Shown here: piece by piece, positions 1 through 64,000 of the stretch
How positions within the stretch are numbered: the first letter of the stretch is position 1
Layout of the letters: the number at the start of each line of letters is the position of its first letter
Origin: Nitrosopumilus sp. K4
GTDB lineage: Archaea > Thermoproteota > Nitrososphaeria > Nitrososphaerales > Nitrosopumilaceae
Assembly (NCBI RefSeq): GCF_018128925.1
Contig: NZ_CP067007.1
Span: 1,578,330-1,642,329, forward strand
Direction: 5' to 3'
DNA length: 64,000 bases
Translations under genes and position numbers: made by a program
Notes under the pieces: generated by a model
Database searches by the model: none
What the model was told of the DNA's origin: nothing
The model's input: only the letters and a program-made list of their open reading frames with translations

Positions 1-230
1 GTATCCATAATTGCAGAAACCACGGATTGTACTACAGAATCTTGTACTACAGTCACGATAACATCAGTTGAATTAAATTCAATTTGATGACCTCCTATTT
101 CAGGTCTATCTCCAGCTCCTTGTCCCAAAGATTGAATTAATGTCACACCACCTACTCCTTCTTTTTTAGATATGGCATTTACCACTTTTTTTGACATTTC
201 ACTTTGAACTATTGCTTCTACTCGCTTCAT
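1..230 (-). CDS. P-II family nitrogen regulatory protein (GlnB/GlnK-like), partial
   Basis: Only the first 76 codons lie in the window; the 3' end runs off the left edge. The protein starts MKRVEAIV and keeps the ferredoxin-like P-II fold pattern: first strand, helix, then GVGGVTL and a second sheet half, DVIVTVVQDS. P-II proteins sense 2-oxoglutarate and ATP/ADP and bind partners such as Amt transporters through the T-loop. The T-loop here (about residues 34-53, GQGAGDRPEIGG) is short and has no tyrosine at the usual uridylylation site, so control by uridylylation is unlikely. The ATG at 230 lies about 30 nt after a TTTTTAAAT box, consistent with a leaderless mRNA. The gene is divergent from the cupredoxin gene. 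Confidence 0.85.
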   Translation of the reverse strand, partial: MKRVEAIVQSEMSKKVVNAISKKEGVGGVTLIQSLGQGAGDRPEIGGHQIEFNSTDVIVTVVQDSVVQSVVSAIMD

Positions 231-280
231 AATTGGAATCTGAATATCGACGATTTAAAAATATGCATTATATATTTTCA

Positions 281-311
281 AATATCAAAACTGAATTTCA
301 AATTTGATATT
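281..311. promoter_or_regulatory. inverted repeat in divergent promoter (candidate operator)
   Basis: The arms AATATCAAA (281-289) and TTTGATATT (303-311) are exact reverse complements, separated by 13 nt, so arm centres are 22 bp (about two helical turns) apart. The repeat sits between the P-II gene and the cupredoxin gene, just upstream of the probable cupredoxin TATA box. Geometry fits a dimeric repressor or activator site; the regulator is unknown. Confidence 0.45.
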
Positions 312-320
312 CATATCTAA

Positions 321-328
321 TTTATATG
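321..328 (+). promoter_or_regulatory. TATA box for the cupredoxin gene
   Basis: TTTATATG lies 24-31 nt before the GTG at 352, the spacing expected for an archaeal TATA element with transcription starting at or next to the start codon. It decides the start of the cupredoxin gene, since the longer reading (TTG at 304) would begin upstream of this box. Confidence 0.5.
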
Positions 329-351
329 AAAACCAAAGTTGTAGAATTGTA

Positions 352-1341
352 GTGAAAATTCTCTTAATTCTTTCTATAATGGGCTTAATTGGAATTCCTT
401 ATGCATTTGCAGAAGAATACGTTATTGATATTCCATTTGGAGCTTACAATCCTGAGTTGAACACTCCAGCAGAAGTGTGGTATAATCCCCCTCAAATTTT
501 TGTCAAAGTAGGTGATACTGTAACTTGGTATAACGATGATAGAGAGGGTCATACTGTAACTAGTGGAGTAGATTCAGGAAGATTTGGGTGGATGAGAGAT
601 AATTTTGGAACTCCAGACGGTCTTTTTGATAGTGATAGATTCATGCCAGGCGAATCATGGTCTTATACATTTGATAAACCTGGTTCTTTCTCTTATTTTT
701 GTACAATACACCCATGGATGGCAGGAATTGTAATTGTTGAAGAACAAATTCCTGATTATCCTCATGATGCAACTGGAAAAGAAATAACATTTCCACTGTT
801 AATGTACACTCCAGACAGAGCCATTGAAGTAAATCTTACATGGGATCCCCCTGTGATTAGAACCCATGAAAAAATCCAATTTGTCTATCAATTCTACGAT
901 CCTATGACAAACTCTAATCTTGATAAAATGAAATATGACATAATAATATTTCAGAATGGAAAAGAAGTTTTTCATGATGAGGGATTAAACCAAATTGGTG
1001 GAGATTATCGAAATTTTGTATTTAGTGAATCTGGTTCAATAATTATCCGAATAGAGGGAATTCACTCTCCTTCGATTTTTGCTGAAGAAAGTGTTACAGT
1101 TTCTGGAGTCATAGAAAACAAGGCACAAAGATCCGTTGATTTTACTGCTGTAGTTTATGATAATCCGGAAAAAACCAGTCATGAAACTTATCACACCAAA
1201 CCTGCTCAACGACTCCAGTTTTATTATGAATTAATGATAATCATTATTCTTGTTCCGGGTGTATTGTTTATCGGCGCATTACTTTGGTTAAAGAGGAAAC
1301 CAAATGCTACACAAACCAAACCTGGTGCTGTTAAAATCTAA
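352..1341 (+). CDS. membrane-anchored cupredoxin (plastocyanin-like blue copper protein)
   Basis: A predicted extracytoplasmic electron carrier of 329 aa. From GTG 352 it begins with a signal peptide (KILLILSIMGLIGIPYAFA), followed by a plastocyanin domain with the complete type-1 copper set: His67 in GHTVTSG, then Cys117, His120 and Met123 in FCTIHPWM. A second beta-rich domain of unknown role follows, then a C-terminal helix (LMIIIILVPGVLFIGALLWL) with a basic tail that anchors it to the membrane. An in-frame TTG at 304 would add 16 residues but lies upstream of the TATA box at 321. Ammonia-oxidising archaea use many such proteins in place of cytochrome c; the exact redox partner cannot be told. 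Confidence 0.88.
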   Translation: MKILLILSIMGLIGIPYAFAEEYVIDIPFGAYNPELNTPAEVWYNPPQIFVKVGDTVTWYNDDREGHTVTSGVDSGRFGWMRDNFGTPDGLFDSDRFMPGESWSYTFDKPGSFSYFCTIHPWMAGIVIVEEQIPDYPHDATGKEITFPLLMYTPDRAIEVNLTWDPPVIRTHEKIQFVYQFYDPMTNSNLDKMKYDIIIFQNGKEVFHDEGLNQIGGDYRNFVFSESGSIIIRIEGIHSPSIFAEESVTVSGVIENKAQRSVDFTAVVYDNPEKTSHETYHTKPAQRLQFYYELMIIIILVPGVLFIGALLWLKRKPNATQTKPGAVKI

Positions 1342-1376
1342 AATAATAAAAAGAAATTAAAAATGATTGAACTTTT

Positions 1377-1676
1377 CTAATCGATTAGTTCGGTCCAACC
1401 TTTGACGAAGACTGAGTTCTTGTAGAGTGGAACTGGTTGTCCAACAGTAAAGTCCATTGGTCTCATCCAAAAGATTGCCTTTGTTGGGCATACACCAATG
1501 CATGCACCATCAGAAATACATCTTTCTGGGTAGAAGACAAATGCTTTACCTCTCTTCCAGCCTTCAACTGGTTTTACTCTAAGTACATCTGGTCCTAATG
1601 AAGTACAGATTTCTACACATAGTGCACATCCAATACACATTTGTTCACCGATGTCTGGAATAATTCCTACTGGCAT
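1377..1676 (-). CDS. 4Fe-4S ferredoxin, probably two-cluster (7-Cys) type
   Basis: A 99-aa soluble electron carrier. The first motif is CIGCALCVEIC (CxxCxxCxxxC); the second, CISDGACIGVCP, has only three cysteines (C-x5-C-x3-CP), giving seven in all. That pattern suggests one [4Fe-4S] and possibly one [3Fe-4S] cluster, though this is inferred. I chose the ATG at 1676 over the longer start at 1730: an AAATTATATTAA box lies about 33 nt before it, and the extra N-terminal 18 residues look non-conserved. It is a single gene converging on the cupredoxin gene and could serve oxidoreductases such as 2-oxoacid ferredoxin enzymes. Confidence 0.85.
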   Translation of the reverse strand: MPVGIIPDIGEQMCIGCALCVEICTSLGPDVLRVKPVEGWKRGKAFVFYPERCISDGACIGVCPTKAIFWMRPMDFTVGQPVPLYKNSVFVKGWTELID

Positions 1677-1777
1677 AACGAAATAAAGTCCGCTTTTGAT
1701 CTTAATATAATTTGCCCAAAAAATTGTCATTATAACGGCGTTTCAATTTCTTAACGGTGTTATAATTTTGATCGCAA

Positions 1778-2386
1778 TCACTTTTGTTCAATCTTGAAAA
1801 TTTTCCCTTGATTTTTATTCAAAATTTTGAGAAACAATGCCTTTTCATCCCCATTTAGATAAAAGATTCCCGCATTTTTTGATTCAATAATGTGTCTTCC
1901 TCCAGGTGATAATACCCACCCTTCATTTTCCTTCTTTCTTGCCATTGCAGATACGACAATTATGGAATTCTTTTGTTTTGAAATCGATGATAACAACATT
2001 GTAATTGCATTAATGAAAATTCCAGATTCAATTTCATCAAACATGTTGTTTAATCCATTAAAAGAGTCTATTATGACTAAACATTGTTTTTTAGATATTT
2101 CTTTTGCAACATCTGAAAAAATTCTCTTAAAACTTTCTTTGACTGGCTGATATATCTTCACTTTGTTATTTTTTGGAATCATTTTAGAAGTAACATATCC
2201 TGAATAGAGTAAATCAAAATCCAAAAAAATTACAGAAAGATCAGTTGATTCTATAAGATAATTTAGAAATTGAGATTTCATAAATGGCTCAGAAGATAAA
2301 ACCATGTTAGGATTTTTATTTGAAAATTCTCTGAAAATTTTTTCTAGAGTATTATCTAAAACCTGCTCAGGATTTTTATCCAACAA
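1778..2386 (-). CDS. RecA/KaiC-fold protein lacking a P-loop
   Basis: A 202-aa protein with the layout of a RecA-superfamily ATPase core. Strand LSVIFLDFD (50-58) is followed by helices, then a Walker-B-like strand CLVIIDSFNGL (102-112), a strand SIIVVSAM and a final beta hairpin. The place where Walker A should be (residues 30-40, LSSEPFMKSQF) has no GxxxxGK[ST], so ATP hydrolysis is unlikely. Such degenerate RecA folds act as structural partners, for example Elongator subunits Elp4-6; any role here is inference. Divergent from the class V aminotransferase gene with 26 bp between them, so the two may share a control region. Confidence 0.5.
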   Translation of the reverse strand: MLDKNPEQVLDNTLEKIFREFSNKNPNMVLSSEPFMKSQFLNYLIESTDLSVIFLDFDLLYSGYVTSKMIPKNNKVKIYQPVKESFKRIFSDVAKEISKKQCLVIIDSFNGLNNMFDEIESGIFINAITMLLSSISKQKNSIIVVSAMARKKENEGWVLSPGGRHIIESKNAGIFYLNGDEKALFLKILNKNQGKIFKIEQK

Positions 2387-2412
2387 TAATTAAGCATATT
2401 ACAGATATAATA

Positions 2413-3564
2413 ATGAATTTAGCCTCAAAAGACATCTCATCAGATTTTCCAAATTCTGGAAAAATTTACCTCAACAACGCTTCTGTTTCATTAATGCCGA
2501 TGCAGAGCATTCAGGCAATGCATGATTTTTTAATTGATTATAATTCTATTGGTCCTGATTCTATTGACTCTGAACCATTTATTTCAGAAAAATTAAGTAA
2601 TGTTAGAAAAATAATTTCAAAAATTATTAACTCCCAACCAGATGAAGTAGTTTTAACACAAAGCACTACTGACGGAATTAATATTGTAGCAAATGGACTT
2701 TCATTTAATGAAAATTCAAATTTAATCATTAGAGGTCTCTCTAACGAACATCATGCAAATTTGTATCCTTGGCTAAGACTTGAAAATAAAACTGAAATTA
2801 GGAATCTATCTATAGATAAGAATGGCTTTTTTGATTTTAATGAATTTGAGAGTTTTTTAGATGAAAATACAAGTCTTGTTTCTTTAAGTCATGCATTATA
2901 CAATACTGGTTCTATTTTGCCTGTAGAAAAAATTGGTAAAATTACCCAAGAAAAAACTCCATTTTTTCTTGATAGTGCACAAACAGTAGGATGTCTTAGT
3001 GATGTTGATGTAAAAAAAATCCAATGTGATTTTATGTCCTTTAATGGTTCAAAATGGCTTTGTGGTCCTATGGGAACTGGTCTGTTTTATTGCAGTAGAA
3101 AATCTAGTGATTTACTTGAACCTACTTCTATCGGAGGAGAATCAGCTATGGTTTATGAAGAAAAAAATCTTGCATTCAAAGATCTTCCCGACAAATTTCA
3201 GACAGGATTTAGAAACTATGTTGGAATAATAGGCCTGGAATCATCTGCAAATTATCTTGAAAAATTTGGTTTTGAAAATATACGAAAGAAGAATCTTTAC
3301 TTGTCAAAAATCCTTCGAGATGAACTTGCTAAAATTGATGACATAATCCTTTATGGACCAGATGATCCTGAAGTCAGAACAAGTATTGTATCATTTAATA
3401 TCAAAGGAACTCAACCACAAGAAATTGTTGAAAAATTAGAAAAACAGAACATCATTCTTGCAGTGAGGGAAATTTCTAACACAAAAATTGTTCGAGCTTC
3501 ACCTCATTTTTACAATTCAGAATCAGAAATTATGACAGTTGTTGATGCAATAAAGAATCTATAG
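2413..3564 (+). CDS. class V aminotransferase-fold PLP enzyme
   Basis: 383 aa, fold type I PLP enzyme of the SufS/CsdA/isopenicillin-epimerase group. STTDGINIVANGL fits the phosphate-binding region, DSAQTVG the aspartate that contacts the pyridine nitrogen, and NGSKWLCGPMGTG the Schiff-base lysine. The loop that holds the catalytic cysteine in SufS reads RASPHFYNSESE, with no cysteine, so cysteine desulfurase activity is doubtful. Substrate unknown; an epimerase, lyase or aminotransferase role is possible. Its last 6 bp overlap the convergent Lrp-type gene. Confidence 0.8.
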   Translation: MNLASKDISSDFPNSGKIYLNNASVSLMPMQSIQAMHDFLIDYNSIGPDSIDSEPFISEKLSNVRKIISKIINSQPDEVVLTQSTTDGINIVANGLSFNENSNLIIRGLSNEHHANLYPWLRLENKTEIRNLSIDKNGFFDFNEFESFLDENTSLVSLSHALYNTGSILPVEKIGKITQEKTPFFLDSAQTVGCLSDVDVKKIQCDFMSFNGSKWLCGPMGTGLFYCSRKSSDLLEPTSIGGESAMVYEEKNLAFKDLPDKFQTGFRNYVGIIGLESSANYLEKFGFENIRKKNLYLSKILRDELAKIDDIILYGPDDPEVRTSIVSFNIKGTQPQEIVEKLEKQNIILAVREISNTKIVRASPHFYNSESEIMTVVDAIKNL

Positions 3565-3831
3565 ATTTTCTTGTTCCTCAATTACCATCATGGTAAGTGT
3601 GGATTGTACTTTGCTGATTTTTCTTATCTTGTTTGTAATAATTGCTCTCAACTTTTCAGCATCATCTGATGATAACTTCAAAACAATGTCATATACTCCA
3701 TAAACTCCTTGAACTTCATATCTGATGTCTTCATCAGAAAGAATTTTCTTTACTTCATCTATGATGGATTCATCTGAACCGAGATCAGAATTTAAAAGAA
3801 CATAAGCCGTTGGCACATTCCAGATTTTCAT
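3559..3831 (-). CDS. stand-alone Lrp/AsnC ligand-binding (RAM) domain protein
   Basis: 90 aa made of only the RAM effector domain: a beta-alpha-beta-beta-alpha-beta pattern with YEVQGVYGVYDIVLKLSSDD in the middle, as in the C-terminal half of Lrp/AsnC regulators. There is no helix-turn-helix, so it cannot bind DNA by itself. Proteins of this kind form oligomers that bind amino acids and may modulate full-length Lrp proteins, such as the one encoded at 40745-41647. The ATG is within MKIWNVPTAYVLLN, which fits the family start. Confidence 0.85.
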   Translation of the reverse strand: MKIWNVPTAYVLLNSDLGSDESIIDEVKKILSDEDIRYEVQGVYGVYDIVLKLSSDDAEKLRAIITNKIRKISKVQSTLTMMVIEEQENL

Positions 3832-3894
3832 TGAACAGTATTTAACCTTTCACAGATCTCTAAAACTGATAAAATACTATCTACATAGACAATT

Positions 3895-4536
3895 ATGAAA
3901 TTACTAGATCTTACATTAACTATTTCAAAATCTATTCCAAATTTTCCTGGTTCCCCAAAACCACAATTCATACCATGGTCCTCTATCAAAGAAGATGGCT
4001 ATAATCTTGAATTATTGTTTTTGAGTTCTCATACAGGAACACATCTTGACGCTCCTTATCATTTTGATCAAAATGGAACTAAAATCCACCAAATACCAAT
4101 AAGTAGATTATTTGGAAATGCAGTTCTTGTAAAGATTCTAAAGAAAAAAAACCAAGCCATTACAAAAAATGATATTCTTTTATTTGAAAAGAAAAATGGA
4201 AAAATCCCAAAAAATTCATCAGTAATATTCTTTACAGGTTGGCAAAAATACATCAAAAAGGATTTTTATTTTTTAGAAAATCCAGGTTTGTCTGAATCAG
4301 CAGCAAATTATCTATCTTCAAAAAAAATTAATTTGGTTGGAATTGATTCACCAAGTATAGATCTAGGAAAAAATAAAAAATTCATAGTTCATAAAATTCT
4401 ATCAAAGTATAACATCTTAATTGTTGAAAACCTTGCCAATCTAAATAAAATCAGAAAAAATAATTTTGATTTTGTCATATTACCATTGAAAATTAAGGAT
4501 GCAACAGGTTCACCGGTAAGAGCTATGGCAATCTAA
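3895..4536 (+). CDS. cyclase-family metal-dependent hydrolase (kynurenine formamidase-like)
   Basis: 213 aa. The signature HTGTHLDAPYHF (near residue 50) carries the metal-binding HxGTHxDxPxH motif of Pfam Cyclase enzymes, which hydrolyse N-formylkynurenine or isatin or act on related amides and lactones. GIDSPSIDLG and the ending ATGSPVRAMAI match the conserved C-terminal part of the family. No tryptophan-catabolic genes lie nearby, so the substrate stays open. Its stop shares a CTAA tetranucleotide with the stop of the convergent radical SAM gene. Confidence 0.85.
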   Translation: MKLLDLTLTISKSIPNFPGSPKPQFIPWSSIKEDGYNLELLFLSSHTGTHLDAPYHFDQNGTKIHQIPISRLFGNAVLVKILKKKNQAITKNDILLFEKKNGKIPKNSSVIFFTGWQKYIKKDFYFLENPGLSESAANYLSSKKINLVGIDSPSIDLGKNKKFIVHKILSKYNILIVENLANLNKIRKNNFDFVILPLKIKDATGSPVRAMAI

Positions 4537-5594
4537 CTTGCATAATGAAATCTATTTCTCTTATAATTTTTTGATAGTTTACCAATTATAGGAATTTGGT
4601 TTCCACATGATTTACATTTGTTATCTTCATCAAGATTGTATTCTTCAATATCAAAACCAAATCTTTTGATTGCAATATTGTTACATTCTGAACAATATGT
4701 ATGCTCTAATGGATGACCTGCAACGTTTCCAATATATGCATACTTTAATCCGACTTTCTTTGCAATCTCATAATGTTTTTCTAATGTTTTGACAGGAGTT
4801 GATTCAAATTCCATCATTTTGTAATCTGGATGGAAACGTAGAAAGTGGATTGGCATTTCTGGACCAAATTCATCGTAAATGAACTTACACAATTTTTCAG
4901 CATATTCTAAACTGTCTCCAACTTCAGGAACAACCAAATCTGTTATTTCTACGTGAATTTTTGTCTTATCACGAATCTCAATTAATGTATCAAAAACAGG
5001 TTTTACATCTGGAACTCCAATATACTTTCTAGTAAAACTTGGTTCGGCATTTCCTTTAAAGTCCACCGTAATTGAATCTAGGAATTCACCCATCATTTTT
5101 ACAGATTCAGGCGTATCATATCCATTTGAAACAAATACGTTGTACAGATCTTTTTTGTGAGCTAATACACCACAATCTCTTGCAAATTCTATGAATATTG
5201 ATGGCTCATTATACGTATAGGCTATTCCATCTGCCTTGTTGTTAAGCGCAGTTTCAACAACCTGTTCTGGAGTCATATCCACACCTTCAATTTTTCTTCT
5301 TTGACTGATGTCATAATTTTGACAATACTTGCAAAGCCAATTACAACCAGTAGTTGCAATGGAAAATACCTTTGAGCCTGGACGAAAGTGTGTAACCGGC
5401 TTTTTCTCTATTGGATCAACATGTCCTGCAATTACTTTTCCGTATACAAACAAGTCTAATTTTCCATTCTTATTTCCGCGAATTCCACACAATCCTATTT
5501 GCCCCTCTTTCATCTCACAATATCTAGCACATGCTGTACAACGAACCTTGTTATCTGGTAATTTTTCATATAGAATTGCTTCTTTGCCCATCAT
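4533..5594 (-). CDS. amrS: AmmeMemoRadiSam-type radical SAM protein
   Basis: About 353 aa. CNWLCKYC (CxxxCxxC) binds the radical SAM [4Fe-4S] cluster. An N-terminal Cys set (CTACARYCEMKEGQIGLCG) and a C-terminal zinc-ribbon-like pair (YCSEC and CKSCG) are typical of AmrS, formerly classed as pyruvate-formate-lyase activating enzyme-like. AmrS usually works with Memo and AMMECR1 proteins, neither of which lies in this window; its reaction is not established. Start choice: of TTG 5600, TTG 5597, ATG 5594 and ATG 5591, ATG 5594 is about 26 nt after a TTATATGCATAA box. Confidence 0.88.
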   Translation of the reverse strand: MMGKEAILYEKLPDNKVRCTACARYCEMKEGQIGLCGIRGNKNGKLDLFVYGKVIAGHVDPIEKKPVTHFRPGSKVFSIATTGCNWLCKYCQNYDISQRRKIEGVDMTPEQVVETALNNKADGIAYTYNEPSIFIEFARDCGVLAHKKDLYNVFVSNGYDTPESVKMMGEFLDSITVDFKGNAEPSFTRKYIGVPDVKPVFDTLIEIRDKTKIHVEITDLVVPEVGDSLEYAEKLCKFIYDEFGPEMPIHFLRFHPDYKMMEFESTPVKTLEKHYEIAKKVGLKYAYIGNVAGHPLEHTYCSECNNIAIKRFGFDIEEYNLDEDNKCKSCGNQIPIIGKLSKNYKRNRFHYAS

Positions 5595-5671
5595 CAACAA
5601 TACACGTTTTATGCATATAAGATGAATCCCTTATTCGTAATCCTAAAAGTATAGAAAGTTCATGTAGATAC

Positions 5672-6166
5672 ATGAGCAAGCCAGGTAATCTATGGAGAAA
5701 AGTCCACGGAAAAATTACTAAAAAACCAACAAATTTCTCATGGTTAATTGAAGAAAAATTAGCAGGTTCTGGAATGCCTACTAGCTATGATGAATTGGAA
5801 TGGATTCTAAACCAAGGTGTAAAATCCATTGTAACAATGACAGAAAACGCATTACCAGAAAACTGGGTTAAAGAAATTGATTACTTGCATGTTCCAACTC
5901 CTGATTTTACCGCTCCAGATATGGAACGTATTGATTTGGCTGTGGATTTTATACATGAACAAATTTCAGAAAATCAATCTGTAATGGTTCATTGTGCTGC
6001 TGGTATGGGGAGAGCAGGAACTATTCTTGCATGTTATTTGGTAAAATATCAAAACTTTTCAGCACAAGATGCAATTACAAAAGTAAGAGAAGAAAGACCC
6101 GGTTCAATTCAGTCAGAAGTGCAAGAATTAGCTATTGGGTTTTATGAAAAACATGTGGGAAGCTGA
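5672..6166 (+). CDS. dual-specificity/tyrosine protein phosphatase
   Basis: 164 aa cysteine phosphatase. The active-site loop HCAAGMGRAGT fits HCxxGxxR[ST], with Cys as nucleophile. An upstream aspartate in VPTPDFTAPD fits the general acid loop. The whole protein is one catalytic domain with no signal peptide, so it is cytosolic. Substrates could be phosphotyrosine/phosphoserine proteins or small phosphorylated molecules. It stands alone, transcribed away from amrS. Confidence 0.85.
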   Translation: MSKPGNLWRKVHGKITKKPTNFSWLIEEKLAGSGMPTSYDELEWILNQGVKSIVTMTENALPENWVKEIDYLHVPTPDFTAPDMERIDLAVDFIHEQISENQSVMVHCAAGMGRAGTILACYLVKYQNFSAQDAITKVREERPGSIQSEVQELAIGFYEKHVGS

Positions 6167-6169
6167 AAC

Positions 6170-6316
6170 TCAGATAAATTCTGAAACTAGTTTTCCATCT
6201 ACTATTTTGATCTTTAGTGTTTTATTTTCTTGAAATACTAAAGTCAAACCGCCTTCAGAATTAGGATCTTCAACTTTTACAAGTTCTAACATTTTGATCT
6301 GATCAAATTTTCCCAT
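6170..6316 (-). CDS. small conserved-looking protein, paralogue of the upstream gene
   Basis: 48 aa, MGKFDQIKMLELVKVED... ending in LVSEFI. It aligns along its length with the 50-aa product of the gene just upstream: both have a V(E)xPxxEGG(L/I)T(L/F) core, then a FxxNxxLxIKxxDGK hairpin. Predicted as a small all-beta protein. The gap to the upstream stop is 10 nt, with GGTGA between, so the two are likely cotranscribed. Function unknown. Confidence 0.65.
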   Translation of the reverse strand: MGKFDQIKMLELVKVEDPNSEGGLTLVFQENKTLKIKIVDGKLVSEFI

Positions 6317-6326
6317 TCATTTTCAC

Positions 6327-6479
6327 CTATTCTGGAATTGAAACTGTTTCTATTTTTCCGTCAGCTACCTTGATGAACAAAAACCTATTATCTTTAAAGA
6401 TAAAAGTGATCCCACCTTCTTTGTCAGGTTCTTCGACTTCAAGTATTGGTTGACCTAATAGACCATCGTATTTTGCCAT
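6327..6479 (-). CDS. small conserved-looking protein, first of a tandem pair
   Basis: 50 aa, MAKYDGLLGQPILEVEEPDK... ending in IETVSIPE. The ATG is at 6479 and the TAG at 6327. It shares the EGGITFIF and NRFLFIKVADGK pattern with the next gene, showing a local duplication. No known domain recognised; a beta-hairpin-rich mini-protein is likely. The pair lies downstream of the 178-aa unknown gene in the same direction (30 bp apart) and may be in its operon. Confidence 0.65.
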   Translation of the reverse strand: MAKYDGLLGQPILEVEEPDKEGGITFIFKDNRFLFIKVADGKIETVSIPE

Positions 6480-6509
6480 GCTGATTATCTAAAAAAGTTC
6501 CTTATATCC

Positions 6510-7046
6510 CTAATTGATTGTAATTTCAATCTCTTTGGAATTATTCTTGATGTTTCCTGGTTCTGTATATTCATGTTTTTGCCAAGATGCAAATACCTCA
6601 GCTGAAACCTTATGTTTGCCTTTTCCTAACTCTGATGCTTTACATGTGATTTTTTCACTAAAATCAAACAATTCCTGTCTAACTTCTTCTTCTGAAAGTC
6701 TGATGAATGGCTCAAAATTTTTGGCTACCTGAACCCAAATTCGCCTATCTTTCATTGGGTTTACCAATTTTGGATTCCGTGTCCAAAAAATAGATGCTTT
6801 TCTATACGTATCAATAGTTTTTCCAACTTCTTTTTTCCTAAAACCTCCTGATGTGAGTTTTATTCCGTATTTTAGCTTAAACGAAACATCATTTTTGTTA
6901 TATGCATTAGTCCAATTTGTCTCATTAAAAGAATCTCTGAGATCTCCTTCTATTGAAAAATTGACTGTGATTTCTACAGTATCATCCATAGAATATTCAT
7001 CCTTATTTTTTACCAGTTCTATGCTGGAAATCTTGCTTTCTGCCAT
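6510..7046 (-). CDS. hypothetical beta-rich protein
   Basis: 178 aa, no signal peptide or membrane helix. Alternating hydrophobic patterns (DTVEITVNFSIEG, DVSFKLKYGIKL, KHKVSAEVFASW, SKEIEITIN) suggest an immunoglobulin-like beta sandwich. It is charged and probably cytosolic. Not recognised as a named family; probably lineage-specific. It heads a leftward set with the two tiny paralogues at 6170-6479 and is divergent from rpo11. Confidence 0.6.
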   Translation of the reverse strand: MAESKISSIELVKNKDEYSMDDTVEITVNFSIEGDLRDSFNETNWTNAYNKNDVSFKLKYGIKLTSGGFRKKEVGKTIDTYRKASIFWTRNPKLVNPMKDRRIWVQVAKNFEPFIRLSEEEVRQELFDFSEKITCKASELGKGKHKVSAEVFASWQKHEYTEPGNIKNNSKEIEITIN

Positions 7047-7094
7047 GACTGCTCATAATGATTTATATCCACAATAAGTGCTTTTTCCGAATAC

Positions 7095-7373
7095 ATGCAA
7101 GCTCAAGTAATTAGTTCAGAACCAAAAGAAATTAGTCTTTCAATAAAGGAGACTGATATTGGAATCCTTTACATTATTCAGCATGAGCTTCTTAAGGAAT
7201 CAAATATTGATTTTGCTGGTGTTATTGTTAAACACCCATTGACAAATGAATGCTGGATGCGAATTAGCTCGAGTACTAAACCTCTGGGTGAGATCAAAAA
7301 GGCAACAGATTCAGCAATAAAAATGGCAGATGAGTTTAAACAATTATTTAATTCCAAAATTCAGGTAAAATAG
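7095..7373 (+). CDS. rpo11: DNA-directed RNA polymerase subunit Rpo11 (L)
   Basis: 92 aa, matching archaeal RpoL/eukaryotic Rpb11. The pattern ETDIGILYIIQHELLKESNIDFAG followed by VIVKHPLTNECWMRI is the dimerisation half that pairs with Rpo3 to form the alpha-like assembly platform of RNA polymerase. Length is normal for the family. The stop codon is directly followed by the ATG of tfs, so the two are cotranslated, and pcn follows after 35 nt. Confidence 0.93.
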   Translation: MQAQVISSEPKEISLSIKETDIGILYIIQHELLKESNIDFAGVIVKHPLTNECWMRISSSTKPLGEIKKATDSAIKMADEFKQLFNSKIQVK

Positions 7374-7685
7374 ATGAAGTTTTGCCCTAACTGTGAGGTC
7401 AAATTAAAAAAAAGTGATTCTGGACTTCAATGCCCTAAATGTGATTATGTTGAAGGCGGAATATCTAAAAAAACTAAAAAGGTTATCGAAGAAACAGAAT
7501 CTGAATTTAATGTATTAGCAGAAAATGAAGGAGAAGAAGCACTACCAACAATTAAAATTGAATGTGAAAAATGTGGAAACGATGAAGCAGTATGGTGGAT
7601 GTTGCAAACTAGAAGTGCAGATGAACCTACAACCCAATTCTATAGATGTACAAAATGTAGATACACATGGCGTAACTACGCATAA
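7374..7685 (+). CDS. tfs: transcription elongation/cleavage factor TFS
   Basis: 103 aa, the archaeal TFIIS-like factor that stimulates transcript cleavage in backtracked RNA polymerase. The N-terminal zinc ribbon is CPNCEVKLKKSDSGLQCPKC; the C-terminal ribbon is CEKCGNDEAVWW...CTKCRYTW. The acidic catalytic pair sits in RSADEPTT on the hairpin of the second ribbon, as in active TFS/TFIIS. It starts on the base after the rpo11 stop, a logical pairing of polymerase subunit and polymerase cofactor. Confidence 0.94.
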   Translation: MKFCPNCEVKLKKSDSGLQCPKCDYVEGGISKKTKKVIEETESEFNVLAENEGEEALPTIKIECEKCGNDEAVWWMLQTRSADEPTTQFYRCTKCRYTWRNYA

Positions 7686-7720
7686 CGTTTAACTGGAACA
7701 TTAAGTTCAACAGTATTAGC

Positions 7721-8467
7721 TTGACTTTCGAAGCAAAAACTAGTGGTTCTGATGATCTTAAAGCTATCATTTCGGCAATATCAACATTAGTTGAAGAAGC
7801 TACTTTTGTTGCAACTGCAGAAGGAATTACTTTTAGAGGAATGGATCCGTCTCATGTTGCATTAATAGATATATCATGGCCAAATTCAGCATTTGAAAAA
7901 TATGAATGTGATAGTGATATCAAATTTGGAGTTAGAATTGATGAATTTTCCAAACTTATCAAAAGAGCCGAGAAAAAAGATAGCATTGAAATTAGTATTT
8001 CTGAACAAAACATGCTTCTTGTTACAGTTGGAAAAAATAAAAAATACAAAATGAGATTGATTGAAAGTTCTGCAACTGATACTCCGCTTCCAAAAATCCC
8101 ATATGACTCAAAAATTACACTATCTTCATCAAAATTTGACAAAATCTTAGGTGATGTTCAAGTAGTTTCTGATTACCTGACAATTCATACCTCAGATTCA
8201 AAAGCAGATTTTTCAGGAAAAGGTGATTCAGGAGAAGTAATTATTGACTTGGAAAAAGATACTGAAGAAATTGATGAGATTTCTTCAAAAGAAGATAGTA
8301 CTGGTACCTATAGTCTAGAATATCTTAACCCTGTAGTAAAAGCTGTGGGGACTACTGCAGGCCAAATTACATGCGAGTTTTCTAGTGCAAAACCTTTGAG
8401 AATTGAATTTAAAGTAGCTAACATAGGTAGAATTCACTTTTACTTGGCCCCACGCGTGGAAAGTTAA
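7721..8467 (+). CDS. pcn: DNA polymerase sliding clamp PCNA
   Basis: 248 aa, the normal length of archaeal PCNA. Two repeated clamp domains are joined around residues 118-130; FRGMDPSHVALIDISW is the classic first-domain signature, and the C-terminal IGRIHFYLAPRVES fits the tail that closes the partner-binding pocket. It forms a ring that holds replicative polymerases, Fen1 and ligase on DNA. The start is TTG at 7721; no upstream in-frame ATG exists before the tfs stop. It follows rpo11-tfs. Confidence 0.94.
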   Translation: MTFEAKTSGSDDLKAIISAISTLVEEATFVATAEGITFRGMDPSHVALIDISWPNSAFEKYECDSDIKFGVRIDEFSKLIKRAEKKDSIEISISEQNMLLVTVGKNKKYKMRLIESSATDTPLPKIPYDSKITLSSSKFDKILGDVQVVSDYLTIHTSDSKADFSGKGDSGEVIIDLEKDTEEIDEISSKEDSTGTYSLEYLNPVVKAVGTTAGQITCEFSSAKPLRIEFKVANIGRIHFYLAPRVES

Positions 8468-8502
8468 AGCATTTAAAGATTAAATAATTCAGGTATTTTG
8501 AA

Positions 8503-9906
8503 TTGAGACTAGTAATAAAATATGGTGGAACATCCATATCTGCTGCAAAGGATATTCAATCAATTGCTAAACATGTAAATGCTTTATCTAAAAATAATAA
8601 AATTGCTGTAGTATGCTCTGCAATTAGTGGAACAACTGATGATCTTATAGAAATCTCTCAATCAATCAAAAAAGAAAACAAAGCAAAAGCTGAACAATTA
8701 GCATCAAAAATTATTAATCGACACAAACAAGTTTCAAAACAAGCCATAAAAAAACAAGAACTTCGAAAAAAACTCCTCAAAAAACTTGATGACGACTTTA
8801 AAGAACTTGTTGCAGTAATAGATGGAATGGTATTGTTGGGAGAAATTACTCCAAGATCCATTGATTACCTTTATTCCTTTGGAGAAAGATTGTCAATAAA
8901 AATAATCTCTGCAGCAATTAGCGATTCAGGAAAAAAATCAGTATCATTAACAGGTAAAGAAGTTGGTATAGTTACTGATTCAAACTTTGGCGAATCAAAA
9001 CCACTAATGGATACAACTCGACTAAGAGTTTCTAAAACCATAGATCTCTTATTCTCAAAAAATACTGTTCCTGTAATAGGAGGATTTGCAGGTGCAGATC
9101 AACATGGTCACATAACAACATTTGGTAGAGGTGGCTCTGATTATACTGCAACAATTATCGGCTCATGCATTAAAGCTGATGAAATATGGTTGATGAGTGA
9201 TGTAGATGGTTTAATGACTGCTGATCCAAAAATTGTAAAAAATGCAAAATTACTCAAAGAAGTCTCTTACATAGAAGCAATTGAAATGGCATTATTTGGA
9301 GCAAAACAGATTCATCCTAGAACTTTTGAACCGTTGATAACCAAAAAAATACCGATGAAAATACGTAGCTCATTTAACATAAAAAATGAAGGAACACTAG
9401 TAACTGCATCCCCATCTTCATCTGTAAAAAATACTGTCAAATGTGTAAGCAATATTCGTCATAATGGACTAATCGATATTAGAGGAGGGAGTATGGTAGG
9501 GACTCCTGGTACTGCAGCCAAAATATTTGAGACGTTAGCAAAGGCTGGAATTAACGTGATGATGATTTCACAAAATCCTTCTGAATCAAGCATTACTATT
9601 GTTGTAAAAAATGATGTACTAGACAAAGCAGTAAATGCATTAGAAATGGAATTGCTGGGTAAAATTATCAAAAAATTGGAAGTTACAACAGATGTTGCTA
9701 TAATTGCCTTGATAGGTTCTGGAATGCGTGGTACTGTAGGTGTAGCATCACGAGTATTTAGTGCTATTGAAAAAAATAAGATCAATGTTGCAATGATTAC
9801 ACAAGGATCATCTGAGTTGAATCTAGCATTTGTAGTTAAAGATCAAGATTCTAGTTCAGCTGTTAAAGCAATACATGATGCGTTCAAACTAGATAAAATC
9901 AATTAA
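8503..9906 (+). CDS. lysC: aspartate kinase
   Basis: 467 aa; phosphorylates aspartate in the first step towards threonine, methionine and (where present) lysine. It starts (TTG 8503) right at the KYGGTS substrate/ATP motif. GRGGSDYTA fits the active-site segment. Two C-terminal ACT domains (about 310-385 and 390-465; repeated GVAS/GTPG and NVxMI) provide feedback control by amino acids. Downstream of pcn by 36 nt and possibly read through from it. Confidence 0.92.
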   Translation: MRLVIKYGGTSISAAKDIQSIAKHVNALSKNNKIAVVCSAISGTTDDLIEISQSIKKENKAKAEQLASKIINRHKQVSKQAIKKQELRKKLLKKLDDDFKELVAVIDGMVLLGEITPRSIDYLYSFGERLSIKIISAAISDSGKKSVSLTGKEVGIVTDSNFGESKPLMDTTRLRVSKTIDLLFSKNTVPVIGGFAGADQHGHITTFGRGGSDYTATIIGSCIKADEIWLMSDVDGLMTADPKIVKNAKLLKEVSYIEAIEMALFGAKQIHPRTFEPLITKKIPMKIRSSFNIKNEGTLVTASPSSSVKNTVKCVSNIRHNGLIDIRGGSMVGTPGTAAKIFETLAKAGINVMMISQNPSESSITIVVKNDVLDKAVNALEMELLGKIIKKLEVTTDVAIIALIGSGMRGTVGVASRVFSAIEKNKINVAMITQGSSELNLAFVVKDQDSSSAVKAIHDAFKLDKIN

Positions 9907-9943
9907 ATAAAATAATTTAAAGGAACAAAAATAATTGCTAACA

Positions 9944-11407
9944 ATGAACAAGTTCTTTATTTTTTTGCTTGTAGGGATTATTTCTGTTGTATTGCTAACT
10001 GTTTCTAGTATTTCTGATCAATTTGTAGATGCAGGTTCCAGAAAAAAATTACACTTTACTCAAACTATTACATCTACACAAGATCCTGGAATGGGGCATG
10101 AAAGTCATCAACTGGCAATGATTCTTTCTCCTAACCAAGGAACCATTTATGATGGTTCAATGACATTTTCGTCAAGCGAACCAGTTCAGATTGTTGTTTT
10201 ACATGAAATAAACCAAAATGATGCCAAGGGACAACCTACATGGAGTATTGATGGAAAAACACTCTACGGATTATCACTTGTCGACGTAAACAAAAAATCT
10301 GATTCGTTTGAGTTTACAGGCGCAGCGCTTGGATTGCATTCTCCCAACTCTAAAGAATTTACAGCAACTGTTAGTCTTGATGGTTGGATTAGAGGACAAC
10401 CAACTGAAGTAATCATGCAAAAAATTGAGTTAAAACCTGAAGAGCCATCCCTTTTACTATCAAGAACAAATGTACCTGCAACAATTCCGATGCACAAAGG
10501 ATTGTACAATACTGAACCTGTTTTTTACGTTATTACAGATTCAAGTGATAAAGAATATGCAGAAAAACTTTCAAAATTACAAGAATGGAAGGTAGAAACT
10601 GCCCCACCACTTTCAAAAACACCCGACGAAGCCTTACAGAAAATCTTTGTTTTCAAAAATGGCGTTCAGGGAGATGGAATTTATGGATTTCAAGAAGAAT
10701 TGTTTACAAGTACTCCAAATCAAGAATATGAATACAGTGCATTAAATTCAGTTGTTGAAGTTACTTGGAAGAAAGGCCAAAACATGATTCCATTTGAATC
10801 CGTAGATGATGTGATTGAAGCACATGAAAGCGGTAGGATAGAATTTAATGAAACTGGAATTGTATTAAACACTCCACAAATAGTTTGGCCTGATGGACAA
10901 ATGAAAATTAGAGATGATAAAGAAATTACAGATGAGTTACCATATGGTGGAGGACAAATTACAGAAATTAATACCGAAGAGATGACTGTCACTTTTGTTG
11001 CCCATCGCGGATGGGGCCCTGATGGAAAAACAATCTATTACATTGTTACTGATGCAACCCCCTCAACACCTGCTGAAATCATGGGCGTGTTGCATTCCCC
11101 GACATACTCAAACTTAATTTCAAACTCTGCAGCAGTTGATCTATTTCAATTCAAAAACGGTATTATCGGATCGGGTCCACTAGGATTCCAACCTGGAATT
11201 GCAGCAGCTGCTCCCGGAGATGACAATTACAGTCCTATGTGGCGTATCTACATTGTTGAATGGAATGATCCAGAAACAGCAAAAATTCTAGAATCCAAGT
11301 CTGATATTGATTCATTCAAAAAAGATGACAAAATTACAGTAAGCATAGCACGTCCTATGAATAGTGAACACATTGTAAACTGTCCGTTCATCGATCCATT
11401 TCAATAA
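9944..11407 (+). CDS. secreted protein with duplicated beta-rich domain
   Basis: 487 aa from the ATG at 9944 (an in-frame TTG at 9935 adds three residues). An N-terminal signal sequence (KFFIFLLVGIISVVLLTVSS) is followed by a mature part with no further membrane helix. Two related units can be aligned: VFYVITDSSDKE...FVFKNGVQGDGIYGFQ and IYYIVTDATPST...FQFKNGIIGSGPLGFQ, about 190 residues apart. The first 150 residues differ and resemble an independent beta domain. Function unknown; predicted to act outside the cytoplasmic membrane, possibly as a surface or ligand-binding protein. Confidence 0.7.
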   Translation: MNKFFIFLLVGIISVVLLTVSSISDQFVDAGSRKKLHFTQTITSTQDPGMGHESHQLAMILSPNQGTIYDGSMTFSSSEPVQIVVLHEINQNDAKGQPTWSIDGKTLYGLSLVDVNKKSDSFEFTGAALGLHSPNSKEFTATVSLDGWIRGQPTEVIMQKIELKPEEPSLLLSRTNVPATIPMHKGLYNTEPVFYVITDSSDKEYAEKLSKLQEWKVETAPPLSKTPDEALQKIFVFKNGVQGDGIYGFQEELFTSTPNQEYEYSALNSVVEVTWKKGQNMIPFESVDDVIEAHESGRIEFNETGIVLNTPQIVWPDGQMKIRDDKEITDELPYGGGQITEINTEEMTVTFVAHRGWGPDGKTIYYIVTDATPSTPAEIMGVLHSPTYSNLISNSAAVDLFQFKNGIIGSGPLGFQPGIAAAAPGDDNYSPMWRIYIVEWNDPETAKILESKSDIDSFKKDDKITVSIARPMNSEHIVNCPFIDPFQ

Positions 11408-11450
11408 TTCACTAAAGGGATAAATTACTTAAAATTAAATTCAGTGCAAA

Positions 11451-12245
11451 ATGACTGGTAAACTCTACATTGTTGGTGTTGGTCCTGGACATCACGATCA
11501 TATGACATTTCGAGCTAAAGAAGTAATTGCAGAAAGTGATACAATTGTAGGTTATGAAACCTACGTTAATCTGGTTAATGATCTAATTGAAGGAAAAACT
11601 GTATATCGTTATGCTATGACTCAAGAGGTTGAGCGAGCTCATCAATGTATTGATCTGGCAAAATCTGGCAAAATCGTTTCTCTTGTTTCAAGCGGTGATC
11701 CTGGAATTTATGGAATGGCAGGGCTAATCTATGAAACCCTTGCAGAAAGTGGTTGGAAACCTCAAGATGATCTTAAAGTTGAAATCATTCCAGGCGTCTC
11801 TGCACTGAATTCATGTGCATCTATAATTGGTTCGCCACTAATGACAGATTTTGCTGTTGTGAGTATGAGTGATCTGCTTGTACCATGGGAAATTATTGAA
11901 AAAAGAGTAGAATCAGCAGCACAAGGTGATTTTGTAATTGTAATATACAATCCAGCAAGCAAAAAAAGAATACATCAGCTTCAAGATACAAGAAAAATAT
12001 TGTTAAAATACAGAAAACCAACTACACCTGTTGCAATTATCAAAGGAGCTTACAGAGATTCACAAACAATTGTAATGACAAATTTAGAAGAACTGCCAAA
12101 CCATTCTGAACAATTAGGAATGATTAGCACTGTAATAATTGGAAACTCATCGACTTATACTTACAAGGATTTGATGATAAATCCAAGAGGCTACAAATCC
12201 AAATATAATTTAGAAGAACAAACTAATCCAAATCTAAAAATCTAA
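11451..12245 (+). CDS. cobJ: precorrin-3B C17-methyltransferase (CobJ/CbiH)
   Basis: 264 aa SAM-dependent methyltransferase of corrin-ring synthesis. KLYIVGVGPGHHDHMT is the class III tetrapyrrole methylase N-terminus; SSGDPGIYGMAG and EIIPGVSALNS are the next conserved loops. VIYNPASKKR and TTPVAIIKGAYR are specific to the CobJ/CbiH subgroup, which drives ring contraction. The gene is apart from other cob genes here, but bluB at 22204-22911 belongs to the same product. It ends in a CTAA shared with tyrS. Confidence 0.92.
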   Translation: MTGKLYIVGVGPGHHDHMTFRAKEVIAESDTIVGYETYVNLVNDLIEGKTVYRYAMTQEVERAHQCIDLAKSGKIVSLVSSGDPGIYGMAGLIYETLAESGWKPQDDLKVEIIPGVSALNSCASIIGSPLMTDFAVVSMSDLLVPWEIIEKRVESAAQGDFVIVIYNPASKKRIHQLQDTRKILLKYRKPTTPVAIIKGAYRDSQTIVMTNLEELPNHSEQLGMISTVIIGNSSTYTYKDLMINPRGYKSKYNLEEQTNPNLKI

Positions 12246-13282
12246 TAACTATTCTTTATTGCTTGGAATAATTCTTCATCAAGATTTAGTTTGTCTCTGA
12301 TTGGAGACACAATCTTTACAAGATAATTCCCAACTGTTTGTTTTAAATCACCTGGATGTAGTTTTTTACTTTCAAAATCTTTGTGTAATTGTTCATAATC
12401 TGTATATGATACATTACCACCAAATTTTTCAGGCCTTTCTATGCTCATTTCTTTGAACTCATGGAAAATTACATGTTTTGAAATTTCTAATAATGGATTA
12501 TTCTGAATATTTCCCTCTTCACACCAAGCCTTGTTGATTTTTTTCTTAATTTCTTCATCAGAATTGTGCATAAATATGCCTGAATTAGGATCAGATTTAC
12601 TCATTTTTGTTACTTCTACATTTGCATCAGCTGGTTTTGAGAGTCCTGGTAAAAGTTTGTGGTGAACAGCAACAGGAACTTTCCATTTCATTTTTGGAAA
12701 AATTTCTCTCACTAACATGTGGATTTTTCTCTGATCCATTCCAGCATGAGCAATATCTACATCCAACGAATGAATATCCACCGCTTGCATTGCAGGGTAT
12801 AGTAATTTTGCAACATCGATTTTTTTATCGTCTTCAGAACGCCCCATAATTGTCAGCGTTCTCATTGTTCTAGCAATCGACATGTGTTTTGTAAATCTGA
12901 CAAGCTCAGACCAATATTCTCTCTTTTCCTGATATACTTCTGAACCTAAGACAATTTTTGCATCAGGACAAACTAGTTTGAAAGCATCTTGATAATATTT
13001 TGAGACTTTTGATATTGTTTCCCAATCTCCACCTAGTTTATCATTGATTAGTGTGTGCCAATCTGCAAGAAATATGGTACAATTAACTCCTGCTTTTACA
13101 AAGTCATTAATTTTGAATCCCGTACTGATTAGGCTTCCAAGATGTAAGAAACCTGAAATTTCTAATCCAATATAGTGATTAGGTGAAGAATTGATTTTGA
13201 ACAATTCAATTAATTCCTCACGAGTAACAATCTCTTCTGTTGGTGGTCTTTCGATCAAATCAACCTTTTCAGTAACATCCAA
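12242..13282 (-). CDS. tyrS: tyrosyl-tRNA synthetase
   Basis: 346 aa, archaeal/eukaryotic-type class I synthetase. The HIGH-like motif reads HLGSL (in EISGFLHLGSL), and the KMSKS motif is intact in VTKMSKSDPNSG. ADWHTLIND and AGMDQRKIHMLVRE match the tyrosine-binding and connective parts. Charges tRNA-Tyr in the cytosol. Single gene, converging with cobJ by a 4-nt stop overlap. Confidence 0.92.
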   Translation of the reverse strand: MDVTEKVDLIERPPTEEIVTREELIELFKINSSPNHYIGLEISGFLHLGSLISTGFKINDFVKAGVNCTIFLADWHTLINDKLGGDWETISKVSKYYQDAFKLVCPDAKIVLGSEVYQEKREYWSELVRFTKHMSIARTMRTLTIMGRSEDDKKIDVAKLLYPAMQAVDIHSLDVDIAHAGMDQRKIHMLVREIFPKMKWKVPVAVHHKLLPGLSKPADANVEVTKMSKSDPNSGIFMHNSDEEIKKKINKAWCEEGNIQNNPLLEISKHVIFHEFKEMSIERPEKFGGNVSYTDYEQLHKDFESKKLHPGDLKQTVGNYLVKIVSPIRDKLNLDEELFQAIKNSY

Positions 13283-13379
13283 TTCAAAACAATTTTGAGA
13301 TGTATGCCTATAAAGTTATTTGAAAATTAAGAAAATTCTAATTTGGAAGATTTGAATAGGAGATTATTTAACAAGAATT

Positions 13380-13586
13380 ATGACACTTGAAGAAGGTCTT
13401 GAGCTTATTGAGAATTACAAAAAAGGTCTGCAAAAATTTCTGGAAACATTACCGGAACAATCAGTTCAACTAGGCCCAGAAATGATCAAAACACTTACAA
13501 TGAATTCAAAAAATGAGATTGCAAACCTTGAGGCAATTGAAAAGGCATTGAAAAGGCCTTCTAGATATGAATCTGGCTTGAATTAA
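13380..13586 (+). CDS. small helical hypothetical protein
   Basis: 68 aa, almost entirely alpha-helical by pattern (EEGLELIENYKKGLQKFLE, then KNEIANLEAIEKALKR) with a proline break at LPEQ and GPEM. No cysteines or membrane segment. Family not recognised. It ends one base before the stop of the convergent zinc-finger gene and is divergent from tyrS. Confidence 0.55.
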   Translation: MTLEEGLELIENYKKGLQKFLETLPEQSVQLGPEMIKTLTMNSKNEIANLEAIEKALKRPSRYESGLN

Positions 13587-13587
13587 T

Positions 13588-13773
13588 TTACTTGCAATTT
13601 TTCTTATGTTTTCTTAATTCATCAGAAGTATGAAATTCTTTTCCACACACTCTACATTTTTCATTTTTTTTATTATGTGCTTTTTCTTGATGTTTCTTTA
13701 ATCTGTCTGAGTCTGGCAAAACAGTTCCACAATGTTTGCACTTTGTATTGTTTGAACTTCCAAATAATCCCAT
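13588..13773 (-). CDS. small protein with two C2H2 zinc fingers
   Basis: 61 aa. Finger 1 is CKHCGTVLPDSDRLKKHQEKAH (C-x2-C-x12-H-x4-H) and finger 2 is CRVCGKEFHTSDELRKHKKNC, ending in cysteine rather than histidine. Both have the LxxH pattern of classical fingers. The N-terminus MGLFGSSNN is flexible. Archaeal proteins of this kind are candidate DNA-, RNA- or protein-binding modules; target unknown. Confidence 0.75.
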   Translation of the reverse strand: MGLFGSSNNTKCKHCGTVLPDSDRLKKHQEKAHNKKNEKCRVCGKEFHTSDELRKHKKNCK

Positions 13774-13855
13774 AACACAGTTACTTGTATCTAATAAAAA
13801 AACAAATTTGCAATTATTCTAATTTCTCTGAGCTTTTTATTAAAAAATTGTAACT

Positions 13856-14419
13856 TTACTCATCAAGACTTTTTCTTGGTTTTGTGCTAAGGTAAAATGC
13901 ATGAGCACTTATGATAAATGCTGCAAGAAATACTTTAGTTGCAAAAACTAGATTCCATGGTCTGTCAGGATCTGGATATGCAATTGAAAGTCTATCAATG
14001 TCAGGTACTTGACCATCTACATAACTTGCTGCAATTGTTGCATTAAGAACTGTAAAATTATACAGAACTTCATAGAAAGTAATTATCACAAACCCTAACA
14101 ACATTAACTGTAATAATGCCATTCTATACCCGCCAATTTTGTTTCCTGCTGTTCTTCTCCATCCAATTCTAGAAACACAATACCATCCAATTATCGTTGA
14201 AAAGAAGATCCACGTTGATAATCTAGCAAAATTTTCAAAAGGAATTACTGTATTGTGAATTGCTTCACCCATAACATATGTTCCATTTTCAATCCACTCT
14301 AATGTTGTAATATAAACACCATATACCAATGAAGCAGCCATTATGAATCCACAAACATAGAAAATGTAGAGATATACTTTGTAAGCCGGATCAGTCATTT
14401 CTAGATGTCTTGATTTCAT
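13856..14419 (-). CDS. four-helix membrane protein, function unknown
   Basis: 187 aa with four likely membrane helices (from the ATG: about 16-37, 66-85, 100-125 and 158-178) and a loop rich in Asp/Pro before the last helix (VPDIDRLSIAYPDPDRPW). His residues occur at the N-terminus (SRHLEM), in EAIHNT and in the last helix (SAHAFYL). I chose ATG 14419 over TTG 14434 because a TTTATATTTC box lies 30 nt before it. Not recognised; a subunit or partner of a membrane redox complex is possible but unsupported. Confidence 0.6.
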   Translation of the reverse strand: MKSRHLEMTDPAYKVYLYIFYVCGFIMAASLVYGVYITTLEWIENGTYVMGEAIHNTVIPFENFARLSTWIFFSTIIGWYCVSRIGWRRTAGNKIGGYRMALLQLMLLGFVIITFYEVLYNFTVLNATIAASYVDGQVPDIDRLSIAYPDPDRPWNLVFATKVFLAAFIISAHAFYLSTKPRKSLDE

Positions 14420-14501
14420 TATGCCGTTTGCCAAATTTTGAAATATAAAAATTCATGTATACATGAGAGATTTATAGACTAGTTTTAGGGACAATCTATT
14501 A

Positions 14502-15590
14502 TTGAAAATTGCAATCAATGTACCATTTGTAGGTAAAGAAGAGATTAGTGCAGTTACATCTGTCCTCAAGAATGGTGCATTAACTTCAGCTGCAAACCAA
14601 GGAGGAAAAAATGTTCAGGAATTTGAAAAATTAGCATCAAAATATGTAAAATCAAAATATGCTATAGCAGTAAATTCAGGAACTGCTGCCTTACAAGCAG
14701 CACTTCATGCACTTGGTATCAAAGAAGGCGATGAGATACTAATCCCATCCTTTACATTTGTTGCAACAGCAAATGCAGTTGTATCTACTGGAGCAAAACC
14801 TGTTTTTGTTGATGTTCTAGAAGAAAATTATACGATGGATCCTAATGATCTTGAAAAGAAAGTCACCAAAAAAACAAAAGCCATCATACCTGTTCATCTT
14901 TATGGTAATGTTGCATTTTTAAAACAAATTTCGGAAGTTGCAAAAAAACATAATTTGAAAATAATTGAAGATGCTGCACAGTCACTTGGTTCCACATTTA
15001 AACAAAAACATACCGGAACTTTTTTTGATTTAGGCTGTTACAGTATGTATCCTGCAAAAGTAATGACTGCAGGAGAAGGAGGATTTATTGTTACTAATAA
15101 CAAAAATCTTAGAGATAAACTTCTAATGATTAGAAATCACGGAATGGTTCATGGTTATGATACAAAATCATTCGGATTAAATCTTCGTTTGCCAGAAATT
15201 AGTGCTGCAATCGCTTCCATTCAAATAAAAAAACTGCCACATTTTTTGAAAATAAGAAAAAAAAATGCAGAACATTTGTCAGATCTTATTTCTGATTTAC
15301 AAATTAAACTTCCTCAAGAAAGAACATTTGAAAAAGTAAATTGGTATCTTTATACCATCGCAACTTCAAAAAGAAATAAAATTTTAAAAAAATTAAATCA
15401 AAAAGGGATAGGAGCTGCATCATATTATCCAATTCCAGTCCATAAAACTCCTTATTACAAACAAAAAGCTCGATTGCATGTTACAGAATGGGCAGCATCT
15501 AGAGTTTTATCCCTTCCAATACATCCAAAAGTAACTTCAAAGAATATTGAATTTATAGCAAAATCCCTACGTGAAATCCTCAATGAATAG
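14502..15590 (+). CDS. DegT/DnrJ/EryC1/StrS-family aminotransferase
   Basis: 362 aa PLP enzyme that usually transfers an amino group to keto-sugars for surface glycans. INVPFVGKEEISAVTSVL at the N-terminus, NSGTAALQAALHAL, EDAAQSLGS and the lysine motif YPAKVMTAGEGGF are typical, as is the ending LPIHPKVT. TTG start at 14502. No glycosyltransferases flank it. The next gene (MtrA-like) overlaps its 3' end by 8 nt, so the two are translationally coupled. Confidence 0.9.
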   Translation: MKIAINVPFVGKEEISAVTSVLKNGALTSAANQGGKNVQEFEKLASKYVKSKYAIAVNSGTAALQAALHALGIKEGDEILIPSFTFVATANAVVSTGAKPVFVDVLEENYTMDPNDLEKKVTKKTKAIIPVHLYGNVAFLKQISEVAKKHNLKIIEDAAQSLGSTFKQKHTGTFFDLGCYSMYPAKVMTAGEGGFIVTNNKNLRDKLLMIRNHGMVHGYDTKSFGLNLRLPEISAAIASIQIKKLPHFLKIRKKNAEHLSDLISDLQIKLPQERTFEKVNWYLYTIATSKRNKILKKLNQKGIGAASYYPIPVHKTPYYKQKARLHVTEWAASRVLSLPIHPKVTSKNIEFIAKSLREILNE

Positions 15591-16053
15591 CATAGGAAAT
15601 ATTATTGGTGAAATTTGCAAAGCAGTTTTTCCTATTCCAGAGGAGTCATACATGGGAAACATTCAATCAAGCATTGCTATATGTACTCTTTCTAGTATTA
15701 ATTTACTAAAAAATATTGCAAATTCGGATTTTCTGAATAATGTATCTATTGTTGGACGCCTTCTTTCTGAAAATAAGGGAATTGATTCAATTGTAAGATA
15801 TACAAATCAAAATAAAAATCTCAAAACTATTATCATATGTGGAAAAGAAGTTTGGGGTCATAATGCAGGACATTCATTGTTCCAATTGCATCAAAACGGA
15901 ATTGACTCTAATGGACGAATAATTGGTTCATCTAGTCCTGAACCTTTTCTTAGTGTATCACAAGATGAAGTAATCTATTTTCAACAAAATATTAGATTGA
16001 TAAATATGATTAATGAAACAAATCTCGAAAAAATTAAACAAAAAATCTTCTAA
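15583..16053 (+). CDS. MtrA-like (tetrahydromethanopterin S-methyltransferase subunit A) corrinoid-domain protein
   Basis: 156 aa. The centre, IICGKEVWGHNAGHSLFQLH, followed by NGID and GRIIGSSSPEPFL, matches the cytoplasmic corrinoid-binding domain of methanogen MtrA; the ending FQQNIRLINMI also fits. The membrane anchor of true MtrA is absent, and no other Mtr subunits are present. In MtrA a histidine ligates the cobalt; a histidine of the WGH region is the natural candidate here. Role unknown in this non-methanogen. ATG 15583 overlaps the previous gene; a GTG at 15571 is an alternative. Confidence 0.72.
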   Translation: MNSIGNIIGEICKAVFPIPEESYMGNIQSSIAICTLSSINLLKNIANSDFLNNVSIVGRLLSENKGIDSIVRYTNQNKNLKTIIICGKEVWGHNAGHSLFQLHQNGIDSNGRIIGSSSPEPFLSVSQDEVIYFQQNIRLINMINETNLEKIKQKIF

Positions 16054-16391
16054 TACCCATTTCTTTGTCTTTCTCGATTAATTTCATTCTTTTTTCTATA
16101 TTCTTTAACAATATCATCTGGACTTAGATTCAATTCCAGTGATGCTTGAACAACAAAATGCCATATGTCAATAAGCTCTTCTCTGGCCTCATCTTCATTA
16201 AATGGAGTAGGGGTTTTCCACCATTTCCAATTAGTAGTTCTCTGCAGCTCCACTGCTTCATGCATAATTGCAGTACACAATGCTGAGACACGTCCTTCAG
16301 AATCTTTTGGATATCTATCAAGTTTCATCATTTCTGATAATCCCTTTTGTAATTTGAAAATTGTTTCCAATCTATCTTTATTTTCAGACAT
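16050..16391 (-). CDS. all-alpha NTP pyrophosphatase (dUTPase/MazG-like)
   Basis: 113 aa, all-helical. HEAVELQRTTNWKWWK holds the first Glu pair and the WKWWK segment seen in dimeric dUTPases, and AREELIDIWHFVVQAS holds the EExxD metal site. The ending EYRKKNEINRERQRNGY is the usual C-terminal stretch of that family. Probable role: hydrolysis of dUTP or another house-cleaning target. It shares CTAA as stop with the MtrA-like gene. Confidence 0.82.
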   Translation of the reverse strand: MSENKDRLETIFKLQKGLSEMMKLDRYPKDSEGRVSALCTAIMHEAVELQRTTNWKWWKTPTPFNEDEAREELIDIWHFVVQASLELNLSPDDIVKEYRKKNEINRERQRNGY

Positions 16392-16430
16392 GCTTGATGT
16401 TTAGTAAAAATTATTGAACTTAAGTTTTTT

Positions 16431-17324
16431 TCAAAAGCGAATCATCTTTTCATATAACTTTACTCGTTTTGTAATGTCATTTTTTTTCAAATTTAGCAAT
16501 CCATCTAATCCATATTTTTCTACCGCAAAAGAACCCAAGACATTTCCATATACTACAGCTTTTTTAATTTCTGATAAACTAGTTGAATTTTTACTAGCTA
16601 GATATCCTATCATAGCACCAGCAAATGAATCTCCTGCTCCTGTGGGATCTACTACATCTTCTAGAGAAAATCCTGCAGATGGAAAAATTACATCATCAAA
16701 AAACATTAGCGAGCCATGCTCCCCCTTCTTAATAATTACATATTTTGCTCCCCATTCCATCATCTTTTTTGCACATTTTATCAAATTGAATTCCTTTGTG
16801 AGTAATTTTGCCTCTTCATCATTTATCACAACAGCATCAACAGATTTTATCATATTAATTACAGACTCTCTCTTTGTAGAAATCCAAAACTCAATTGTAT
16901 CACACATTGAAAATTTTACTTTATCAAATTCCTTAATCAATTCGATGTTTTGATCAGGATCATTATTGGCAAGGTATACGAATTGAGATTTTTTGTATTC
17001 TTCTGGTACTGTAGGTTTAAAATCAGCTAGTACATTCAATTCAGTTTTCAAAGTTTCTCTGGTGCTTAGTGTTTTGTCATAACTTCCATCATACCGAAAT
17101 GTTTTCCCTTGTTTTATCGTTAATCCTTTAAGATCTAGATGCTTTGCTAGAATTTTATGATGTTGTTTTGGAAAATCATTTCCAATAACTGCAATTAGTC
17201 CTGTATCTACAAAATTACTTGCAGAGATAGCTGCAAAAGTTGCTGCTCCACCTAAAACATCTTTTAATGTTTTTTTTGGAGTTCTAATAGTATCTAATGC
17301 AGTAGAACCAAAAACAGTAAGCAT
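16431..17324 (-). CDS. PfkB-family sugar/nucleoside kinase
   Basis: 297 aa from ATG 17324 (MLTVFGSTALDTI), the normal ribokinase-type N-terminus; the open frame runs to 17402 but that would overlap the next gene. GGAATFAAISASNF is the substrate-lid motif and DPTGAGDSFAGAMIGYL is the PfkB signature 2 with the catalytic Asp. FVYLANNDPDQN and CDTIEFWIS lie in the core. Substrate not predictable; sugar, nucleoside or sugar phosphate are all possible. Probably follows the LEA-like gene in one transcript (19 bp gap). Confidence 0.87.
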   Translation of the reverse strand: MLTVFGSTALDTIRTPKKTLKDVLGGAATFAAISASNFVDTGLIAVIGNDFPKQHHKILAKHLDLKGLTIKQGKTFRYDGSYDKTLSTRETLKTELNVLADFKPTVPEEYKKSQFVYLANNDPDQNIELIKEFDKVKFSMCDTIEFWISTKRESVINMIKSVDAVVINDEEAKLLTKEFNLIKCAKKMMEWGAKYVIIKKGEHGSLMFFDDVIFPSAGFSLEDVVDPTGAGDSFAGAMIGYLASKNSTSLSEIKKAVVYGNVLGSFAVEKYGLDGLLNLKKNDITKRVKLYEKMIRF

Positions 17325-17343
17325 TCTTTTAAAAAAATTAGTT

Positions 17344-17787
17344 TTACTGTATAAATTCGCTTGCCTGCTCTTCTGTTGGATAATATACGAATGGTACTTC
17401 AATAGATGTTATGATGATATCATATTTTGTAATTCCTGTAATTTTTACAATTGGTGCTTCTGAATCTGAATTATAATTTGTTGTAAAACTTCCTTTCACA
17501 AAACTATTTCCTAATGAAGGAAGAATAAACGGTTCTAACTTCCCTTTTCCAATAATGTCATCATTGGCAATAACAAAAAATTCAGTTTCTCCTGCAGTCA
17601 AGACCAGAAATGATGGATTTTCAAATTTTAATTCTACGTTATATCTTGACTCATCATCTTTTTTTTCAACAAGCTCACTTTGAGTAATTTCTACACCAAT
17701 TTGTGAGGCTGAAGCGTATTGAGAAAATCCAAAAATACCTAATGCTATAACAAATACAAAAATTCCAAACTTTTTTGCCTTTCCCAT
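17344..17787 (-). CDS. secreted LEA_2-like protein
   Basis: 147 aa with an N-terminal signal/anchor (KFGIFVFVIALGIFGFSQYASA) and a single beta domain. NVELKFENPSFLVLTAGETEFFVIANDD followed by GKG matches the water-stress/LEA14 (LEA_2) pattern, where a conserved ENP turn precedes the second strand. It resembles the proteins encoded at 23069-23608 and 51528-52076. Such domains sit outside the membrane in archaea; function unknown. Confidence 0.65.
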   Translation of the reverse strand: MGKAKKFGIFVFVIALGIFGFSQYASASQIGVEITQSELVEKKDDESRYNVELKFENPSFLVLTAGETEFFVIANDDIIGKGKLEPFILPSLGNSFVKGSFTTNYNSDSEAPIVKITGITKYDIIITSIEVPFVYYPTEEQASEFIQ

Positions 17788-17919
17788 GCATTAAAATCCC
17801 AAATTTACTTTTTAACCAAAAACGAAAAAAATCCAAATAATATGTGTAAAAGTTTTGATCTAATCTTAAACCTACTTAGAGCTAACAAAATAAATCAAAA
17901 TTTCATAAATTATGGATAG

Positions 17920-18402
17920 ATGGCAAGAATAAAGCTCAAACTAGGCGACAATGAAGTTGAAATAGAGTCTAGGGACTTTTATGTGGATAATGACAGCTTG
18001 CCTCAAATAATTGAAAATGTTTCACATCTTTTGCAAGAAAATCAAGCAAAAATAATCTATCAAGAAACTCCCCAAGAAACAGAACATTCTACATCTGAAC
18101 CAATCCAAAATGGATTAGAATATTTGGATGACGCAGAGGCCTTTGAATCTGAATTTGAACAACCTAAATCAATTGATTTTCATGAAGTAAAATCAAAATT
18201 GAGAATTTTGGAAACTAGTGGATTTTTTAATTCTCCAAGAACTGTAACTGAAACTGTGCAACAACTAAGAGAATATGGTTGGGCTGCAAGTCCATTAGAT
18301 GTTTCAAAATCTCTTGCAAAAATGGCATCAAATAGAGAGATTAATAGAAATTCAAATGATAATAGGACCCACTATTTCGTAGAGTCTATAATTACAAATT
18401 GA
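17920..18402 (+). CDS. hypothetical protein with C-terminal winged-helix-like region
   Basis: 160 aa, cytosolic. The first 50 residues look like a small beta-alpha unit (ARIKLKLGDNEVEIESRDF), then comes an acidic linker (70-100). The last 65 residues, SKLRILETSGFFNSPRTVTETVQQLREYGWAASPLDVSKSL (given here as landmarks SGFF, TVTETVQQL and SPLDVSKSL), have the helix-turn-helix look of a winged-helix domain. No family name recognised. Confidence 0.55.
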   Translation: MARIKLKLGDNEVEIESRDFYVDNDSLPQIIENVSHLLQENQAKIIYQETPQETEHSTSEPIQNGLEYLDDAEAFESEFEQPKSIDFHEVKSKLRILETSGFFNSPRTVTETVQQLREYGWAASPLDVSKSLAKMASNREINRNSNDNRTHYFVESIITN

Positions 18403-18586
18403 TTTTATAATTACACTTTTCACAATTGTCAAAAGTTATTCCTTCTAGATGATCAAAATGTGCGTTGCATTTCTTGCAAGTGTGATGCATATCAAAATAT
18501 CCGTCACTTTCTATTTCTCCAATTCTGTTTGATTCTAAATCAGTATTTCCGCATTTTATACAGTGACATCCACATTCGACTTTCAT
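18392..18586 (-). CDS. small zinc-ribbon protein
   Basis: 64 aa from ATG 18586. Three Cys pairs (CIKCGN, CKKCNAH, CEKC) plus CGCHC near the start and His residues in DMHHTC allow one or two zinc sites. The open frame extends to an ATG at 18631, but that start would overlap the divergent small gene at 18631. The 3' end overlaps the convergent gene at 17920-18402 by 11 bp. Function unknown; probably protein or nucleic-acid binding. Confidence 0.6.
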   Translation of the reverse strand: MKVECGCHCIKCGNTDLESNRIGEIESDGYFDMHHTCKKCNAHFDHLEGITFDNCEKCNYKINL

Positions 18587-18630
18587 ATTTTTCGACAATG
18601 TATGTATAGTTTGATCATGTATACAAATCA

Positions 18631-18786
18631 TTGGAAAAGAAACGTGAAATCCCTCTTGAAATAGATGATCACTTCAAACTCTATGGGAAAGAACCATGGG
18701 AAGTAGATTATGGAGAAAAATGCCCAGTATGTGATGTGAGAATAGACGAATATGGATTCTGTTCTTGTGGATCTAGTGGAGATTGA
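18631..18786 (+). CDS. small CxxC/CxC zinc-binding protein (TTG start)
   Basis: 51 aa starting at TTG 18631. The first 30 residues are charged (EKKREIPLEIDDHFKLYGK, EPWEVDYGEK), then CPVCDVRIDEYGFCSCG forms a zinc ribbon or knuckle with four cysteines (C31, C34, C44, C46). An in-frame TAG at 18610-18612 rules out a longer start. Codon pattern and the ordered Cys motif argue for a real gene. It overlaps the convergent 18773-19666 gene by 14 bp. Confidence 0.55.
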   Translation: MEKKREIPLEIDDHFKLYGKEPWEVDYGEKCPVCDVRIDEYGFCSCGSSGD

Positions 18787-19666
18787 CTTTTCTGATAATA
18801 GGCAAAATTATCATCATTACAAACCCTATTGCTAAAGGAGCAATAATTGGAAATTCAGGAACAACAGTTGTACCTATAATTGAAACCTCTCCGGAAATAT
18901 CTGGTTTCATAATCACCCAAGAATGTGTTCCGTTATTGATATGATCATAAACAAAAATTTTTTCATCTTCTAAAAATACTTCATATGGTCCCCACAATAA
19001 TTCTAATGGTATTATTGTCGTAACAATTCTGTTTTCTTGATTAACATCAAATGTTATTCTCTTGGATGGTTGGTCAAAAACAAAATTTTCTAAACCAGCA
19101 TGACTTCTCATCTCTACATGAAATTCTTTGTCTTCCCAAGTTACATTTTCAAGATTTGTTGGTTCATCTATAGAATATTCTAAAATCATTTGACAGCCAT
19201 GACATGCAATTCCTTTTTTATCTGCCAAGTATACAGGCTTTCCGTTAGAAAAGATCAAATCAACTTCATTAGGAAAAATGAAAGATGTTGTTTGAAGATA
19301 TCTAAAATCCCATGTCCATAATCCATCTTTTTGTACAAGTACATCATCAAGATCATACTCAACAACTAATTCTTCATTTGATGGCATTACTAAAACTCCA
19401 TAATCTCCAAGCATGGAAAATAACTGCTCCTGCCCATCAACATTACTTACTTTTACATTTGAAGCTGTTCCGCTAATCAATTCTACTTGTTTTGGAATGC
19501 CTGTAGATGCTAGAATGTGTTTGACATGAATTTCTCCTTCTAAGCCTATGACGACTTCTACATATCTTTGAACTGCATATTCACCAACTGAAACTTGGCT
19601 ATAAGCTGGTGGTATTACTGATAAACATAATAAAACTAGGAAAAAACCAAAAACCTTTCTTGTCAT
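18773..19666 (-). CDS. secreted surface protein with PEF-type C-terminal sorting-like tail
   Basis: 297 aa. Signal peptide FGFFLVLLCLSVIPPAYS at the N-terminus, then a long beta-rich extracytoplasmic part. The C-terminus has PEFP (270-273), a hydrophobic stretch IIAPLAIGFVMMIILPII and a basic end RKVNLH. This tripartite layout resembles the PEF/PEFG-CTERM signals linked to archaeosortases in archaea, with P instead of G after PEF. CHGC in the middle could be a disulfide or metal site. It starts directly after the cyclophilin stop. Confidence 0.65.
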   Translation of the reverse strand: MTRKVFGFFLVLLCLSVIPPAYSQVSVGEYAVQRYVEVVIGLEGEIHVKHILASTGIPKQVELISGTASNVKVSNVDGQEQLFSMLGDYGVLVMPSNEELVVEYDLDDVLVQKDGLWTWDFRYLQTTSFIFPNEVDLIFSNGKPVYLADKKGIACHGCQMILEYSIDEPTNLENVTWEDKEFHVEMRSHAGLENFVFDQPSKRITFDVNQENRIVTTIIPLELLWGPYEVFLEDEKIFVYDHINNGTHSWVIMKPDISGEVSIIGTTVVPEFPIIAPLAIGFVMMIILPIIRKVNLH

Positions 19667-20143
19667 TTATTCCACTGTAACATGAAGCATTTTTGCCTCT
19701 TCTAGAGGACAATCATTTTGGTCACGTTGCAAATTAACAATTTTGTCTGCAACATCCATTCCTTCAATCACTTCTCCAAAAACAGTATATTGTCTATCAA
19801 GAAACGTACTGTCCGTAGTCACAATAAAGAATTGCGAGCCTGCACTGTCAGGATCTTGTGCCCTAGCCATTGAGACAATTCCACGAAGATGAGATCTAGA
19901 ATTGAATTCTGCTTTGACATTATATCCAGGACCGCCTATTCCCCAAGTACTCTTGTCTCCTCCCTTCGTGTTTGGGTCTCCTCCCTGAATCATAAATCCA
20001 GGAATGACTCTGTGAAATAGGGTTCCATCATAAAATCCGTCCTTAGCTAGTTTTTCAAAATTTCTTACAGTTTCTGGAGCTAATTCTGGAAGTAACTTAA
20101 ATGAGATATTCCCAAAATTGGTTTCAATTTTTACTGTACTCAA
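19667..20143 (-). CDS. cyclophilin-type peptidyl-prolyl cis-trans isomerase
   Basis: 158 aa, one complete cyclophilin domain without signal peptide. GTLFHRVIPGFMIQGGDP holds the catalytic Arg, and GIVSMARAQDPDSAGSQFFI the Gln/Phe substrate pocket; FLDRQYTVFGEVIEGMDVADKI closes the fold. Assists proline isomerisation in protein folding in the cytosol. TTG start. No spacer to the following secreted-protein gene, so they are cotranscribed. Confidence 0.92.
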   Translation of the reverse strand: MSTVKIETNFGNISFKLLPELAPETVRNFEKLAKDGFYDGTLFHRVIPGFMIQGGDPNTKGGDKSTWGIGGPGYNVKAEFNSRSHLRGIVSMARAQDPDSAGSQFFIVTTDSTFLDRQYTVFGEVIEGMDVADKIVNLQRDQNDCPLEEAKMLHVTVE

Positions 20144-20196
20144 TGTAACTCATTTACCGTCTCATCATAAGAGTCTTTTTCTGTAATCCTAAAATT

Positions 20197-20239
20197 CTCA
20201 TAGTTCTATAATGAATCTTGAAAAATCCATAACTATGAG
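20197..20239. repeat. inverted repeat in 253-bp intergenic region
   Basis: CTCATAGTT (20197-20205) and AACTATGAG (20231-20239) are perfect 9-nt reverse complements with 25 nt between. The intergenic stretch 20144-20396 carries the divergent promoters of the cyclophilin gene and the small HTH gene and nothing else I can identify. It could be an operator or an RNA hairpin. Confidence 0.4.
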
Positions 20240-20396
20240 TACGGTTTTCGTAGATCCATCATTTCGTTCCATTCAGATATTTTTTCTACGGAATTAAGAA
20301 TCAATATTTACTTAAAATTTCCTAAACTCTAAAATCCAAAAATTTCTTTTTCCAAAAGTTATAGTCTTATATAGAACAACTAAAATTTAGAATTCG

Positions 20397-20621
20397 TTGA
20401 ATCGTACAAATCAGAGCACGATCATTAAAGAAGCAATTAATTCTTATCTTGACAAGGGTGTTACCGACAAACAAGACATCTACACAAAAGTTGTTGATGA
20501 GCTAGGTGTTCCAAGACCAACAGTCAGAAGAGTTGCAAGAGATCTTAGAACTGAGCTATTACAAAAAATCCAGATCCTTCAATCTGATATGCCTAAAAAC
20601 ACTACTGAAGAAGACGAATAA
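20397..20621 (+). CDS. small helix-turn-helix-like protein
   Basis: 74 aa starting at TTG 20397. KEAINSYLDKGVTDKQDIYTKV and VVDELGVPRPTVRRVARDLR form a likely trihelical HTH, with PRPTVRR as the recognition helix. A polar tail (SDMPKNTTEEDE) follows. It probably binds DNA as a dimer, perhaps as an abundant chromatin-type or regulatory protein. AT-rich promoter with TATATAG upstream. Confidence 0.65.
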   Translation: MNRTNQSTIIKEAINSYLDKGVTDKQDIYTKVVDELGVPRPTVRRVARDLRTELLQKIQILQSDMPKNTTEEDE

Positions 20622-20700
20622 ACTCGGCTCCTTTTTCTTTTTAATCTCATTTTTTGATTTCAGCATTACTGTTATAAACAATGAATTTTTCCCATAAATT

Positions 20701-21177
20701 ATGGGATATCTTGGAAACCATCTTGCTACAGTGGTAACTGGAGTCTTTGCAGCAGTTTTGACAGGACTCTGGCCTTATTTTGTAGACTTTGCACCAATAC
20801 TTCATTTCGTATTCATCATGGCAGTTCCAATCACTTGGTTCCTAACTTTCACATGTTGGATATCACAAAGAAGTGCTGATTACATGAAAAAATTTGAGGC
20901 TAGTCACACACACAGCGAAAAAAAAAGCTTGAGTAACTCACAAACCACACAAGTATACGCATCAAATCCAAATCAAGTAAGTTATGCTGAAATTAAAGAG
21001 GCACAAAACCAACTTACTGGAGAATTAAACCAGCTAAAAGAATCTGTAAAAATAAAAGATGACGAAATTGAAAGACTAAATCAAGAAATTTCTAATCTTC
21101 AAACTTTAGTACAGATTGAATCACTAAAAACCGAACTTGCTAATTTAAAGATGCTTGCATCTGGAAAAAAAAAGTAA
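20701..21177 (+). CDS. membrane protein with cytoplasmic coiled coil
   Basis: 158 aa. Two hydrophobic helices (about 8-25 and 30-52, including FAPILHFVFIMAVPITWFL) are followed by a polar linker and a long coiled coil from about 95 to 153 (heptads in ELNQLKESVKIKDDEIERLNQ). A membrane tether or scaffold is likely. Family not recognised. Confidence 0.6.
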   Translation: MGYLGNHLATVVTGVFAAVLTGLWPYFVDFAPILHFVFIMAVPITWFLTFTCWISQRSADYMKKFEASHTHSEKKSLSNSQTTQVYASNPNQVSYAEIKEAQNQLTGELNQLKESVKIKDDEIERLNQEISNLQTLVQIESLKTELANLKMLASGKKK

Positions 21178-21179
21178 GA

Positions 21180-21302
21180 TCAATCCTTGCAATGGCAGCA
21201 AACAATGCCATGATTATTTTTGCAACCTGGACAGCTTTCGGCCCCACCAAAATGACATTTACATGAACATAATTCTGTAGGATCTTTCTTTTCTATGCTC
21301 AT
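21180..21302 (-). CDS. Cys-rich metal-binding mini-protein
   Basis: 40 aa (ATG 21302, TGA 21180). After MSIEKKDPTEL the chain is dense in ligands: CSCKCHFGG, ESCPGCKNNHG and IVCCHCKD, giving eight Cys and three His in 28 residues. That number would fit two or three zinc sites or a Cu/Zn thiolate cluster, as in metallothioneins. It is convergent with the coiled-coil protein gene (stop codons 2 bp apart). Too short for usual gene callers, but the ordered motif is hard to get by chance. Confidence 0.6.
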   Translation of the reverse strand: MSIEKKDPTELCSCKCHFGGAESCPGCKNNHGIVCCHCKD

Positions 21303-21509
21303 AAGAATATAAAAAATTCTTAATATTTGACTTTTTACAAGTAATCTTTGCTTATTGATTTATTTTTCAAATTTTTCAGAGCTTTAACTGTAAAAAGTAA
21401 TCCTTTTCATCTTTCATTGATGACACTTTATATGAAATTGTATAATTTTTAACTTCATAAGAAAATTTTATTTCAATTATATCAAAACTAAATTCTACAA
21501 AAATCTAAA
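21303..21509. other. AT-rich intergenic region with a possible remnant ORF
   Basis: 207 bp, very AT-rich. It carries a short hairpin (AAGAAT...ATTCTT near 21303) and, on the minus strand at 21376-21504, a 42-codon open stretch with protein-like beta pattern but no ATG/GTG/TTG near its start. It otherwise holds the promoter of the Cys-rich mini-protein. No RNA gene seen. Confidence 0.3.
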
Positions 21510-22037
21510 TTATTTTTGTAATTTTGATGCAATCTCTAATGTTTTATCCACCATATTTCTCAATTTTTCTTTGGCGTTTTCGTCTGAGAATTCTTCTTCA
21601 GAAATAGATTCTGTAGTAATAAAAACAGCCTGAGGATTTGTGATTATTTGAAAATATGATAATAATTGTGTGATAAGTGTTTGAACATCAATAAAACCAA
21701 TATTTCCTGCGGCCATAATTGTTATTCCTGCCACTTTTCCTCGTGTTTTTTTATAATCCAAGTATTCAAACAGATTTTTTAATGCTGAACTAAAAAACGA
21801 ATTATAGATTGGTGTGCCAACAAGCCATACATCTGCATCCATTAAATCATTTGCAGCAGTTTTTGTCGCTTCATTGTACCCTTCATCTGATCCTCTATAG
21901 CATTCTACTTGACCTTCTGAAAGATTAACAAATTTCACATCAACATTTTTTGTTTCTGCGTATTTGACAACATATTTCATAATTAATTGAGTATTTCCCT
22001 TCTTTCTTGGACTTCCAGATATTACTGCAACTTTCAC
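21510..22037 (-). CDS. NAD(P)H-dependent FMN reductase-type flavoprotein
   Basis: 175 aa flavodoxin-like fold. GSPRKKGNTQLIMKYVVKY is the FMN phosphate-binding loop; GTPIYNSFFSSALKNLFEYLD is the isoalloxazine contact segment. A single domain with no signal peptide, so cytosolic. It could reduce FMN, quinones or metal complexes. The 3' end opens on an AT-rich gap and the tRNA-Arg gene lies upstream on the same strand. Confidence 0.85.
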   Translation of the reverse strand: MKVAVISGSPRKKGNTQLIMKYVVKYAETKNVDVKFVNLSEGQVECYRGSDEGYNEATKTAANDLMDADVWLVGTPIYNSFFSSALKNLFEYLDYKKTRGKVAGITIMAAGNIGFIDVQTLITQLLSYFQIITNPQAVFITTESISEEEFSDENAKEKLRNMVDKTLEIASKLQK

Positions 22038-22083
22038 ATTTTCAGCTACTTGGCTTTGTATTTAAATTCCCATGAAAATTAAA

Positions 22084-22179
22084 ACGGGCTCGGAGGGCTT
22101 CGATCCCTCGACCTGTAACTTAGGAGGCTACCGCGCTATCCATGTTTCGCGTCAAAAAATGACTCTGCGCCACAAGCCC
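22084..22179 (-). tRNA. tRNA-Arg(CCU) with probable 19-nt D-loop intron
   Basis: Read on the minus strand: acceptor GGGCTTG pairs with CGAGCCC (one G-U), D stem GCGC/GCGC, anticodon arm GUAGC-CUCCUAA-GUUAC with anticodon CCU, T arm GAGGG-AUCGAAG-CCCUC, discriminator G, no encoded CCA. The D loop is too long by about 19 nt. Removing 22146-22164 gives a 77-nt tRNA with a normal D loop (AGACAUGGAUA). The T loop has A at position 54 instead of U, which is unusual. A TTTTAATTTT run follows the 3' end. Confidence 0.82.
22146..22164 (-). other. putative archaeal tRNA intron (D loop)
   Basis: The insert has an internal hairpin GUC-AUUUUUU-GAC. Exon CGC pairs with intron GCG, leaving 3-nt bulges AGA and AAA on the two sides: a relaxed bulge-helix-bulge with a 3-bp central helix. 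Cutting after the second bulge base on each side removes 19 nt and leaves AG/ACAUGGAUA. Exact ends could shift by a base. Confidence 0.6.
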
Positions 22180-22203
22180 AGAAAAAAACACTTTTGTAAT
22201 TAT

Positions 22204-22911
22204 TTAAGCGTAATCAAGATTTTCTTTGATCATTTCTTGAATCTCTTTCCAATTGGAATTTCCTTTATCATTCCACTTTTCAAAGAATACTACGTCTCTA
22301 AGTTCAAGTCTAGGAAGCCAGCCAGCTTTTTCCAAATCTGGCTTTTCTGCAAACTCATCTACATATCCAAGACACAGATATGCAATTGGAACTACATGTT
22401 CTGGTAATTCTAAAACTTCTTTGAGTGTATCATTTGATAAAATACTAACCCAACCAAGTCCAATACCTTCTGTTCTTGCTGAAAGCCACAAATTCTGAAT
22501 AGCACAACAAACACTATACAATCCAGCCTCAGGAATACTTGATCTTCCTATTACAAACGGACCAAATTTTGACGGATCGTAAGTTACACAAAGATTCACA
22601 GGTGATTCTAAAATCCCTTCTAGTTTGAAAGATAGGTATTTTGATCTTTTTGGTTCCTCCACTAATTGTGAAGATCTATTCTTTTCAATTTCAAAAGACT
22701 CTTTGATCTTCTTTTTTGTAGTCATATCCTTTATCAAAATAAAATTCCATGGTTGAGAAAACCCTACAGAAGGTGCATGATGAGCAGCATTTAGAATCTT
22801 TGATAAAATTTCATTCTCTATTGGCTTAGGTGTAAAATGAGATCTTACGTCTCTTCTTGAATAAATTGCCTTGTAAAAGCCATTTTTTTCTTCATCTGTA
22901 AATTCTGACAT
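22204..22911 (-). CDS. bluB: 5,6-dimethylbenzimidazole synthase (BluB)
   Basis: 235 aa nitroreductase-fold enzyme that cuts FMNH2 with O2 to make DMB, the lower ligand of vitamin B12. YSRRDVRSHF at the N-terminus binds the FMN phosphate; APSVGFSQPWNFI and GRSSIPEAGLYSVCCAIQ are BluB-type; the C-terminal PDLEKAGWLPR is a BluB hallmark absent from ordinary nitroreductases. With cobJ in the same window it supports full DMB-cobalamin synthesis, as known for ammonia-oxidising archaea. Flanked by two tRNA genes. Confidence 0.9.
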   Translation of the reverse strand: MSEFTDEEKNGFYKAIYSRRDVRSHFTPKPIENEILSKILNAAHHAPSVGFSQPWNFILIKDMTTKKKIKESFEIEKNRSSQLVEEPKRSKYLSFKLEGILESPVNLCVTYDPSKFGPFVIGRSSIPEAGLYSVCCAIQNLWLSARTEGIGLGWVSILSNDTLKEVLELPEHVVPIAYLCLGYVDEFAEKPDLEKAGWLPRLELRDVVFFEKWNDKGNSNWKEIQEMIKENLDYA

Positions 22912-22988
22912 TCCTTATAGCCTATGATATCTCTATTCATGCTTTTGTTAAACGTTAATAATGTCAGTAACTAGTCTTGTACTTCAAT

Positions 22989-23062
22989 GGGCCGGTAGTC
23001 TAGCTGGTTAGGATACCGCCTCGACACGGCGGTGATCGTGAGTTCGAATCTCACTCGGCCCA
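22989..23062 (+). tRNA. tRNA-Val(GAC)
   Basis: 74 nt. Acceptor GGGCCGG pairs with UCGGCCC (last pair G-U), anticodon arm CCGCC-UCGACAC-GGCGG gives anticodon GAC, T arm GUGAG-UUCGAAU-CUCAC, discriminator A, no encoded CCA. Position 33 reads C instead of the near-universal U. Without a long variable arm, a Ser(CGA) reading is excluded. Followed by a run of seven T. Confidence 0.85.
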
Positions 23063-23063
23063 C

Positions 23064-23070
23064 TTTTTTT
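23064..23070 (+). terminator. poly-T terminator after tRNA-Val
   Basis: Seven T residues start two bases after the tRNA discriminator, the usual archaeal poly-U termination signal. They overlap the last codons of the convergent gene on the minus strand. Confidence 0.6.
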
Positions 23071-23608
23071 AGTTTTGATTGGTAGTGAAATCCTTCTCAA
23101 TTATACTCCAAGAAGTTTCACTAGTAATACTTCCTTCCGCACTAAAATTTGAGATATTTCCATTTAGAATTGAATCATATGTGTTGGAATCAACATTTTC
23201 TTTTACAAGAACAAATGTATTTTTCAACGGAATTTCAGCTCCTGGATAAAAAACTGCTCTTCCTGGCATTGCAATATCTTCAGTAGAATATTGACCAGAA
23301 CCCAATAACACACCATCTGCAAATAATTGATAACTAATTACTGGAACAGTGAATGTTTTTTCACTTGGATTGCTAATGTAAAATGTAACTTCTAACTTTG
23401 CAGTATTTTCAATTTTGTTAACATCTCTTACAGTAACTTCGCCCAGTTTGATTTCTACTTGCTCTAAATGTGGATTATCTAAACTTGCATAAAATACAAA
23501 CCCTCCCATTAATGCTAAGAGACCTGCAATCGCAGCATAAACTGTCATCTTACTTTGTAGTGCCAATTTACTGGTATCAAATTCTGTACAACTAAAAAAG
23601 GTTGTCAA
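23069..23608 (-). CDS. membrane-anchored LEA_2-like protein
   Basis: Up to 179 aa. A single N-terminal helix (TVYAAIAGLLALMGGFVFYAS) anchors one LEA_2-type beta domain: KLEVTFYISNPSEKTFTVPV followed by ISYQLFADGVLLGSGQ is the repeated ISNPS-turn and hairpin of the family. The TTG start at 23608 is the longest reading; the ATG at 23548 would put the helix at the very N-terminus and may be correct. Similar in plan to the genes at 17344 and 51528. Confidence 0.7.
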   Translation of the reverse strand: MTTFFSCTEFDTSKLALQSKMTVYAAIAGLLALMGGFVFYASLDNPHLEQVEIKLGEVTVRDVNKIENTAKLEVTFYISNPSEKTFTVPVISYQLFADGVLLGSGQYSTEDIAMPGRAVFYPGAEIPLKNTFVLVKENVDSNTYDSILNGNISNFSAEGSITSETSWSIIEKDFTTNQN

Positions 23609-23648
23609 GATCCAAATACATAATATTTGATCTTAGAAATAAGATATT

Positions 23649-24146
23649 GTGACACCTATTGAACAGGCTATTCTAACATGGATTCATCTAATTTCAGCTG
23701 CAATATGGGTTGGAGGTTCATTATTCATTGGAGTAGTTTTTTCACCATTACTCAAAACTCTGTCCAACTCAATTGAAGAAAGATTACAAATAATGATTAA
23801 AGTTGGAAAAAGATTCAACAAAATTGCCATTCCTTCTTTGGTAATTCTTATGGGAACTGGATTGTATAATTCACATGTACTTCTAAGTAAACCTGATTTA
23901 CTAGTTGCAACAAGTTATGGAACATTCTTAATCATCAAAATAATTTTGGTAATTTCATTGATAATCACTTATGCCATACATGTTAGAGTTATCAGAAAAG
24001 ATGTTGAAGAAAAAATTATGTCAAAACAAATGCCTGAACAACAAATTCAGAAATTGAGAAAGAAAATTATAATTTTAGGAGAAGTCACAGTAGTTATTTC
24101 TATAGCTATTCTATTTTTTGCCTCATTATTGGATGCTGGCGTTTGA
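23649..24146 (+). CDS. CopD-family membrane protein
   Basis: 165 aa with four membrane helices. WIHLISAAIWVGGSLFIGVVF is the first helix with the conserved His and WVGG of the CopD/DUF2269 group; a second His lies at NSHVLL and a third at AIHVRVI. CopD proteins are linked with copper handling, which would suit an organism that relies on cupredoxins and AMO. GTG start about 25 nt after a TAATATTT box, hence probably leaderless. It overlaps the convergent rtcA by 21 bp. Confidence 0.75.
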   Translation: MTPIEQAILTWIHLISAAIWVGGSLFIGVVFSPLLKTLSNSIEERLQIMIKVGKRFNKIAIPSLVILMGTGLYNSHVLLSKPDLLVATSYGTFLIIKIILVISLIITYAIHVRVIRKDVEEKIMSKQMPEQQIQKLRKKIIILGEVTVVISIAILFFASLLDAGV

Positions 24147-25151
24147 CACACCTTCTATTCTAACCTCAAAACCATTTGGCAATTTCCCTACACCGTATTT
24201 GCAACCAGTAATTTTTGATGTTACGTAGAGATTAGTTTCTAAATGTGTTGAAATTTTTGGAACTCTAAAAATAGTCATACCCTCAGCTAAACTTGCAGGC
24301 ACTACAAGCATATCTGCAAGATTTTCATCTACACCTAACTCGTTTTCTGTAATTTTTTTCAAATCCATTCTAAATTCATTAGTTCTTTTGTCAAAAATAC
24401 TATCAATGCCCATAATTGATTCTTCATCAACACTTGCTATCAATAGAGTAGAACCTGAATCAATAGCATTTTGATTTTTAATTACTACTTTTACATCAAA
24501 ATTTTTTTCAATTAAATTTGATCTGATCTTTTCTATTTTTTCTTTGATTAGCTGTTCAGGTAATTTTGAATATGAACAAAAAATTTTTAATTTTCTTGTT
24601 TTTTTATTTGTCAAAGATATTGGCTTTATTGTTGATGGAAAAACTTTGAGATTTATCTCTCCTCCTCCTTTAGGATAATAACCACGTTTAACTAACTCAA
24701 TTGAAAAATTTATTCCTAATCTTTCATAAGCTTCTCTTAGAACATTATTGGTATAATCAATTGTTGGACTCCATGCAACATCTGTTCCTCCCTTGATAGA
24801 TAATTCTAGTTTTCTTTGATTAATTGCAGAAATTGGTATCAACACTTGAAGAATCAAAGGAATACTTCCAGCTGTTCTAACATCTTCTCTTAATATTGCG
24901 TCCTTTACATCCTTTGGAGCAAATTTCAGATTTGTTGAACCTATTTTAGCTCCTTCTATTGTAGCATTGCAAATTTTTTGGAGAATTTTAATTGCAGTCA
25001 AATGTTGATGTTTTAATCCTGGATCTTTTCTATTCTTTCTAATGTTTTCTAATATTATTGGTGTTTTTGTAATACATGAAAGAGTAACTGCTGTTCTAAC
25101 AATTTGTCCGCCTCCCTCCCCAAAATTACCGTCAATTTTTAAAAAATCCAA
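24126..25151 (-). CDS. rtcA: RNA 3'-terminal phosphate cyclase
   Basis: 341 aa. GNFGEGGGQIVRTAVTLS is the N-terminal family signature; GGTDVAWSPTIDY and RGYYPKGGGE are further conserved blocks, and HLETNLYV contains the catalytic His region (nucleotidyl attachment). The enzyme turns RNA 3'-phosphates into 2',3'-cyclic phosphates using ATP. It may act in RNA repair or tRNA processing. Stands alone. Confidence 0.92.
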   Translation of the reverse strand: MDFLKIDGNFGEGGGQIVRTAVTLSCITKTPIILENIRKNRKDPGLKHQHLTAIKILQKICNATIEGAKIGSTNLKFAPKDVKDAILREDVRTAGSIPLILQVLIPISAINQRKLELSIKGGTDVAWSPTIDYTNNVLREAYERLGINFSIELVKRGYYPKGGGEINLKVFPSTIKPISLTNKKTRKLKIFCSYSKLPEQLIKEKIEKIRSNLIEKNFDVKVVIKNQNAIDSGSTLLIASVDEESIMGIDSIFDKRTNEFRMDLKKITENELGVDENLADMLVVPASLAEGMTIFRVPKISTHLETNLYVTSKITGCKYGVGKLPNGFEVRIEGVSNASIQ

Positions 25152-25211
25152 TACATTGAACCTTACTGTACTCTTTATGATAGTTTTTTAAAAAGAAATT
25201 TTCTAACACAA

Positions 25212-25709
25212 TTGATGAATGGTTTACTTATTGGAAGATTTCAACCATTTCATTTAGGACATCTTAATGCATTAAAATTCGCCTTATCAAAAGTTGATAA
25301 ATTATGGGTTGGATTAGGCAGTTCTAACAAGCCTAGAGAAAAAAATAACCCGTTTTCAGCTGAGGAACGCAAAGAAATGATCCTTTCTTCAATTGACGAA
25401 TACATGAAAGAAAGAATTTCAATTTATTTTATTCCAGATTTAGATAATCATGTAAAATGGATTGAAAAAATAGATACAATTGTTCCAAAGTTTGATGTTA
25501 TATTTTCCAATGATGAATTGACAAATCATTTGTATTCACAACGAGATATTCAAGTAATATCGATCCCATTTTTGAAAAGAGACGAATTATCTGGTACTAA
25601 CATTAGGGATCTAATAATTAGCGATCAAAAATGGGAGCATCTTGTACCTGACGGAACAAAAAATTTTTTGAAATCAACCAATGCCAAAGAACGTTTGAAA
25701 AATCTCTAA
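25212..25709 (+). CDS. nadM: nicotinamide-nucleotide adenylyltransferase
   Basis: 165 aa, archaeal NMNAT. GRFQPFHLGHLNALKFAL carries the HxGH nucleotide-binding motif; FSAEERKEMI and the C-terminal SGTNIRDLI match the second (ISSTxxR-like) motif. Joins NMN and ATP to give NAD. 60 bp from the divergent rtcA and 39 bp before the next gene on the same strand. Confidence 0.92.
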   Translation: MMNGLLIGRFQPFHLGHLNALKFALSKVDKLWVGLGSSNKPREKNNPFSAEERKEMILSSIDEYMKERISIYFIPDLDNHVKWIEKIDTIVPKFDVIFSNDELTNHLYSQRDIQVISIPFLKRDELSGTNIRDLIISDQKWEHLVPDGTKNFLKSTNAKERLKNL

Positions 25710-25748
25710 TTATAAATAAAACCCATATTGTACTGTTGGTAGATAAAT

Positions 25749-26894
25749 ATGGAATATCTTTCAATGCTTCCAGGACCAACAAATGTTCCTAATCGAGTAA
25801 TGAGAGCTATGCTGGCACCTATCATTAATCATAGAAGCGATGATTTTGTTGAATTATACACAGATGTAGTTGACAAAACTCAACAAGTATTTGAAACACA
25901 AAATGATATCGTAGCATTATCTGCATCCGGCACTGGAGCAGTTGAAGCTGGCGTTGTAAACCTGATTAAAAAAGGAGACAAAGTCATTATTCCTGTAAAT
26001 GGAGAGTTTAGTAATAGATTATCACAACTTATTGAGGGACAAGGCGCCAATGTTGTTAAGCTTGAAACCCCTCCTGGACAAAATGCAACATTTGATCAAG
26101 TAAAGGAAGCATTTGACAATAACAAAGACGTAAAAGCATTCTATGTTGTTCATAATGAAACTTCGACTGGAACCATGGTTAATTATCTTGATAAAGTATC
26201 AGATCTGACCTCTAGAAACGATGCATTCTATGTAGTAGATTCAGTTTCCTTGTTAGGCGGTGCACCACTTCCAGTAGATAAATGGAATATTGATGTATGT
26301 ATGACTGGTGCACAAAAAGCAATTGCTGCACCACCAGGAATTTCACCTATCTCAGTTAGTGCTAAAGCCAAAAAGTATATGATTGAAAATCCACCACCTA
26401 CAATGTATTTCAATTTAGCAAGATATTTCAAATATTATGATGAGGAAAAACACACTCCTTTTACTCCTGCATTGCCTTTGCTATATGCATACAGAGAGGC
26501 CCTTTCAATTTTACTTGAAGAAGGATTGCAGAATGTCTTTAACCGTCACAAAATTTGTTCAGATGCATTATACTCTGGACTAAGCGCAATTGGTCTTACT
26601 CCATTTGCAAAAGAAGAAGATCGTTCAATCTCTATTGTTGCATTAAATTATCTAGATGGCCTTGAAGACAAGACATTTAGAAATACATTAGCAAACAAAT
26701 TCAAAGTATTGGTGGCCGGTGGATTTGGAAATCTTAAGGGCAAAGTATTTCGAGTTGGATGTATGGGAGAAGTTAGCCCATACCATGTAATGAGAACTAT
26801 TTCTGCAATTTCGTCCACATTAGCTATGATGGGTTATGATATTGATTCTCAAGCAGGACTCAAGACTGCAGAAGAAAAACTTAAAGCTCTCTAA
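25749..26894 (+). CDS. class V alanine-glyoxylate/serine-pyruvate aminotransferase
   Basis: 381 aa PLP enzyme. MLPGPTNVPNRVM and NHRSDDF are the family start; ALSASGTGAVEA binds the PLP phosphate; VDSVSLLGG holds the PLP aspartate and TGAQKAIAAPPG the Schiff-base lysine. The C-terminus FRVGCMGEVSP contacts substrate carboxylate. Probable reactions are alanine + glyoxylate or serine + pyruvate, linking glycine/serine metabolism. Likely cotranscribed with nadM and the FKBP gene. Confidence 0.88.
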   Translation: MEYLSMLPGPTNVPNRVMRAMLAPIINHRSDDFVELYTDVVDKTQQVFETQNDIVALSASGTGAVEAGVVNLIKKGDKVIIPVNGEFSNRLSQLIEGQGANVVKLETPPGQNATFDQVKEAFDNNKDVKAFYVVHNETSTGTMVNYLDKVSDLTSRNDAFYVVDSVSLLGGAPLPVDKWNIDVCMTGAQKAIAAPPGISPISVSAKAKKYMIENPPPTMYFNLARYFKYYDEEKHTPFTPALPLLYAYREALSILLEEGLQNVFNRHKICSDALYSGLSAIGLTPFAKEEDRSISIVALNYLDGLEDKTFRNTLANKFKVLVAGGFGNLKGKVFRVGCMGEVSPYHVMRTISAISSTLAMMGYDIDSQAGLKTAEEKLKAL

Positions 26895-26935
26895 ACCCTG
26901 TTAACTTAATATAAGGAAATTCGAGACCGATCACA

Positions 26936-27682
26936 TTGACTTTCGATAAAGGTTCACTAATTTTAGTAGATTATACTGCTAAGGTAAAAGACAGTGAAGA
27001 AATTTTTGATACCACTATCGAAGAAGAAGCAAAAAAACACTCAATCCATGAAACAAATGTAAAATATCAACCAAAACTTGTTTCAATTGGAGAAGTATCT
27101 TACCCAGTTCTCAAAGGACTTGATGAGGCATTAGCAAAAACATCTGTTGGAGATAAGCTCACAGTAGAAGTTACTCCTGATAAAGGCTTTGGCGAAAGAG
27201 ATTCTAGCAAAGTTAGAATGATTCCAATCAGGAAACTTGGTGAAGATGCAGAAAAAGTTTCAGTTGGTGATACAATAGAAATTGATAACAAAAGAGGAAT
27301 CATTAGATTCATTGGTTCTGGAAGAGTTCAAATTGATTACAATCACAAATATGCAGGTAAAACAATCCTTTATGATGTAAATGTTATAAAATCTCTTGAT
27401 TCACCACATGACAAAATTGAAGGAATACTGCAAAACAGATTACCGCTAGAAAACACAAAAATTAATTTTGAATTAAAAGACAAAGAAGTTGACATCACAA
27501 TCCCTGAAGAAATTCTGAGAGCTGATGGATTACAAATTATGAAGCATTTTATTCAGTTAGATGTTTTCAAGTTTGTTCCAACCTTAGAGAAAATTAATTT
27601 TGTTGAAACACACATCAACAAACAATCTCAAAAGAAGCCTGAGAACAAAGAAGAAAAAGCTCCTGAACAAAAGACTGCATAA
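26936..27682 (+). CDS. FKBP-type peptidyl-prolyl isomerase, SlyD-like with C-terminal extension
   Basis: 248 aa from TTG 26936. The FKBP domain with inserted IF flap is in the first 150 residues (GSLILVDYTAKVKDSEEIFDTT, then PVLKGLDEAL and TPDKGFGERD). Residues 155-225 form an extra alpha/beta domain, as in long archaeal FKBPs, and the end is a charged low-complexity tail (KPENKEEKAPEQK). Acts as folding helper/chaperone in the cytosol. It converges on egsA with 1 bp between. Confidence 0.9.
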   Translation: MTFDKGSLILVDYTAKVKDSEEIFDTTIEEEAKKHSIHETNVKYQPKLVSIGEVSYPVLKGLDEALAKTSVGDKLTVEVTPDKGFGERDSSKVRMIPIRKLGEDAEKVSVGDTIEIDNKRGIIRFIGSGRVQIDYNHKYAGKTILYDVNVIKSLDSPHDKIEGILQNRLPLENTKINFELKDKEVDITIPEEILRADGLQIMKHFIQLDVFKFVPTLEKINFVETHINKQSQKKPENKEEKAPEQKTA

Positions 27683-27683
27683 A

Positions 27684-28727
27684 TTAAATTACTTTAGTAC
27701 TTTTAGCAAGATCAAATGCAATTTTTTCAGTCATTTCAATTTGTTTTAGAATTGTATATCTTTCAGGTCTTAACTCTTGGGCAATAATCAAGGCATCTAC
27801 CACTTCCTCTTTCTTCAAACCTATTTGTTTTGCAGTTGTTGGTGCACCAACTTGTTTTAATACACCTGCAATCTTTTTCCAATCTTGTCCTTGTAATTTT
27901 GCCATCATTATAGAGCCTATTCCACATTTTTCACCATGTAATCCTCTTCCTGGAGCAATCTTGTCTAATGCGTGAGAAAACAAATGTTCTGCTCCAGAAC
28001 ATGGTCTACTACTCCCTGCAATACATGAAGCAACACCTGCACTGATCAACGCTTCAACTATAACCCTTGCATCTAACCCTGTTTTTGCAAACTTTTTTGA
28101 ATTTTCAAAAACTATCTTTGCACTCATCTTTGCCAATTCTGCAGAATACATTCCGTAATACTCCCCAGTTTTTTTGTGACCTAATTGCCAGTCTTTGACT
28201 GCAATTAGATTCGCAATCAAGTCTCCACAACCACTTGCAAGAAGTTTTTTTGGTGCTTTTTTAATAATATCAATATCCACAAACACACCAAGGGGAGCCG
28301 TTGCAACAATTGAATGCGGTTTATCTGTTTTTACTGAGACAAAAGGACTTGCCATCCCATCATGTGAAGCCGCTGTCGGTACACTTACAAACGGTAAATC
28401 CAAGTTGAAAGAAACCATTTTTGCAGTATCTACAGAGCGGCCTCCTCCAATACCTGCAACCATATCACTACGATCCTTTTTAACATCTTTTTGGATTTTA
28501 TTGAGACTTTGTAATTTGTTATCTTTTGCTACATGCCAAACAAAGGAAGTTTTTTTTGATTTTAATGATTTTTCAATTTTTTGCTGAAGAATTTTTTTGA
28601 CATTTATTCCAGAAATTAACGATATTTTTTTTGGTTTTCCTAAAGTATGCAAAAATTCACCAAATTCACCAATATTCTTTTCACCAACAACAATTAGCCG
28701 TGGTAATTCCATTGTGTGAGATTGCAT
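27684..28727 (-). CDS. egsA: sn-glycerol-1-phosphate dehydrogenase
   Basis: 347 aa. Makes glycerol-1-phosphate from dihydroxyacetone phosphate, which fixes the archaeal stereochemistry of membrane lipids. GIGGGRSVDTAKM binds NAD(P), SVPTAASHDGMASP and GSSRPCSGAEHLFSHALD hold the zinc ligands (Asp, two His). The start ATG 28727 (MQSHTMELP) is preceded by a strong GGAGG five bases upstream; the open frame continues to 28748, where the codons merely read through that site. Confidence 0.93.
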   Translation of the reverse strand: MQSHTMELPRLIVVGEKNIGEFGEFLHTLGKPKKISLISGINVKKILQQKIEKSLKSKKTSFVWHVAKDNKLQSLNKIQKDVKKDRSDMVAGIGGGRSVDTAKMVSFNLDLPFVSVPTAASHDGMASPFVSVKTDKPHSIVATAPLGVFVDIDIIKKAPKKLLASGCGDLIANLIAVKDWQLGHKKTGEYYGMYSAELAKMSAKIVFENSKKFAKTGLDARVIVEALISAGVASCIAGSSRPCSGAEHLFSHALDKIAPGRGLHGEKCGIGSIMMAKLQGQDWKKIAGVLKQVGAPTTAKQIGLKKEEVVDALIIAQELRPERYTILKQIEMTEKIAFDLAKSTKVI

Positions 28728-28728
28728 G

Positions 28729-28740
28729 CGATCCTCCTTT
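28729..28740 (-). promoter_or_regulatory. Shine-Dalgarno site of egsA
   Basis: AAAGGAGGATCGC directly precedes the ATG at 28727. It is one of the few strong SD sites in the window and decides the start of egsA against the longer frame. Confidence 0.6.
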
Positions 28741-28816
28741 TTTCTCAATATTTATCATTTCAAGGGATCAAAAAGTTATTTAAAAGGGTGTCATGCCACA
28801 TAGGTTATCTCTATAG

Positions 28817-29458
28817 GTGTATTTTTTGTCGAATAACGTTGAAGAAAAAATTTTGCATGGGACTACCACTGTAGGTATCAAGGCTAAAGATGGTGTTGTT
28901 TTATGTGCAGATATGAGAGCTAGTGCAGGTTATTTTATCGCAAATAACAACACAATGAAAATTCAAAAAATTGATCATCATGCAGGTTTAACATTAGCAG
29001 GCGGTGTAGCTGATGCCCAAAACATTGTAGATATTCTCCGATATCATTCTAATATCCATCGAGTTGAAAAACAAGAACCAATTGCAATTCATTCCCTTGC
29101 TAGATTATGTTCTCTTATTTTCCATCAAAATCGTGGTTATCCGTTTATGGCAGATATTTTAGTAGGCGGATATGATTCAAACGGCCCTGCATTGTTTAAT
29201 ATTGACATGTTCGGTTCAGTAGAGGAAAAAACCTATGTTACAACAGGTAGCGGTTCTCCTGTAGCATACGGAACACTAGAAGAGGAATATCGCTCCGATC
29301 TAACAGTCGAAGAAGCAAAAAAAATTGCACTTCGTGCAGTTAAAGCCGCAATTGTAAGAAACATTGGTACTGGTGATGGAATTAACATTGCCGTAATGGA
29401 TAAGGATGGATTCCGTCTATTGACTGGTGAACAAAAGAAAGCAATTATCGAACTTTAG
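28817..29458 (+). CDS. psmB: proteasome subunit beta
   Basis: 213 aa. Short propeptide (MYFLSNNVEEKILHG) then TTTVGIKAKDGVVLCADMRAS, where the first Thr becomes the N-terminal nucleophile after self-cleavage. The catalytic Asp and Lys lie in this beta-type segment (Asp of CADMRAS, Lys about residue 33 of the mature chain). GSGSPVAYGTLEEEY is conserved. GTG start 28817; a TTG at 28826 is an alternative. Precedes fttA on the same strand. Confidence 0.92.
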   Translation: MYFLSNNVEEKILHGTTTVGIKAKDGVVLCADMRASAGYFIANNNTMKIQKIDHHAGLTLAGGVADAQNIVDILRYHSNIHRVEKQEPIAIHSLARLCSLIFHQNRGYPFMADILVGGYDSNGPALFNIDMFGSVEEKTYVTTGSGSPVAYGTLEEEYRSDLTVEEAKKIALRAVKAAIVRNIGTGDGINIAVMDKDGFRLLTGEQKKAIIEL

Positions 29459-29465
29459 TGATTTA

Positions 29466-31403
29466 ATGCAAAGAAAACAGCAACAAAAAGAAATACCTTC
29501 TAGCCAAAACATAATGGCCACCATACTGCAAAGTATTCCAAAAGAAGCTAATGTAACTAAAATTGAATATGAAGGACCACGAATAGCTCTGTATACTAAT
29601 GCACCTCGTTATTTGATGGAAAATAATGAAACAATTTCAAATCTTGTTAACGTAATTAAAAAAAGAATTGTTGTTAGAACAGATGAATCAATCAGAAAAA
29701 GCGAAGAAGATGCTAGAAAAATTCTAAACGACTGTATCCCAAAAGATGCAAAATTTGAAGGAGCCTTCTTTGATACTGCCACAGGTGAGGTATCGATTGA
29801 AGCAAAAAGACCTTGGTTACTTCAGAGAGACGCAAAAGAGTTCAATCATGCTGAAGTAACTGAAAAAATTGGCTGGAAATTAAGAATAAGAAAAGCTACA
29901 ACAATTCCCTCAAGAACTATTCAAACAATCAATGCAAATCTAAAACAATCTTCTGCTGAAAGAAGCAAACAATTCAAACAGATTGGGGATGAAATTTTCC
30001 GACCTAGATTATCTCAAAAATCTGAAGTTTCTCTGATGACATTAGGTGGATTTGGCCAAGTTGGAAGATCATGTATGTTATTATCTACACCTGAAAGCAA
30101 AATCCTTGTTGATTGTGGAATAAATCCTGGTGCTAAACATCCGATGGATGCATTCCCAAGATTAGATTGGTTAAACTTGACCCTTGATGAAATTGATGCT
30201 GTAGTTATTGGTCATGCCCATCTTGATCATACTGGATTTTTACCAGCATTATGCAAATATGGATACAAAGGTCCAATCTATTGTACGGAACCAACACTAC
30301 CAATGATGAATTTAATTCAATTAGATGCAATCAAAGTAGCAGCTGCTCAAGGAAGAACACCAATGTATTCTGAGAGAGATGTTAAACAAATTATGAAACA
30401 GGCAATAACATTGCCTTATGGAACAGTTACAGATATCTCTCCAGACATTAAACTTGTACTTGCAAACGCTGGTCATATTTTAGGTTCTGCATTATGTCAT
30501 TTTCATATTGGAAACGGTGATCATAACTTTGTTTATTCCGGTGACATCAAATTTGGAAAAAGTATTCTATTTGAGGCAGCCAATTGGAATTTTCCTAGAG
30601 TTGAAACTTTGTTGATAGAAAGCACTTATGGAGCAAAAGAAGACATTCAACCATCAAGACAAGAAGTTGAATCTGCATTCATTAATGCAGTAAATAATAC
30701 TCTTGCAGATGGTGGCAAAGTCCTTATTCCTATTCCAGCTGTTGGTCGTGCACAAGAAATTATGATGGTAATTGATCATTACATGAAATCTGGAGAAATG
30801 GTTGAAGCTCCTGTATTTACTGAAGGAATGATTTCTGAAGCATCTGCAATTCATGAAGCTTATCCAGAATATCTTGCACGAGAATTAAAACAAAAAATAC
30901 TTGAAACAGATGATAATCCATTTGATTCTGAATACTTTACGAATATTGAACATGCTGATGCTAGAGAAGAACCAATGAGGGATGATTCACCATGTATTAT
31001 CTTAGCAACATCTGGTATGCTTGAAGGCGGCCCTGTTCTAGAATATTTCAAAAATATTGCTCCTGATAAAAAGAACAAAGTTCTCTTTGTTTCATACCAA
31101 GTAAATGGAACACTGGGTAGAAGAGTTCTAGATGGTTCAAAACAAGTTTCTATGTTGGGAAAAGAAGGCAAGGTTGAAGTAGTTTCAATTAACTGTGGTG
31201 TTGAGAAATTAGATGGATTTAGTGGACATAGTGATTATAACCAATTAATGTCATTTGTTCAAAGACTAAGGCCAAAATTACGTAGAGTATTAGTAAATCA
31301 TGGTGAACGAAAGAAGTCTGAAAATCTTGCAATGAATATTAGAAGAATGTATAGAGTCCCTGCTCATTATCCACAAATTCAAGAAGCAATAAAATTATTT
31401 TAG
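29466..31403 (+). CDS. fttA: beta-CASP ribonuclease aCPSF1/FttA (transcription termination factor)
   Basis: 645 aa from ATG 29466. N-terminal KH-like domains (about 20-165), then a metallo-beta-lactamase domain with GHAHLDHTGFLPAL (HxHxDH), the beta-CASP insert, and the final GHSDYNQL and VNHGER motifs that complete the zinc site. This archaeal enzyme is the CPSF73-like 3'-end nuclease that terminates transcription. It starts 7 nt after the proteasome gene, so the two are probably in one operon. The frame is open up to 29427 but that would run inside psmB. Confidence 0.94.
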   Translation: MQRKQQQKEIPSSQNIMATILQSIPKEANVTKIEYEGPRIALYTNAPRYLMENNETISNLVNVIKKRIVVRTDESIRKSEEDARKILNDCIPKDAKFEGAFFDTATGEVSIEAKRPWLLQRDAKEFNHAEVTEKIGWKLRIRKATTIPSRTIQTINANLKQSSAERSKQFKQIGDEIFRPRLSQKSEVSLMTLGGFGQVGRSCMLLSTPESKILVDCGINPGAKHPMDAFPRLDWLNLTLDEIDAVVIGHAHLDHTGFLPALCKYGYKGPIYCTEPTLPMMNLIQLDAIKVAAAQGRTPMYSERDVKQIMKQAITLPYGTVTDISPDIKLVLANAGHILGSALCHFHIGNGDHNFVYSGDIKFGKSILFEAANWNFPRVETLLIESTYGAKEDIQPSRQEVESAFINAVNNTLADGGKVLIPIPAVGRAQEIMMVIDHYMKSGEMVEAPVFTEGMISEASAIHEAYPEYLARELKQKILETDDNPFDSEYFTNIEHADAREEPMRDDSPCIILATSGMLEGGPVLEYFKNIAPDKKNKVLFVSYQVNGTLGRRVLDGSKQVSMLGKEGKVEVVSINCGVEKLDGFSGHSDYNQLMSFVQRLRPKLRRVLVNHGERKKSENLAMNIRRMYRVPAHYPQIQEAIKLF

Positions 31404-31673
31404 ATCGTATTCTGGCTTCCAAATCTTAATGCTTGATGGTGCTACAATAATCCTCTCTTCGCCTAATCTTGCAATATCTGCACCAGCAGTTTTTGCAATA
31501 GAGTACAATTCTTCAACTACTTTTCGTAATTGCTCAACATCTTTTTGAGCCAAAGGAGTTACTCTAAGGATCAAAATCATTTCCTTTTTGATATCTTCCT
31601 TGATGGAGTGAACATCGCTAATATCACGAATAGTGATTGCCTTTAGATATGTTGGATTTTCCTGTTTTTGCAT
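31395..31673 (-). CDS. sepF: SepF-like cell-division protein
   Basis: 92 aa. YLKAITIRDISDVHSIKEDIKK, then EMILILRVTPLAQKDVEQLRKVV (landmarks ILRVTPL, LRKVVEEL) and IARLGEERIIVAPSSI match the archaeal SepF core, ending in the APSSIxIW strand. SepF anchors FtsZ-type rings to the membrane, usually by an N-terminal amphipathic helix; here the N-terminus (MQKQENPT) is too short for a clear one. No ftsZ or cdv gene is in view. It overlaps fttA convergently by 9 bp. Confidence 0.8.
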   Translation of the reverse strand: MQKQENPTYLKAITIRDISDVHSIKEDIKKEMILILRVTPLAQKDVEQLRKVVEELYSIAKTAGADIARLGEERIIVAPSSIKIWKPEYDLK

Positions 31674-31746
31674 CCTTGAGGAAAATGCGATCTACTCCCT
31701 CAAAAACTCTTCCTTAGTTTTAACTAATTTTTTAAAAATTTCACGC

Positions 31747-32760
31747 CTAGATTCTGAACTTGATATAGGATTCTTCTGAGGCACATTTTGTTAAGATGTC
31801 CTCTGATGAATCATCTCTTTTTGAAACAACAAAAAACTCTTCTTCTTTTGGTGCATCTGAATATCTTAGGGTAACAGATGCCGCAAATTTTGTATGTTCT
31901 GATGCATTCCTTCCACGTAATATTGAGATGGGTCCTACGTGATCACGAGCTTCAAGTAAGATATCTCCAGGTAATGCAATTGCTTTGATCATTTCATTTT
32001 CGTCTTTGTTTCTTCCAACAACTAATTTTGTCTGTTCATCTAATCTGAAATGCCTTCCAATCTTTAGTAAATCAATATCATTTATTGTTGGATTTTCTGT
32101 ATGTTCAAACAAATCTTTTGCTTTCAACCCAAAAGCTGGGTCTGTTAAAAGACATCCTCCACCTGCATTTGGAGGATTTTCAATTCCATATTGTTTTGCC
32201 ATTTGCAATTGGTTTTTTCTTGTTCTTCCTCTAATCATTCCTAAATTTTCTCTTTTGATTAATCCTTCTTTTTCTGGATCTGTTTCGGGAAGTAATCCTG
32301 CAGATAGTGGCCTAACAATTTTTCCCACAAGCCCTGATTCTTTTTCAATAGTTCTTAATGCAGGTGCATGTTGACTCATAGGTCTTTGTCCTAATACCTC
32401 TCCTGAAATAATAAACTCAGCACCGATTTCATCCATGTGTTTCTTTGCAGCATCAAACATCATTGAACGGCAATCTATGCAAGGATTAAACCCTGCACCA
32501 ATTCCGTGTTTTGGATGCTTTAACATTTCAATATATTCATCACCAAGATACACTGTTTTCAAATTTACATTAAGATCATCAGCTCTTTCCCTGATTTCAA
32601 ATCCACACCCCCTTCCACAATCAAAATCACAAAATGGAGTTTTTATTGCAACTGCCGAAACATCAAATCCTTGCTCTTGCATCATTCTAACAGCAAGTTG
32701 ACTATCTAGTCCACCTGACAACAGAGCAACTACTTTCTTCTTCTGCTTTTCTTCAGTCAC
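31747..32760 (-). CDS. PP-loop ATP pyrophosphatase, tRNA thiolase-like (ThiI/MnmA type)
   Basis: 337 aa. LLSGGLDSQLAVRMM is the PP-loop that binds ATP. Cys pairs occur in CDFDCGRGCG, in NPCIDCRSMMF and at GGGCLL, fitting a sulfur-relay or Fe-S site. The first 190 residues resemble MnmA/ThiI catalytic domains; the C-terminal 130 residues form an added domain. Likely adds sulfur to a tRNA uridine, but substrate and sulfur donor are inferred only. Confidence 0.75.
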   Translation of the reverse strand: MTEEKQKKKVVALLSGGLDSQLAVRMMQEQGFDVSAVAIKTPFCDFDCGRGCGFEIRERADDLNVNLKTVYLGDEYIEMLKHPKHGIGAGFNPCIDCRSMMFDAAKKHMDEIGAEFIISGEVLGQRPMSQHAPALRTIEKESGLVGKIVRPLSAGLLPETDPEKEGLIKRENLGMIRGRTRKNQLQMAKQYGIENPPNAGGGCLLTDPAFGLKAKDLFEHTENPTINDIDLLKIGRHFRLDEQTKLVVGRNKDENEMIKAIALPGDILLEARDHVGPISILRGRNASEHTKFAASVTLRYSDAPKEEEFFVVSKRDDSSEDILTKCASEESYIKFRI

Positions 32761-32831
32761 ATTTCAAAAATTTTATTTCGCATATACAAACTTTGCATCA
32801 TACATAAATTAAGAAAACAGCAAGTTTTTTC

Positions 32832-33896
32832 ATGAGACAACGAAGGAAGAATCTTCTAAAATTTGCCCACAAAATTGGCTGTGATACACTAGTTGCATTT
32901 GAGCCTGAGAACCTGTTCTATATGACTGGATTTTGGGGTGAGGCGATCGGATTATTGGAGAAAAATGGGAAAACTACAATAATTGCACCCGAATTGGAAG
33001 TTGGCCGTGCCACTGCAGAATCAATAGATTGCAATGTGGTAACCGCAGAAAGAGGAACTGGACTGATATCCACACTTGTATCTAGAATTAAGAAAAACAA
33101 AGTTTGTACTGATTGTCAAAATTACTCCATCATGACTTCTCTCAAAAAATCTGTTCCTAAAATAAAATCGTCCACTGAACCCTTTTACAATTCCCGAATT
33201 ATAAAAGATGACAATGAAATTGCAATTCTAAAAAAAGCTTCTAAAATTATTGATGAAATGTTTGAAATTTGCTCAAAAAAGATGAAAGTAGGTCAAAAAG
33301 AATCTGAACTTCAGGCAATTTTGATGTCATATGCTATTAATCAGCAAATGTTTGACACTGGTTACAAATCAACACTTAATCCTCTAATTATTGCAGGTGG
33401 TCCAAATGGTGCATTACCTCATGCACAAGTAAGTCAAAGAAAATTCAAGAAAGGAGATCTTGTGGTTGTTGATCTTACATTAAGATACAAAGGATATGTT
33501 TCTGATGCAACAAGAACATTTGCAATGGGGAAAATTTCACCATTAGCAAACGAAGCTTATGATGTTGTTAAAGAATCACAGAAACTTGGGTTAAAAGCAG
33601 TAACGCCGACAGTAAATTGTAAAGATGTAGATTTTGCTTGCAGAAAATACATTGAAGATCAAAACTTTGGAAAATATTTCATTCATTCAACAGGTCATGG
33701 AATAGGACTTGAAGTACATGAACTGCCAACCGTTTCATATAGAAGTAATACAAAATTGGAAAAAAATATGGCAATTACTGTAGAGCCAGGAATTTACATC
33801 GAAAACAAATTTGGAATTAGAATTGAAGACTCGTTGATAGTAAAGGAAAGACCAATAGTCATGCACAAATTTACTAAAGATTTAGTCACAATTTGA
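32832..33896 (+). CDS. M24-family Xaa-Pro peptidase
   Basis: 354 aa. A creatinase-type N-terminal domain (1-120) precedes the pita-bread catalytic domain with all five metal ligands: VVDLTLRYKGYVSDATRTF (two Asp), HSTGHGIGLEVHE (His), VEPGIY (Glu) and GIRIEDS (Glu). Cleaves N-terminal residues before proline or small dipeptides. Divergent from the PP-loop gene, ends 2 bp before the next convergent gene. Confidence 0.9.
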   Translation: MRQRRKNLLKFAHKIGCDTLVAFEPENLFYMTGFWGEAIGLLEKNGKTTIIAPELEVGRATAESIDCNVVTAERGTGLISTLVSRIKKNKVCTDCQNYSIMTSLKKSVPKIKSSTEPFYNSRIIKDDNEIAILKKASKIIDEMFEICSKKMKVGQKESELQAILMSYAINQQMFDTGYKSTLNPLIIAGGPNGALPHAQVSQRKFKKGDLVVVDLTLRYKGYVSDATRTFAMGKISPLANEAYDVVKESQKLGLKAVTPTVNCKDVDFACRKYIEDQNFGKYFIHSTGHGIGLEVHELPTVSYRSNTKLEKNMAITVEPGIYIENKFGIRIEDSLIVKERPIVMHKFTKDLVTI

Positions 33897-33898
33897 GC

Positions 33899-34384
33899 CT
33901 AATCATAAAAATCTACTAAATCAATAATGTGTTTTCCATTTTGATTATTTCCAGAAATATCACTAGTTTCTACATTTACACTCCAATCATAATTTAATTC
34001 TCCTTTATAGGATTTAAAATCCAATATCACCTGAAACTCATCAACATCTGTATTTGTTATTGTAACATCTACGTTTGTCTTTTTGTTGTCATAGATCTTC
34101 TCATTTGGATATTCTTCTGCTATTTTATTTGAAATTGCATCAAGTACACTTAATCCCTTCCCATTAGGACCTCTATATGACATTATTTTGTCTAATGCTT
34201 GTTTTTCTTGTTCTGAAAGATCTTCTGGAAAACTGCTTTGTAGATCTCCTTTTGTTAATTCAGGTACAATAAAGACAATTACTAAAGTTATGACACCTAG
34301 ATACACTGGAGCTCGTTTTTTGAGAAATTTCTTAAACTCTGATTCTTTTGGTCTGTCTTCTTTCTTTTTAGAGTCTCGAACCAT
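33899..34384 (-). CDS. single-pass membrane protein, function unknown
   Basis: 161 aa. A basic N-terminus (KKKEDRPKESEFKKFLKKR) precedes one membrane helix (APVYLGVITLVIVFIVPEL). The rest is likely outside: a helical segment and a beta domain with VDVTITNTDVDEFQVILDF. No known family seen. 8 bp downstream of the methyltransferase gene on the same strand, probably one operon that continues from the CoA genes. Confidence 0.6.
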   Translation of the reverse strand: MVRDSKKKEDRPKESEFKKFLKKRAPVYLGVITLVIVFIVPELTKGDLQSSFPEDLSEQEKQALDKIMSYRGPNGKGLSVLDAISNKIAEEYPNEKIYDNKKTNVDVTITNTDVDEFQVILDFKSYKGELNYDWSVNVETSDISGNNQNGKHIIDLVDFYD

Positions 34385-34392
34385 TTCTTACT

Positions 34393-35196
34393 TTAGTTTT
34401 TTGCAGTCAAAATTAAAACTTCCCAAGGAAATTCAATAATTCCGTTTCTTTTAGTGTGTTTTTTGGTATTTTCCCTAACTGATTCTTTTAGCTCTTTTCT
34501 CTGAGATTTTTCAAGAGAGTTTAGTTTTTCTTTGATTGGCTTTGCAACATATCTTAGATAATTTGTCCAGTAATCATCAAAACTGCCTGGCGTAAACTTG
34601 AATACAAAATCTCTCACTGAAATTTTTTTAAATCCTGCATTTTTAACCTCGTCTCTTAACGCCTTTTTTGTTCCATACCTGTCAAGAGATGGCGTACCTG
34701 GAGGAATATAATCTGGAATATACTTTGTGACTGCATCTAAGATGTTTCCAAAAAATGGTACTCTGTCCTTGTGACCATGTACAGAAATTCCCAAAGTACC
34801 TGTTTCTTTGAGGCTATTTTTCATATTTTTGAGTGCCCTTTTTGCATCTGGAAAGAAAAACAACCCATACTGACATGTAACTGCATCGAATTTTTCTTTA
34901 AATGAAAATTTTTCAGCATCTACATTTACAAAATGTAGATTATGCTTATTGTTGATCTTCTTTGCAATCTTTATTGCAGTAATTGAAGTATCAACCCCAA
35001 TTACATATCCTGTTTTTCCAACCTTTTCACCAAGTCTCTTTGTAACGACACCTGTTCCACATGCAACATCAAGAACTTTGTCTCCTTTTTCCACCATGAC
35101 TAGATCAACTAATTTTTTTGTACTTTGAAACGGCCCTGAATTTGAGCTTGCCCATCTTTTGTGATATCTAGGTGCAACTTCATTCCAAGTTGCCAT
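34393..35196 (-). CDS. class I SAM-dependent methyltransferase
   Basis: 267 aa from ATG 35196 (MATWNEVAPRYHKRW); an upstream TTG at 35244 would overlap the preceding small gene. Motif I is VLDVACGTGVVTKRL, motif II VIGVDTS, and FDAVTCQYGLFFFPD the post-motif strand; the architecture is UbiE/COQ5-like. Substrate unknown: quinone, lipid or small molecule. Sits downstream of coaBC and the 57-aa gene. Confidence 0.85.
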   Translation of the reverse strand: MATWNEVAPRYHKRWASSNSGPFQSTKKLVDLVMVEKGDKVLDVACGTGVVTKRLGEKVGKTGYVIGVDTSITAIKIAKKINNKHNLHFVNVDAEKFSFKEKFDAVTCQYGLFFFPDAKRALKNMKNSLKETGTLGISVHGHKDRVPFFGNILDAVTKYIPDYIPPGTPSLDRYGTKKALRDEVKNAGFKKISVRDFVFKFTPGSFDDYWTNYLRYVAKPIKEKLNSLEKSQRKELKESVRENTKKHTKRNGIIEFPWEVLILTAKN

Positions 35197-35236
35197 ATTA
35201 TTTTTTTTATATTCACTGTGTCTTACTTTATTCACT

Positions 35237-35410
35237 TTAACCAATCTGAGTAAAATCTGATTTTAATCTTCTTCCTGTTTCATGAAAGTATCTGTGTTCT
35301 ATTTCTTTTATCTTTTCAGATAATTTTATACTATCTACATTTTTCTTCTTTATTTTTTGTTTAATTTCTCTGTACTCTGAAATTAATTTTCGAAGTTCTG
35401 AGTTTTTCAT
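35237..35410 (-). CDS. small charged helical protein
   Basis: 57 aa, MKNSELRKLISEYREIKQ... ending LKSDFTQIG. Heptad-like helices (KLISEYREIKQKIKKKN, KLSEKIKEIEHRYFHE) suggest a helical hairpin or coiled coil. Its ATG overlaps the coaBC stop as ATGA, a sign of translational coupling, and it sits in frame between two real genes. Not recognised; perhaps a regulatory or stabilising partner of CoaBC, which is inference. Confidence 0.6.
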   Translation of the reverse strand: MKNSELRKLISEYREIKQKIKKKNVDSIKLSEKIKEIEHRYFHETGRRLKSDFTQIG

Positions 35411-36657
35411 TTCATTCTTTTTTCTAATTCTTTTCTAATGAATTTTACAACTAATTCTTTTTTCTTTCTACCAGAAGAAACAACTTTTCTTGAATCAATA
35501 AACAGTATCTCATTATTGTTTGTATTTTTTTGATATTTGCTACCAATATCATTTGCAATTATTATGTCTGCATTAGAGTCTCTCATTTTTCTCTTAGCAG
35601 ATTTAACTAATGCATTTTTTGAAAGATTTGTTTCTGCCTTAAATCCTACTAACATGACATCGTTTTGCATTTTTTTTACAAGATCAATGATTTTTGGTGT
35701 CTTTTTGAGCCTAACTGTCATAGATTTTTTATCACTTTTAATTTTAGATTTTGAAAATTTTTCTGGTGTGTAGTCTGATGCAGCTGCTGCCATAATTACA
35801 ATATCAAATTTCTTTTTCAGTTCTTTTTTTGTTGCATCATACATCTCCTTGCTTGTATTTACATCAATTAACTTACAACCCTTAGGCGGCTTTTCATTTC
35901 CAGGACCATACACCAAGGTAACTTTTGCGCCTGCTGAAATTAACTCTGATGCCAATAACACTCCAGTTTTTCCAGAACTAAGATTTGTTATCACCCTTAC
36001 TGGATCAATGTATTCTATTGTTGGACCTGCTGTCATTAACACTTTTTTATTTTTTAAAATTGGTGATGAGCCAAATTTTTGTAGTACGTATTCTAACACA
36101 TCTTCAGGCTCTGGAGCTTTTGCTTTACCTTCTATCATTTGTGGACTAAGAAACTCTATTTTCTTTTTTAAAAATTCAATATTTTTTTTAACTGCAGAGT
36201 TTTCGTACATTGACTCGTGCATTGCAAGACACATTAGTATTGGGATTTTTGAGCCAAATCCAACTGTTAATACTGTAGAAACTGGTGTATCATCAATTCC
36301 ATTTGCAAGTTTTCCTAATGTATTTGCAGTAGCTGGATACACAATCATAAGTTCTGATTGATTATAGTCTGCTAATCTGATGTGTTCTAGTTCTCCTGTA
36401 AGCTTTGTAATGACATCATTTCCTGTAGCCCATTTGAAGTAATCAGGTTGGATTAGCTTTGTTACTGCATTACTTGCAACACACGTTACATCTGCACCAT
36501 GTCTCATTAGTAGCCTTGCTAGTTCTATTGATTTGTACGCTGCAACACTTCCTGCAACACAAAGAACAATTTTCTTGCCTGACAGTTCTACGCCGTACGA
36601 GGAGACAATATCTAATGATGGATGATCCTCTTTTGCAATTTTTCGTTTAGCTACCAA
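35407..36657 (-). CDS. coaBC: bifunctional phosphopantothenoylcysteine synthetase/decarboxylase
   Basis: 416 aa. The CoaC half (LCVAGSVAAYKSIELARLL, then PATANTLGKLANGIDD and the substrate clamp region LAMHESM) is a flavoprotein decarboxylase. The CoaB half begins near residue 200 (VLMTAGPTIEYIDPVRVITNLSSGKTG) and carries AAAASDY and KAET. Couples cysteine to 4'-phosphopantothenate and decarboxylates the product. Overlaps panB by 11 bp. Last CoA enzyme of the operon. Confidence 0.94.
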   Translation of the reverse strand: MVAKRKIAKEDHPSLDIVSSYGVELSGKKIVLCVAGSVAAYKSIELARLLMRHGADVTCVASNAVTKLIQPDYFKWATGNDVITKLTGELEHIRLADYNQSELMIVYPATANTLGKLANGIDDTPVSTVLTVGFGSKIPILMCLAMHESMYENSAVKKNIEFLKKKIEFLSPQMIEGKAKAPEPEDVLEYVLQKFGSSPILKNKKVLMTAGPTIEYIDPVRVITNLSSGKTGVLLASELISAGAKVTLVYGPGNEKPPKGCKLIDVNTSKEMYDATKKELKKKFDIVIMAAAASDYTPEKFSKSKIKSDKKSMTVRLKKTPKIIDLVKKMQNDVMLVGFKAETNLSKNALVKSAKRKMRDSNADIIIANDIGSKYQKNTNNNEILFIDSRKVVSSGRKKKELVVKFIRKELEKRMK

Positions 36658-37486
36658 TTTCCTCTCTTAATTTATCAAACTCTTTTTTTTCCATAGAAAA
36701 CCAGTTTTCCTCAGATGGAAAAACACCTGCTTGTACATCATTTCTGTAATTTTCAAGTGATTTTACAATATCTTCAGACAAATTCATGTATCTTTTTGCA
36801 AATTTTGGCTTTATTTTGTCATACATGCCTAACAAATCCTGAACAACCAAAACTTGTCCGTTACATCCAACGCCTGAACCAATGCCTATTGTTGGAATGT
36901 TGATAGTATCTGATATGATTTCTGCAACTTCATGGCTTACCATTTCTAATGCAATGCTAAATACACCAGCTTCTTCGAGCTCTTTTGCGTCTTGAATCAA
37001 CCTCATTGCTGTATCTTTGGTTTTTCCTTGAACCTTGTAACCTTGTGATAGCATTGTTGTTTGTGGTTGCAATCCAATATGACCCATTACTGGAATTCCT
37101 ATATCCACAATTGCACTAATTGTTTCAGCCATTACAGAACCCCCTTCTAGTTTTACTGCATCAGCTCCTGCCTTGATTAGTTTTCCGGCATTTCTTATTG
37201 CATCTTCTATGCTGACTTGATATGACATGAATGGTAAATCTGCAACAAGTAATGAATTGTGTCGTGCACGACTTACGGCTTCTGTAAACATACACATCTG
37301 TTCCATTGTAACTGGAATGGTATTTTCGTATCCCAACATTACCATACCTGCACTATCTCCAACTAACAGTACATCAATTCCTGCTTTGTCACAAAGAGAA
37401 GCTAACGTATAATCATAACTTGTAATTACTGAAATTTTTTTCCCTTCTTTTTTCATGTTAATAATATCTTGAACCAATTTATGCAA
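36647..37486 (-). CDS. panB: 3-methyl-2-oxobutanoate hydroxymethyltransferase
   Basis: 279 aa. VITSYDYTLASLCDKAGIDVLLVGDS is the family start (landmarks TSYDYT and LVGDSAGMVMLG); VKLEGG and GHIGLQPQT hold metal and substrate residues; GIGSGVGCNGQVLVVQDLLG is the C-terminal signature. Makes ketopantoate from 2-oxoisovalerate with a methylene-folate or pterin donor. 8-nt overlap with the upstream gene. Confidence 0.95.
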   Translation of the reverse strand: MHKLVQDIINMKKEGKKISVITSYDYTLASLCDKAGIDVLLVGDSAGMVMLGYENTIPVTMEQMCMFTEAVSRARHNSLLVADLPFMSYQVSIEDAIRNAGKLIKAGADAVKLEGGSVMAETISAIVDIGIPVMGHIGLQPQTTMLSQGYKVQGKTKDTAMRLIQDAKELEEAGVFSIALEMVSHEVAEIISDTINIPTIGIGSGVGCNGQVLVVQDLLGMYDKIKPKFAKRYMNLSEDIVKSLENYRNDVQAGVFPSEENWFSMEKKEFDKLREEIGS

Positions 37487-38243
37487 TTTTTAACCTCCTA
37501 GAAAGATTATTTTTAATTTCTATAATATTTTCTGAAAGATTTTTTTTGTTATCGAAATCATCAACCATCTTTTGTAATGATGAAGGTTTTTTTACAGATA
37601 ATTTCTTGCATTCTTTAATCAAGATATCAATTGCACGTGTAACATTATCTACTATTGTGATGTTTGCAGTTTGTGAAGTTCTTGAAAGTGGATTAAGATC
37701 AAATGTAATCACTGTTTTTCCTGATTTTCTTAAAGCCAATGTTCTATCACCATCCTCTAAAGGAACAACTACCACGTCTGCTGCAAGAATCCCGTTCTTG
37801 TCTACTATTCTTCTTGCAGAATCTATTCCCTGAAGTTTTGCTTTGAATTTCTGATCTATGCCTAAAATTTCCCTTGCACCATTCTTTTTTAGAGCATTTA
37901 CAATGTTTTGCTTTCTTTTTTCATTATGATAAAACAAATTTACCTCAATTTTTGCACCTGTAGTTTTTGCTAGTTTTACTATTTTTCTTGGGCATAATGC
38001 AGCAATGTTTCCATTTACTGAAATAACAGGCGTATTTGCTAAAATAATCTGTGCTGCAGCAGCCTTAATTGCTTTCTTTGCTGTTTTACCCGTTTTTTCA
38101 CCAAGTAAATAATCAAAAGCTTCTCCTCTGCCTTGTGCTAATAATCCTTCTTTTGCAACTAGACCTTTATCAAATCCATTGACAAGCTTTTCTCTAATTA
38201 AAAGTGATTTTGCTCTTGGATGAGATTTAGGAATTACAGTCAT
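37479..38243 (-). CDS. 4-phosphopantoate-beta-alanine ligase (archaeal phosphopantothenate synthetase)
   Basis: 254 aa. KSHPRAKSLLIREKLVNGFDKGLVAKEGL (landmarks SHPRAKSL and GLVAKEGL), GRGEAFDYLLGEKT and SVNGNIAALCP are typical of the archaeal PPS family. VVVPLEDGDRTLALRKSGK and FDLNPLSRTS follow. Joins 4-phosphopantoate and beta-alanine; it replaces bacterial PanC/PanK steps together with pantoate kinase, encoded next upstream. Confidence 0.92.
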   Translation of the reverse strand: MTVIPKSHPRAKSLLIREKLVNGFDKGLVAKEGLLAQGRGEAFDYLLGEKTGKTAKKAIKAAAAQIILANTPVISVNGNIAALCPRKIVKLAKTTGAKIEVNLFYHNEKRKQNIVNALKKNGAREILGIDQKFKAKLQGIDSARRIVDKNGILAADVVVVPLEDGDRTLALRKSGKTVITFDLNPLSRTSQTANITIVDNVTRAIDILIKECKKLSVKKPSSLQKMVDDFDNKKNLSENIIEIKNNLSRRLKIA

Positions 38244-38253
38244 TAAAATTCAA

Positions 38254-39162
38254 TTAATTTTCTAAAACTCTGGCCCCTAGCTTATCTAATTCTGATTTTA
38301 AAACAATTCCTTCAGCATATTTTTCAAATATATCTAAAACTTTCTGTTCTTTATCTTTTGAAACCATTGAAAATACCGTCTCACCAAAAAGTGCAATCCC
38401 ACATTTGATTTCATTTAGTTCTAATTCTTTGATCAGTTTTTCCATTCTTGGTGTCATTACATCAACATATTTTGCAAATTCTAATGACATGTCTTGGAAA
38501 TGCTCATAATTTCTTGACTCTAATAATTTATTGACCATTTTGCCACCTAGACCATTTATTTGTGAAAGTCTTTCTTTGAGAAATTTGTTTGTTGAAATTG
38601 GAGAAAAACAAATCATTATGATTGACATTGGTTCTGTGTTAATTTTTTCAACAATTCCTATTCCAGGAGCTCCAGGTTTTACTCTAATCTCAAAGCCACC
38701 ATGATATGATGCTAATACATCACCTAATCCTGTTTTACAATTTACTTCTGCATTATGTGCAATTTTTCCAATCTTCTCATGTTCTAATTTTGTTTGAAGA
38801 ACTTGATCAAGCGCATAAGCAAGTGATAATGCAACTGCACTGCTAGAACCTAATCCGTATCCAACTGGAATTGATATTTCATGTATAATGTCAAAGAATA
38901 ATTCATCAAAATTTCCCATTTTCAAAAATTCTTTTAAGACAAATTCAGAGACATCGGTTTTATCTGACTTATAACCGTAAGTAGAAATCTTGAAACTTGA
39001 GTCATTTTTCTTTGGTGTAATAGTAACATGCGTTGTTACTCCCTGTTTGATGGAAAAACCTGCCCCCATCGAACCAAGATTTTCTGAAATTCTTGATTCT
39101 TCATCAAGATAAGCTTTGAAGAATCCGGTAATGTGAGCTGGACAAAATGCAGTTGCCTCCAT
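38254..39162 (-). CDS. pantoate kinase (GHMP family)
   Basis: 302 aa. AFCPAHITGFFKAYLDEE is the pantoate kinase N-terminus; GYGLGSSSAVALSLAYALD is the GHMP ATP-binding motif; GLGDVLASYHGGFEIR is also family-specific. The ending region NEIKCGIALFGETVFSM matches motif III. First gene of the leftward CoA operon: pantoate kinase, PPS, panB, coaBC. Phosphorylates pantoate with ATP. Confidence 0.92.
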   Translation of the reverse strand: MEATAFCPAHITGFFKAYLDEESRISENLGSMGAGFSIKQGVTTHVTITPKKNDSSFKISTYGYKSDKTDVSEFVLKEFLKMGNFDELFFDIIHEISIPVGYGLGSSSAVALSLAYALDQVLQTKLEHEKIGKIAHNAEVNCKTGLGDVLASYHGGFEIRVKPGAPGIGIVEKINTEPMSIIMICFSPISTNKFLKERLSQINGLGGKMVNKLLESRNYEHFQDMSLEFAKYVDVMTPRMEKLIKELELNEIKCGIALFGETVFSMVSKDKEQKVLDIFEKYAEGIVLKSELDKLGARVLEN

Positions 39163-39227
39163 TGATCTGAGTTTAAATTTTACACAAAATATAAGAATAT
39201 GGCTTAAATTAATTAAATTAGTATAAA

Positions 39228-40208
39228 TTGACTAAATTTATTCGACGCCTACAAAAAATTGGAAGTAGCATTCTAGTTTCACTCCCAAAAGAATGGATTG
39301 ATGCAAATAATTTGGATAAAAGTAGCCAAGTTGAGATTGAAACAGGACATGATAGTATCTCCATTTCCGCAAATAAGGAGACTAGACCAACTAAAGAATT
39401 AGTAATTACATATCCATTGCCTAAAGAAGAAAATATTGTTGCAGACATTACCGGTGCATATCTTCTAGGATATGATATTATTCAGATTAATTCAAAATCA
39501 ATTCTTCCTGGTGAAGACAGAGAAAAAATTCGAAATTCTATGAGACGTTTGGTTGGTATGGAAATTGTTGAAGAGGATGCATCAAACATTAACATGCAAT
39601 TTTTACTTGATTCCACTACACTAAACCCTGAAAAAATTCTCAAAAGAATGAGCTCAATTGCACTTGGTATGTATGAAGATGTTTGCAATGGATTAATTTC
39701 TAATGACAAATCGAATCTACAGACATTATCAAATAGAGATGTGGAAGTTAACAGACAATATTTTCTTTTAGTGAGACTTATCAGAAGTACTCTTGTTGAC
39801 AAAAAATTAGCAAATGTATTTAATCTTGGAAATATTGATGTACTTGATTATAGAGTCGCTGCAAATCTTTTAGAAAATGCTGGCGATACAATTGTAGAGC
39901 TATCTGATCTTATTTACAACTCATCATTATCTGAAGATAATCTCAAAAAAATACATGGTATTGTTCAAAATTTTCATATTATTGCAGAAAAATCAATTGA
40001 TGCATTTACTAAACCCGATAGATTGTTAGCCATAGAAGCAATTTCATTACATAAAGAATTTCAAGAAAAGTTAGCCAAATTAAGAATTATACTTGGAAAT
40101 AAAAAACAAATTCCAATTGATTTTCTTGATATTGTTTATCGCTTTGAAAGAATTTCAAAATCTTGGGCTGATGTAGTTGATCTCGTAAAACCGATCTATA
40201 ATGACTAG
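39228..40208 (+). CDS. PhoU-domain regulator with AbrB-type N-terminus
   Basis: 326 aa from TTG 39228. Residues 1-45 (RRLQKIGSSILVSLPKEWIDAN, landmarks GSSILVSLPKEW) form a SpoVT/AbrB-type DNA-binding element. Residues 115-320 are two PhoU-like three-helix bundles with the acidic D/E patterns expected. Archaeal proteins of this plan are likely regulators of phosphate uptake; no pst genes are nearby. Stop codon shared (CTAG) with the Nudix gene. Confidence 0.8.
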   Translation: MTKFIRRLQKIGSSILVSLPKEWIDANNLDKSSQVEIETGHDSISISANKETRPTKELVITYPLPKEENIVADITGAYLLGYDIIQINSKSILPGEDREKIRNSMRRLVGMEIVEEDASNINMQFLLDSTTLNPEKILKRMSSIALGMYEDVCNGLISNDKSNLQTLSNRDVEVNRQYFLLVRLIRSTLVDKKLANVFNLGNIDVLDYRVAANLLENAGDTIVELSDLIYNSSLSEDNLKKIHGIVQNFHIIAEKSIDAFTKPDRLLAIEAISLHKEFQEKLAKLRIILGNKKQIPIDFLDIVYRFERISKSWADVVDLVKPIYND

Positions 40209-40720
40209 TTTAGTTTCTTTTTTGCCGCATAAGTCATTACTGCACAAATAGTTTTTGAATCCTGGATTTTTCCAGTCTTTATCATTCTCATAACTTTTTG
40301 TAGTTCTATCTTTTCTACAGAAAGTATCTCATCTTCATCTAATTTCAACTCTGCAATTTTTTTCAAACCTGAAGCAACATAACAATAGATTATTTCAGAA
40401 TTATAGCCAATTGAAGGATAAAATGAGATTAAAGGTGTCATTTTTTTGGCTCTATAGCCTGTTTCCTCTTCTAATTCTCTAAAAGCACATTTTTTTGGCT
40501 CTTCTCCTTTTTCCAACGTTCCTGCTGGAATTTCTAATACGTATCCATGTGGAAATCTATGCTGTTTTACCAAAATCACTTTGCCTTTTTCATCAAACGC
40601 TAGCATAGCAGCAGCTCCTCTATGCTCTATCATTTCACGTTTTACTTTTCTTCCTTCAATTATACCATGATAAACACTAAGACCTAAAATTTTTCCTTCA
40701 TAGATCTTTTTCTTTTTCAC
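40205..40720 (-). CDS. Nudix hydrolase, ADP-ribose pyrophosphatase-like
   Basis: 171 aa. The Nudix box GTLEKGEEPKKCAFRELEEETGY fits Gx5Ex7REUxEExGU (landmarks GTLEKGE and RELEEETGY). VLVKQHRFPHGYVLEIPAGTLE and the Pro about 15 residues after the box fit the ADP-ribose subgroup. It hydrolyses nucleoside diphosphate-sugars. Alone between convergent and same-strand neighbours. Confidence 0.88.
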   Translation of the reverse strand: MKKKKIYEGKILGLSVYHGIIEGRKVKREMIEHRGAAAMLAFDEKGKVILVKQHRFPHGYVLEIPAGTLEKGEEPKKCAFRELEEETGYRAKKMTPLISFYPSIGYNSEIIYCYVASGLKKIAELKLDEDEILSVEKIELQKVMRMIKTGKIQDSKTICAVMTYAAKKKLN

Positions 40721-40744
40721 ACAATCCGTTTATTCAGTTATTAT

Positions 40745-41647
40745 TTAATTTGTTTGATATGATAAATGCAAAGTAGGGGATTTTTTTGCTTCTTTAATGC
40801 TATCTTCAAGCCACTTTTCTAAAAATGTAATCTTCTTTGGAATAAACAAATCAGCACTTTTAACATTATTTACATTTCTTACTTTTTGAGTAATGTCGTC
40901 CATTTGAAAAATATCATTACTATACATAAATAACACAATTTGATTTTTTGAAATAAATGGTATTTGTAAATATGAATCAGAAAATTTTTCATTCATTTGA
41001 GTTAAAGTTTCTTTTAGGTCTCTTTCAATCCATGTCAGTATTGCATGAGGAATAAAACCTTCAATTTTCGTAGGATCATAGATTAGTGTAAATTGTATTC
41101 CGTCATTTTCTTGCAATTTTTCTAAGCATCTTGTGACTGTTTTTGTAGAAAGGTTAGTTTTTTTTGCAATGGATTCAATCTTTTCTCTTGGATTGTCCAA
41201 CAGTTTTTCAATAATTTCTAAATCTGTCTTTGTAAGATTTGTGCTATATCCAGGATTTTCAGCTTCAAAAATTGATAGTACTCTTACATCTTTCATTAGT
41301 TGTTTTGCTAATTCAATTTTTTGCTCCATGTTATCTTTAACTACAATGCTGCATACTGTAACGCCACCTACACATGGTACAACAAAAAATGGTTGACCAA
41401 CTAGACTTACCTGCTCTAATATCTCTTTTGTATTTTGGCCTGACACCACAAAATACAAAACGCCATATCCTAATACTGGTGGCTCTACTCGAATTGTAAA
41501 TTTTTCAATAACTTTGGAATTTTGCATTTTTCGAATTCTTGCTCTAACTGCTCCTCCTGAAATTCCTAATTCTTTTCCAATTTGTCTGTCTGATTCCCTA
41601 CAATTGTTCAATAATCTACCCAAAATTCTAATATCTAAATTGTCCAA
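40745..41647 (-). CDS. Lrp/AsnC-family regulator with two HTH-RAM units
   Basis: 300 aa, TTG start. Unit 1: HTH at about 2-50 (LDIRILGRLLNNCRESDRQIG, then GGAVRARIRKMQ) and RAM-like domain at 60-135. Unit 2: second HTH at 142-190 (LTKTDLEIIEKLLDNP, then STKTVTRCLEKLQ) and RAM to about 275. This is twice the usual Lrp length, so one chain may mimic a dimer. It diverges from the ABC transporter operon over 116 bp and may regulate it. Confidence 0.82.
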   Translation of the reverse strand: MDNLDIRILGRLLNNCRESDRQIGKELGISGGAVRARIRKMQNSKVIEKFTIRVEPPVLGYGVLYFVVSGQNTKEILEQVSLVGQPFFVVPCVGGVTVCSIVVKDNMEQKIELAKQLMKDVRVLSIFEAENPGYSTNLTKTDLEIIEKLLDNPREKIESIAKKTNLSTKTVTRCLEKLQENDGIQFTLIYDPTKIEGFIPHAILTWIERDLKETLTQMNEKFSDSYLQIPFISKNQIVLFMYSNDIFQMDDITQKVRNVNNVKSADLFIPKKITFLEKWLEDSIKEAKKSPTLHLSYQTN

Positions 41648-41763
41648 TTTATCACCTATACACCATTATTACTATATGGAATAAACCTATTTGATATAAA
41701 ATTGTCTATACTGTTAGCACTATGTATGATAGATATTAAATAATAGACTATTTTATTATTTTT
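41648..41763. promoter_or_regulatory. divergent promoter region, Lrp-type regulator / ABC operon
   Basis: 116 bp, AT-rich, with several TATA-like elements (TTGATATAAAA, TATTAAATAA). Weak inverted pairs such as GTCTAT and ATAGAC occur, about 40 bp apart. An Lrp binding site is plausible from context but cannot be defined. Confidence 0.35.
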
Positions 41764-42951
41764 GTGGAATATAGGTTAACTCTAGCAAAAAGAATGCTAT
41801 TTAACAAAAAAGGGAGTCTAATCGGCGCTGTCTTAGCAGTTACGATTGGCATTTTAGTAATTCATGTAAACTTTGTAATTTTTCAGGGTCTTTTTGATGC
41901 AATAGTCCGAGACATTAGCAACTATCGAAACGGTGACATTCTTGTTACTGATGAGGCAGACTATATCGATAAATCTGATCTTTCATTGGCCAATTGGTTT
42001 GAAAGGATACCTTATGTTGAAGCTGCGACTCCGCGGCTTTCATCAACGGCCGAGATGAACATGACAAAAAATGGAAAATTAATTGAAGAAACTCGAATAC
42101 CTATAGTTGGGGTTGATCCATTTAGAGATGTTAGAGCATCTACTGTTCATGAAACAATATCTGATGGAAGCTATGTATTTTCAAGAAATTCCATTGTGCT
42201 TGGTTCAAACATAGCAGACGATCTGGGAGGTGCACAAGTAGGAGACAGTGTTAAAGTTCTTGTAGTGGATAGATATGGTGAAGATCAAATAAGACGATTT
42301 ACAGTTTCTGGAATTGCAAAATCTCCTGGTGGACAAGGATTTGATTATACTGCAGTTGTACATATTGACACATTACGTGATATGATGAAACGAGACGGCG
42401 AATCTGGCTCCTTTATGGTAAAGCTAAATGATCCTAACAAAGCTTTTGAAGTAAAAGAATTCTTTTTGAGATCATTTCCTAATGATGATTTTTTAGCTGA
42501 AACCATTGAAGAATCTGCTGAAGAACAACTTGCAGGATTTAGATCTGGTATCGCAATGATCAACATGATTGGATATTTTGGAATGATGTCGTCTGCATTT
42601 GCTATAGTTACAATTCAGATGATGTTGGTAAATGGTAAAACACGTGAAATAGGTGTTATGAGATCTATTGGTGCAAAAAGAAAAGATATTTTGATTATCT
42701 TTATCTTCCAAGGAATGATTATTGGTGCAATAGGTGCTGGTGTAGGCACTGCTGCAGGCTTGGGATACACATTTTATGCAAAAGAAACAAAGATGTCATT
42801 TAACAATAGTCTTCCTTTGGAAGTAAGTTATGATTGGGTAAAAATTACACAAACTGCCTTGACTTCATTTATTCTAGCGATAATTGCATCATTATATCCG
42901 TCGTATAGAGCAACAAAACTTCTACCTGTGGAGGCGATGAGAACTGTCTAA
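41764..42951 (+). CDS. ABC transporter permease (FtsX/MacB type)
   Basis: 395 aa from GTG 41764. One N-terminal helix (GSLIGAVLAVTIGILVIHVNFVI), a large extracytoplasmic domain (50-260) and three C-terminal helices from about 268, with the conserved EIGVMRSIGAKRKDIL between them and the ending YPSYRATKLLPVEAMRTV typical of FtsX-like permeases. Moves lipids/proteins at the membrane or works as a mechanotransducer. Operon with the ATPase and a secreted protein. Confidence 0.9.
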   Translation: MEYRLTLAKRMLFNKKGSLIGAVLAVTIGILVIHVNFVIFQGLFDAIVRDISNYRNGDILVTDEADYIDKSDLSLANWFERIPYVEAATPRLSSTAEMNMTKNGKLIEETRIPIVGVDPFRDVRASTVHETISDGSYVFSRNSIVLGSNIADDLGGAQVGDSVKVLVVDRYGEDQIRRFTVSGIAKSPGGQGFDYTAVVHIDTLRDMMKRDGESGSFMVKLNDPNKAFEVKEFFLRSFPNDDFLAETIEESAEEQLAGFRSGIAMINMIGYFGMMSSAFAIVTIQMMLVNGKTREIGVMRSIGAKRKDILIIFIFQGMIIGAIGAGVGTAAGLGYTFYAKETKMSFNNSLPLEVSYDWVKITQTALTSFILAIIASLYPSYRATKLLPVEAMRTV

Positions 42952-43648
42952 GGTACTTGAAATCCAAAATCTAAGTAAAATTTACGGAGAAGGAGAAAAT
43001 AAAGTAAAAGCTCTTGATAATGTTTCATTTTCAATTGAAAAAGGCGAATTTGTTCTCATTGTTGGTAGTTCTGGCTCAGGAAAATCCACTTTGCTAAACA
43101 TGATTGGTTTGTTAGACCAACCAACAAATGGTAAAGTTTTCATTGATGGAACTGATACCACGCTTCTTGATGATGGAAAAGTTTCTTCATTTAGAAATAA
43201 AAAACTAGGATTCATTTTCCAATTTTCTAATCTTCTATCTGATCTTACAGTACTTGAAAATGTATTGCTTCCAAGGCAAATTGCTGGAACCAATGAAACA
43301 TCAGAAAAAGATGCAAGCGAATTACTTTCTGCAGTGGGATTAGAATCTCAAATGAATAAAAGAGCAAATAAGATTTCTGGTGGTCAAGCTCAACGTGCAG
43401 CAATTGCGAGAGGTTTGATAAATAACCCCTCTATTGTATTGGCTGATGAACCCACAGGAAATCTTGATTCAGTGACTTCAGAAAAAATTGTTAATCTACT
43501 AAAATCTATGGCAAAAAAACTGAATCAAACTTTCATAATTGTAACTCATGATAGAGAACATTTTGGAGATGTTGATAGGGTAATTACTATCAAAGATGGA
43601 CGTGCATTTGAGGGTGACTTACCTTCTCAAATGGAGGTTGTGGCATGA
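42944..43648 (+). CDS. ABC transporter ATPase (LolD/MacB type), CTG start
   Basis: 234 aa. VLEIQNLSKIYGEGENKVKAL starts a normal MacB-type ATPase; Walker A is GSSGSGKST (codons from about 43064), the signature is ISGGQAQR, Walker B VLADEPTGNLDS and the switch VTHDREH. The frame is closed by TGA at 42938, and no ATG, GTG or TTG occurs before Walker A: the first TTG (43091) lies inside it. CTG 42944 sits 9 nt after GGAGG (42930-42934) and gives the expected N-terminus. It overlaps the permease stop by 8 nt. Confidence 0.85.
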   Translation: MSKVLEIQNLSKIYGEGENKVKALDNVSFSIEKGEFVLIVGSSGSGKSTLLNMIGLLDQPTNGKVFIDGTDTTLLDDGKVSSFRNKKLGFIFQFSNLLSDLTVLENVLLPRQIAGTNETSEKDASELLSAVGLESQMNKRANKISGGQAQRAAIARGLINNPSIVLADEPTGNLDSVTSEKIVNLLKSMAKKLNQTFIIVTHDREHFGDVDRVITIKDGRAFEGDLPSQMEVVA

Positions 43649-44949
43649 TCTCAAAAATTACAGTCTTGTTTGGATTGGTTTTTTTATCACCTTTACTTAT
43701 TGAGTCCTCATTTGCTCAAATTTCATCAGGCGGATTTGGTGATTCTCCTTTTGAAAGAGATTATGGTGATGTTAAGTTTCTTGATGCCTATTTTGGAACC
43801 ATCAATAACAAAATTGAAGTTGAACCCGGTGATCTAAATGTTCCATTTACAGTTGTATTTGCAAATGTAGGAACACAAGATATTACAGGAATTAGAGGAC
43901 AATTATCATTACCGTTTGGATTTTCATCTGCAGATGGTCCAAGTTCTACAATTTATGCTGACAGTGATTCCAATTCACTTGCAGGAGAAAATTTTCATCT
44001 AACATTTTTTGTAAATATTGACAAAAATGCAAAGATTCAACAATATCCTGGAACTGTAAAGGTAGATTATTCTAGATTAAGAGAGTCGGGAGTTAGAACT
44101 TCCTTCTCTGAATTTGATTTCAAAGTTACAGGTGATAGTATTATCAACGTAAGGGCACTTGAGCCATTTTTAACATCATTGAGAACAAATGAAGTCATAA
44201 TTGAAATATCAAATGATGGAACTGCTCCAATTTCAAGTGTAGATATTGTGGCAACAAATACTCAAACTGAAATTGCATCAACTGCATCATCAACTACAAA
44301 TGTTGAAAATGTTGTAATTTTGGAATCCAATTGGGATATTGGTAACATTAATCCAAAGTCTTCCAGATATCTTACTGCAACAGTATATGTTCCAGAATCT
44401 CTAAAGGGAGATACATTAAGAATCCCATTGTCAATAAACTACTATAATGCACATGGTGATCAACAAACAATTTCTAAAATTGTTGATTTTTACATTAAAG
44501 GTCTAATTGATTTATCAGTATATGATGTTAAAGTAATTGAATTATCAGGAACCCAAATGGTTGTTGGTGAAATAATTAATGAAGGAAATGAAGATGGTTT
44601 GTTTGGGTTTGTTACATTAGAAGGATTAAATGATTCAAACATTAAAACAAAAACTCAGTTTATTGATGAAATAGAAATTGACGCACCTGTCCCATTTAAT
44701 GTTCCATTAGAATTTGATGGTGAACCAAAGTATGGTGCGCATGATATCAAAATTATTGTTAGATACAAAGATAATACTAGAGATGAAATCTTTCTTCCTT
44801 ATGAAACAACAATTTTTATTGAAAAACCATCAAATGATGAAGAATCTGATAATACTTCTCAAATGCTCATAATTCCTCTAATAATTGCTGCAGGTCTTGG
44901 ATTCTATTTGTATCGTAAGCGTAAAAGTACCAAAACCAATACAAACTAA
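43645..44949 (+). CDS. secreted membrane-anchored protein of the ABC export operon (COG1361-like)
   Basis: 434 aa. Signal peptide (KITVLFGLVFLSPLLIESSFA), three or so tandem immunoglobulin-like/CARDB-type domains (e.g. PFTVVFANVGTQDITG and NEVIIEISNDGTAPIS), then a C-terminal helix (MLIIPLIIAAGLGFYLYRK). ATGA overlap with the ATPase gene. By position it is the extracytoplasmic partner or cargo of the transporter, as in other archaeal permease-ATPase-COG1361 sets; that role is inferred. Confidence 0.8.
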   Translation: MISKITVLFGLVFLSPLLIESSFAQISSGGFGDSPFERDYGDVKFLDAYFGTINNKIEVEPGDLNVPFTVVFANVGTQDITGIRGQLSLPFGFSSADGPSSTIYADSDSNSLAGENFHLTFFVNIDKNAKIQQYPGTVKVDYSRLRESGVRTSFSEFDFKVTGDSIINVRALEPFLTSLRTNEVIIEISNDGTAPISSVDIVATNTQTEIASTASSTTNVENVVILESNWDIGNINPKSSRYLTATVYVPESLKGDTLRIPLSINYYNAHGDQQTISKIVDFYIKGLIDLSVYDVKVIELSGTQMVVGEIINEGNEDGLFGFVTLEGLNDSNIKTKTQFIDEIEIDAPVPFNVPLEFDGEPKYGAHDIKIIVRYKDNTRDEIFLPYETTIFIEKPSNDEESDNTSQMLIIPLIIAAGLGFYLYRKRKSTKTNTN

Positions 44950-44984
44950 AATTAGAAATATAGAAATTATGTGCTAATTTTAAA

Positions 44985-45317
44985 ATGAAACTTACTTTAA
45001 TTATTCTGATTGCAGCACTAGTAATTGGTGGTTCAATTATTTCATATGGATATTTGACTAATCAACAACCAATAGAAGTTGTAGAAAAATCTACACCCTA
45101 TGAAAAACTAACAAACTACAAAGAAGAATTAGAAAAAATTAATCAGTACAATCAGAAAATTCTGAGTGATCTTCAACAACAAATCAGTGATTCTGATGAT
45201 GAAAACTTGGAACAACTAAAACAAGAGATTCAAGTTCTAAAACGGGTTATTGATGAAAACAAGGTAGAACTAGATCAAGTTATACAAAAACTCTCAAAAA
45301 TGGAATCGACTCCTTAG
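44985..45317 (+). CDS. membrane-anchored coiled-coil protein
   Basis: 110 aa. N-terminal helix (LTLIILIAALVIGGSIISYGYL) followed by a continuous coiled coil from about 35 to 106 (KLTNYKEELEKINQYNQKI, LEQLKQEIQVLKRVI as landmarks). Probably extracytoplasmic or tethered; no catalytic motif. It lies 35 bp after the ABC operon and could belong to it. Confidence 0.6.
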   Translation: MKLTLIILIAALVIGGSIISYGYLTNQQPIEVVEKSTPYEKLTNYKEELEKINQYNQKILSDLQQQISDSDDENLEQLKQEIQVLKRVIDENKVELDQVIQKLSKMESTP

Positions 45318-45386
45318 ATCGCATAATTCCATTTTTGGGAAAAAAACGCCAACATTATATCATATTTTGTAGTATAATTATTGGGC

Positions 45387-45455
45387 ATGGGAAAAACTCT
45401 GTTTCTATTTCTAGCTGGTGCTGTTGTTGGATTTGTCACAACACCATTACTATGA
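45387..45455 (+). CDS. possible 22-aa membrane micro-protein
   Basis: ATG 45387 to TGA 45453 encodes MGKTLFLFLAGAVVGFVTTP plus two Leu: a short hydrophobic helix with a GxxxG-like AGAVVGF motif. TATAATTATT precedes the ATG by about 12 nt. Size is below reliable calling; listed because the rest of 45318-45507 is otherwise empty. Confidence 0.3.
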   Translation: MGKTLFLFLAGAVVGFVTTPLL

Positions 45456-45507
45456 GGTAGAATTTGAAAATACTCAATTCATATACTAATTTTTTAAATT
45501 AGTTTTA

Positions 45508-45705
45508 TTGGAAACCCATAGGCTTCTTACTCTTCTTGGCGTTGTTTTGTTGATTGCCACTATTGCAATATTTTATCTTGATGAGGAAAAACCCCAAGAT
45601 GAATTTAGTTTTGCATATGTTACTGGAATTTCAATGATAGTTGTATTTTTAGCTAGTCTTGCAATTGTCAATAAAGGAAAATTTAAAGAAAAATCAAAAA
45701 ATTAG
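45508..45705 (+). CDS. small two-helix membrane protein
   Basis: 65 aa from TTG 45508. Helix 1 LLTLLGVVLLIATIAIFYL, a charged loop (DEEKPQDE), helix 2 FAYVTGISMIVVFLASLAIV, basic tail KGKFKEKSKN. A helical hairpin with both ends likely on the cytoplasmic side. Function unknown. Confidence 0.55.
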   Translation: METHRLLTLLGVVLLIATIAIFYLDEEKPQDEFSFAYVTGISMIVVFLASLAIVNKGKFKEKSKN

Positions 45706-45770
45706 TAATTTTCTTCTCAGATACCTCCAAAAGACCTTAAGATTATAAGCAATTACTAGATCTTGCGATC

Positions 45771-46157
45771 ATGTCGTTTGATGAAATAGAAGTTCCTAAA
45801 GAACTTCGTGAATTTATGTTAGATGGAGCAGAAGAAACAGTTCTAGGCCAAAAAAATGGTGCAAACAAACAATATCGTTATGGAAATTTACACATTAGAG
45901 AATATGATGATAAATTTCTAGTTCATACTGATAAAATTGATCCAAGAATAGATCCTCTTGGTCACTTGGTACATGATGCACCAGAAGTTTTGATTGGATT
46001 AGCTTGTGCTATATTTGGAGGCTCTCAAATTGGAAAAGCATTATCTAACAAAAACAATTCAAAAAAATCATCCATTACAACAGGATTGGCATCTTCTATA
46101 ATTTCTGGATACATGGGATATATTGCAACTAAAAAAATTAAAAATTATTTGGAGTAG
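45771..46157 (+). CDS. hypothetical protein next to ABC1 kinase
   Basis: 128 aa. The first 75 residues are soluble (YRYGNLHIREYDDKFLVHTDK), then a Gly/Ala-rich hydrophobic part (LIGLACAIFGGSQIGKAL; SSIISGYMGYIATK) that may form two membrane helices. It ends two bases before the ABC1 kinase gene, so the two are certainly cotranscribed. A membrane partner of the kinase is a reasonable inference. Confidence 0.55.
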   Translation: MSFDEIEVPKELREFMLDGAEETVLGQKNGANKQYRYGNLHIREYDDKFLVHTDKIDPRIDPLGHLVHDAPEVLIGLACAIFGGSQIGKALSNKNNSKKSSITTGLASSIISGYMGYIATKKIKNYLE

Positions 46158-46159
46158 AA

Positions 46160-47713
46160 ATGTCAACTGTTAGAACTATACATGTATTGGTAAAGCTTTT
46201 GCCATCTATTTTTGCCTTAAGGAAGGATAGAAAAAAATGGGTTAATCAAGAAGGCAAAGAACTTGATTTAGAAAGATTTAGAAAAAATGCAAGAAAAGTT
46301 CTAAACACATTCATTTCATTGGGACCTGTTTACATAAAACTTGGACAATGGTTATCCTCGAGAGCTGATATACTTCCACAGCCATACTTAGAAGAACTTG
46401 CAAAACTTCAGGATAACGTTCCTGCAGCGCCATTTGATCAGGTAAAACCAATAATTGAAAATGATATTGGTCCAATCGATGAAACATTTGAAAATATTGA
46501 TCCAAATCCTGTCTCTGGTGCATCTTTAGGGCAAGTTTATCGTGGAACACTATCTGGACAAGAGATTGTTGTAAAAGTTAAAAGACCTGGAATCGAAACG
46601 GTTGTTAAAGAAGACATTAAAGTTCTAAAAAAAATTCTTCCCCTAGCATTAAGATTCGTTGATCCAAATTTACGTTTTTCAGCAAAGGCTATGCTGTCTC
46701 AATTTATTGAAACCATTCATGAAGAAATGGATTATACGAATGAATCCACAAATCTAAAAAAAATAAAGCATGACATGGAAAAAAACGATAAAGTTGTTGT
46801 TCCCGAGGTATATGACAAGTATTCTTCTAAGAATGTCCTTACGATGGAATATCTGCCTGGAATCAAAGTAACAAATGTTGAGGCACTCAATGAAAAAGGG
46901 ATTGATAGGCAGAAACTAGTCGTTGATGTACACAAAGTCTTCTTTACGATGCTCCTTAGACATTCTGTTTTTCATGCTGACCCTCACCCTGGAAATATCT
47001 CAGTTACTGATAATGGAAAACTGATTTTGTATGACTATGGAATGGTTGGAAGACTTGATAATGAAACTAGACTCAGACTAATTCGTCTCTATCTTGCTCT
47101 TGTAGAAAAAGATCCTCCTAGAACAGTAAATGCAATGAATGATCTTGGAATGCTTACTCCAGATTTTAATCGTTCAGTAATTGAAAAAGGAATTGAGCTT
47201 ACAGTTAGAGCAATGCATGGAAAAAAACCTGATGAAATGGAAGTTGAAAGCTTGATGGAACTTGCAAACAAAACTATGAGCAAATTTCCATTTGTTCTTC
47301 CAAAAAACTTGGCACTATACATGAGAATGGCATCTATTATTGAGGGAATTTACAAAACACACAAAGTTGATTTCAAATTTGTCAAAGTTGTTAGAGAAAT
47401 TTTGGAAGAAGAGAGTTTGATAAAGGATGCGTATATCGAAGAACTGAAGTACTCATTTGAAAGATTTGCAAAATCCATAGATGCAACTATTTCCATTGCA
47501 CCAGAATTAAAAAAATTCTTAGATGAAAAAAGATCTCTTCAATTGCTTAATGCAAAACCTAAATCAAATATCCTACTTTCTGGTAGTATACTTTCAGCTT
47601 CTATGTTTATTGGATCTGCTCTTTTGTATTCATCTGACGAATCAATTGGTACAATTGGAATGGTTGGCTCACTAATAACAATGGGAATTTTTGCAGTTTT
47701 TAGGAATCATTAG
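46160..47713 (+). CDS. ABC1/UbiB/AarF-family atypical kinase
   Basis: 517 aa. YIKLGQWLSSRADILP is the KxGQ motif, GASLGQVYRG the Ala-rich loop in place of the Gly-rich loop, VVKVKRPG the ATP lysine, ADPHPGNI the catalytic loop and LYDYGMVG the metal DxG. Two C-terminal membrane helices (from about 470) end the chain. UbiB proteins support quinone or lipid metabolism by ATPase activity; here menaquinone-linked use is possible but unproven. Confidence 0.9.
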   Translation: MSTVRTIHVLVKLLPSIFALRKDRKKWVNQEGKELDLERFRKNARKVLNTFISLGPVYIKLGQWLSSRADILPQPYLEELAKLQDNVPAAPFDQVKPIIENDIGPIDETFENIDPNPVSGASLGQVYRGTLSGQEIVVKVKRPGIETVVKEDIKVLKKILPLALRFVDPNLRFSAKAMLSQFIETIHEEMDYTNESTNLKKIKHDMEKNDKVVVPEVYDKYSSKNVLTMEYLPGIKVTNVEALNEKGIDRQKLVVDVHKVFFTMLLRHSVFHADPHPGNISVTDNGKLILYDYGMVGRLDNETRLRLIRLYLALVEKDPPRTVNAMNDLGMLTPDFNRSVIEKGIELTVRAMHGKKPDEMEVESLMELANKTMSKFPFVLPKNLALYMRMASIIEGIYKTHKVDFKFVKVVREILEEESLIKDAYIEELKYSFERFAKSIDATISIAPELKKFLDEKRSLQLLNAKPKSNILLSGSILSASMFIGSALLYSSDESIGTIGMVGSLITMGIFAVFRNH

Positions 47714-48100
47714 TTATTCTACTTTGATATCTTTTCCACGCTTTTGAACAGGAATAGTAATTGTTAAAACACCTTGTTCGTATTTTGCTGAAGTTACAGA
47801 TTCTTCTTTAAGTTCAATTGGCAATCTCATTTTTTTATCAATAATGTTTGGTCTTTGATTACATACCATGTTGTGTTTTTTATCATCAGAAATTTCCTTA
47901 CATGCTTGAATTGACAAAATATTTCCATCAAGCGATAATTTGATATCTTTTTTCTGAAATCCAGGCATATCTACAATTAATGTCAATTTTTCATCATCTA
48001 GGTGTATATCAACAGGCGGTAAAACAAATTCATAAAATTCTCTTGATTTGTTTCCTATTTCTTTCATCATTTCTTTAGCCATAGATTTCACTAATCCCAT
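47714..48100 (-). CDS. Hsp20/alpha-crystallin small heat-shock protein
   Basis: 128 aa. The alpha-crystallin core spans about 28-120: LTLIVDMPGFQKKDIKLSLDGNILSIQA (landmark PGFQKKDI) and the final ALKYEQ-like YEQGVLTITIPV, with an IxI-type ITI. ATP-independent holdase in the cytosol. Directly convergent with the ABC1 kinase gene (stop codons adjacent). Confidence 0.9.
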   Translation of the reverse strand: MGLVKSMAKEMMKEIGNKSREFYEFVLPPVDIHLDDEKLTLIVDMPGFQKKDIKLSLDGNILSIQACKEISDDKKHNMVCNQRPNIIDKKMRLPIELKEESVTSAKYEQGVLTITIPVQKRGKDIKVE

Positions 48101-48176
48101 TTTGTGATATGTGGTTAATTTTTGGTTATAAACTTTGATAGATTTTTAATCAATCAATTTCTCTGTTCAATTGACT

Positions 48177-48758
48177 ATGATTATTGTTATTGAGGGTGGA
48201 GATCAGGCAGGCAAAAAAACTCAAACTGCAATGCTTGCCAAGGCTCTTACAAAAAGAAAGATCAAAACAAAGACCTTTAGCTTTCCTGATTACAAAACAC
48301 CAATTGGCAAAGAGATTGCAAAATATCTAGCAGGAAAAAGAAAATTTCCCCCACAAGTAATTCATTGCCTTCTTGCTGCAAATAGATGGGAAAAATTAGA
48401 TGAAATTATCAAGGCACAATCAAAAAATTCAGTATTGATAATGAATCGGTACTATCAATCAAATTTAGTATATGGTCTGGCAAATGGCATGAAGCAAAAA
48501 TGGCTAGAAAATCTAGATACGGGACTTCCAAAAGCTGATCTTGTTGTTTTACTAGATGTTACTCAAACTGAATCATTTAATAGAAAAAAGGCAAACCGAG
48601 ATAAATTTGAAAAAAATGAAGAATTCCTAAGAAAAATCTCAGTTCTTTATAGAAAGACTGCAAAGAAAAAACACTGGAAAATTATAGATGCCTCAAAATC
48701 AAAACAAGAAGTTCATGAAGAAATTCTAAAAACATTTTCAAAAAAAATAGGATTATGA
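48177..48758 (+). CDS. tmk: thymidylate kinase
   Basis: 193 aa from ATG 48177 (a TTG at 48171 adds two residues). P-loop region EGGDQAGKKTQT is a variant: standard Tmk has GxDGxGKTTQ, here the residue after GK is Lys. NRYYQSNLVYGLANG fits the DRY-type motif with Asn for Asp, and LVVLLDVTQTES the strand before the lid. Converts dTMP to dTDP. First of a three-gene nucleotide operon, linked by ATGA to the HD gene. Confidence 0.82.
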   Translation: MIIVIEGGDQAGKKTQTAMLAKALTKRKIKTKTFSFPDYKTPIGKEIAKYLAGKRKFPPQVIHCLLAANRWEKLDEIIKAQSKNSVLIMNRYYQSNLVYGLANGMKQKWLENLDTGLPKADLVVLLDVTQTESFNRKKANRDKFEKNEEFLRKISVLYRKTAKKKHWKIIDASKSKQEVHEEILKTFSKKIGL

Positions 48759-49990
48759 AAAAAAATTATCTAGACATAATAGATCCCATTCACGATTTTA
48801 TTCGCGTATATGATCATGAACTCAAATTAATTGATAATCCAATTTTCCAAAGACTAAGAAGAATTAGACAATTATCTGGCGCTCACCTGACATATCCTGC
48901 GGCACAACACACAAGATTTGAGCATTCATTAGGTGTAATGCATATCTCTGGGCAGGCGGGAAATGCATTATTTGAAAAAGGGATTATAAAATCTGAGGAT
49001 ATTCAAATTTTGAGACTTGCAGGACTCTTACATGACATTGGACACGGTCCATTCTCTCATCTTTTTGAAGAAATCATACAAAAAAAGAAAGTGTCACATG
49101 AGGATTTTGGTAAGGAAATAATTCTAAAATCTGAAATTGGTGATAGTATTTCAAAAAACGGATTTGATAAAAAACTTGTAACAAAGATAGCCTTTGGCGA
49201 TTCTAAATTTCAGTATTTGAATGAAATTGTTTCTGGAGCATTAAGCGCTGATATGATGGATTATTTGCTAAGAGATGGTTATTTTACAGGAGCAGAACAT
49301 GCAAAGATTGATCACAAACGATTAACTCAATCATTAGATGTATACAAACAAAAACTTGCTTTAGAACGTTCTGCCTTGTATTCATTTGAATCAATGATGC
49401 ATTCTAGATATCAAATGTTTAAGGCAGTCTATTTTCATAAAACAGTTAGAGCAGCAGAAGTAATGCTTTTGGAAGCATTACGCTTATCTGATGATGAATT
49501 TGGTTTTACGTCCTTTAATCTTGATGAATATGTAAAATTAACAGACGAGTATGTATTATCAAAACTAATCTCATCAAAATCTTCAAAATTAAAGAGAGCA
49601 AAACAATTTGCAATAGATTATCAAAATAGGAAATTACTCAAATGCGTTTATGAAAGAATTCTAACTAGTACAAGAAATTTGGGAAAGATCAAAACAAACG
49701 AATTAAGATCCTCAATTTCTAAAAAATCTAAAATTGATGAAACTGAAATTTTTGTTGACAGTTCTGTTACTCCATCTATACCTCTTGCACCTTCAAAGAA
49801 GGAATCAAAACAAATTATTCTAATTAGTCAAGAAAATGGAAAATCATCTGCTCAAGAACTATCTATTTCAAAAATCCCTGTAGTTTCAGCAATATCTGGA
49901 TTTATGAATATCTTGAGAATTTACACACACCAAAAGAATCGAAACAAAGTTGAAATTGCCGCAAAATCAATACTTGATGGATTAAAATAA
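48755..49990 (+). CDS. HD-domain phosphohydrolase (dNTPase/SAMHD1-like)
   Basis: 411 aa. [28 protein letters not shown] and [13 protein letters not shown] supply the H...HD...D metal site of dGTPase/SAMHD1-type triphosphohydrolases. The C-terminal 150 residues form an added alpha/beta part. Overlap with tmk and pyrH (1 nt) suggests control of dNTP levels, but the substrate is not proven by sequence. Confidence 0.87.
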
Positions 49991-50673
49991 TGAAAAAAAG
50001 AATTGTAATCAAACTATCTGGTAGAGTTTTTGGCATGGATAATGTCAAAATGCTTAAAGACTATGCATCATTTTTGGTCAAAATCAGCAAAGTTTGCCAA
50101 CCAATTGTGATTGCAGGCGGTGGTAATATTGCAAGACACTATATTTCACATGCAAGATCATCTGGCGCTGATGAATCTACACTTGACGAATTAGGTATTG
50201 AGATTTCTAGATTAAATGCAAAACTCTTGATTTACGCTTTAAAAAACAAAGCGTATTCCCATCCTCCAACTACACTTCAAGAAGTAAGACATGCAGTTGA
50301 TGATGGTCTGATTGTGGTTGCAGGAGGACTACATCCAGGACAAAGCACAAATGGAACAGCAGCTCTAATTGCCGAAAAAGTCAAAGCTGAACAATTCCTT
50401 AATGCAACTGATGTTGATGGAGTATATGATATGGATCCAAACAAATTCAAAAAAGCAAAGAAATTCAAAAGAATTGATCTAAAACATTTGAAAACAATGT
50501 TGGTCCATGAGGATTCTGTGGCAGGTGGTTATGATTTGATGGATATTGTTGCATTGAAAATTATAGAACGCTCAAAAATCAAAACCAGAATTCTCAAGGC
50601 AGATCCAAAAATTATTGAAAAAGCAATCAAAGGCTCAGATGTTGGAACTGAAATAATTCTTGCATCAAAATGA
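49990..50673 (+). CDS. pyrH: uridylate kinase
   Basis: 227 aa, archaeal UMP kinase of the amino-acid-kinase fold. KLSGRVFG is the phosphate loop, [12 protein letters not shown] the UMP-binding part, [19 protein letters not shown] and [13 protein letters not shown] the active-site and ATP segments. Phosphorylates UMP to UDP. Third gene of the operon; ends one base before the convergent gene. Confidence 0.92.
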
Positions 50674-51030
50674 TTATTCTGAAATTTCGTTTTGAATAGT
50701 TGGTCGTGTCTCAGACCATATCTGAATTTCTTTTCCAGGAAATTCTGGCATTCCAGAATCTCTTAGTTTTTTGTATATTTTGAATGCCTCTTCTTTTTCT
50801 ACGGCCTTAGATTGTGCTTTAGTAAACCCGTCATTATCTACAATAATTGCAACAAATCCATCTAGGGAGTTTATTACAGCGGTCAGGTCTTCTTCTCCAA
50901 CTGGAACAAATTGCCCATTTACTTTTTTTGTTGTAAGTGTTAGCATTCCAAATCCTGCAGCATCAAACATCTTCATTTGAGATTTACTTGCTCTCTGTTT
51001 TCCTTGTTGTACTGCCTGGAAATATTGCAT
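50674..51030 (-). CDS. hypothetical cytosolic protein
   Basis: 118 aa, alpha/beta, no signal or membrane segment. Features: helical start FQAVQQGKQRASKSQMKMFD, a strand-rich middle (MLTLTTKKVNGQFVPVG, GFVAIIVDND) and an end with FPGKEIQIWSE. Not recognised. It follows the zinc-ribbon gene at 51077 on the same strand (46 bp). Confidence 0.5.
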   Translation of the reverse strand: MQYFQAVQQGKQRASKSQMKMFDAAGFGMLTLTTKKVNGQFVPVGEEDLTAVINSLDGFVAIIVDNDGFTKAQSKAVEKEEAFKIYKKLRDSGMPEFPGKEIQIWSETRPTIQNEISE

Positions 51031-51076
51031 GTTTTTTTCCCGTTTTTATGATATAATAACTATTTTCAGATTAGAT

Positions 51077-51427
51077 CTAATCCATTGGTTTTGCGTTGCC
51101 AACTTCACTGGATTCATCTTTCTTTTGAAATACTCTGTATTCACCAATTATTGAATCACATTTTTGGCATGTATACTGACCTCTTTCTACTAGGATTAGA
51201 TTATCTGCTACTTCTTCGTTTGTACTTTCTTCAAGCTTGATATTTGGTGAGCTATCAAATTCTGATTCACAATTTTTACAAAAATGCTTTTTCATTTTTT
51301 CTTGTTCTAATTTTCCAATTGGTGCTAGAAACAATTTACCCACTCCAAGATCCGCTTTTTTCAATTGGTCTTCAGTTAGTTCAGCAACAACATATCCTCC
51401 TGAACCGTGTACAGTTTGTTCTACCAT
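51077..51427 (-). CDS. zinc-ribbon protein
   Basis: 116 aa. A single zinc ribbon is formed by FCKNCESEF and YTCQKCDSIIGEY, about 35 residues apart, with an acidic linker between. The N-terminal 50 residues (GGYVVAELTEDQLKKADLG) are alpha/beta. Nucleic-acid or protein binding is plausible; family not identified. Confidence 0.6.
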   Translation of the reverse strand: MVEQTVHGSGGYVVAELTEDQLKKADLGVGKLFLAPIGKLEQEKMKKHFCKNCESEFDSSPNIKLEESTNEEVADNLILVERGQYTCQKCDSIIGEYRVFQKKDESSEVGNAKPMD

Positions 51428-51527
51428 TTTACATTGATCTTCTTATTGACCTTAAAATAACTATGTTTTTGAGACGAACTCCTTTTACATCTTAACATTT
51501 AAGATATCTAGGAAGTTTGAAAATACG

Positions 51528-52076
51528 ATGAATCCCAAAATCTTTGTAATAGCTGCCATAATTGGACTAGGTGCAATTATTGCTGTAGTTCTTACATCTG
51601 GTTCAACAATAGAAAATCTGGCATCTTCACAACCCGAAAAAGAAATTATTAAGGTTGAACCAATAGCTGTTGCATTAGATGATATTTCAGTAACTAATAT
51701 TTCTGAAAGATCTGCTACAATTGAGATTAAATTCAAACTTACAAATCCAAATCCTGCTTCTATGATTGTTCAAGTAGTTGATTACCAATTGTATGAAACT
51801 AATTTTTCTGAAAATAAACAAATCTCCGGTGGTCAACTTGGAAGCAGGCCTGAAGGAATGGTAGAATTTGGTTCAAATTATTATACTCTTCTTGGTGGGG
51901 CTGAAATGATTCTAAAAGACAAGGTGATCTTAAAAAATAATGGAAATATTCCAGAACTGTGGTCTTCACTTGAAAGTAACACTGCAAATTGGAAAATTAC
52001 TGGTGATGTCTTTTACAATCTAAGTTCAATGACTAGCGGACAGGAAAATGAACTTCATTTTGAACTTACAGCTTAG
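51528..52076 (+). CDS. membrane-anchored LEA_2-like protein
   Basis: 182 aa. N-terminal helix (IFVIAAIIGLGAIIAVVLTSG), then one LEA_2-type domain: ATIEIKFKLTNPNPASMIVQV with the TNPNP turn, then VVDYQLYETNF hairpin. Same domain plan as the gene at 23069 (about equal length, anchor first, LEA_2 domain after), so they are likely paralogues. Extracytoplasmic, function unknown. Confidence 0.7.
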   Translation: MNPKIFVIAAIIGLGAIIAVVLTSGSTIENLASSQPEKEIIKVEPIAVALDDISVTNISERSATIEIKFKLTNPNPASMIVQVVDYQLYETNFSENKQISGGQLGSRPEGMVEFGSNYYTLLGGAEMILKDKVILKNNGNIPELWSSLESNTANWKITGDVFYNLSSMTSGQENELHFELTA

Positions 52077-52177
52077 TAACTATCAGTGTATCATAAAAAT
52101 AAAAAATTATGATAATATGTTTTTAGAGAAAAAATATTGGCAAAATTATAAAAGCCCGTAAAGTGGGTTTTGATCAA

Positions 52178-52288
52178 ATGGCAGAAGCAGGAATGGCCGC
52201 ATATGGCTCAGCAATAGGGGTTGCAATTGCATTAGCAGTTGTATGTTTTGCACTTCGTGGAAAAGGACACCCTGAACCACTAGACTAA
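52178..52288 (+). CDS. 36-aa single-helix membrane peptide
   Basis: MAEAGMAAYGSAIGVAIALA, then VVCFALRGKGHPEPLD. One Ala/Gly-rich membrane helix followed by a basic and proline-containing tail. An ATTATAAAAG box lies about 25-30 nt before the ATG (52178), the usual leaderless promoter. Composition and promoter argue for a real gene. It resembles small subunits of membrane complexes (for example of the A-ATPase or respiratory chain), but I cannot assign it. Confidence 0.6.
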   Translation: MAEAGMAAYGSAIGVAIALAVVCFALRGKGHPEPLD

Positions 52289-52327
52289 ACAAAGGAATTC
52301 ATTCCTTTACAATATTTTTCAAATTTT

Positions 52328-52975
52328 CTAATTGTCTTTACCTAACCCAAGCATTTCAGCAAGAGATGTCTGTTTGGTTTCTTTTTTTGCAATGAAACAT
52401 TTTTGATAATATTGACATTCCATACAATCTTTTGATGGCTCAACAATTGGGGTTTTTTGCTCCTTTAGAAGATCATTTAGTACTCTTACCCTCCTAACTA
52501 CTTCTTCAAACATCTTCTTGTCTCTAATTAATGAAAAACTTGACTCTTCTCTATCTCCTGAAATATAGATGATCATTCCATCTTTTTTGTCATATATCCA
52601 GAGACATGCATTGAGATACAGTAAATCATTTGCTTCAGGTGATTCAGGTGTGGAATGAGCTGGTCTGAATAAAATTATGGAATCATCGACTATCATATCT
52701 GCTTGTGCCTTTAGACTAATGTCTTCGATTGCAAATTGTTTTGGCTCACTACCGTACTGTAATTTCCGAAGTAATCCTGCTAAAAGATCACTAAATCCTT
52801 TCCTCTCAATTTCTTTTGGATCAATTCTGTCATAATATGATCGTCTGAGACACTGAACTACCTCTTTTAGATGGATTGTCTTAATGTCCTTAGAATCAAT
52901 TTCAATATCTAACTCTCGTCCTATAGAGTCTACTGCATTTTTGATAATACTTCGAAAATCCCTGTCTCCCATCAT
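52328..52975 (-). CDS. Cas4/AddB-like Fe-S PD-(D/E)XK-fold protein, probably inactive
   Basis: 215 aa. Four cysteines are placed as in Cas4: C42 in VVQCLRRSYYDR and C184, C187, C193 in DCMECQYYQKCF, the set that holds a [4Fe-4S] cluster. A nuclease-like strand pair is present (QADMIVDDS, Asp93), but where the ExK of the active site should be the chain reads IILFRPAH. No CRISPR array or other cas gene is in the window. Possible DNA-repair or structural role. Confidence 0.62.
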   Translation of the reverse strand: MMGDRDFRSIIKNAVDSIGRELDIEIDSKDIKTIHLKEVVQCLRRSYYDRIDPKEIERKGFSDLLAGLLRKLQYGSEPKQFAIEDISLKAQADMIVDDSIILFRPAHSTPESPEANDLLYLNACLWIYDKKDGMIIYISGDREESSFSLIRDKKMFEEVVRRVRVLNDLLKEQKTPIVEPSKDCMECQYYQKCFIAKKETKQTSLAEMLGLGKDN

Positions 52976-53007
52976 TGTACTTCACTTATCTAATCCATCC
53001 TAATAGG

Positions 53008-53244
53008 TTAACTCATAATATTTGTCAAAAATTTTGAAATTTTGCTAGAAAATGCTAATGTGACAAAATGAACCCCAAATCCTAAGATTGCACCAATTAT
53101 GAGATTACCGGTACCAAAATAGATTCCTAGGAAAATACCTAATGGTGGAATTGAGAAAACCATAGCCATAAAACTACTGACCCAAATAGTGTTGATTACA
53201 GTTTCAGTGGAAATATCAGTTTTTTTCTTTGGAAATCTGATCAT
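53008..53244 (-). CDS. small two-helix membrane protein beside A-ATPase subunit C
   Basis: 78 aa. Two or three hydrophobic stretches (VINTIWVSSFMAMVFSI, LGIFLGIYFGTGNLIIGAILG, VHFVTLAFS) after a basic start (RFPKKKTD). It starts 9 bp after the atpC stop on the same strand. It may be an accessory protein of the ATP synthase (AtpI/Z-like in plan), which is inferred only from position. Confidence 0.55.
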   Translation of the reverse strand: MIRFPKKKTDISTETVINTIWVSSFMAMVFSIPPLGIFLGIYFGTGNLIIGAILGFGVHFVTLAFSSKISKFLTNIMS

Positions 53245-53253
53245 CTTTCTTGT

Positions 53254-54294
53254 CTATTCTTCTTCAAGAATTAGCTTTGACATGGTAACGTCTGTTGGAA
53301 TTTTTTGCTCTACAGCATAAGCTATTGCTGCCAAATTCCTTACTTCAAATGCAGTTAGTTTTGTAATTCCAATAATTGTAGCAAAACTAAACATCTTTGT
53401 AAATGCTCTAGATGATGAATGATAAAGTGACATCTCAAATGCTCTTTCAAATTCGGCTACAGCATCTAATTCATTTTCTACTTGAGGAATCAAATTCTTG
53501 TATTTTGTATTTGAGAGCTCATTTAATGCATCTCTGACAGATGCAGCTGCCATCATTCTTCCCAACAATTCTCTTGGAACAGTAGGAGTTTGTGTTACGA
53601 TTAAATCTTGAATTTGTGCTTCTTCTAATCCCCAAAACTTTCCTCTAATTACACTAAGCAAGTTGTAAAAATCTACATCCATTCCTACAAGCTTGATGAC
53701 ATCTCTATCCCTAGTATTCTTTAGAGCGCGACCTAATTGCTGATACAAAATTTTATCAAAATATGTATCGAAGATTTGAATATTCTTTCTTTCATTGTAC
53801 AATGCAGCTGCTTTTGCAATTTCTTCTCCAAATTGAACAGAATTCAAACTTGCTACTGCTTCTTCAAGATCTTTTGCAACAAGAGCCTTGATGATAATAT
53901 CTCGTTGCTTGATTAATTCTTCAGCATGTAAATTGATATGAGCTTCTAATTCCTCTTGTGATTTCCCAAGAACTTTTCCTTTTAGGATTAATTTCAAATT
54001 TGAAACGATAAATTTCATATAATATGCATCTAAAATATCTGAGTCACCTGCCGTTTTTGCAATTGAGTAATGCACATCAGCTAAGTGGCCTCTCAGTGCT
54101 GATTCAACACCTTGAGATGTATAGGGTTTTTGAACATCAGATACTGCATCTCCATAAATCGTATTTTTAATTCTGGTCATCAATTCTTCAAGATCTCTTG
54201 ATTCGGCCAGTGTTTGAAAATCAGCCCTTTTGAGTAATTTGCCTCTTTGACTGTATGACTTTACAGAAGCATAGACGTTTTTAGAGCCACCCAT
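53254..54294 (-). CDS. atpC: A-type ATP synthase subunit C
   Basis: 346 aa. VYASVKSYSQRGKLLKRADF and LAESRDLEELMTRIKNT are the start of the V/A-ATPase C/d family, with three repeated helical domains. DVDFYNLLSVIRGKFWGL is a conserved later block. It sits between the central stalk and the K ring. Separate from the E-A-B genes at 60321 onward, so the operon is split. Confidence 0.9.
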   Translation of the reverse strand: MGGSKNVYASVKSYSQRGKLLKRADFQTLAESRDLEELMTRIKNTIYGDAVSDVQKPYTSQGVESALRGHLADVHYSIAKTAGDSDILDAYYMKFIVSNLKLILKGKVLGKSQEELEAHINLHAEELIKQRDIIIKALVAKDLEEAVASLNSVQFGEEIAKAAALYNERKNIQIFDTYFDKILYQQLGRALKNTRDRDVIKLVGMDVDFYNLLSVIRGKFWGLEEAQIQDLIVTQTPTVPRELLGRMMAAASVRDALNELSNTKYKNLIPQVENELDAVAEFERAFEMSLYHSSSRAFTKMFSFATIIGITKLTAFEVRNLAAIAYAVEQKIPTDVTMSKLILEEE

Positions 54295-54359
54295 TTCGAC
54301 AAAACTTGATGGGCAACGGATTTTAATGTTTGGCGATCTGTTTCTAAAAACTTCAATTT

Positions 54360-55028
54360 TTACGTGATTTCATTAAGGAATTTTAAGGCATTCTCTTTTT
54401 CTTGTTTTGATAACTTCAAAAATGCCTCCAAAATCTCCTTTTGAATCACTAGGGATTCATCAGATATCTCCTTAATTTTTGAAAGGTCAAATGGCAGTAA
54501 TTCTTCTATTTTGTTATCACAAAATGCCTTTACGTATTTTTGAAAAATTGAATACGTAAAATTTGGGCTTGTTTTTAGAAGATTTGAGAGAATTTTTTCG
54601 AATTTTTTTTCATCCGGTTCTGCTTCAGCAAAAAATGCATCAAGTAACTTCTCCCTATTTTTTACCTCTGATATGGATAGCGCAATCAATAATCCCTTTT
54701 TTGTCAAATGATAATATGGAATCCCTTTTTCCTGTAGTGCTTTCGGCCCACGCTTTAATGGAAGCCTTCCATCTTCCTCAGCAATTCCCATAGGGATCAA
54801 AATTTCATCCAGATCTCTGAATATTCCTGAGTAGATGTTTTTCCATACAATTCCTTGTCCCTTTGCAATCTTTTGAGAAATTCCAGTCCTTGTTCTTTCT
54901 GCAGGATTTGCATTACTTGCTAAAATTGTAATGATTGCTCTTTGTCTATTAGCCTCTCCTGTAAGCTCTTCTCCTTTTGTCTTAAATGTGTCAAAAATTG
55001 ATAATCTTGTATCTGATTTTACTTTCAT
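54360..55028 (-). CDS. hypothetical regulator-like protein divergent from amt
   Basis: 222 aa from ATG 55028 (MKVKSDTRLSIFDTF). The frame is open to 55208 but that would cross the amt start. Residues 10-110 look like a winged-helix region (RAIITILASNANPAERTRTGISQKIA, with GIPYYHLTKKGLLIALS as the wing and last helix); the C-terminal half is helical. Divergent from amt over 127 bp, so a transcription regulator of ammonium uptake is an attractive inference. Confidence 0.55.
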   Translation of the reverse strand: MKVKSDTRLSIFDTFKTKGEELTGEANRQRAIITILASNANPAERTRTGISQKIAKGQGIVWKNIYSGIFRDLDEILIPMGIAEEDGRLPLKRGPKALQEKGIPYYHLTKKGLLIALSISEVKNREKLLDAFFAEAEPDEKKFEKILSNLLKTSPNFTYSIFQKYVKAFCDNKIEELLPFDLSKIKEISDESLVIQKEILEAFLKLSKQEKENALKFLNEIT

Positions 55029-55155
55029 ATGCTTACTCCTGACATAATATTCATTTTTTATGATAGTATCAGAATATACTAAAATATAATAATTTACTTT
55101 TTCAGTGATTTTGACGTCTCCAACCCTTAAATAATTTTCAATTTCGATAAACGTA
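55029..55155. promoter_or_regulatory. divergent promoter region between unknown regulator and amt
   Basis: 127 bp, AT-rich. TATA-like elements are seen in both directions, e.g. AAAATATAATAATTTAC near 55080 and CTTAAATAATTTTC near 55125, the latter about 25 nt before the amt ATG. No perfect inverted repeat was found. Confidence 0.4.
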
Positions 55156-56721
55156 ATGAATTCTAGGAACCACAAGTATGCTCTATTACTTGTGGCCGCA
55201 GTTACCATTACAGCAACTGGTGCAATGTCTCAGGCATTCGCACAGCAAGTTACCGATGGTATGGACGGATACTATGATCACGGAATTTACACTGGCAACC
55301 CAAACGAGTGTTGGGTTGACAACGGTGATGGATCCTTTACTGCTTGTTACATCGATACAGGTGATACTGCATGGATGTTAATGGCAACATCAATGGTCCT
55401 TTTCATGAGTCCAGGTGTAGGATTCTTCTACGGTGGTCTGGCACGTTCAAAGAACATCACAAATGTTCTTGGAATGACCCTGATTGTTATGGGTTTAATG
55501 TCAGTGCAATGGGTTCTTTGGGGATACTCACTAGCCTTTGCTCCAAACGCCGATGAAGGAGCCAACATGTTCATGGGAAGCCTTGATTATGCAGGATTCA
55601 ACATGGTGTCAAGCTATGCACCTATAGGAGCTCCAACAGCTTGTGACGGCGACATTTGGTCAAATGCGTATCAAATGCAGCAGATGAAAGCTGAAGAAGC
55701 TTGTGGTGATAGTTGGCCAAGTACAGTTCCACATGCATTATTCGCAGCATTCCAAGGTACTTTCGCAATCATTACACCAATTCTAATTATTGGTGGTTTG
55801 ATTGACAGAATCAAATTCAGTGCATTGATAATCTTTGTTCTCCTATGGGGTACATTCGTGTATGACCCTGTTGCCCACTGGGTATGGGGAGGCGGATTCA
55901 TCGGTGGCGGTGGACTCGATCTAAATCCAGAAATCGAAGAAGCCTCATTTGCGCTTGACTTTGCTGGTGGTACTGTAGTACACATTACTTCAGGATTCTC
56001 TGCATTGGCAGGAGCCTTAGTCCTAGGTAGAAGACTTGGATATGGTAAAGTTCCAATGGAACCACACAATATTCCAATGGTTGTTCTCGGAGCATCAATT
56101 CTATGGTTTGGATGGTTCGGCTTCAACGCAGGAAGTGAAGTAATGGTTGACGGTATTACTGTCAGTGCATGGGTTGTAACAAATACAGCTACAGGCATGG
56201 CAACTATTACTTGGGTACTAATGTCCTGGGCACATACAGGTAAACCAAGCATTGTAGGTGCTGCATCAGGTGCAGTAGCCGGATTGGTAGCAATCACACC
56301 AGCTTCTGGTTGGGTTGGCCCAATGGCAGCTATTATCATCGGTATCGCAGCAGGTACAATCTGTTATGGTTCTGTAGCATTCAAGAATGCAAGAAAGTGG
56401 GATGACGCACTAGATGTATGGGGAGTACATGGAATGGGCGGTCTTACAGGTGCAGTTTTGACAGGTACATTAGCAAGTCCACACATCTGGGATACAGGTG
56501 ATGGTTGGGGAGCATGGACTGGAACACCACAAGGATACGAACAACAAGCAATCAGTATCATCGGTGCAGCAGTCTCAATTGGATATGCATTTGGTGTAAC
56601 AATTGTAATCCTCAAAGTAATGGATGCAGTATGGCCTGGCGGAATCAGAGTCACTCCTAAAGAAGAGGAGATTGGTCTCGATTTGGCACAGCACGGCGAA
56701 AGAGCATACGTAAACGAATAG
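55156..56721 (+). CDS. amt: ammonium transporter
   Basis: 521 aa. A signal peptide (YALLLVAAVTITATGAMSQAFA) precedes an extracellular start and 11 membrane helices. MSPGVGFFYGGLARSKN is the Amt hallmark; the pore and twin-His region is in GGTVVHITSGFSALAGALVLG and VWGVHGMGGLTGAVLTG. Takes up NH4+/NH3, the energy substrate and nitrogen source of ammonia oxidisers. The sequence is somewhat GC-richer with stronger codon bias than its neighbours, as expected for a highly expressed gene. Confidence 0.95.
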   Translation: MNSRNHKYALLLVAAVTITATGAMSQAFAQQVTDGMDGYYDHGIYTGNPNECWVDNGDGSFTACYIDTGDTAWMLMATSMVLFMSPGVGFFYGGLARSKNITNVLGMTLIVMGLMSVQWVLWGYSLAFAPNADEGANMFMGSLDYAGFNMVSSYAPIGAPTACDGDIWSNAYQMQQMKAEEACGDSWPSTVPHALFAAFQGTFAIITPILIIGGLIDRIKFSALIIFVLLWGTFVYDPVAHWVWGGGFIGGGGLDLNPEIEEASFALDFAGGTVVHITSGFSALAGALVLGRRLGYGKVPMEPHNIPMVVLGASILWFGWFGFNAGSEVMVDGITVSAWVVTNTATGMATITWVLMSWAHTGKPSIVGAASGAVAGLVAITPASGWVGPMAAIIIGIAAGTICYGSVAFKNARKWDDALDVWGVHGMGGLTGAVLTGTLASPHIWDTGDGWGAWTGTPQGYEQQAISIIGAAVSIGYAFGVTIVILKVMDAVWPGGIRVTPKEEEIGLDLAQHGERAYVNE

Positions 56722-56857
56722 GAAAAACCCTTTTCTTTTCTTCTTTTTATTATTCACCTTCTAATCTGAGACCGTTCTATACTGCTCTAATTTTTTACAT
56801 AATATGTATTTCATACTCTATGTATATCATTATATATTCAAATATGAATCATCTAGC

Positions 56858-57118
56858 ATGACAACAATCAAAATGTCCTCATTTAGAGGCACAAATTCAT
56901 TTATGTCCGTACCTGTAAAATCGCTTCTAATTGGTACAAATAACAGAAAATATCGAACAGTAATCCGTCAAGCTCCAAAGAACCTCAGAATTGTTGCTTC
57001 AAAAGGCACAAAAACCATTCAGATAGAACGAACAATGAAAAATACTGTCCCCACAAAGACTTTGTTTATTGTTGGAAATCGTGGAACAAAGTCTAGTGTT
57101 GTTCCTATAACAAATTAA
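56858..57118 (+). CDS. small basic protein with three internal repeats
   Basis: 86 aa from ATG 56858; a TATATATT box lies about 20-28 nt before it, supporting this start over the ATG at 56804. Three units align without gaps: KSLLIGTNNRKYRTVI, KNLRIVASKGTKTIQI and KTLFIVGNRGTKSSVV. Each reads as a beta hairpin, K-x-L-x-I then a Gly/Asn turn. It has no acidic stretches and is rich in Lys, Arg and Thr, so nucleic-acid binding is possible. Directly downstream of amt, but with its own promoter. Confidence 0.6.
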   Translation: MTTIKMSSFRGTNSFMSVPVKSLLIGTNNRKYRTVIRQAPKNLRIVASKGTKTIQIERTMKNTVPTKTLFIVGNRGTKSSVVPITN

Positions 57119-57142
57119 TTTCAGAGTAATTCTCCATTTTGT

Positions 57143-57919
57143 ATGCTTATCCAAACAAATGACTTGCAACAAATTTTGAATGACGATGATTTGATTGTAG
57201 TTGACACTAGATCATTTAAGGAGTATTCTGATGGGCATATCCCCGGTGCCGTCAATTTAGATCTTTTTGCGTTTCATTGGATTGATACAACAAAAGATGG
57301 GCTAGAAAATTTTGATAGACAATCACAAACATTGCTATCTTTTCTGGGAGTTACTTCTGAAAAAAAAGTGGTATTTTATGATGATATTTCTGGAATGCTT
57401 GCAGCACGTGGTGTTTGGATGTTGATGTATCTTTCACACCAAAATGTTTCAATGCTAGATGGTGGAATAAAAAAATGGAAACAAGAGAACCTTCCTATTG
57501 AGACAAAACCAAATGGATTCAAACCATCTTCATTTTCTGGAAAACCCAATCCAGAAATTATTTCAGGATTTGAATATATTCAAAATAATTTAAACAGAGT
57601 ACAAATTCTTGACGTCCGTTCAGAAGGAGAATACAATGGAACTGTAATTCGTGCAGCTCAAGGTGGACATATCCCAAATTCCATTAACATTGATTGGTAC
57701 AAAAACATCAATGAAGATGGTACATTCAAGAATAATGAAGATTTATCAAAATTGTACGATATTCCTAAAGATTCTGAAATAATCACATATTGCCAGGGAG
57801 CATACAGAGCAGCTAATACCTTTTTGGCGTTAAAGAAACTTGGATATGAAAAAGTTAGAGTCTATCTGGGTTCATGGGGTGAATGGGGAAACAAACCAGA
57901 GCTTCCTGTTGAAAAATAA
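57143..57919 (+). CDS. two-domain rhodanese-type sulfurtransferase
   Basis: 258 aa. Domain 1 (1-120): VDTRSFKEYSDGHIPGAVNL with an inactive loop, VFYDDISGMLAARGVW, where Asp replaces the Cys. Domain 2 (135-255): DVRSEGEYNGTV and the active loop TYCQGAYRAANTF with the catalytic Cys. This is the plan of thiosulfate and 3-mercaptopyruvate sulfurtransferases. Moves sulfane sulfur to cyanide or thiols; could feed tRNA thiolation. Confidence 0.9.
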   Translation: MLIQTNDLQQILNDDDLIVVDTRSFKEYSDGHIPGAVNLDLFAFHWIDTTKDGLENFDRQSQTLLSFLGVTSEKKVVFYDDISGMLAARGVWMLMYLSHQNVSMLDGGIKKWKQENLPIETKPNGFKPSSFSGKPNPEIISGFEYIQNNLNRVQILDVRSEGEYNGTVIRAAQGGHIPNSINIDWYKNINEDGTFKNNEDLSKLYDIPKDSEIITYCQGAYRAANTFLALKKLGYEKVRVYLGSWGEWGNKPELPVEK

Positions 57920-57957
57920 ATCGAATGCTTTTTCTACAATCAAACTTTTGTTTTATT

Positions 57958-58122
57958 ATGGGATTTCTAAAAAAACTCAAAGATACCGCTGAAAAAGGTG
58001 TTGAAAAAGGAACTGATCTTGGAAAGAAAGGTGTCGAGAAGGGTGCTGAGTTAGGTACTAAAGGTTATGATGCCACCAAAGATGCTGCCAAGAAAGGACA
58101 TGATAAAGCTAAAGAAAAATAA
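57958..58122 (+). CDS. LEA-like amphipathic repeat peptide
   Basis: 54 aa from ATG 57958 (an upstream start at 57925 adds 11 hydrophobic residues and is less likely). After MGFLKKLKDTAE the chain repeats KGVEKGTDLGK, KGVEKGAELGT, KGYDATKDAAK, KGHDKAKEK: an 11-residue period like group 3 LEA proteins. It would form a charged amphipathic helix. A desiccation/salt-stress or membrane-surface role is inferred from composition only. Confidence 0.65.
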   Translation: MGFLKKLKDTAEKGVEKGTDLGKKGVEKGAELGTKGYDATKDAAKKGHDKAKEK

Positions 58123-58133
58123 TCTCTAATTTT

Positions 58134-60230
58134 CTATTTTTTCCAAATAAATTGATTGTAAATCAATTCTGGTCTTATTGCTCTAAATGGCTGTGAACCA
58201 CCGTCATACCATTTAGTAAAGAACTCATACAAATGCAACCTGAGTGACTGAATGTACACAATTAATCCTTCAATCATCATGATTCCTAAGTTTCCTCCAA
58301 TGATCATTGCCCATGCGCCACTTGATTCTGCACCTCCAAGTGAAACAAATGCATTGTTTACAGTCAAAAGCAAAGCCGCATGTACAAGTAACATAATTCC
58401 TAATCGAGCATAGCTGATTGTATGTGCTAAACTCTCTACTGTCTTTCCAAGAAATACTTCCATTACAACATTAGCTGCAGAACCTCCGTCTTCAGGATGT
58501 CTCTTTGCATGCATTATTCCTCCAACCATCATCATTGCCATTGAAGCAATTACAATAACTACTGCAATTCTTGTAACGATCCAAACTTGGGCCCAATCTC
58601 CTAAGAATACTGTAACCCATGGAACAGCTTCGGTGTGAACTTTGGAATACATGTTCATGACATCATATTGTGAACCAATTGCACACATCATGATTACCAC
58701 AATTCCACCATAGAGCGTGATGTTTGGAATTGCCTCTAGGTACATTACCAACTTGTGTCCTTCCTGAGCCAATCTTCTAATTCTAAGAACCATTGCCCAT
58801 ACAAGATGAATAATTCCAATGAATAATGAAACTTTGAGAATATTGATTACTTGTTCAAATGTTAATTCAGCAACACTGAGAATTCCTACAATCCAACTAA
58901 CTGAGTGTAATGCTCCTCCCTCTTCTAATAGTCCTTCAAATGGTCCCATGTGATCTAGGTGATATCCAAACATCTCTCCTGCACCTACACCAGCTATTGC
59001 TGCAGACGCACCAGAGATTGCTATGAGCATTCCCCATTTTGAGAGATTTCCTTGTCCTTTGACTTTGAATAATAGTCCCATTCCCATTAACAACAATCCA
59101 TGACCCATATCTGCAAACATCAATCCGTAAAAGATTGGCCACATTAGAGCAATCATTGGAGTTGGATCTGCTTCTCCTTTGTTAGGAATACCCTGACTTT
59201 CTGTAATTACTTCAAATGTTCTTACAAATCTCTTATTGTCAAATAATACTGGAACTTGCTCTCTAAGTTTTGGATCAGTAATATCTTCAATGATTGATGT
59301 CCATTGTTTTGTAGAGTTTCTAAATTTCTCTTCCATTTTTGATGGAATGAATCCTTGAATTACTGCAAAGTGTTTTGTACCTCCTGGTTTTCTGAGTGTT
59401 TCAAGAACATCCTTTGCAACTTGTGCCTCTTCATGCAAAACAAGAATATCTCGTCTGATGTTCTTTTTGATTGCAGCAATTTGTTTTGCAATTGATGCTT
59501 GTTTTGCTGTCAGTTCCTTGATTTTGGCTTCTGCCATAGCAAATGCCTCAGTTGGAACTTGAGGAATTCCTTGAGGAATAACAAATGGATTTGCATTAAA
59601 CCCTCTCAAAACTTTGAGTGCTCTTTCTGAATCATCAATTCCACAAATTACAAGAATTGCTGCTTTTTCTTTACTCTCTAAATCATATTTATAAAATGTA
59701 ATTCCCTCAAGTGCTCTGCTAATTTCTTCAAAGTCTGCAGAGTTGATAACAAAGAGATTTGTGTAAAAATACTTCATCAATCCAAATCCTGAAAGATCAA
59801 TGTTTAGTTTCTTGGCAACTTCTAGTGTCTCTTTGAGTGACCTGTATTCTTCTAGTGAACGCTTGGTGTTTGCTTCTTCTTCTAGAAGTTTTGCTGGTTC
59901 ATCAATTATGGATGGAGCCCGTTTTTTAAGATCGTTGACCATGTCCTCAACTTCATCAATTTCATAGTCTTTCTTTTTGATCACAGTTCCTTTGAAGAGG
60001 ATCTCCAAAATTCCTACTGTTGATGGTACACCTAATCCTTTTACAACATCATCAATTGATTGATAGGTTTTTTGAGCCTCTAATAGAAGATCATCAATCT
60101 CAGGTGTGACCAAATCATTTTCAGAATCAATCTTGTGAAACCATTCAAATTCTGTCAGTCTCGAAATTGCTTTTGGAGACTCACTTCTTGGTAAAATTAT
60201 ACTTCCAAGTTTTAGATCGGCTACTACCAA
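58134..60230 (-). CDS. atpI: A-type ATP synthase subunit I (a)
   Basis: 698 aa from TTG. The N-terminal half (1-330) is cytosolic with long coiled coils (around 85-130 and 235-285). The C-terminal half has about eight membrane helices; MLLVHAALLLTVN and the preceding SLAHTISYARLG contain the conserved Arg that faces the K ring for proton movement. Divergent from the E-A-B genes across 90 bp. Confidence 0.92.
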   Translation of the reverse strand: MVVADLKLGSIILPRSESPKAISRLTEFEWFHKIDSENDLVTPEIDDLLLEAQKTYQSIDDVVKGLGVPSTVGILEILFKGTVIKKKDYEIDEVEDMVNDLKKRAPSIIDEPAKLLEEEANTKRSLEEYRSLKETLEVAKKLNIDLSGFGLMKYFYTNLFVINSADFEEISRALEGITFYKYDLESKEKAAILVICGIDDSERALKVLRGFNANPFVIPQGIPQVPTEAFAMAEAKIKELTAKQASIAKQIAAIKKNIRRDILVLHEEAQVAKDVLETLRKPGGTKHFAVIQGFIPSKMEEKFRNSTKQWTSIIEDITDPKLREQVPVLFDNKRFVRTFEVITESQGIPNKGEADPTPMIALMWPIFYGLMFADMGHGLLLMGMGLLFKVKGQGNLSKWGMLIAISGASAAIAGVGAGEMFGYHLDHMGPFEGLLEEGGALHSVSWIVGILSVAELTFEQVINILKVSLFIGIIHLVWAMVLRIRRLAQEGHKLVMYLEAIPNITLYGGIVVIMMCAIGSQYDVMNMYSKVHTEAVPWVTVFLGDWAQVWIVTRIAVVIVIASMAMMMVGGIMHAKRHPEDGGSAANVVMEVFLGKTVESLAHTISYARLGIMLLVHAALLLTVNNAFVSLGGAESSGAWAMIIGGNLGIMMIEGLIVYIQSLRLHLYEFFTKWYDGGSQPFRAIRPELIYNQFIWKK

Positions 60231-60320
60231 GATAATCCAACGGTATTTTCTTTGATTTTAATATCTTTCTGAAATTGAATTTCCCAAACATTAAAATCCA
60301 TTACGAATTTACGGCACTCA

Positions 60321-60917
60321 TTGGCAAATTCTGCTCTAGAAACTACCATAGATAAAATCCTTGATCAAACCCAAAAAAACATTCTTTCAAACATTGAATC
60401 TGCTCTTGAAAACTCTAAAAAAACACTTGATGATGCAATTCCACGACTGGAACAAGAATATGACAAAATCCTCTCTGATGGAAGAAAAGAAGCAGACAAA
60501 ATTGAGAAGCAAATTGTTGGTAGTTCTGATTTAGAGTTAAGAAACAAGCAATTACTAGCATTAGAAGAAGCAGTCGATAAAGTCTTTACAAAAGCACTCG
60601 AACAAATTTCAAATACTAATCGAAGTGGCGACTATTCAAATCTCATAAAATCTCTCTTAGATGAATCAACCAAAATTTTAGGAACAACTGACGTTACTGT
60701 TTTCACTAATTCAAAGGACAGAGATGCTGTACAATCTGTTCTCTCACAATTCCCAGGATCTGAATTATCATCTGATACAATTGATTGTATTGGTGGTGTT
60801 ATCATCAAATCAAAAGATGGAGCAATGACTTTTGATAATACGATCGATGCAAGGATTGAACGTCTGAAGCCTTTAATAAGGAAAGAAATTGCATCAAAAT
60901 TCGGAGTAGGTAATTAG
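60321..60917 (+). CDS. atpE: A-type ATP synthase subunit E
   Basis: 198 aa from TTG 60321. The N-terminal half is a long helix ([42 protein letters not shown] as landmarks) that forms the peripheral stalk with subunit H; the C-terminal half is the alpha/beta domain ending [14 protein letters not shown]. It stops one base before atpA. Confidence 0.88.
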
Positions 60918-60918
60918 A

Positions 60919-62697
60919 ATGGCAGCACAGGGAAGAATCGTTTGGGTCAGTGGTCCGGCAGTCAAAGCAGACGGAATGTCGGATGCAAAAATGTATGAGA
61001 CTGTTGTTGTTGGAAATTCAAAACTAGTTGGCGAAGTAATTAGACTGACTGGTGATGTTGCATTTATCCAAGTTTACGAATCAACCAGTGGATTAAAACC
61101 AGGTGAACCAGTAATTGGTACCGGAAACCCACTTAGTGTATTATTAGGTCCAGGAATAATTGGACAACTTTATGATGGAATTCAAAGACCCCTGAGAGAA
61201 TTATCCAAGGCCTCAGGCTCGTTTATTGGCAGGGGTATTACTACGACTCCAGTTGATATGACAAAAAAATACCACTTTGTTCCAACTGTAAGCAATGGTG
61301 ATGTAGTTCATCCAGGAAATGTAATTGGTACTGTACAAGAAACAGATCTTATCGAACACTCTATCATGGTGCCTCCAGACCATCCTGGCGGAGTAATCTC
61401 AAACATTGTCTCAGAAGGTGATTATGATTTAGAAACTGAAATTGCAAAAACTGAGAAAGATGGTGAAACCACTGTTCTCAAAATGTATCACAAATGGCCT
61501 GTCAGAAAACCACGTCCATACAAAGATCGTTATGATCCAACTGTTCCACTTCTTACAGGTCAGCGTGTTATTGACACATTCTTCCCAATTGCAAAGGGAG
61601 GTACAGGATCAATTCCAGGTGCATTTGGTACTGGAAAAACTGTAACACTTCACCAAATTGCAAAGTGGGCTGACTCTCAAGTTGTAGTTTACATCGGTTG
61701 TGGTGAAAGAGGAAACGAAATGACCGAAGTACTCGTTGAATTCCCACACCTAAAGGATCCAAGAAGTGGAAAACCACTCATGGATAGAACTGTACTTGTT
61801 GCAAATACAAGTAACATGCCAGTAGCAGCAAGAGAGGCAAGTATCTACACAGGTGTAACAATTGCTGAATATTACAGAGATATGGGTAAAGACGTTGTAC
61901 TTGTAGCAGACTCTACAAGTAGATGGGCAGAAGCACTCAGAGAAATGAGTGGTAGATTAGAAGAGATGCCTGCGGAAGAAGGTTATCCATCATATCTTGC
62001 ATCAAGATTAGCAGAATTTTATGAAAGAGCAGGACGTGTTAGAGCTGCAGGAAGTCCAGATCGTGATGGTTCTGTAACTTTGGTAGGTGCAGTATCTCCA
62101 TCAGGCGGTGACTTTACTGAACCAGTAACAACACACACAATGAGATTTATCAAAACTTTCTGGGCTCTAGATGCAAAACTTGCATACTCTAGACACTATC
62201 CTTCAATTAACTGGATGAACAGCTACTCTGGTTATCTTGCAGATATTTCAAAATGGTGGGGAGAAAACATCGACCCAGACTGGCTTAGCATGAGAAGTGA
62301 AGCATATGGAATTTTACAAAGAGAGGATACACTAAAAGAAATTGTTAGACTCTTAGGACCAGAAGCATTACCTGATGAAGAGAAGCTTATTCTTGAAGTT
62401 GCAAGAATGGTAAAGATTGGTCTATTACAACAAAACTCCTTTGATGATGTTGACACTTATTGCAGTCCAGAAAAACAATACAAGTTACTCAAACTATTAG
62501 TTGACTTTTATAAGAAAGGACAACAAGCACTCAAAGACGGTGCAGAACTTGCCGACATTAGAGCACTTAATGTAATTGGCTCATTACTCAAAGCAAGAAT
62601 GGAAGTAAAAGATGATGAAATGCCAAAACTTGATCAACTAGCAAAAGATATGGATGAACAATTCAAATCAATTTCAGGAGTGAAGGTTACAAATTGA
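60919..62697 (+). CDS. atpA: A-type ATP synthase subunit A (catalytic)
   Basis: 592 aa, normal size. The P-loop is GAFGTGKTV; the non-homologous insert typical of A/V-ATPase A subunits is at about 115-185; [28 protein letters not shown] (landmark [13 protein letters not shown]) and [11 protein letters not shown] are the Walker-B and arginine regions. No intein is present. ATP synthesis/hydrolysis site. Its TGA overlaps the TTG of atpB. Confidence 0.95.
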
Positions 62698-64000
62698 CAG
62701 CAGAAGGTGGAGTTCAATATAGTAAGATTGCAGAAATCAAAGGTCCACTTGTAATTGTAGATGATGTTGAAAATGCAGCATTTGATGAATTAGTTGAAAT
62801 TGAAACTAAAGATGGTGAAAGAAGATTAGGTAAAGTTCTAGAAGTTGGAAATGGCAAGGCCATTGTCCAAGTTTTTGAGGGAACAACTGGTCTATCTATT
62901 TCTGGAACCAATGCAAAATTCGTTGGTAAAGTCATGGAAATGCCAGTATCAAAAGAAGTTCTAGGTAGAGTCTTTGATGGACTTGGCAGACCAAAAGATG
63001 GACTTCCAGATCCAATTGCAGACAAATTTATCGATATTAATGGTGAGCCAATGAATCCTGAACAACGTGAATATCCAAAGGACTTCATTCAAACCGGCGT
63101 TTCAGTAATTGATGGAATGATTACCCTAGTTAGAGGACAAAAACTCCCAATCTTTTCTGGTTCAGGTATGTCACACAACTTGTTGGCAGCACAAATTGCA
63201 AGACAAGCAAGTGTTGTTGGAACAGATGATGACTTTGCAGTGGTCTTTGCTGCAATTGGTGTGCAATACAGCGAAGCAGAATATTTCAGAAGAAGCCTTG
63301 AGGAATCAGGCGCATTAAAAAGAAGTGTACTTTTCTTAAATCTTGCAGACGATCCTGCAATTGAGAGAATTATCACTCCTCGTGTAGCACTAACTGTTGC
63401 TGAATATTTGGCATTTGATCTTGGAATGCATGTACTTGTCATTCTTACAGACATGACAAACTATGCAGAAGCACTAAGAGAAATTAGTGCAGCAAGAGAA
63501 GAAGTACCGGGAAGAAAAGGCTATCCAGGTTATCTTTACACTGACCTTTCTACAATTTACGAAAGAGCAGGAAAACTAAACGGAAAGAAAGGAAGCGTTA
63601 CACAGGTCCCAATCTTATCAATGCCATCTGACGATATTACCCACCCAATTCCAGATCTTACTGGATATATCACAGAAGGCCAAATCGTACTTGGCAGAGA
63701 TCTCTTTAGACAAGGAGTCTATCCACCTGTCAACATTCTCATGAGTCTTAGTAGATTGATGAAGGACGGAATTGGTGAAGGAAGCACTAGGGAAGATCAC
63801 GGAGAAATATCTAACCAGAACTATGATGCATACTCTAGGGCACAAGAAGTCAGAGCACTTGCAGGAATTGTAGGTAAAGCCGGCCTTACTGATATTGACT
63901 TGAAATACATGGATGTTGGCGATGTCTTTGAAAAAGAATTCTTGTCCCAAGCAACTGATGAAAATAGAACTATTGATGAAACACTAAGTATTTTGTGGAA
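62694..64000 (+). CDS. atpB: A-type ATP synthase subunit B (regulatory), partial
   Basis: 435 codons in the window; the 3' end is beyond the right edge. It starts at TTG 62694 in the TTGA overlap with atpA. No true P-loop is present ([18 protein letters not shown]), as normal for the non-catalytic B subunit; [14 protein letters not shown] and [12 protein letters not shown] are conserved blocks. Family length is about 460, so only some 25 residues are missing. Confidence 0.94.

Follow-up and report, generated by a model that had tools for sequence, protein, structure and literature searches.

The non-canonical bulge-helix-bulge (BHB) introns of archaeal tRNAs are reportedly the class defined by Marck and Grosjean. 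Introns of the D arm are treated as a recognised class in three papers (PMC4090602, PMC12397907, PMC8450103), and a review assigns both (alpha-beta)2-type splicing endonucleases and non-canonical introns to the phylum Thaumarchaeota/Nitrososphaerota (PMC4090602); that the (alpha-beta)2 enzymes of this phylum accompany non-canonical introns is also stated in PMC4090602 and PMC7714728. With a dedicated model, tRNAscan-SE 2.0 predicted 107 non-canonical tRNA introns in Thaumarchaeota (PMC8450103). A literature search for D-loop introns in Nitrosopumilus, or for intron-containing tRNAs of ammonia-oxidising archaea, found nothing specific, and the accessible part of a paper on missing tRNA-CNN genes does not discuss a D-loop intron (PMC6000648).

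The DNA analysed here (the window, 64,000 nucleotides in all) comprises positions 1578330-1642329 of a 1.65-Mb single-contig complete genome. The tRNAs and proteins that it encodes suggest a member of the Nitrososphaerota/Thaumarchaeota. We conclude that its sole tRNA-Arg(CCU) gene very probably carries a short non-canonical BHB intron between nucleotides 15 and 16, which would be cut by an (alpha-beta)2 endonuclease and the exons joined by RtcB; all three steps, from cleavage through ligation to use of the mature product, are predicted from sequence. The features of the locus are as follows, with a caret marking a splice junction:

22085..22179, minus strand: tRNA-Arg(CCU) pre-tRNA gene, 95 nt including discriminator G73 (from the sequence, a covariance model and orthologues)
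22165..22179, minus strand: exon 1, comprising the acceptor 5' strand, U8 G9, D-stem GCGC (22170-22167) and A14 G15 (from alignment to intronless orthologues)
22145..22164, minus strand: D-loop intron AGUCAUUUUUUGACGCGAAA, 20 nt, lying between nucleotides 15 and 16 (G15/C16); precisely missing from intronless orthologues
22164..22166, minus strand: predicted 5' splice-site bulge, A14 G15^A (from intronless orthologues; a 3-nt bulge in folds)
22151..22163, minus strand: intron hairpin h', GUCA (22163-22160) paired with UGAC (22154-22151) around a U5 loop (from folding and covariation)
22148..22150, minus strand: intron GCG, pairing with exon CGC (22169-22167, nucleotides 11-13) as the predicted BHB central helix
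22144..22146, minus strand: predicted 3' splice-site bulge, AA^C16 (position from intronless orthologues)
22085..22144, minus strand: exon 2, C16 to G73 (from the sequence and alignment with mature orthologues)
22122..22124, minus strand: anticodon CCU, in the loop CUCCUAA on the stem GUAGC/GUUAC; columns invariant in the alignment of mature tRNA-Arg(CCU)
22104, minus strand: A54 of the T loop AUCGAAG (from the sequence; the loop is also present in three other tRNAs of the genome)
22200..22209, minus strand: likely TATA box GCTTAAATAA, located 21-30 nt before the tRNA gene and conserved in front of intron-bearing and intronless orthologues alike

The limits of the intron are fixed by the intronless orthologues, which read GCGCAG^CAUGGAUAGCGC or GCGCAG^UAUGGAUAGCGC; the intron is therefore the 20 nt between G15 and C16 and the product of its removal is 75 nt long. 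This sequence is a perfect cloverleaf in both the minimum-energy and the centroid predicted structures, with a D stem of GCGC/GCGC and a 10-nt D loop, AGCAUGGAUA. When it was aligned with 15 other mature tRNA-Arg(CCU) sequences the mean column identity was 92%, and covariance model R1 aligned over positions 1-75 with this locus as its top match genome-wide. An initial annotation, made from the letters of the window, had described a tRNA-Arg(CCU) with an intron in the D loop and an otherwise perfect fold, and in substance this description is borne out; the intronless orthologues equal the predicted spliced sequence. Its measurements need correction: the excess is 20 nt (22164-22145) rather than 19, the spliced form 75 nt rather than 77, and position 22084, which it had taken as the end of a 96-nt gene, lies outside the gene, which runs from 22179 to 22085.

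The TATA-like element likely acts as the promoter of the tRNA gene. It overlaps the end of the gene just upstream (22204-22911, minus strand), which, judged by eye, seems to encode a BluB-type protein of nitroreductase fold. A 111-aa open frame at 22072-22407 on the plus strand runs antisense across the tRNA gene and is probably spurious.

Neither ARAGORN nor Rfam at its gathering threshold called the gene, and tRNA-Val(GAC) was their only call in the window; at a relaxed threshold Rfam returned a partial tRNA in which the GCG of the intron serves as a false D stem. A second, intact tRNA-Arg(CCU), which would have left room for this copy to be silent, was sought in the complete genome by DNA search, anticodon-loop pattern and covariance model, and none was found. 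The next matches after this gene were tRNA-Arg(UCG), (UCU) and (GCG), and among the 32 genome matches to the anticodon-loop pattern only the one at 22085..22179 resembles a tRNA. This corrects the tRNA set of the genome: the anticodon of no other tRNA is fully complementary to AGG codons, and two finders in common use overlook this one. tRNA-Arg(UCU) might also read AGG by wobble, so it does not follow that tRNA-Arg(CCU) is essential.

Other tRNA genes of the same genome show irregularities. A tRNA-Gln(CUG) gene (L091, genome positions 1151755-1151860) has two apparent introns: the first, of about 18 nt, follows GGUCAA in the D loop, and the second lies in the anticodon loop; if the first is genuine, this genome has D-loop introns in at least two of its tRNA genes. 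Seeming insertions, likely non-canonical introns, lie in the variable region of a tRNA-Val(CAC) (L083, 364903-364995) and in the 5' anticodon stem of a tRNA-Met(CAU) (L084, 245553-245667). Inspection by eye of the 42 Rfam matches genome-wide did not reveal tRNA-Trp(CCA), Glu(UUC), Leu(UAA) or Arg(CCG), which may be hidden by introns, like tRNA-Arg(CCU), or absent. The A at position 54, which had been singled out as a second oddity of tRNA-Arg(CCU), is real but not peculiar to it: the same T loop occurs in tRNA-Arg(UCG), tRNA-Arg(UCU) and a tRNA-Met(CAU) of the genome. All home-family orthologues read have A54, and outgroups such as family f8 have the usual UUC; A54 marks a group of tRNAs in this lineage and has nothing to do with the intron.

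In the predicted precursor structure the GCG of the intron pairs with nucleotides 11-13 on the 5' strand of the D stem, and this pairing would leave three nucleotides bulged out at each exon-intron junction, with the hairpin of the intron further on. Each bulge would then be cut by an (alpha-beta)2 endonuclease between its second and third nucleotides (AG^A and AA^C), RtcB would join the exon halves, and the D stem would re-form as GCGC/GCGC with its 10-nt loop. The relaxed BHB with exon CGC that the initial annotation had suggested is present in the predicted fold as the CGC/GCG helix and a 3-nt AGA bulge, and the GUCA/UGAC hairpin, which it had also noticed, is stacked beyond that bulge. Splice sites placed after the second bulge nucleotide match those given independently by the orthologue comparison. 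The strict form of the BHB, a 4-bp central helix between two 3-nt bulges, is not formed by the window copy, where the fourth pair is G10-A(22147), and is formed in relatives whose intron has GCGC (for example L041 and L198). This does not exclude the window copy from the non-canonical class, for which the strict form is not defining, since (alpha-beta)2 enzymes also accept relaxed structures (PMC4090602, PMC7714728). The outer helix of the window BHB is a short one, with some non-standard pairing, and when nucleotides 9 and 16 within it were inspected by eye for covariation the result was not convincing.

This architecture is conserved in the home family (f1). Sixty-four introns were read, 50 of them distinct, and all 64 lie at the same point (15/16) and are 16-22 nt long, with variation in length and loop. 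The hairpin averages 3.78 bp in the 50 distinct introns, whereas 2000 shuffles gave 0.65 +/- 0.13 and never more than 1.14. Of the 150 cells for its first three pairs 148 are paired, and 2000 swaps of strands between introns gave at most 143. Neither comparison is corrected for relatedness; by the shuffles the hairpin is not a chance feature. Its second pair is U-A in 40 introns, C-G in nine and U-G in one. The triplet beside the hairpin is GCG, the complement of D-stem nucleotides 11-13, in 47 of the 50 and GUG in two. The base after it, opposite G10, is A in 25, as in the window, C in 16, U in seven and G in two, so that a full fourth G-C pair is available in 16 of the 50.

The initial annotation had proposed that the archaeal splicing endonuclease could cut this structure and that the type of endonuclease in the genome be checked. 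Two proteins with both tRNA intron endonuclease domains (PF01974/PF02778) are encoded. The 181-aa protein (alpha) has its best matches among the catalytic chains of crenarchaeal-type enzymes (2cv8, 3p1z, 3ajv); the Tyr, His and Lys positions are kept, as judged by eye in the alignment, and its K38-P39-K40 aligns without gaps to K44-P45-R46 of the Crenarchaea-specific loop of Aeropyrum pernix, a loop needed for cleavage. In the 220-aa paralogue (beta) the His and Lys are absent from the alignment by eye, as expected of a structural beta subunit. The enzyme is of the broad-specificity (alpha-beta)2 type with the lysine of the Crenarchaea-specific loop. An RtcB ligase is also encoded (E = 3.4e-178). 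With the conserved structure and the intronless orthologues, these enzymes make cutting of the relaxed BHB the best-supported reading, and excision is what we infer. In one intron carrier, G014, the sole RtcB match was distant, at 38% identity; an assembly gap is the probable reason, and otherwise a different ligase would be needed.

Could the insertion instead be retained, to give a mature tRNA with an enlarged D loop and an extra hairpin? A conserved, covarying hairpin by itself would also fit such a structural element, and the whole 95-nt precursor, folded alone, is predicted to retain the D stem, which puts the tRNA fold in competition with the BHB. A retained element, however, would have no need of a conserved GCG complementary to the D stem, and it leaves unexplained both the precise absence of the insertion from orthologues of identical mature sequence and the spread of lengths, 16-22 nt among family members and as much as 29 nt elsewhere; moreover, the organism encodes the splicing machinery. 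We therefore consider retention very improbable. That the locus is a degenerating pseudogene into which a sequence was inserted at random, as the silence of the two finders might suggest, is more improbable still: the exons are strongly conserved across the home family with every stem intact, the upstream TATA-like element is conserved, and the complete genome has no other tRNA-Arg(CCU). An assembly or sequencing artefact, in favour of which nothing was found, can be given practically no weight, as homologous but non-identical introns occur in 124 separately assembled home-family genomes.

These genomes came from a search of 151 home-family genomes with the spliced sequence. The gene was found in 140, and by count of match rows the D arm is interrupted in 124 of them and continuous in 16. 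The view of the initial annotation that introns at this site are far rarer than in the anticodon loop may hold across archaea, but within the home family the site is occupied in about nine genomes out of ten. Introns of 17, 18 and 19 nt interrupt one and the same mature tRNA-Arg(CCU) sequence, which two further genomes encode uninterrupted; these two genomes and the two carriers of 17-nt introns, all with the identical mature tRNA, belong to a single genus (G119 and G145 compared with G077 and G095; L137, L136, L133 and L132). Outside the home family, intronless orthologues are found in families f2, f14, f15 and others. Most genera read in family f8, though not genus g51, have introns of 16-29 nt at the same site, which share the design and in several cases have the strict 4-bp central helix and 3-nt bulges. 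One f12 genome combines a similar D-loop intron with an anticodon-loop intron, and in several other families of the order the tRNA-Arg(CCU) intron is in the anticodon loop only. In a genome of another family (G038), D-loop insertions are seen in tRNA-Arg(CCG) and in a tRNA-Arg(GCG) (L075, L076), the former being 15 nt at the same site.

On a tree of the RtcB proteins of 27 of these genomes, a single-gene tree, absence of the intron requires five changes, four of them inside the home family (G009; G018 with G035; G022 with G088; G119). Loss is the simpler reading than gain within the home family, because most of its members and the f8 relatives carry the intron; the date of the gain cannot be reached from one gene tree. 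From site and design only, we infer that the f8 and f1 introns would be one insertion.

The central helix draws on GCGC of the D stem, which is self-complementary, and this would oblige the intron to finish with a sequence that nearly copies the end of the 5' exon (GCGCAR^...GCGCAR^). A tentative history, which we think less likely than not, is that the 15/16 intron was already present in the ancestor of at least two families of the order and that one of them has since lost it precisely on four or more occasions, with exact loss eased by this built-in direct repeat or by a spliced-RNA template. As a route of loss, plain deletion between the GCGCA repeats was considered. Among the intron-bearing members read of the genus with the loss, the intron mostly finishes in GCGCAA, so a slip between the repeats would leave A15, whereas the intronless genes have G15. 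This would favour an RNA-templated loss or an ancestor whose intron ended in GCGCAG, as in L134. If this history is true, the genus in which identical tRNAs occur both with an intron and without one would offer a natural experiment on intron function. A well-sampled non-canonical intron that is repeatedly and precisely absent beside identical exons also suits tests of loss and function.

In relation to known systems, a group I or group II intron is ruled out: the insertion is 20 nt long, has no ribozyme core and gave no match to an Rfam intron family, and it resembles such introns only in interrupting an RNA gene. Canonical archaeal tRNA introns at 37/38, one of which is carried by the orthologues of some other families, share its BHB logic and enzyme, but the intron described here pairs with the 5' strand of the D stem and not with the anticodon. 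The closest likeness is to the non-canonical archaeal BHB introns: it is short, has a predicted bulge at each splice site and a central helix between exon and intron, and occurs in a genome encoding an (alpha-beta)2 endonuclease. It differs from them in that 15/16 is not among the non-canonical positions named in the available text of the review (20/21, 22/23, 25/26, 29/30, others, 'etc.'; PMC4090602). The understanding of archaeal tRNA splicing is unchanged by this locus, whose insertion, its splicing being predicted, is a non-canonical archaeal tRNA intron of a known kind and a fairly ordinary example of it.
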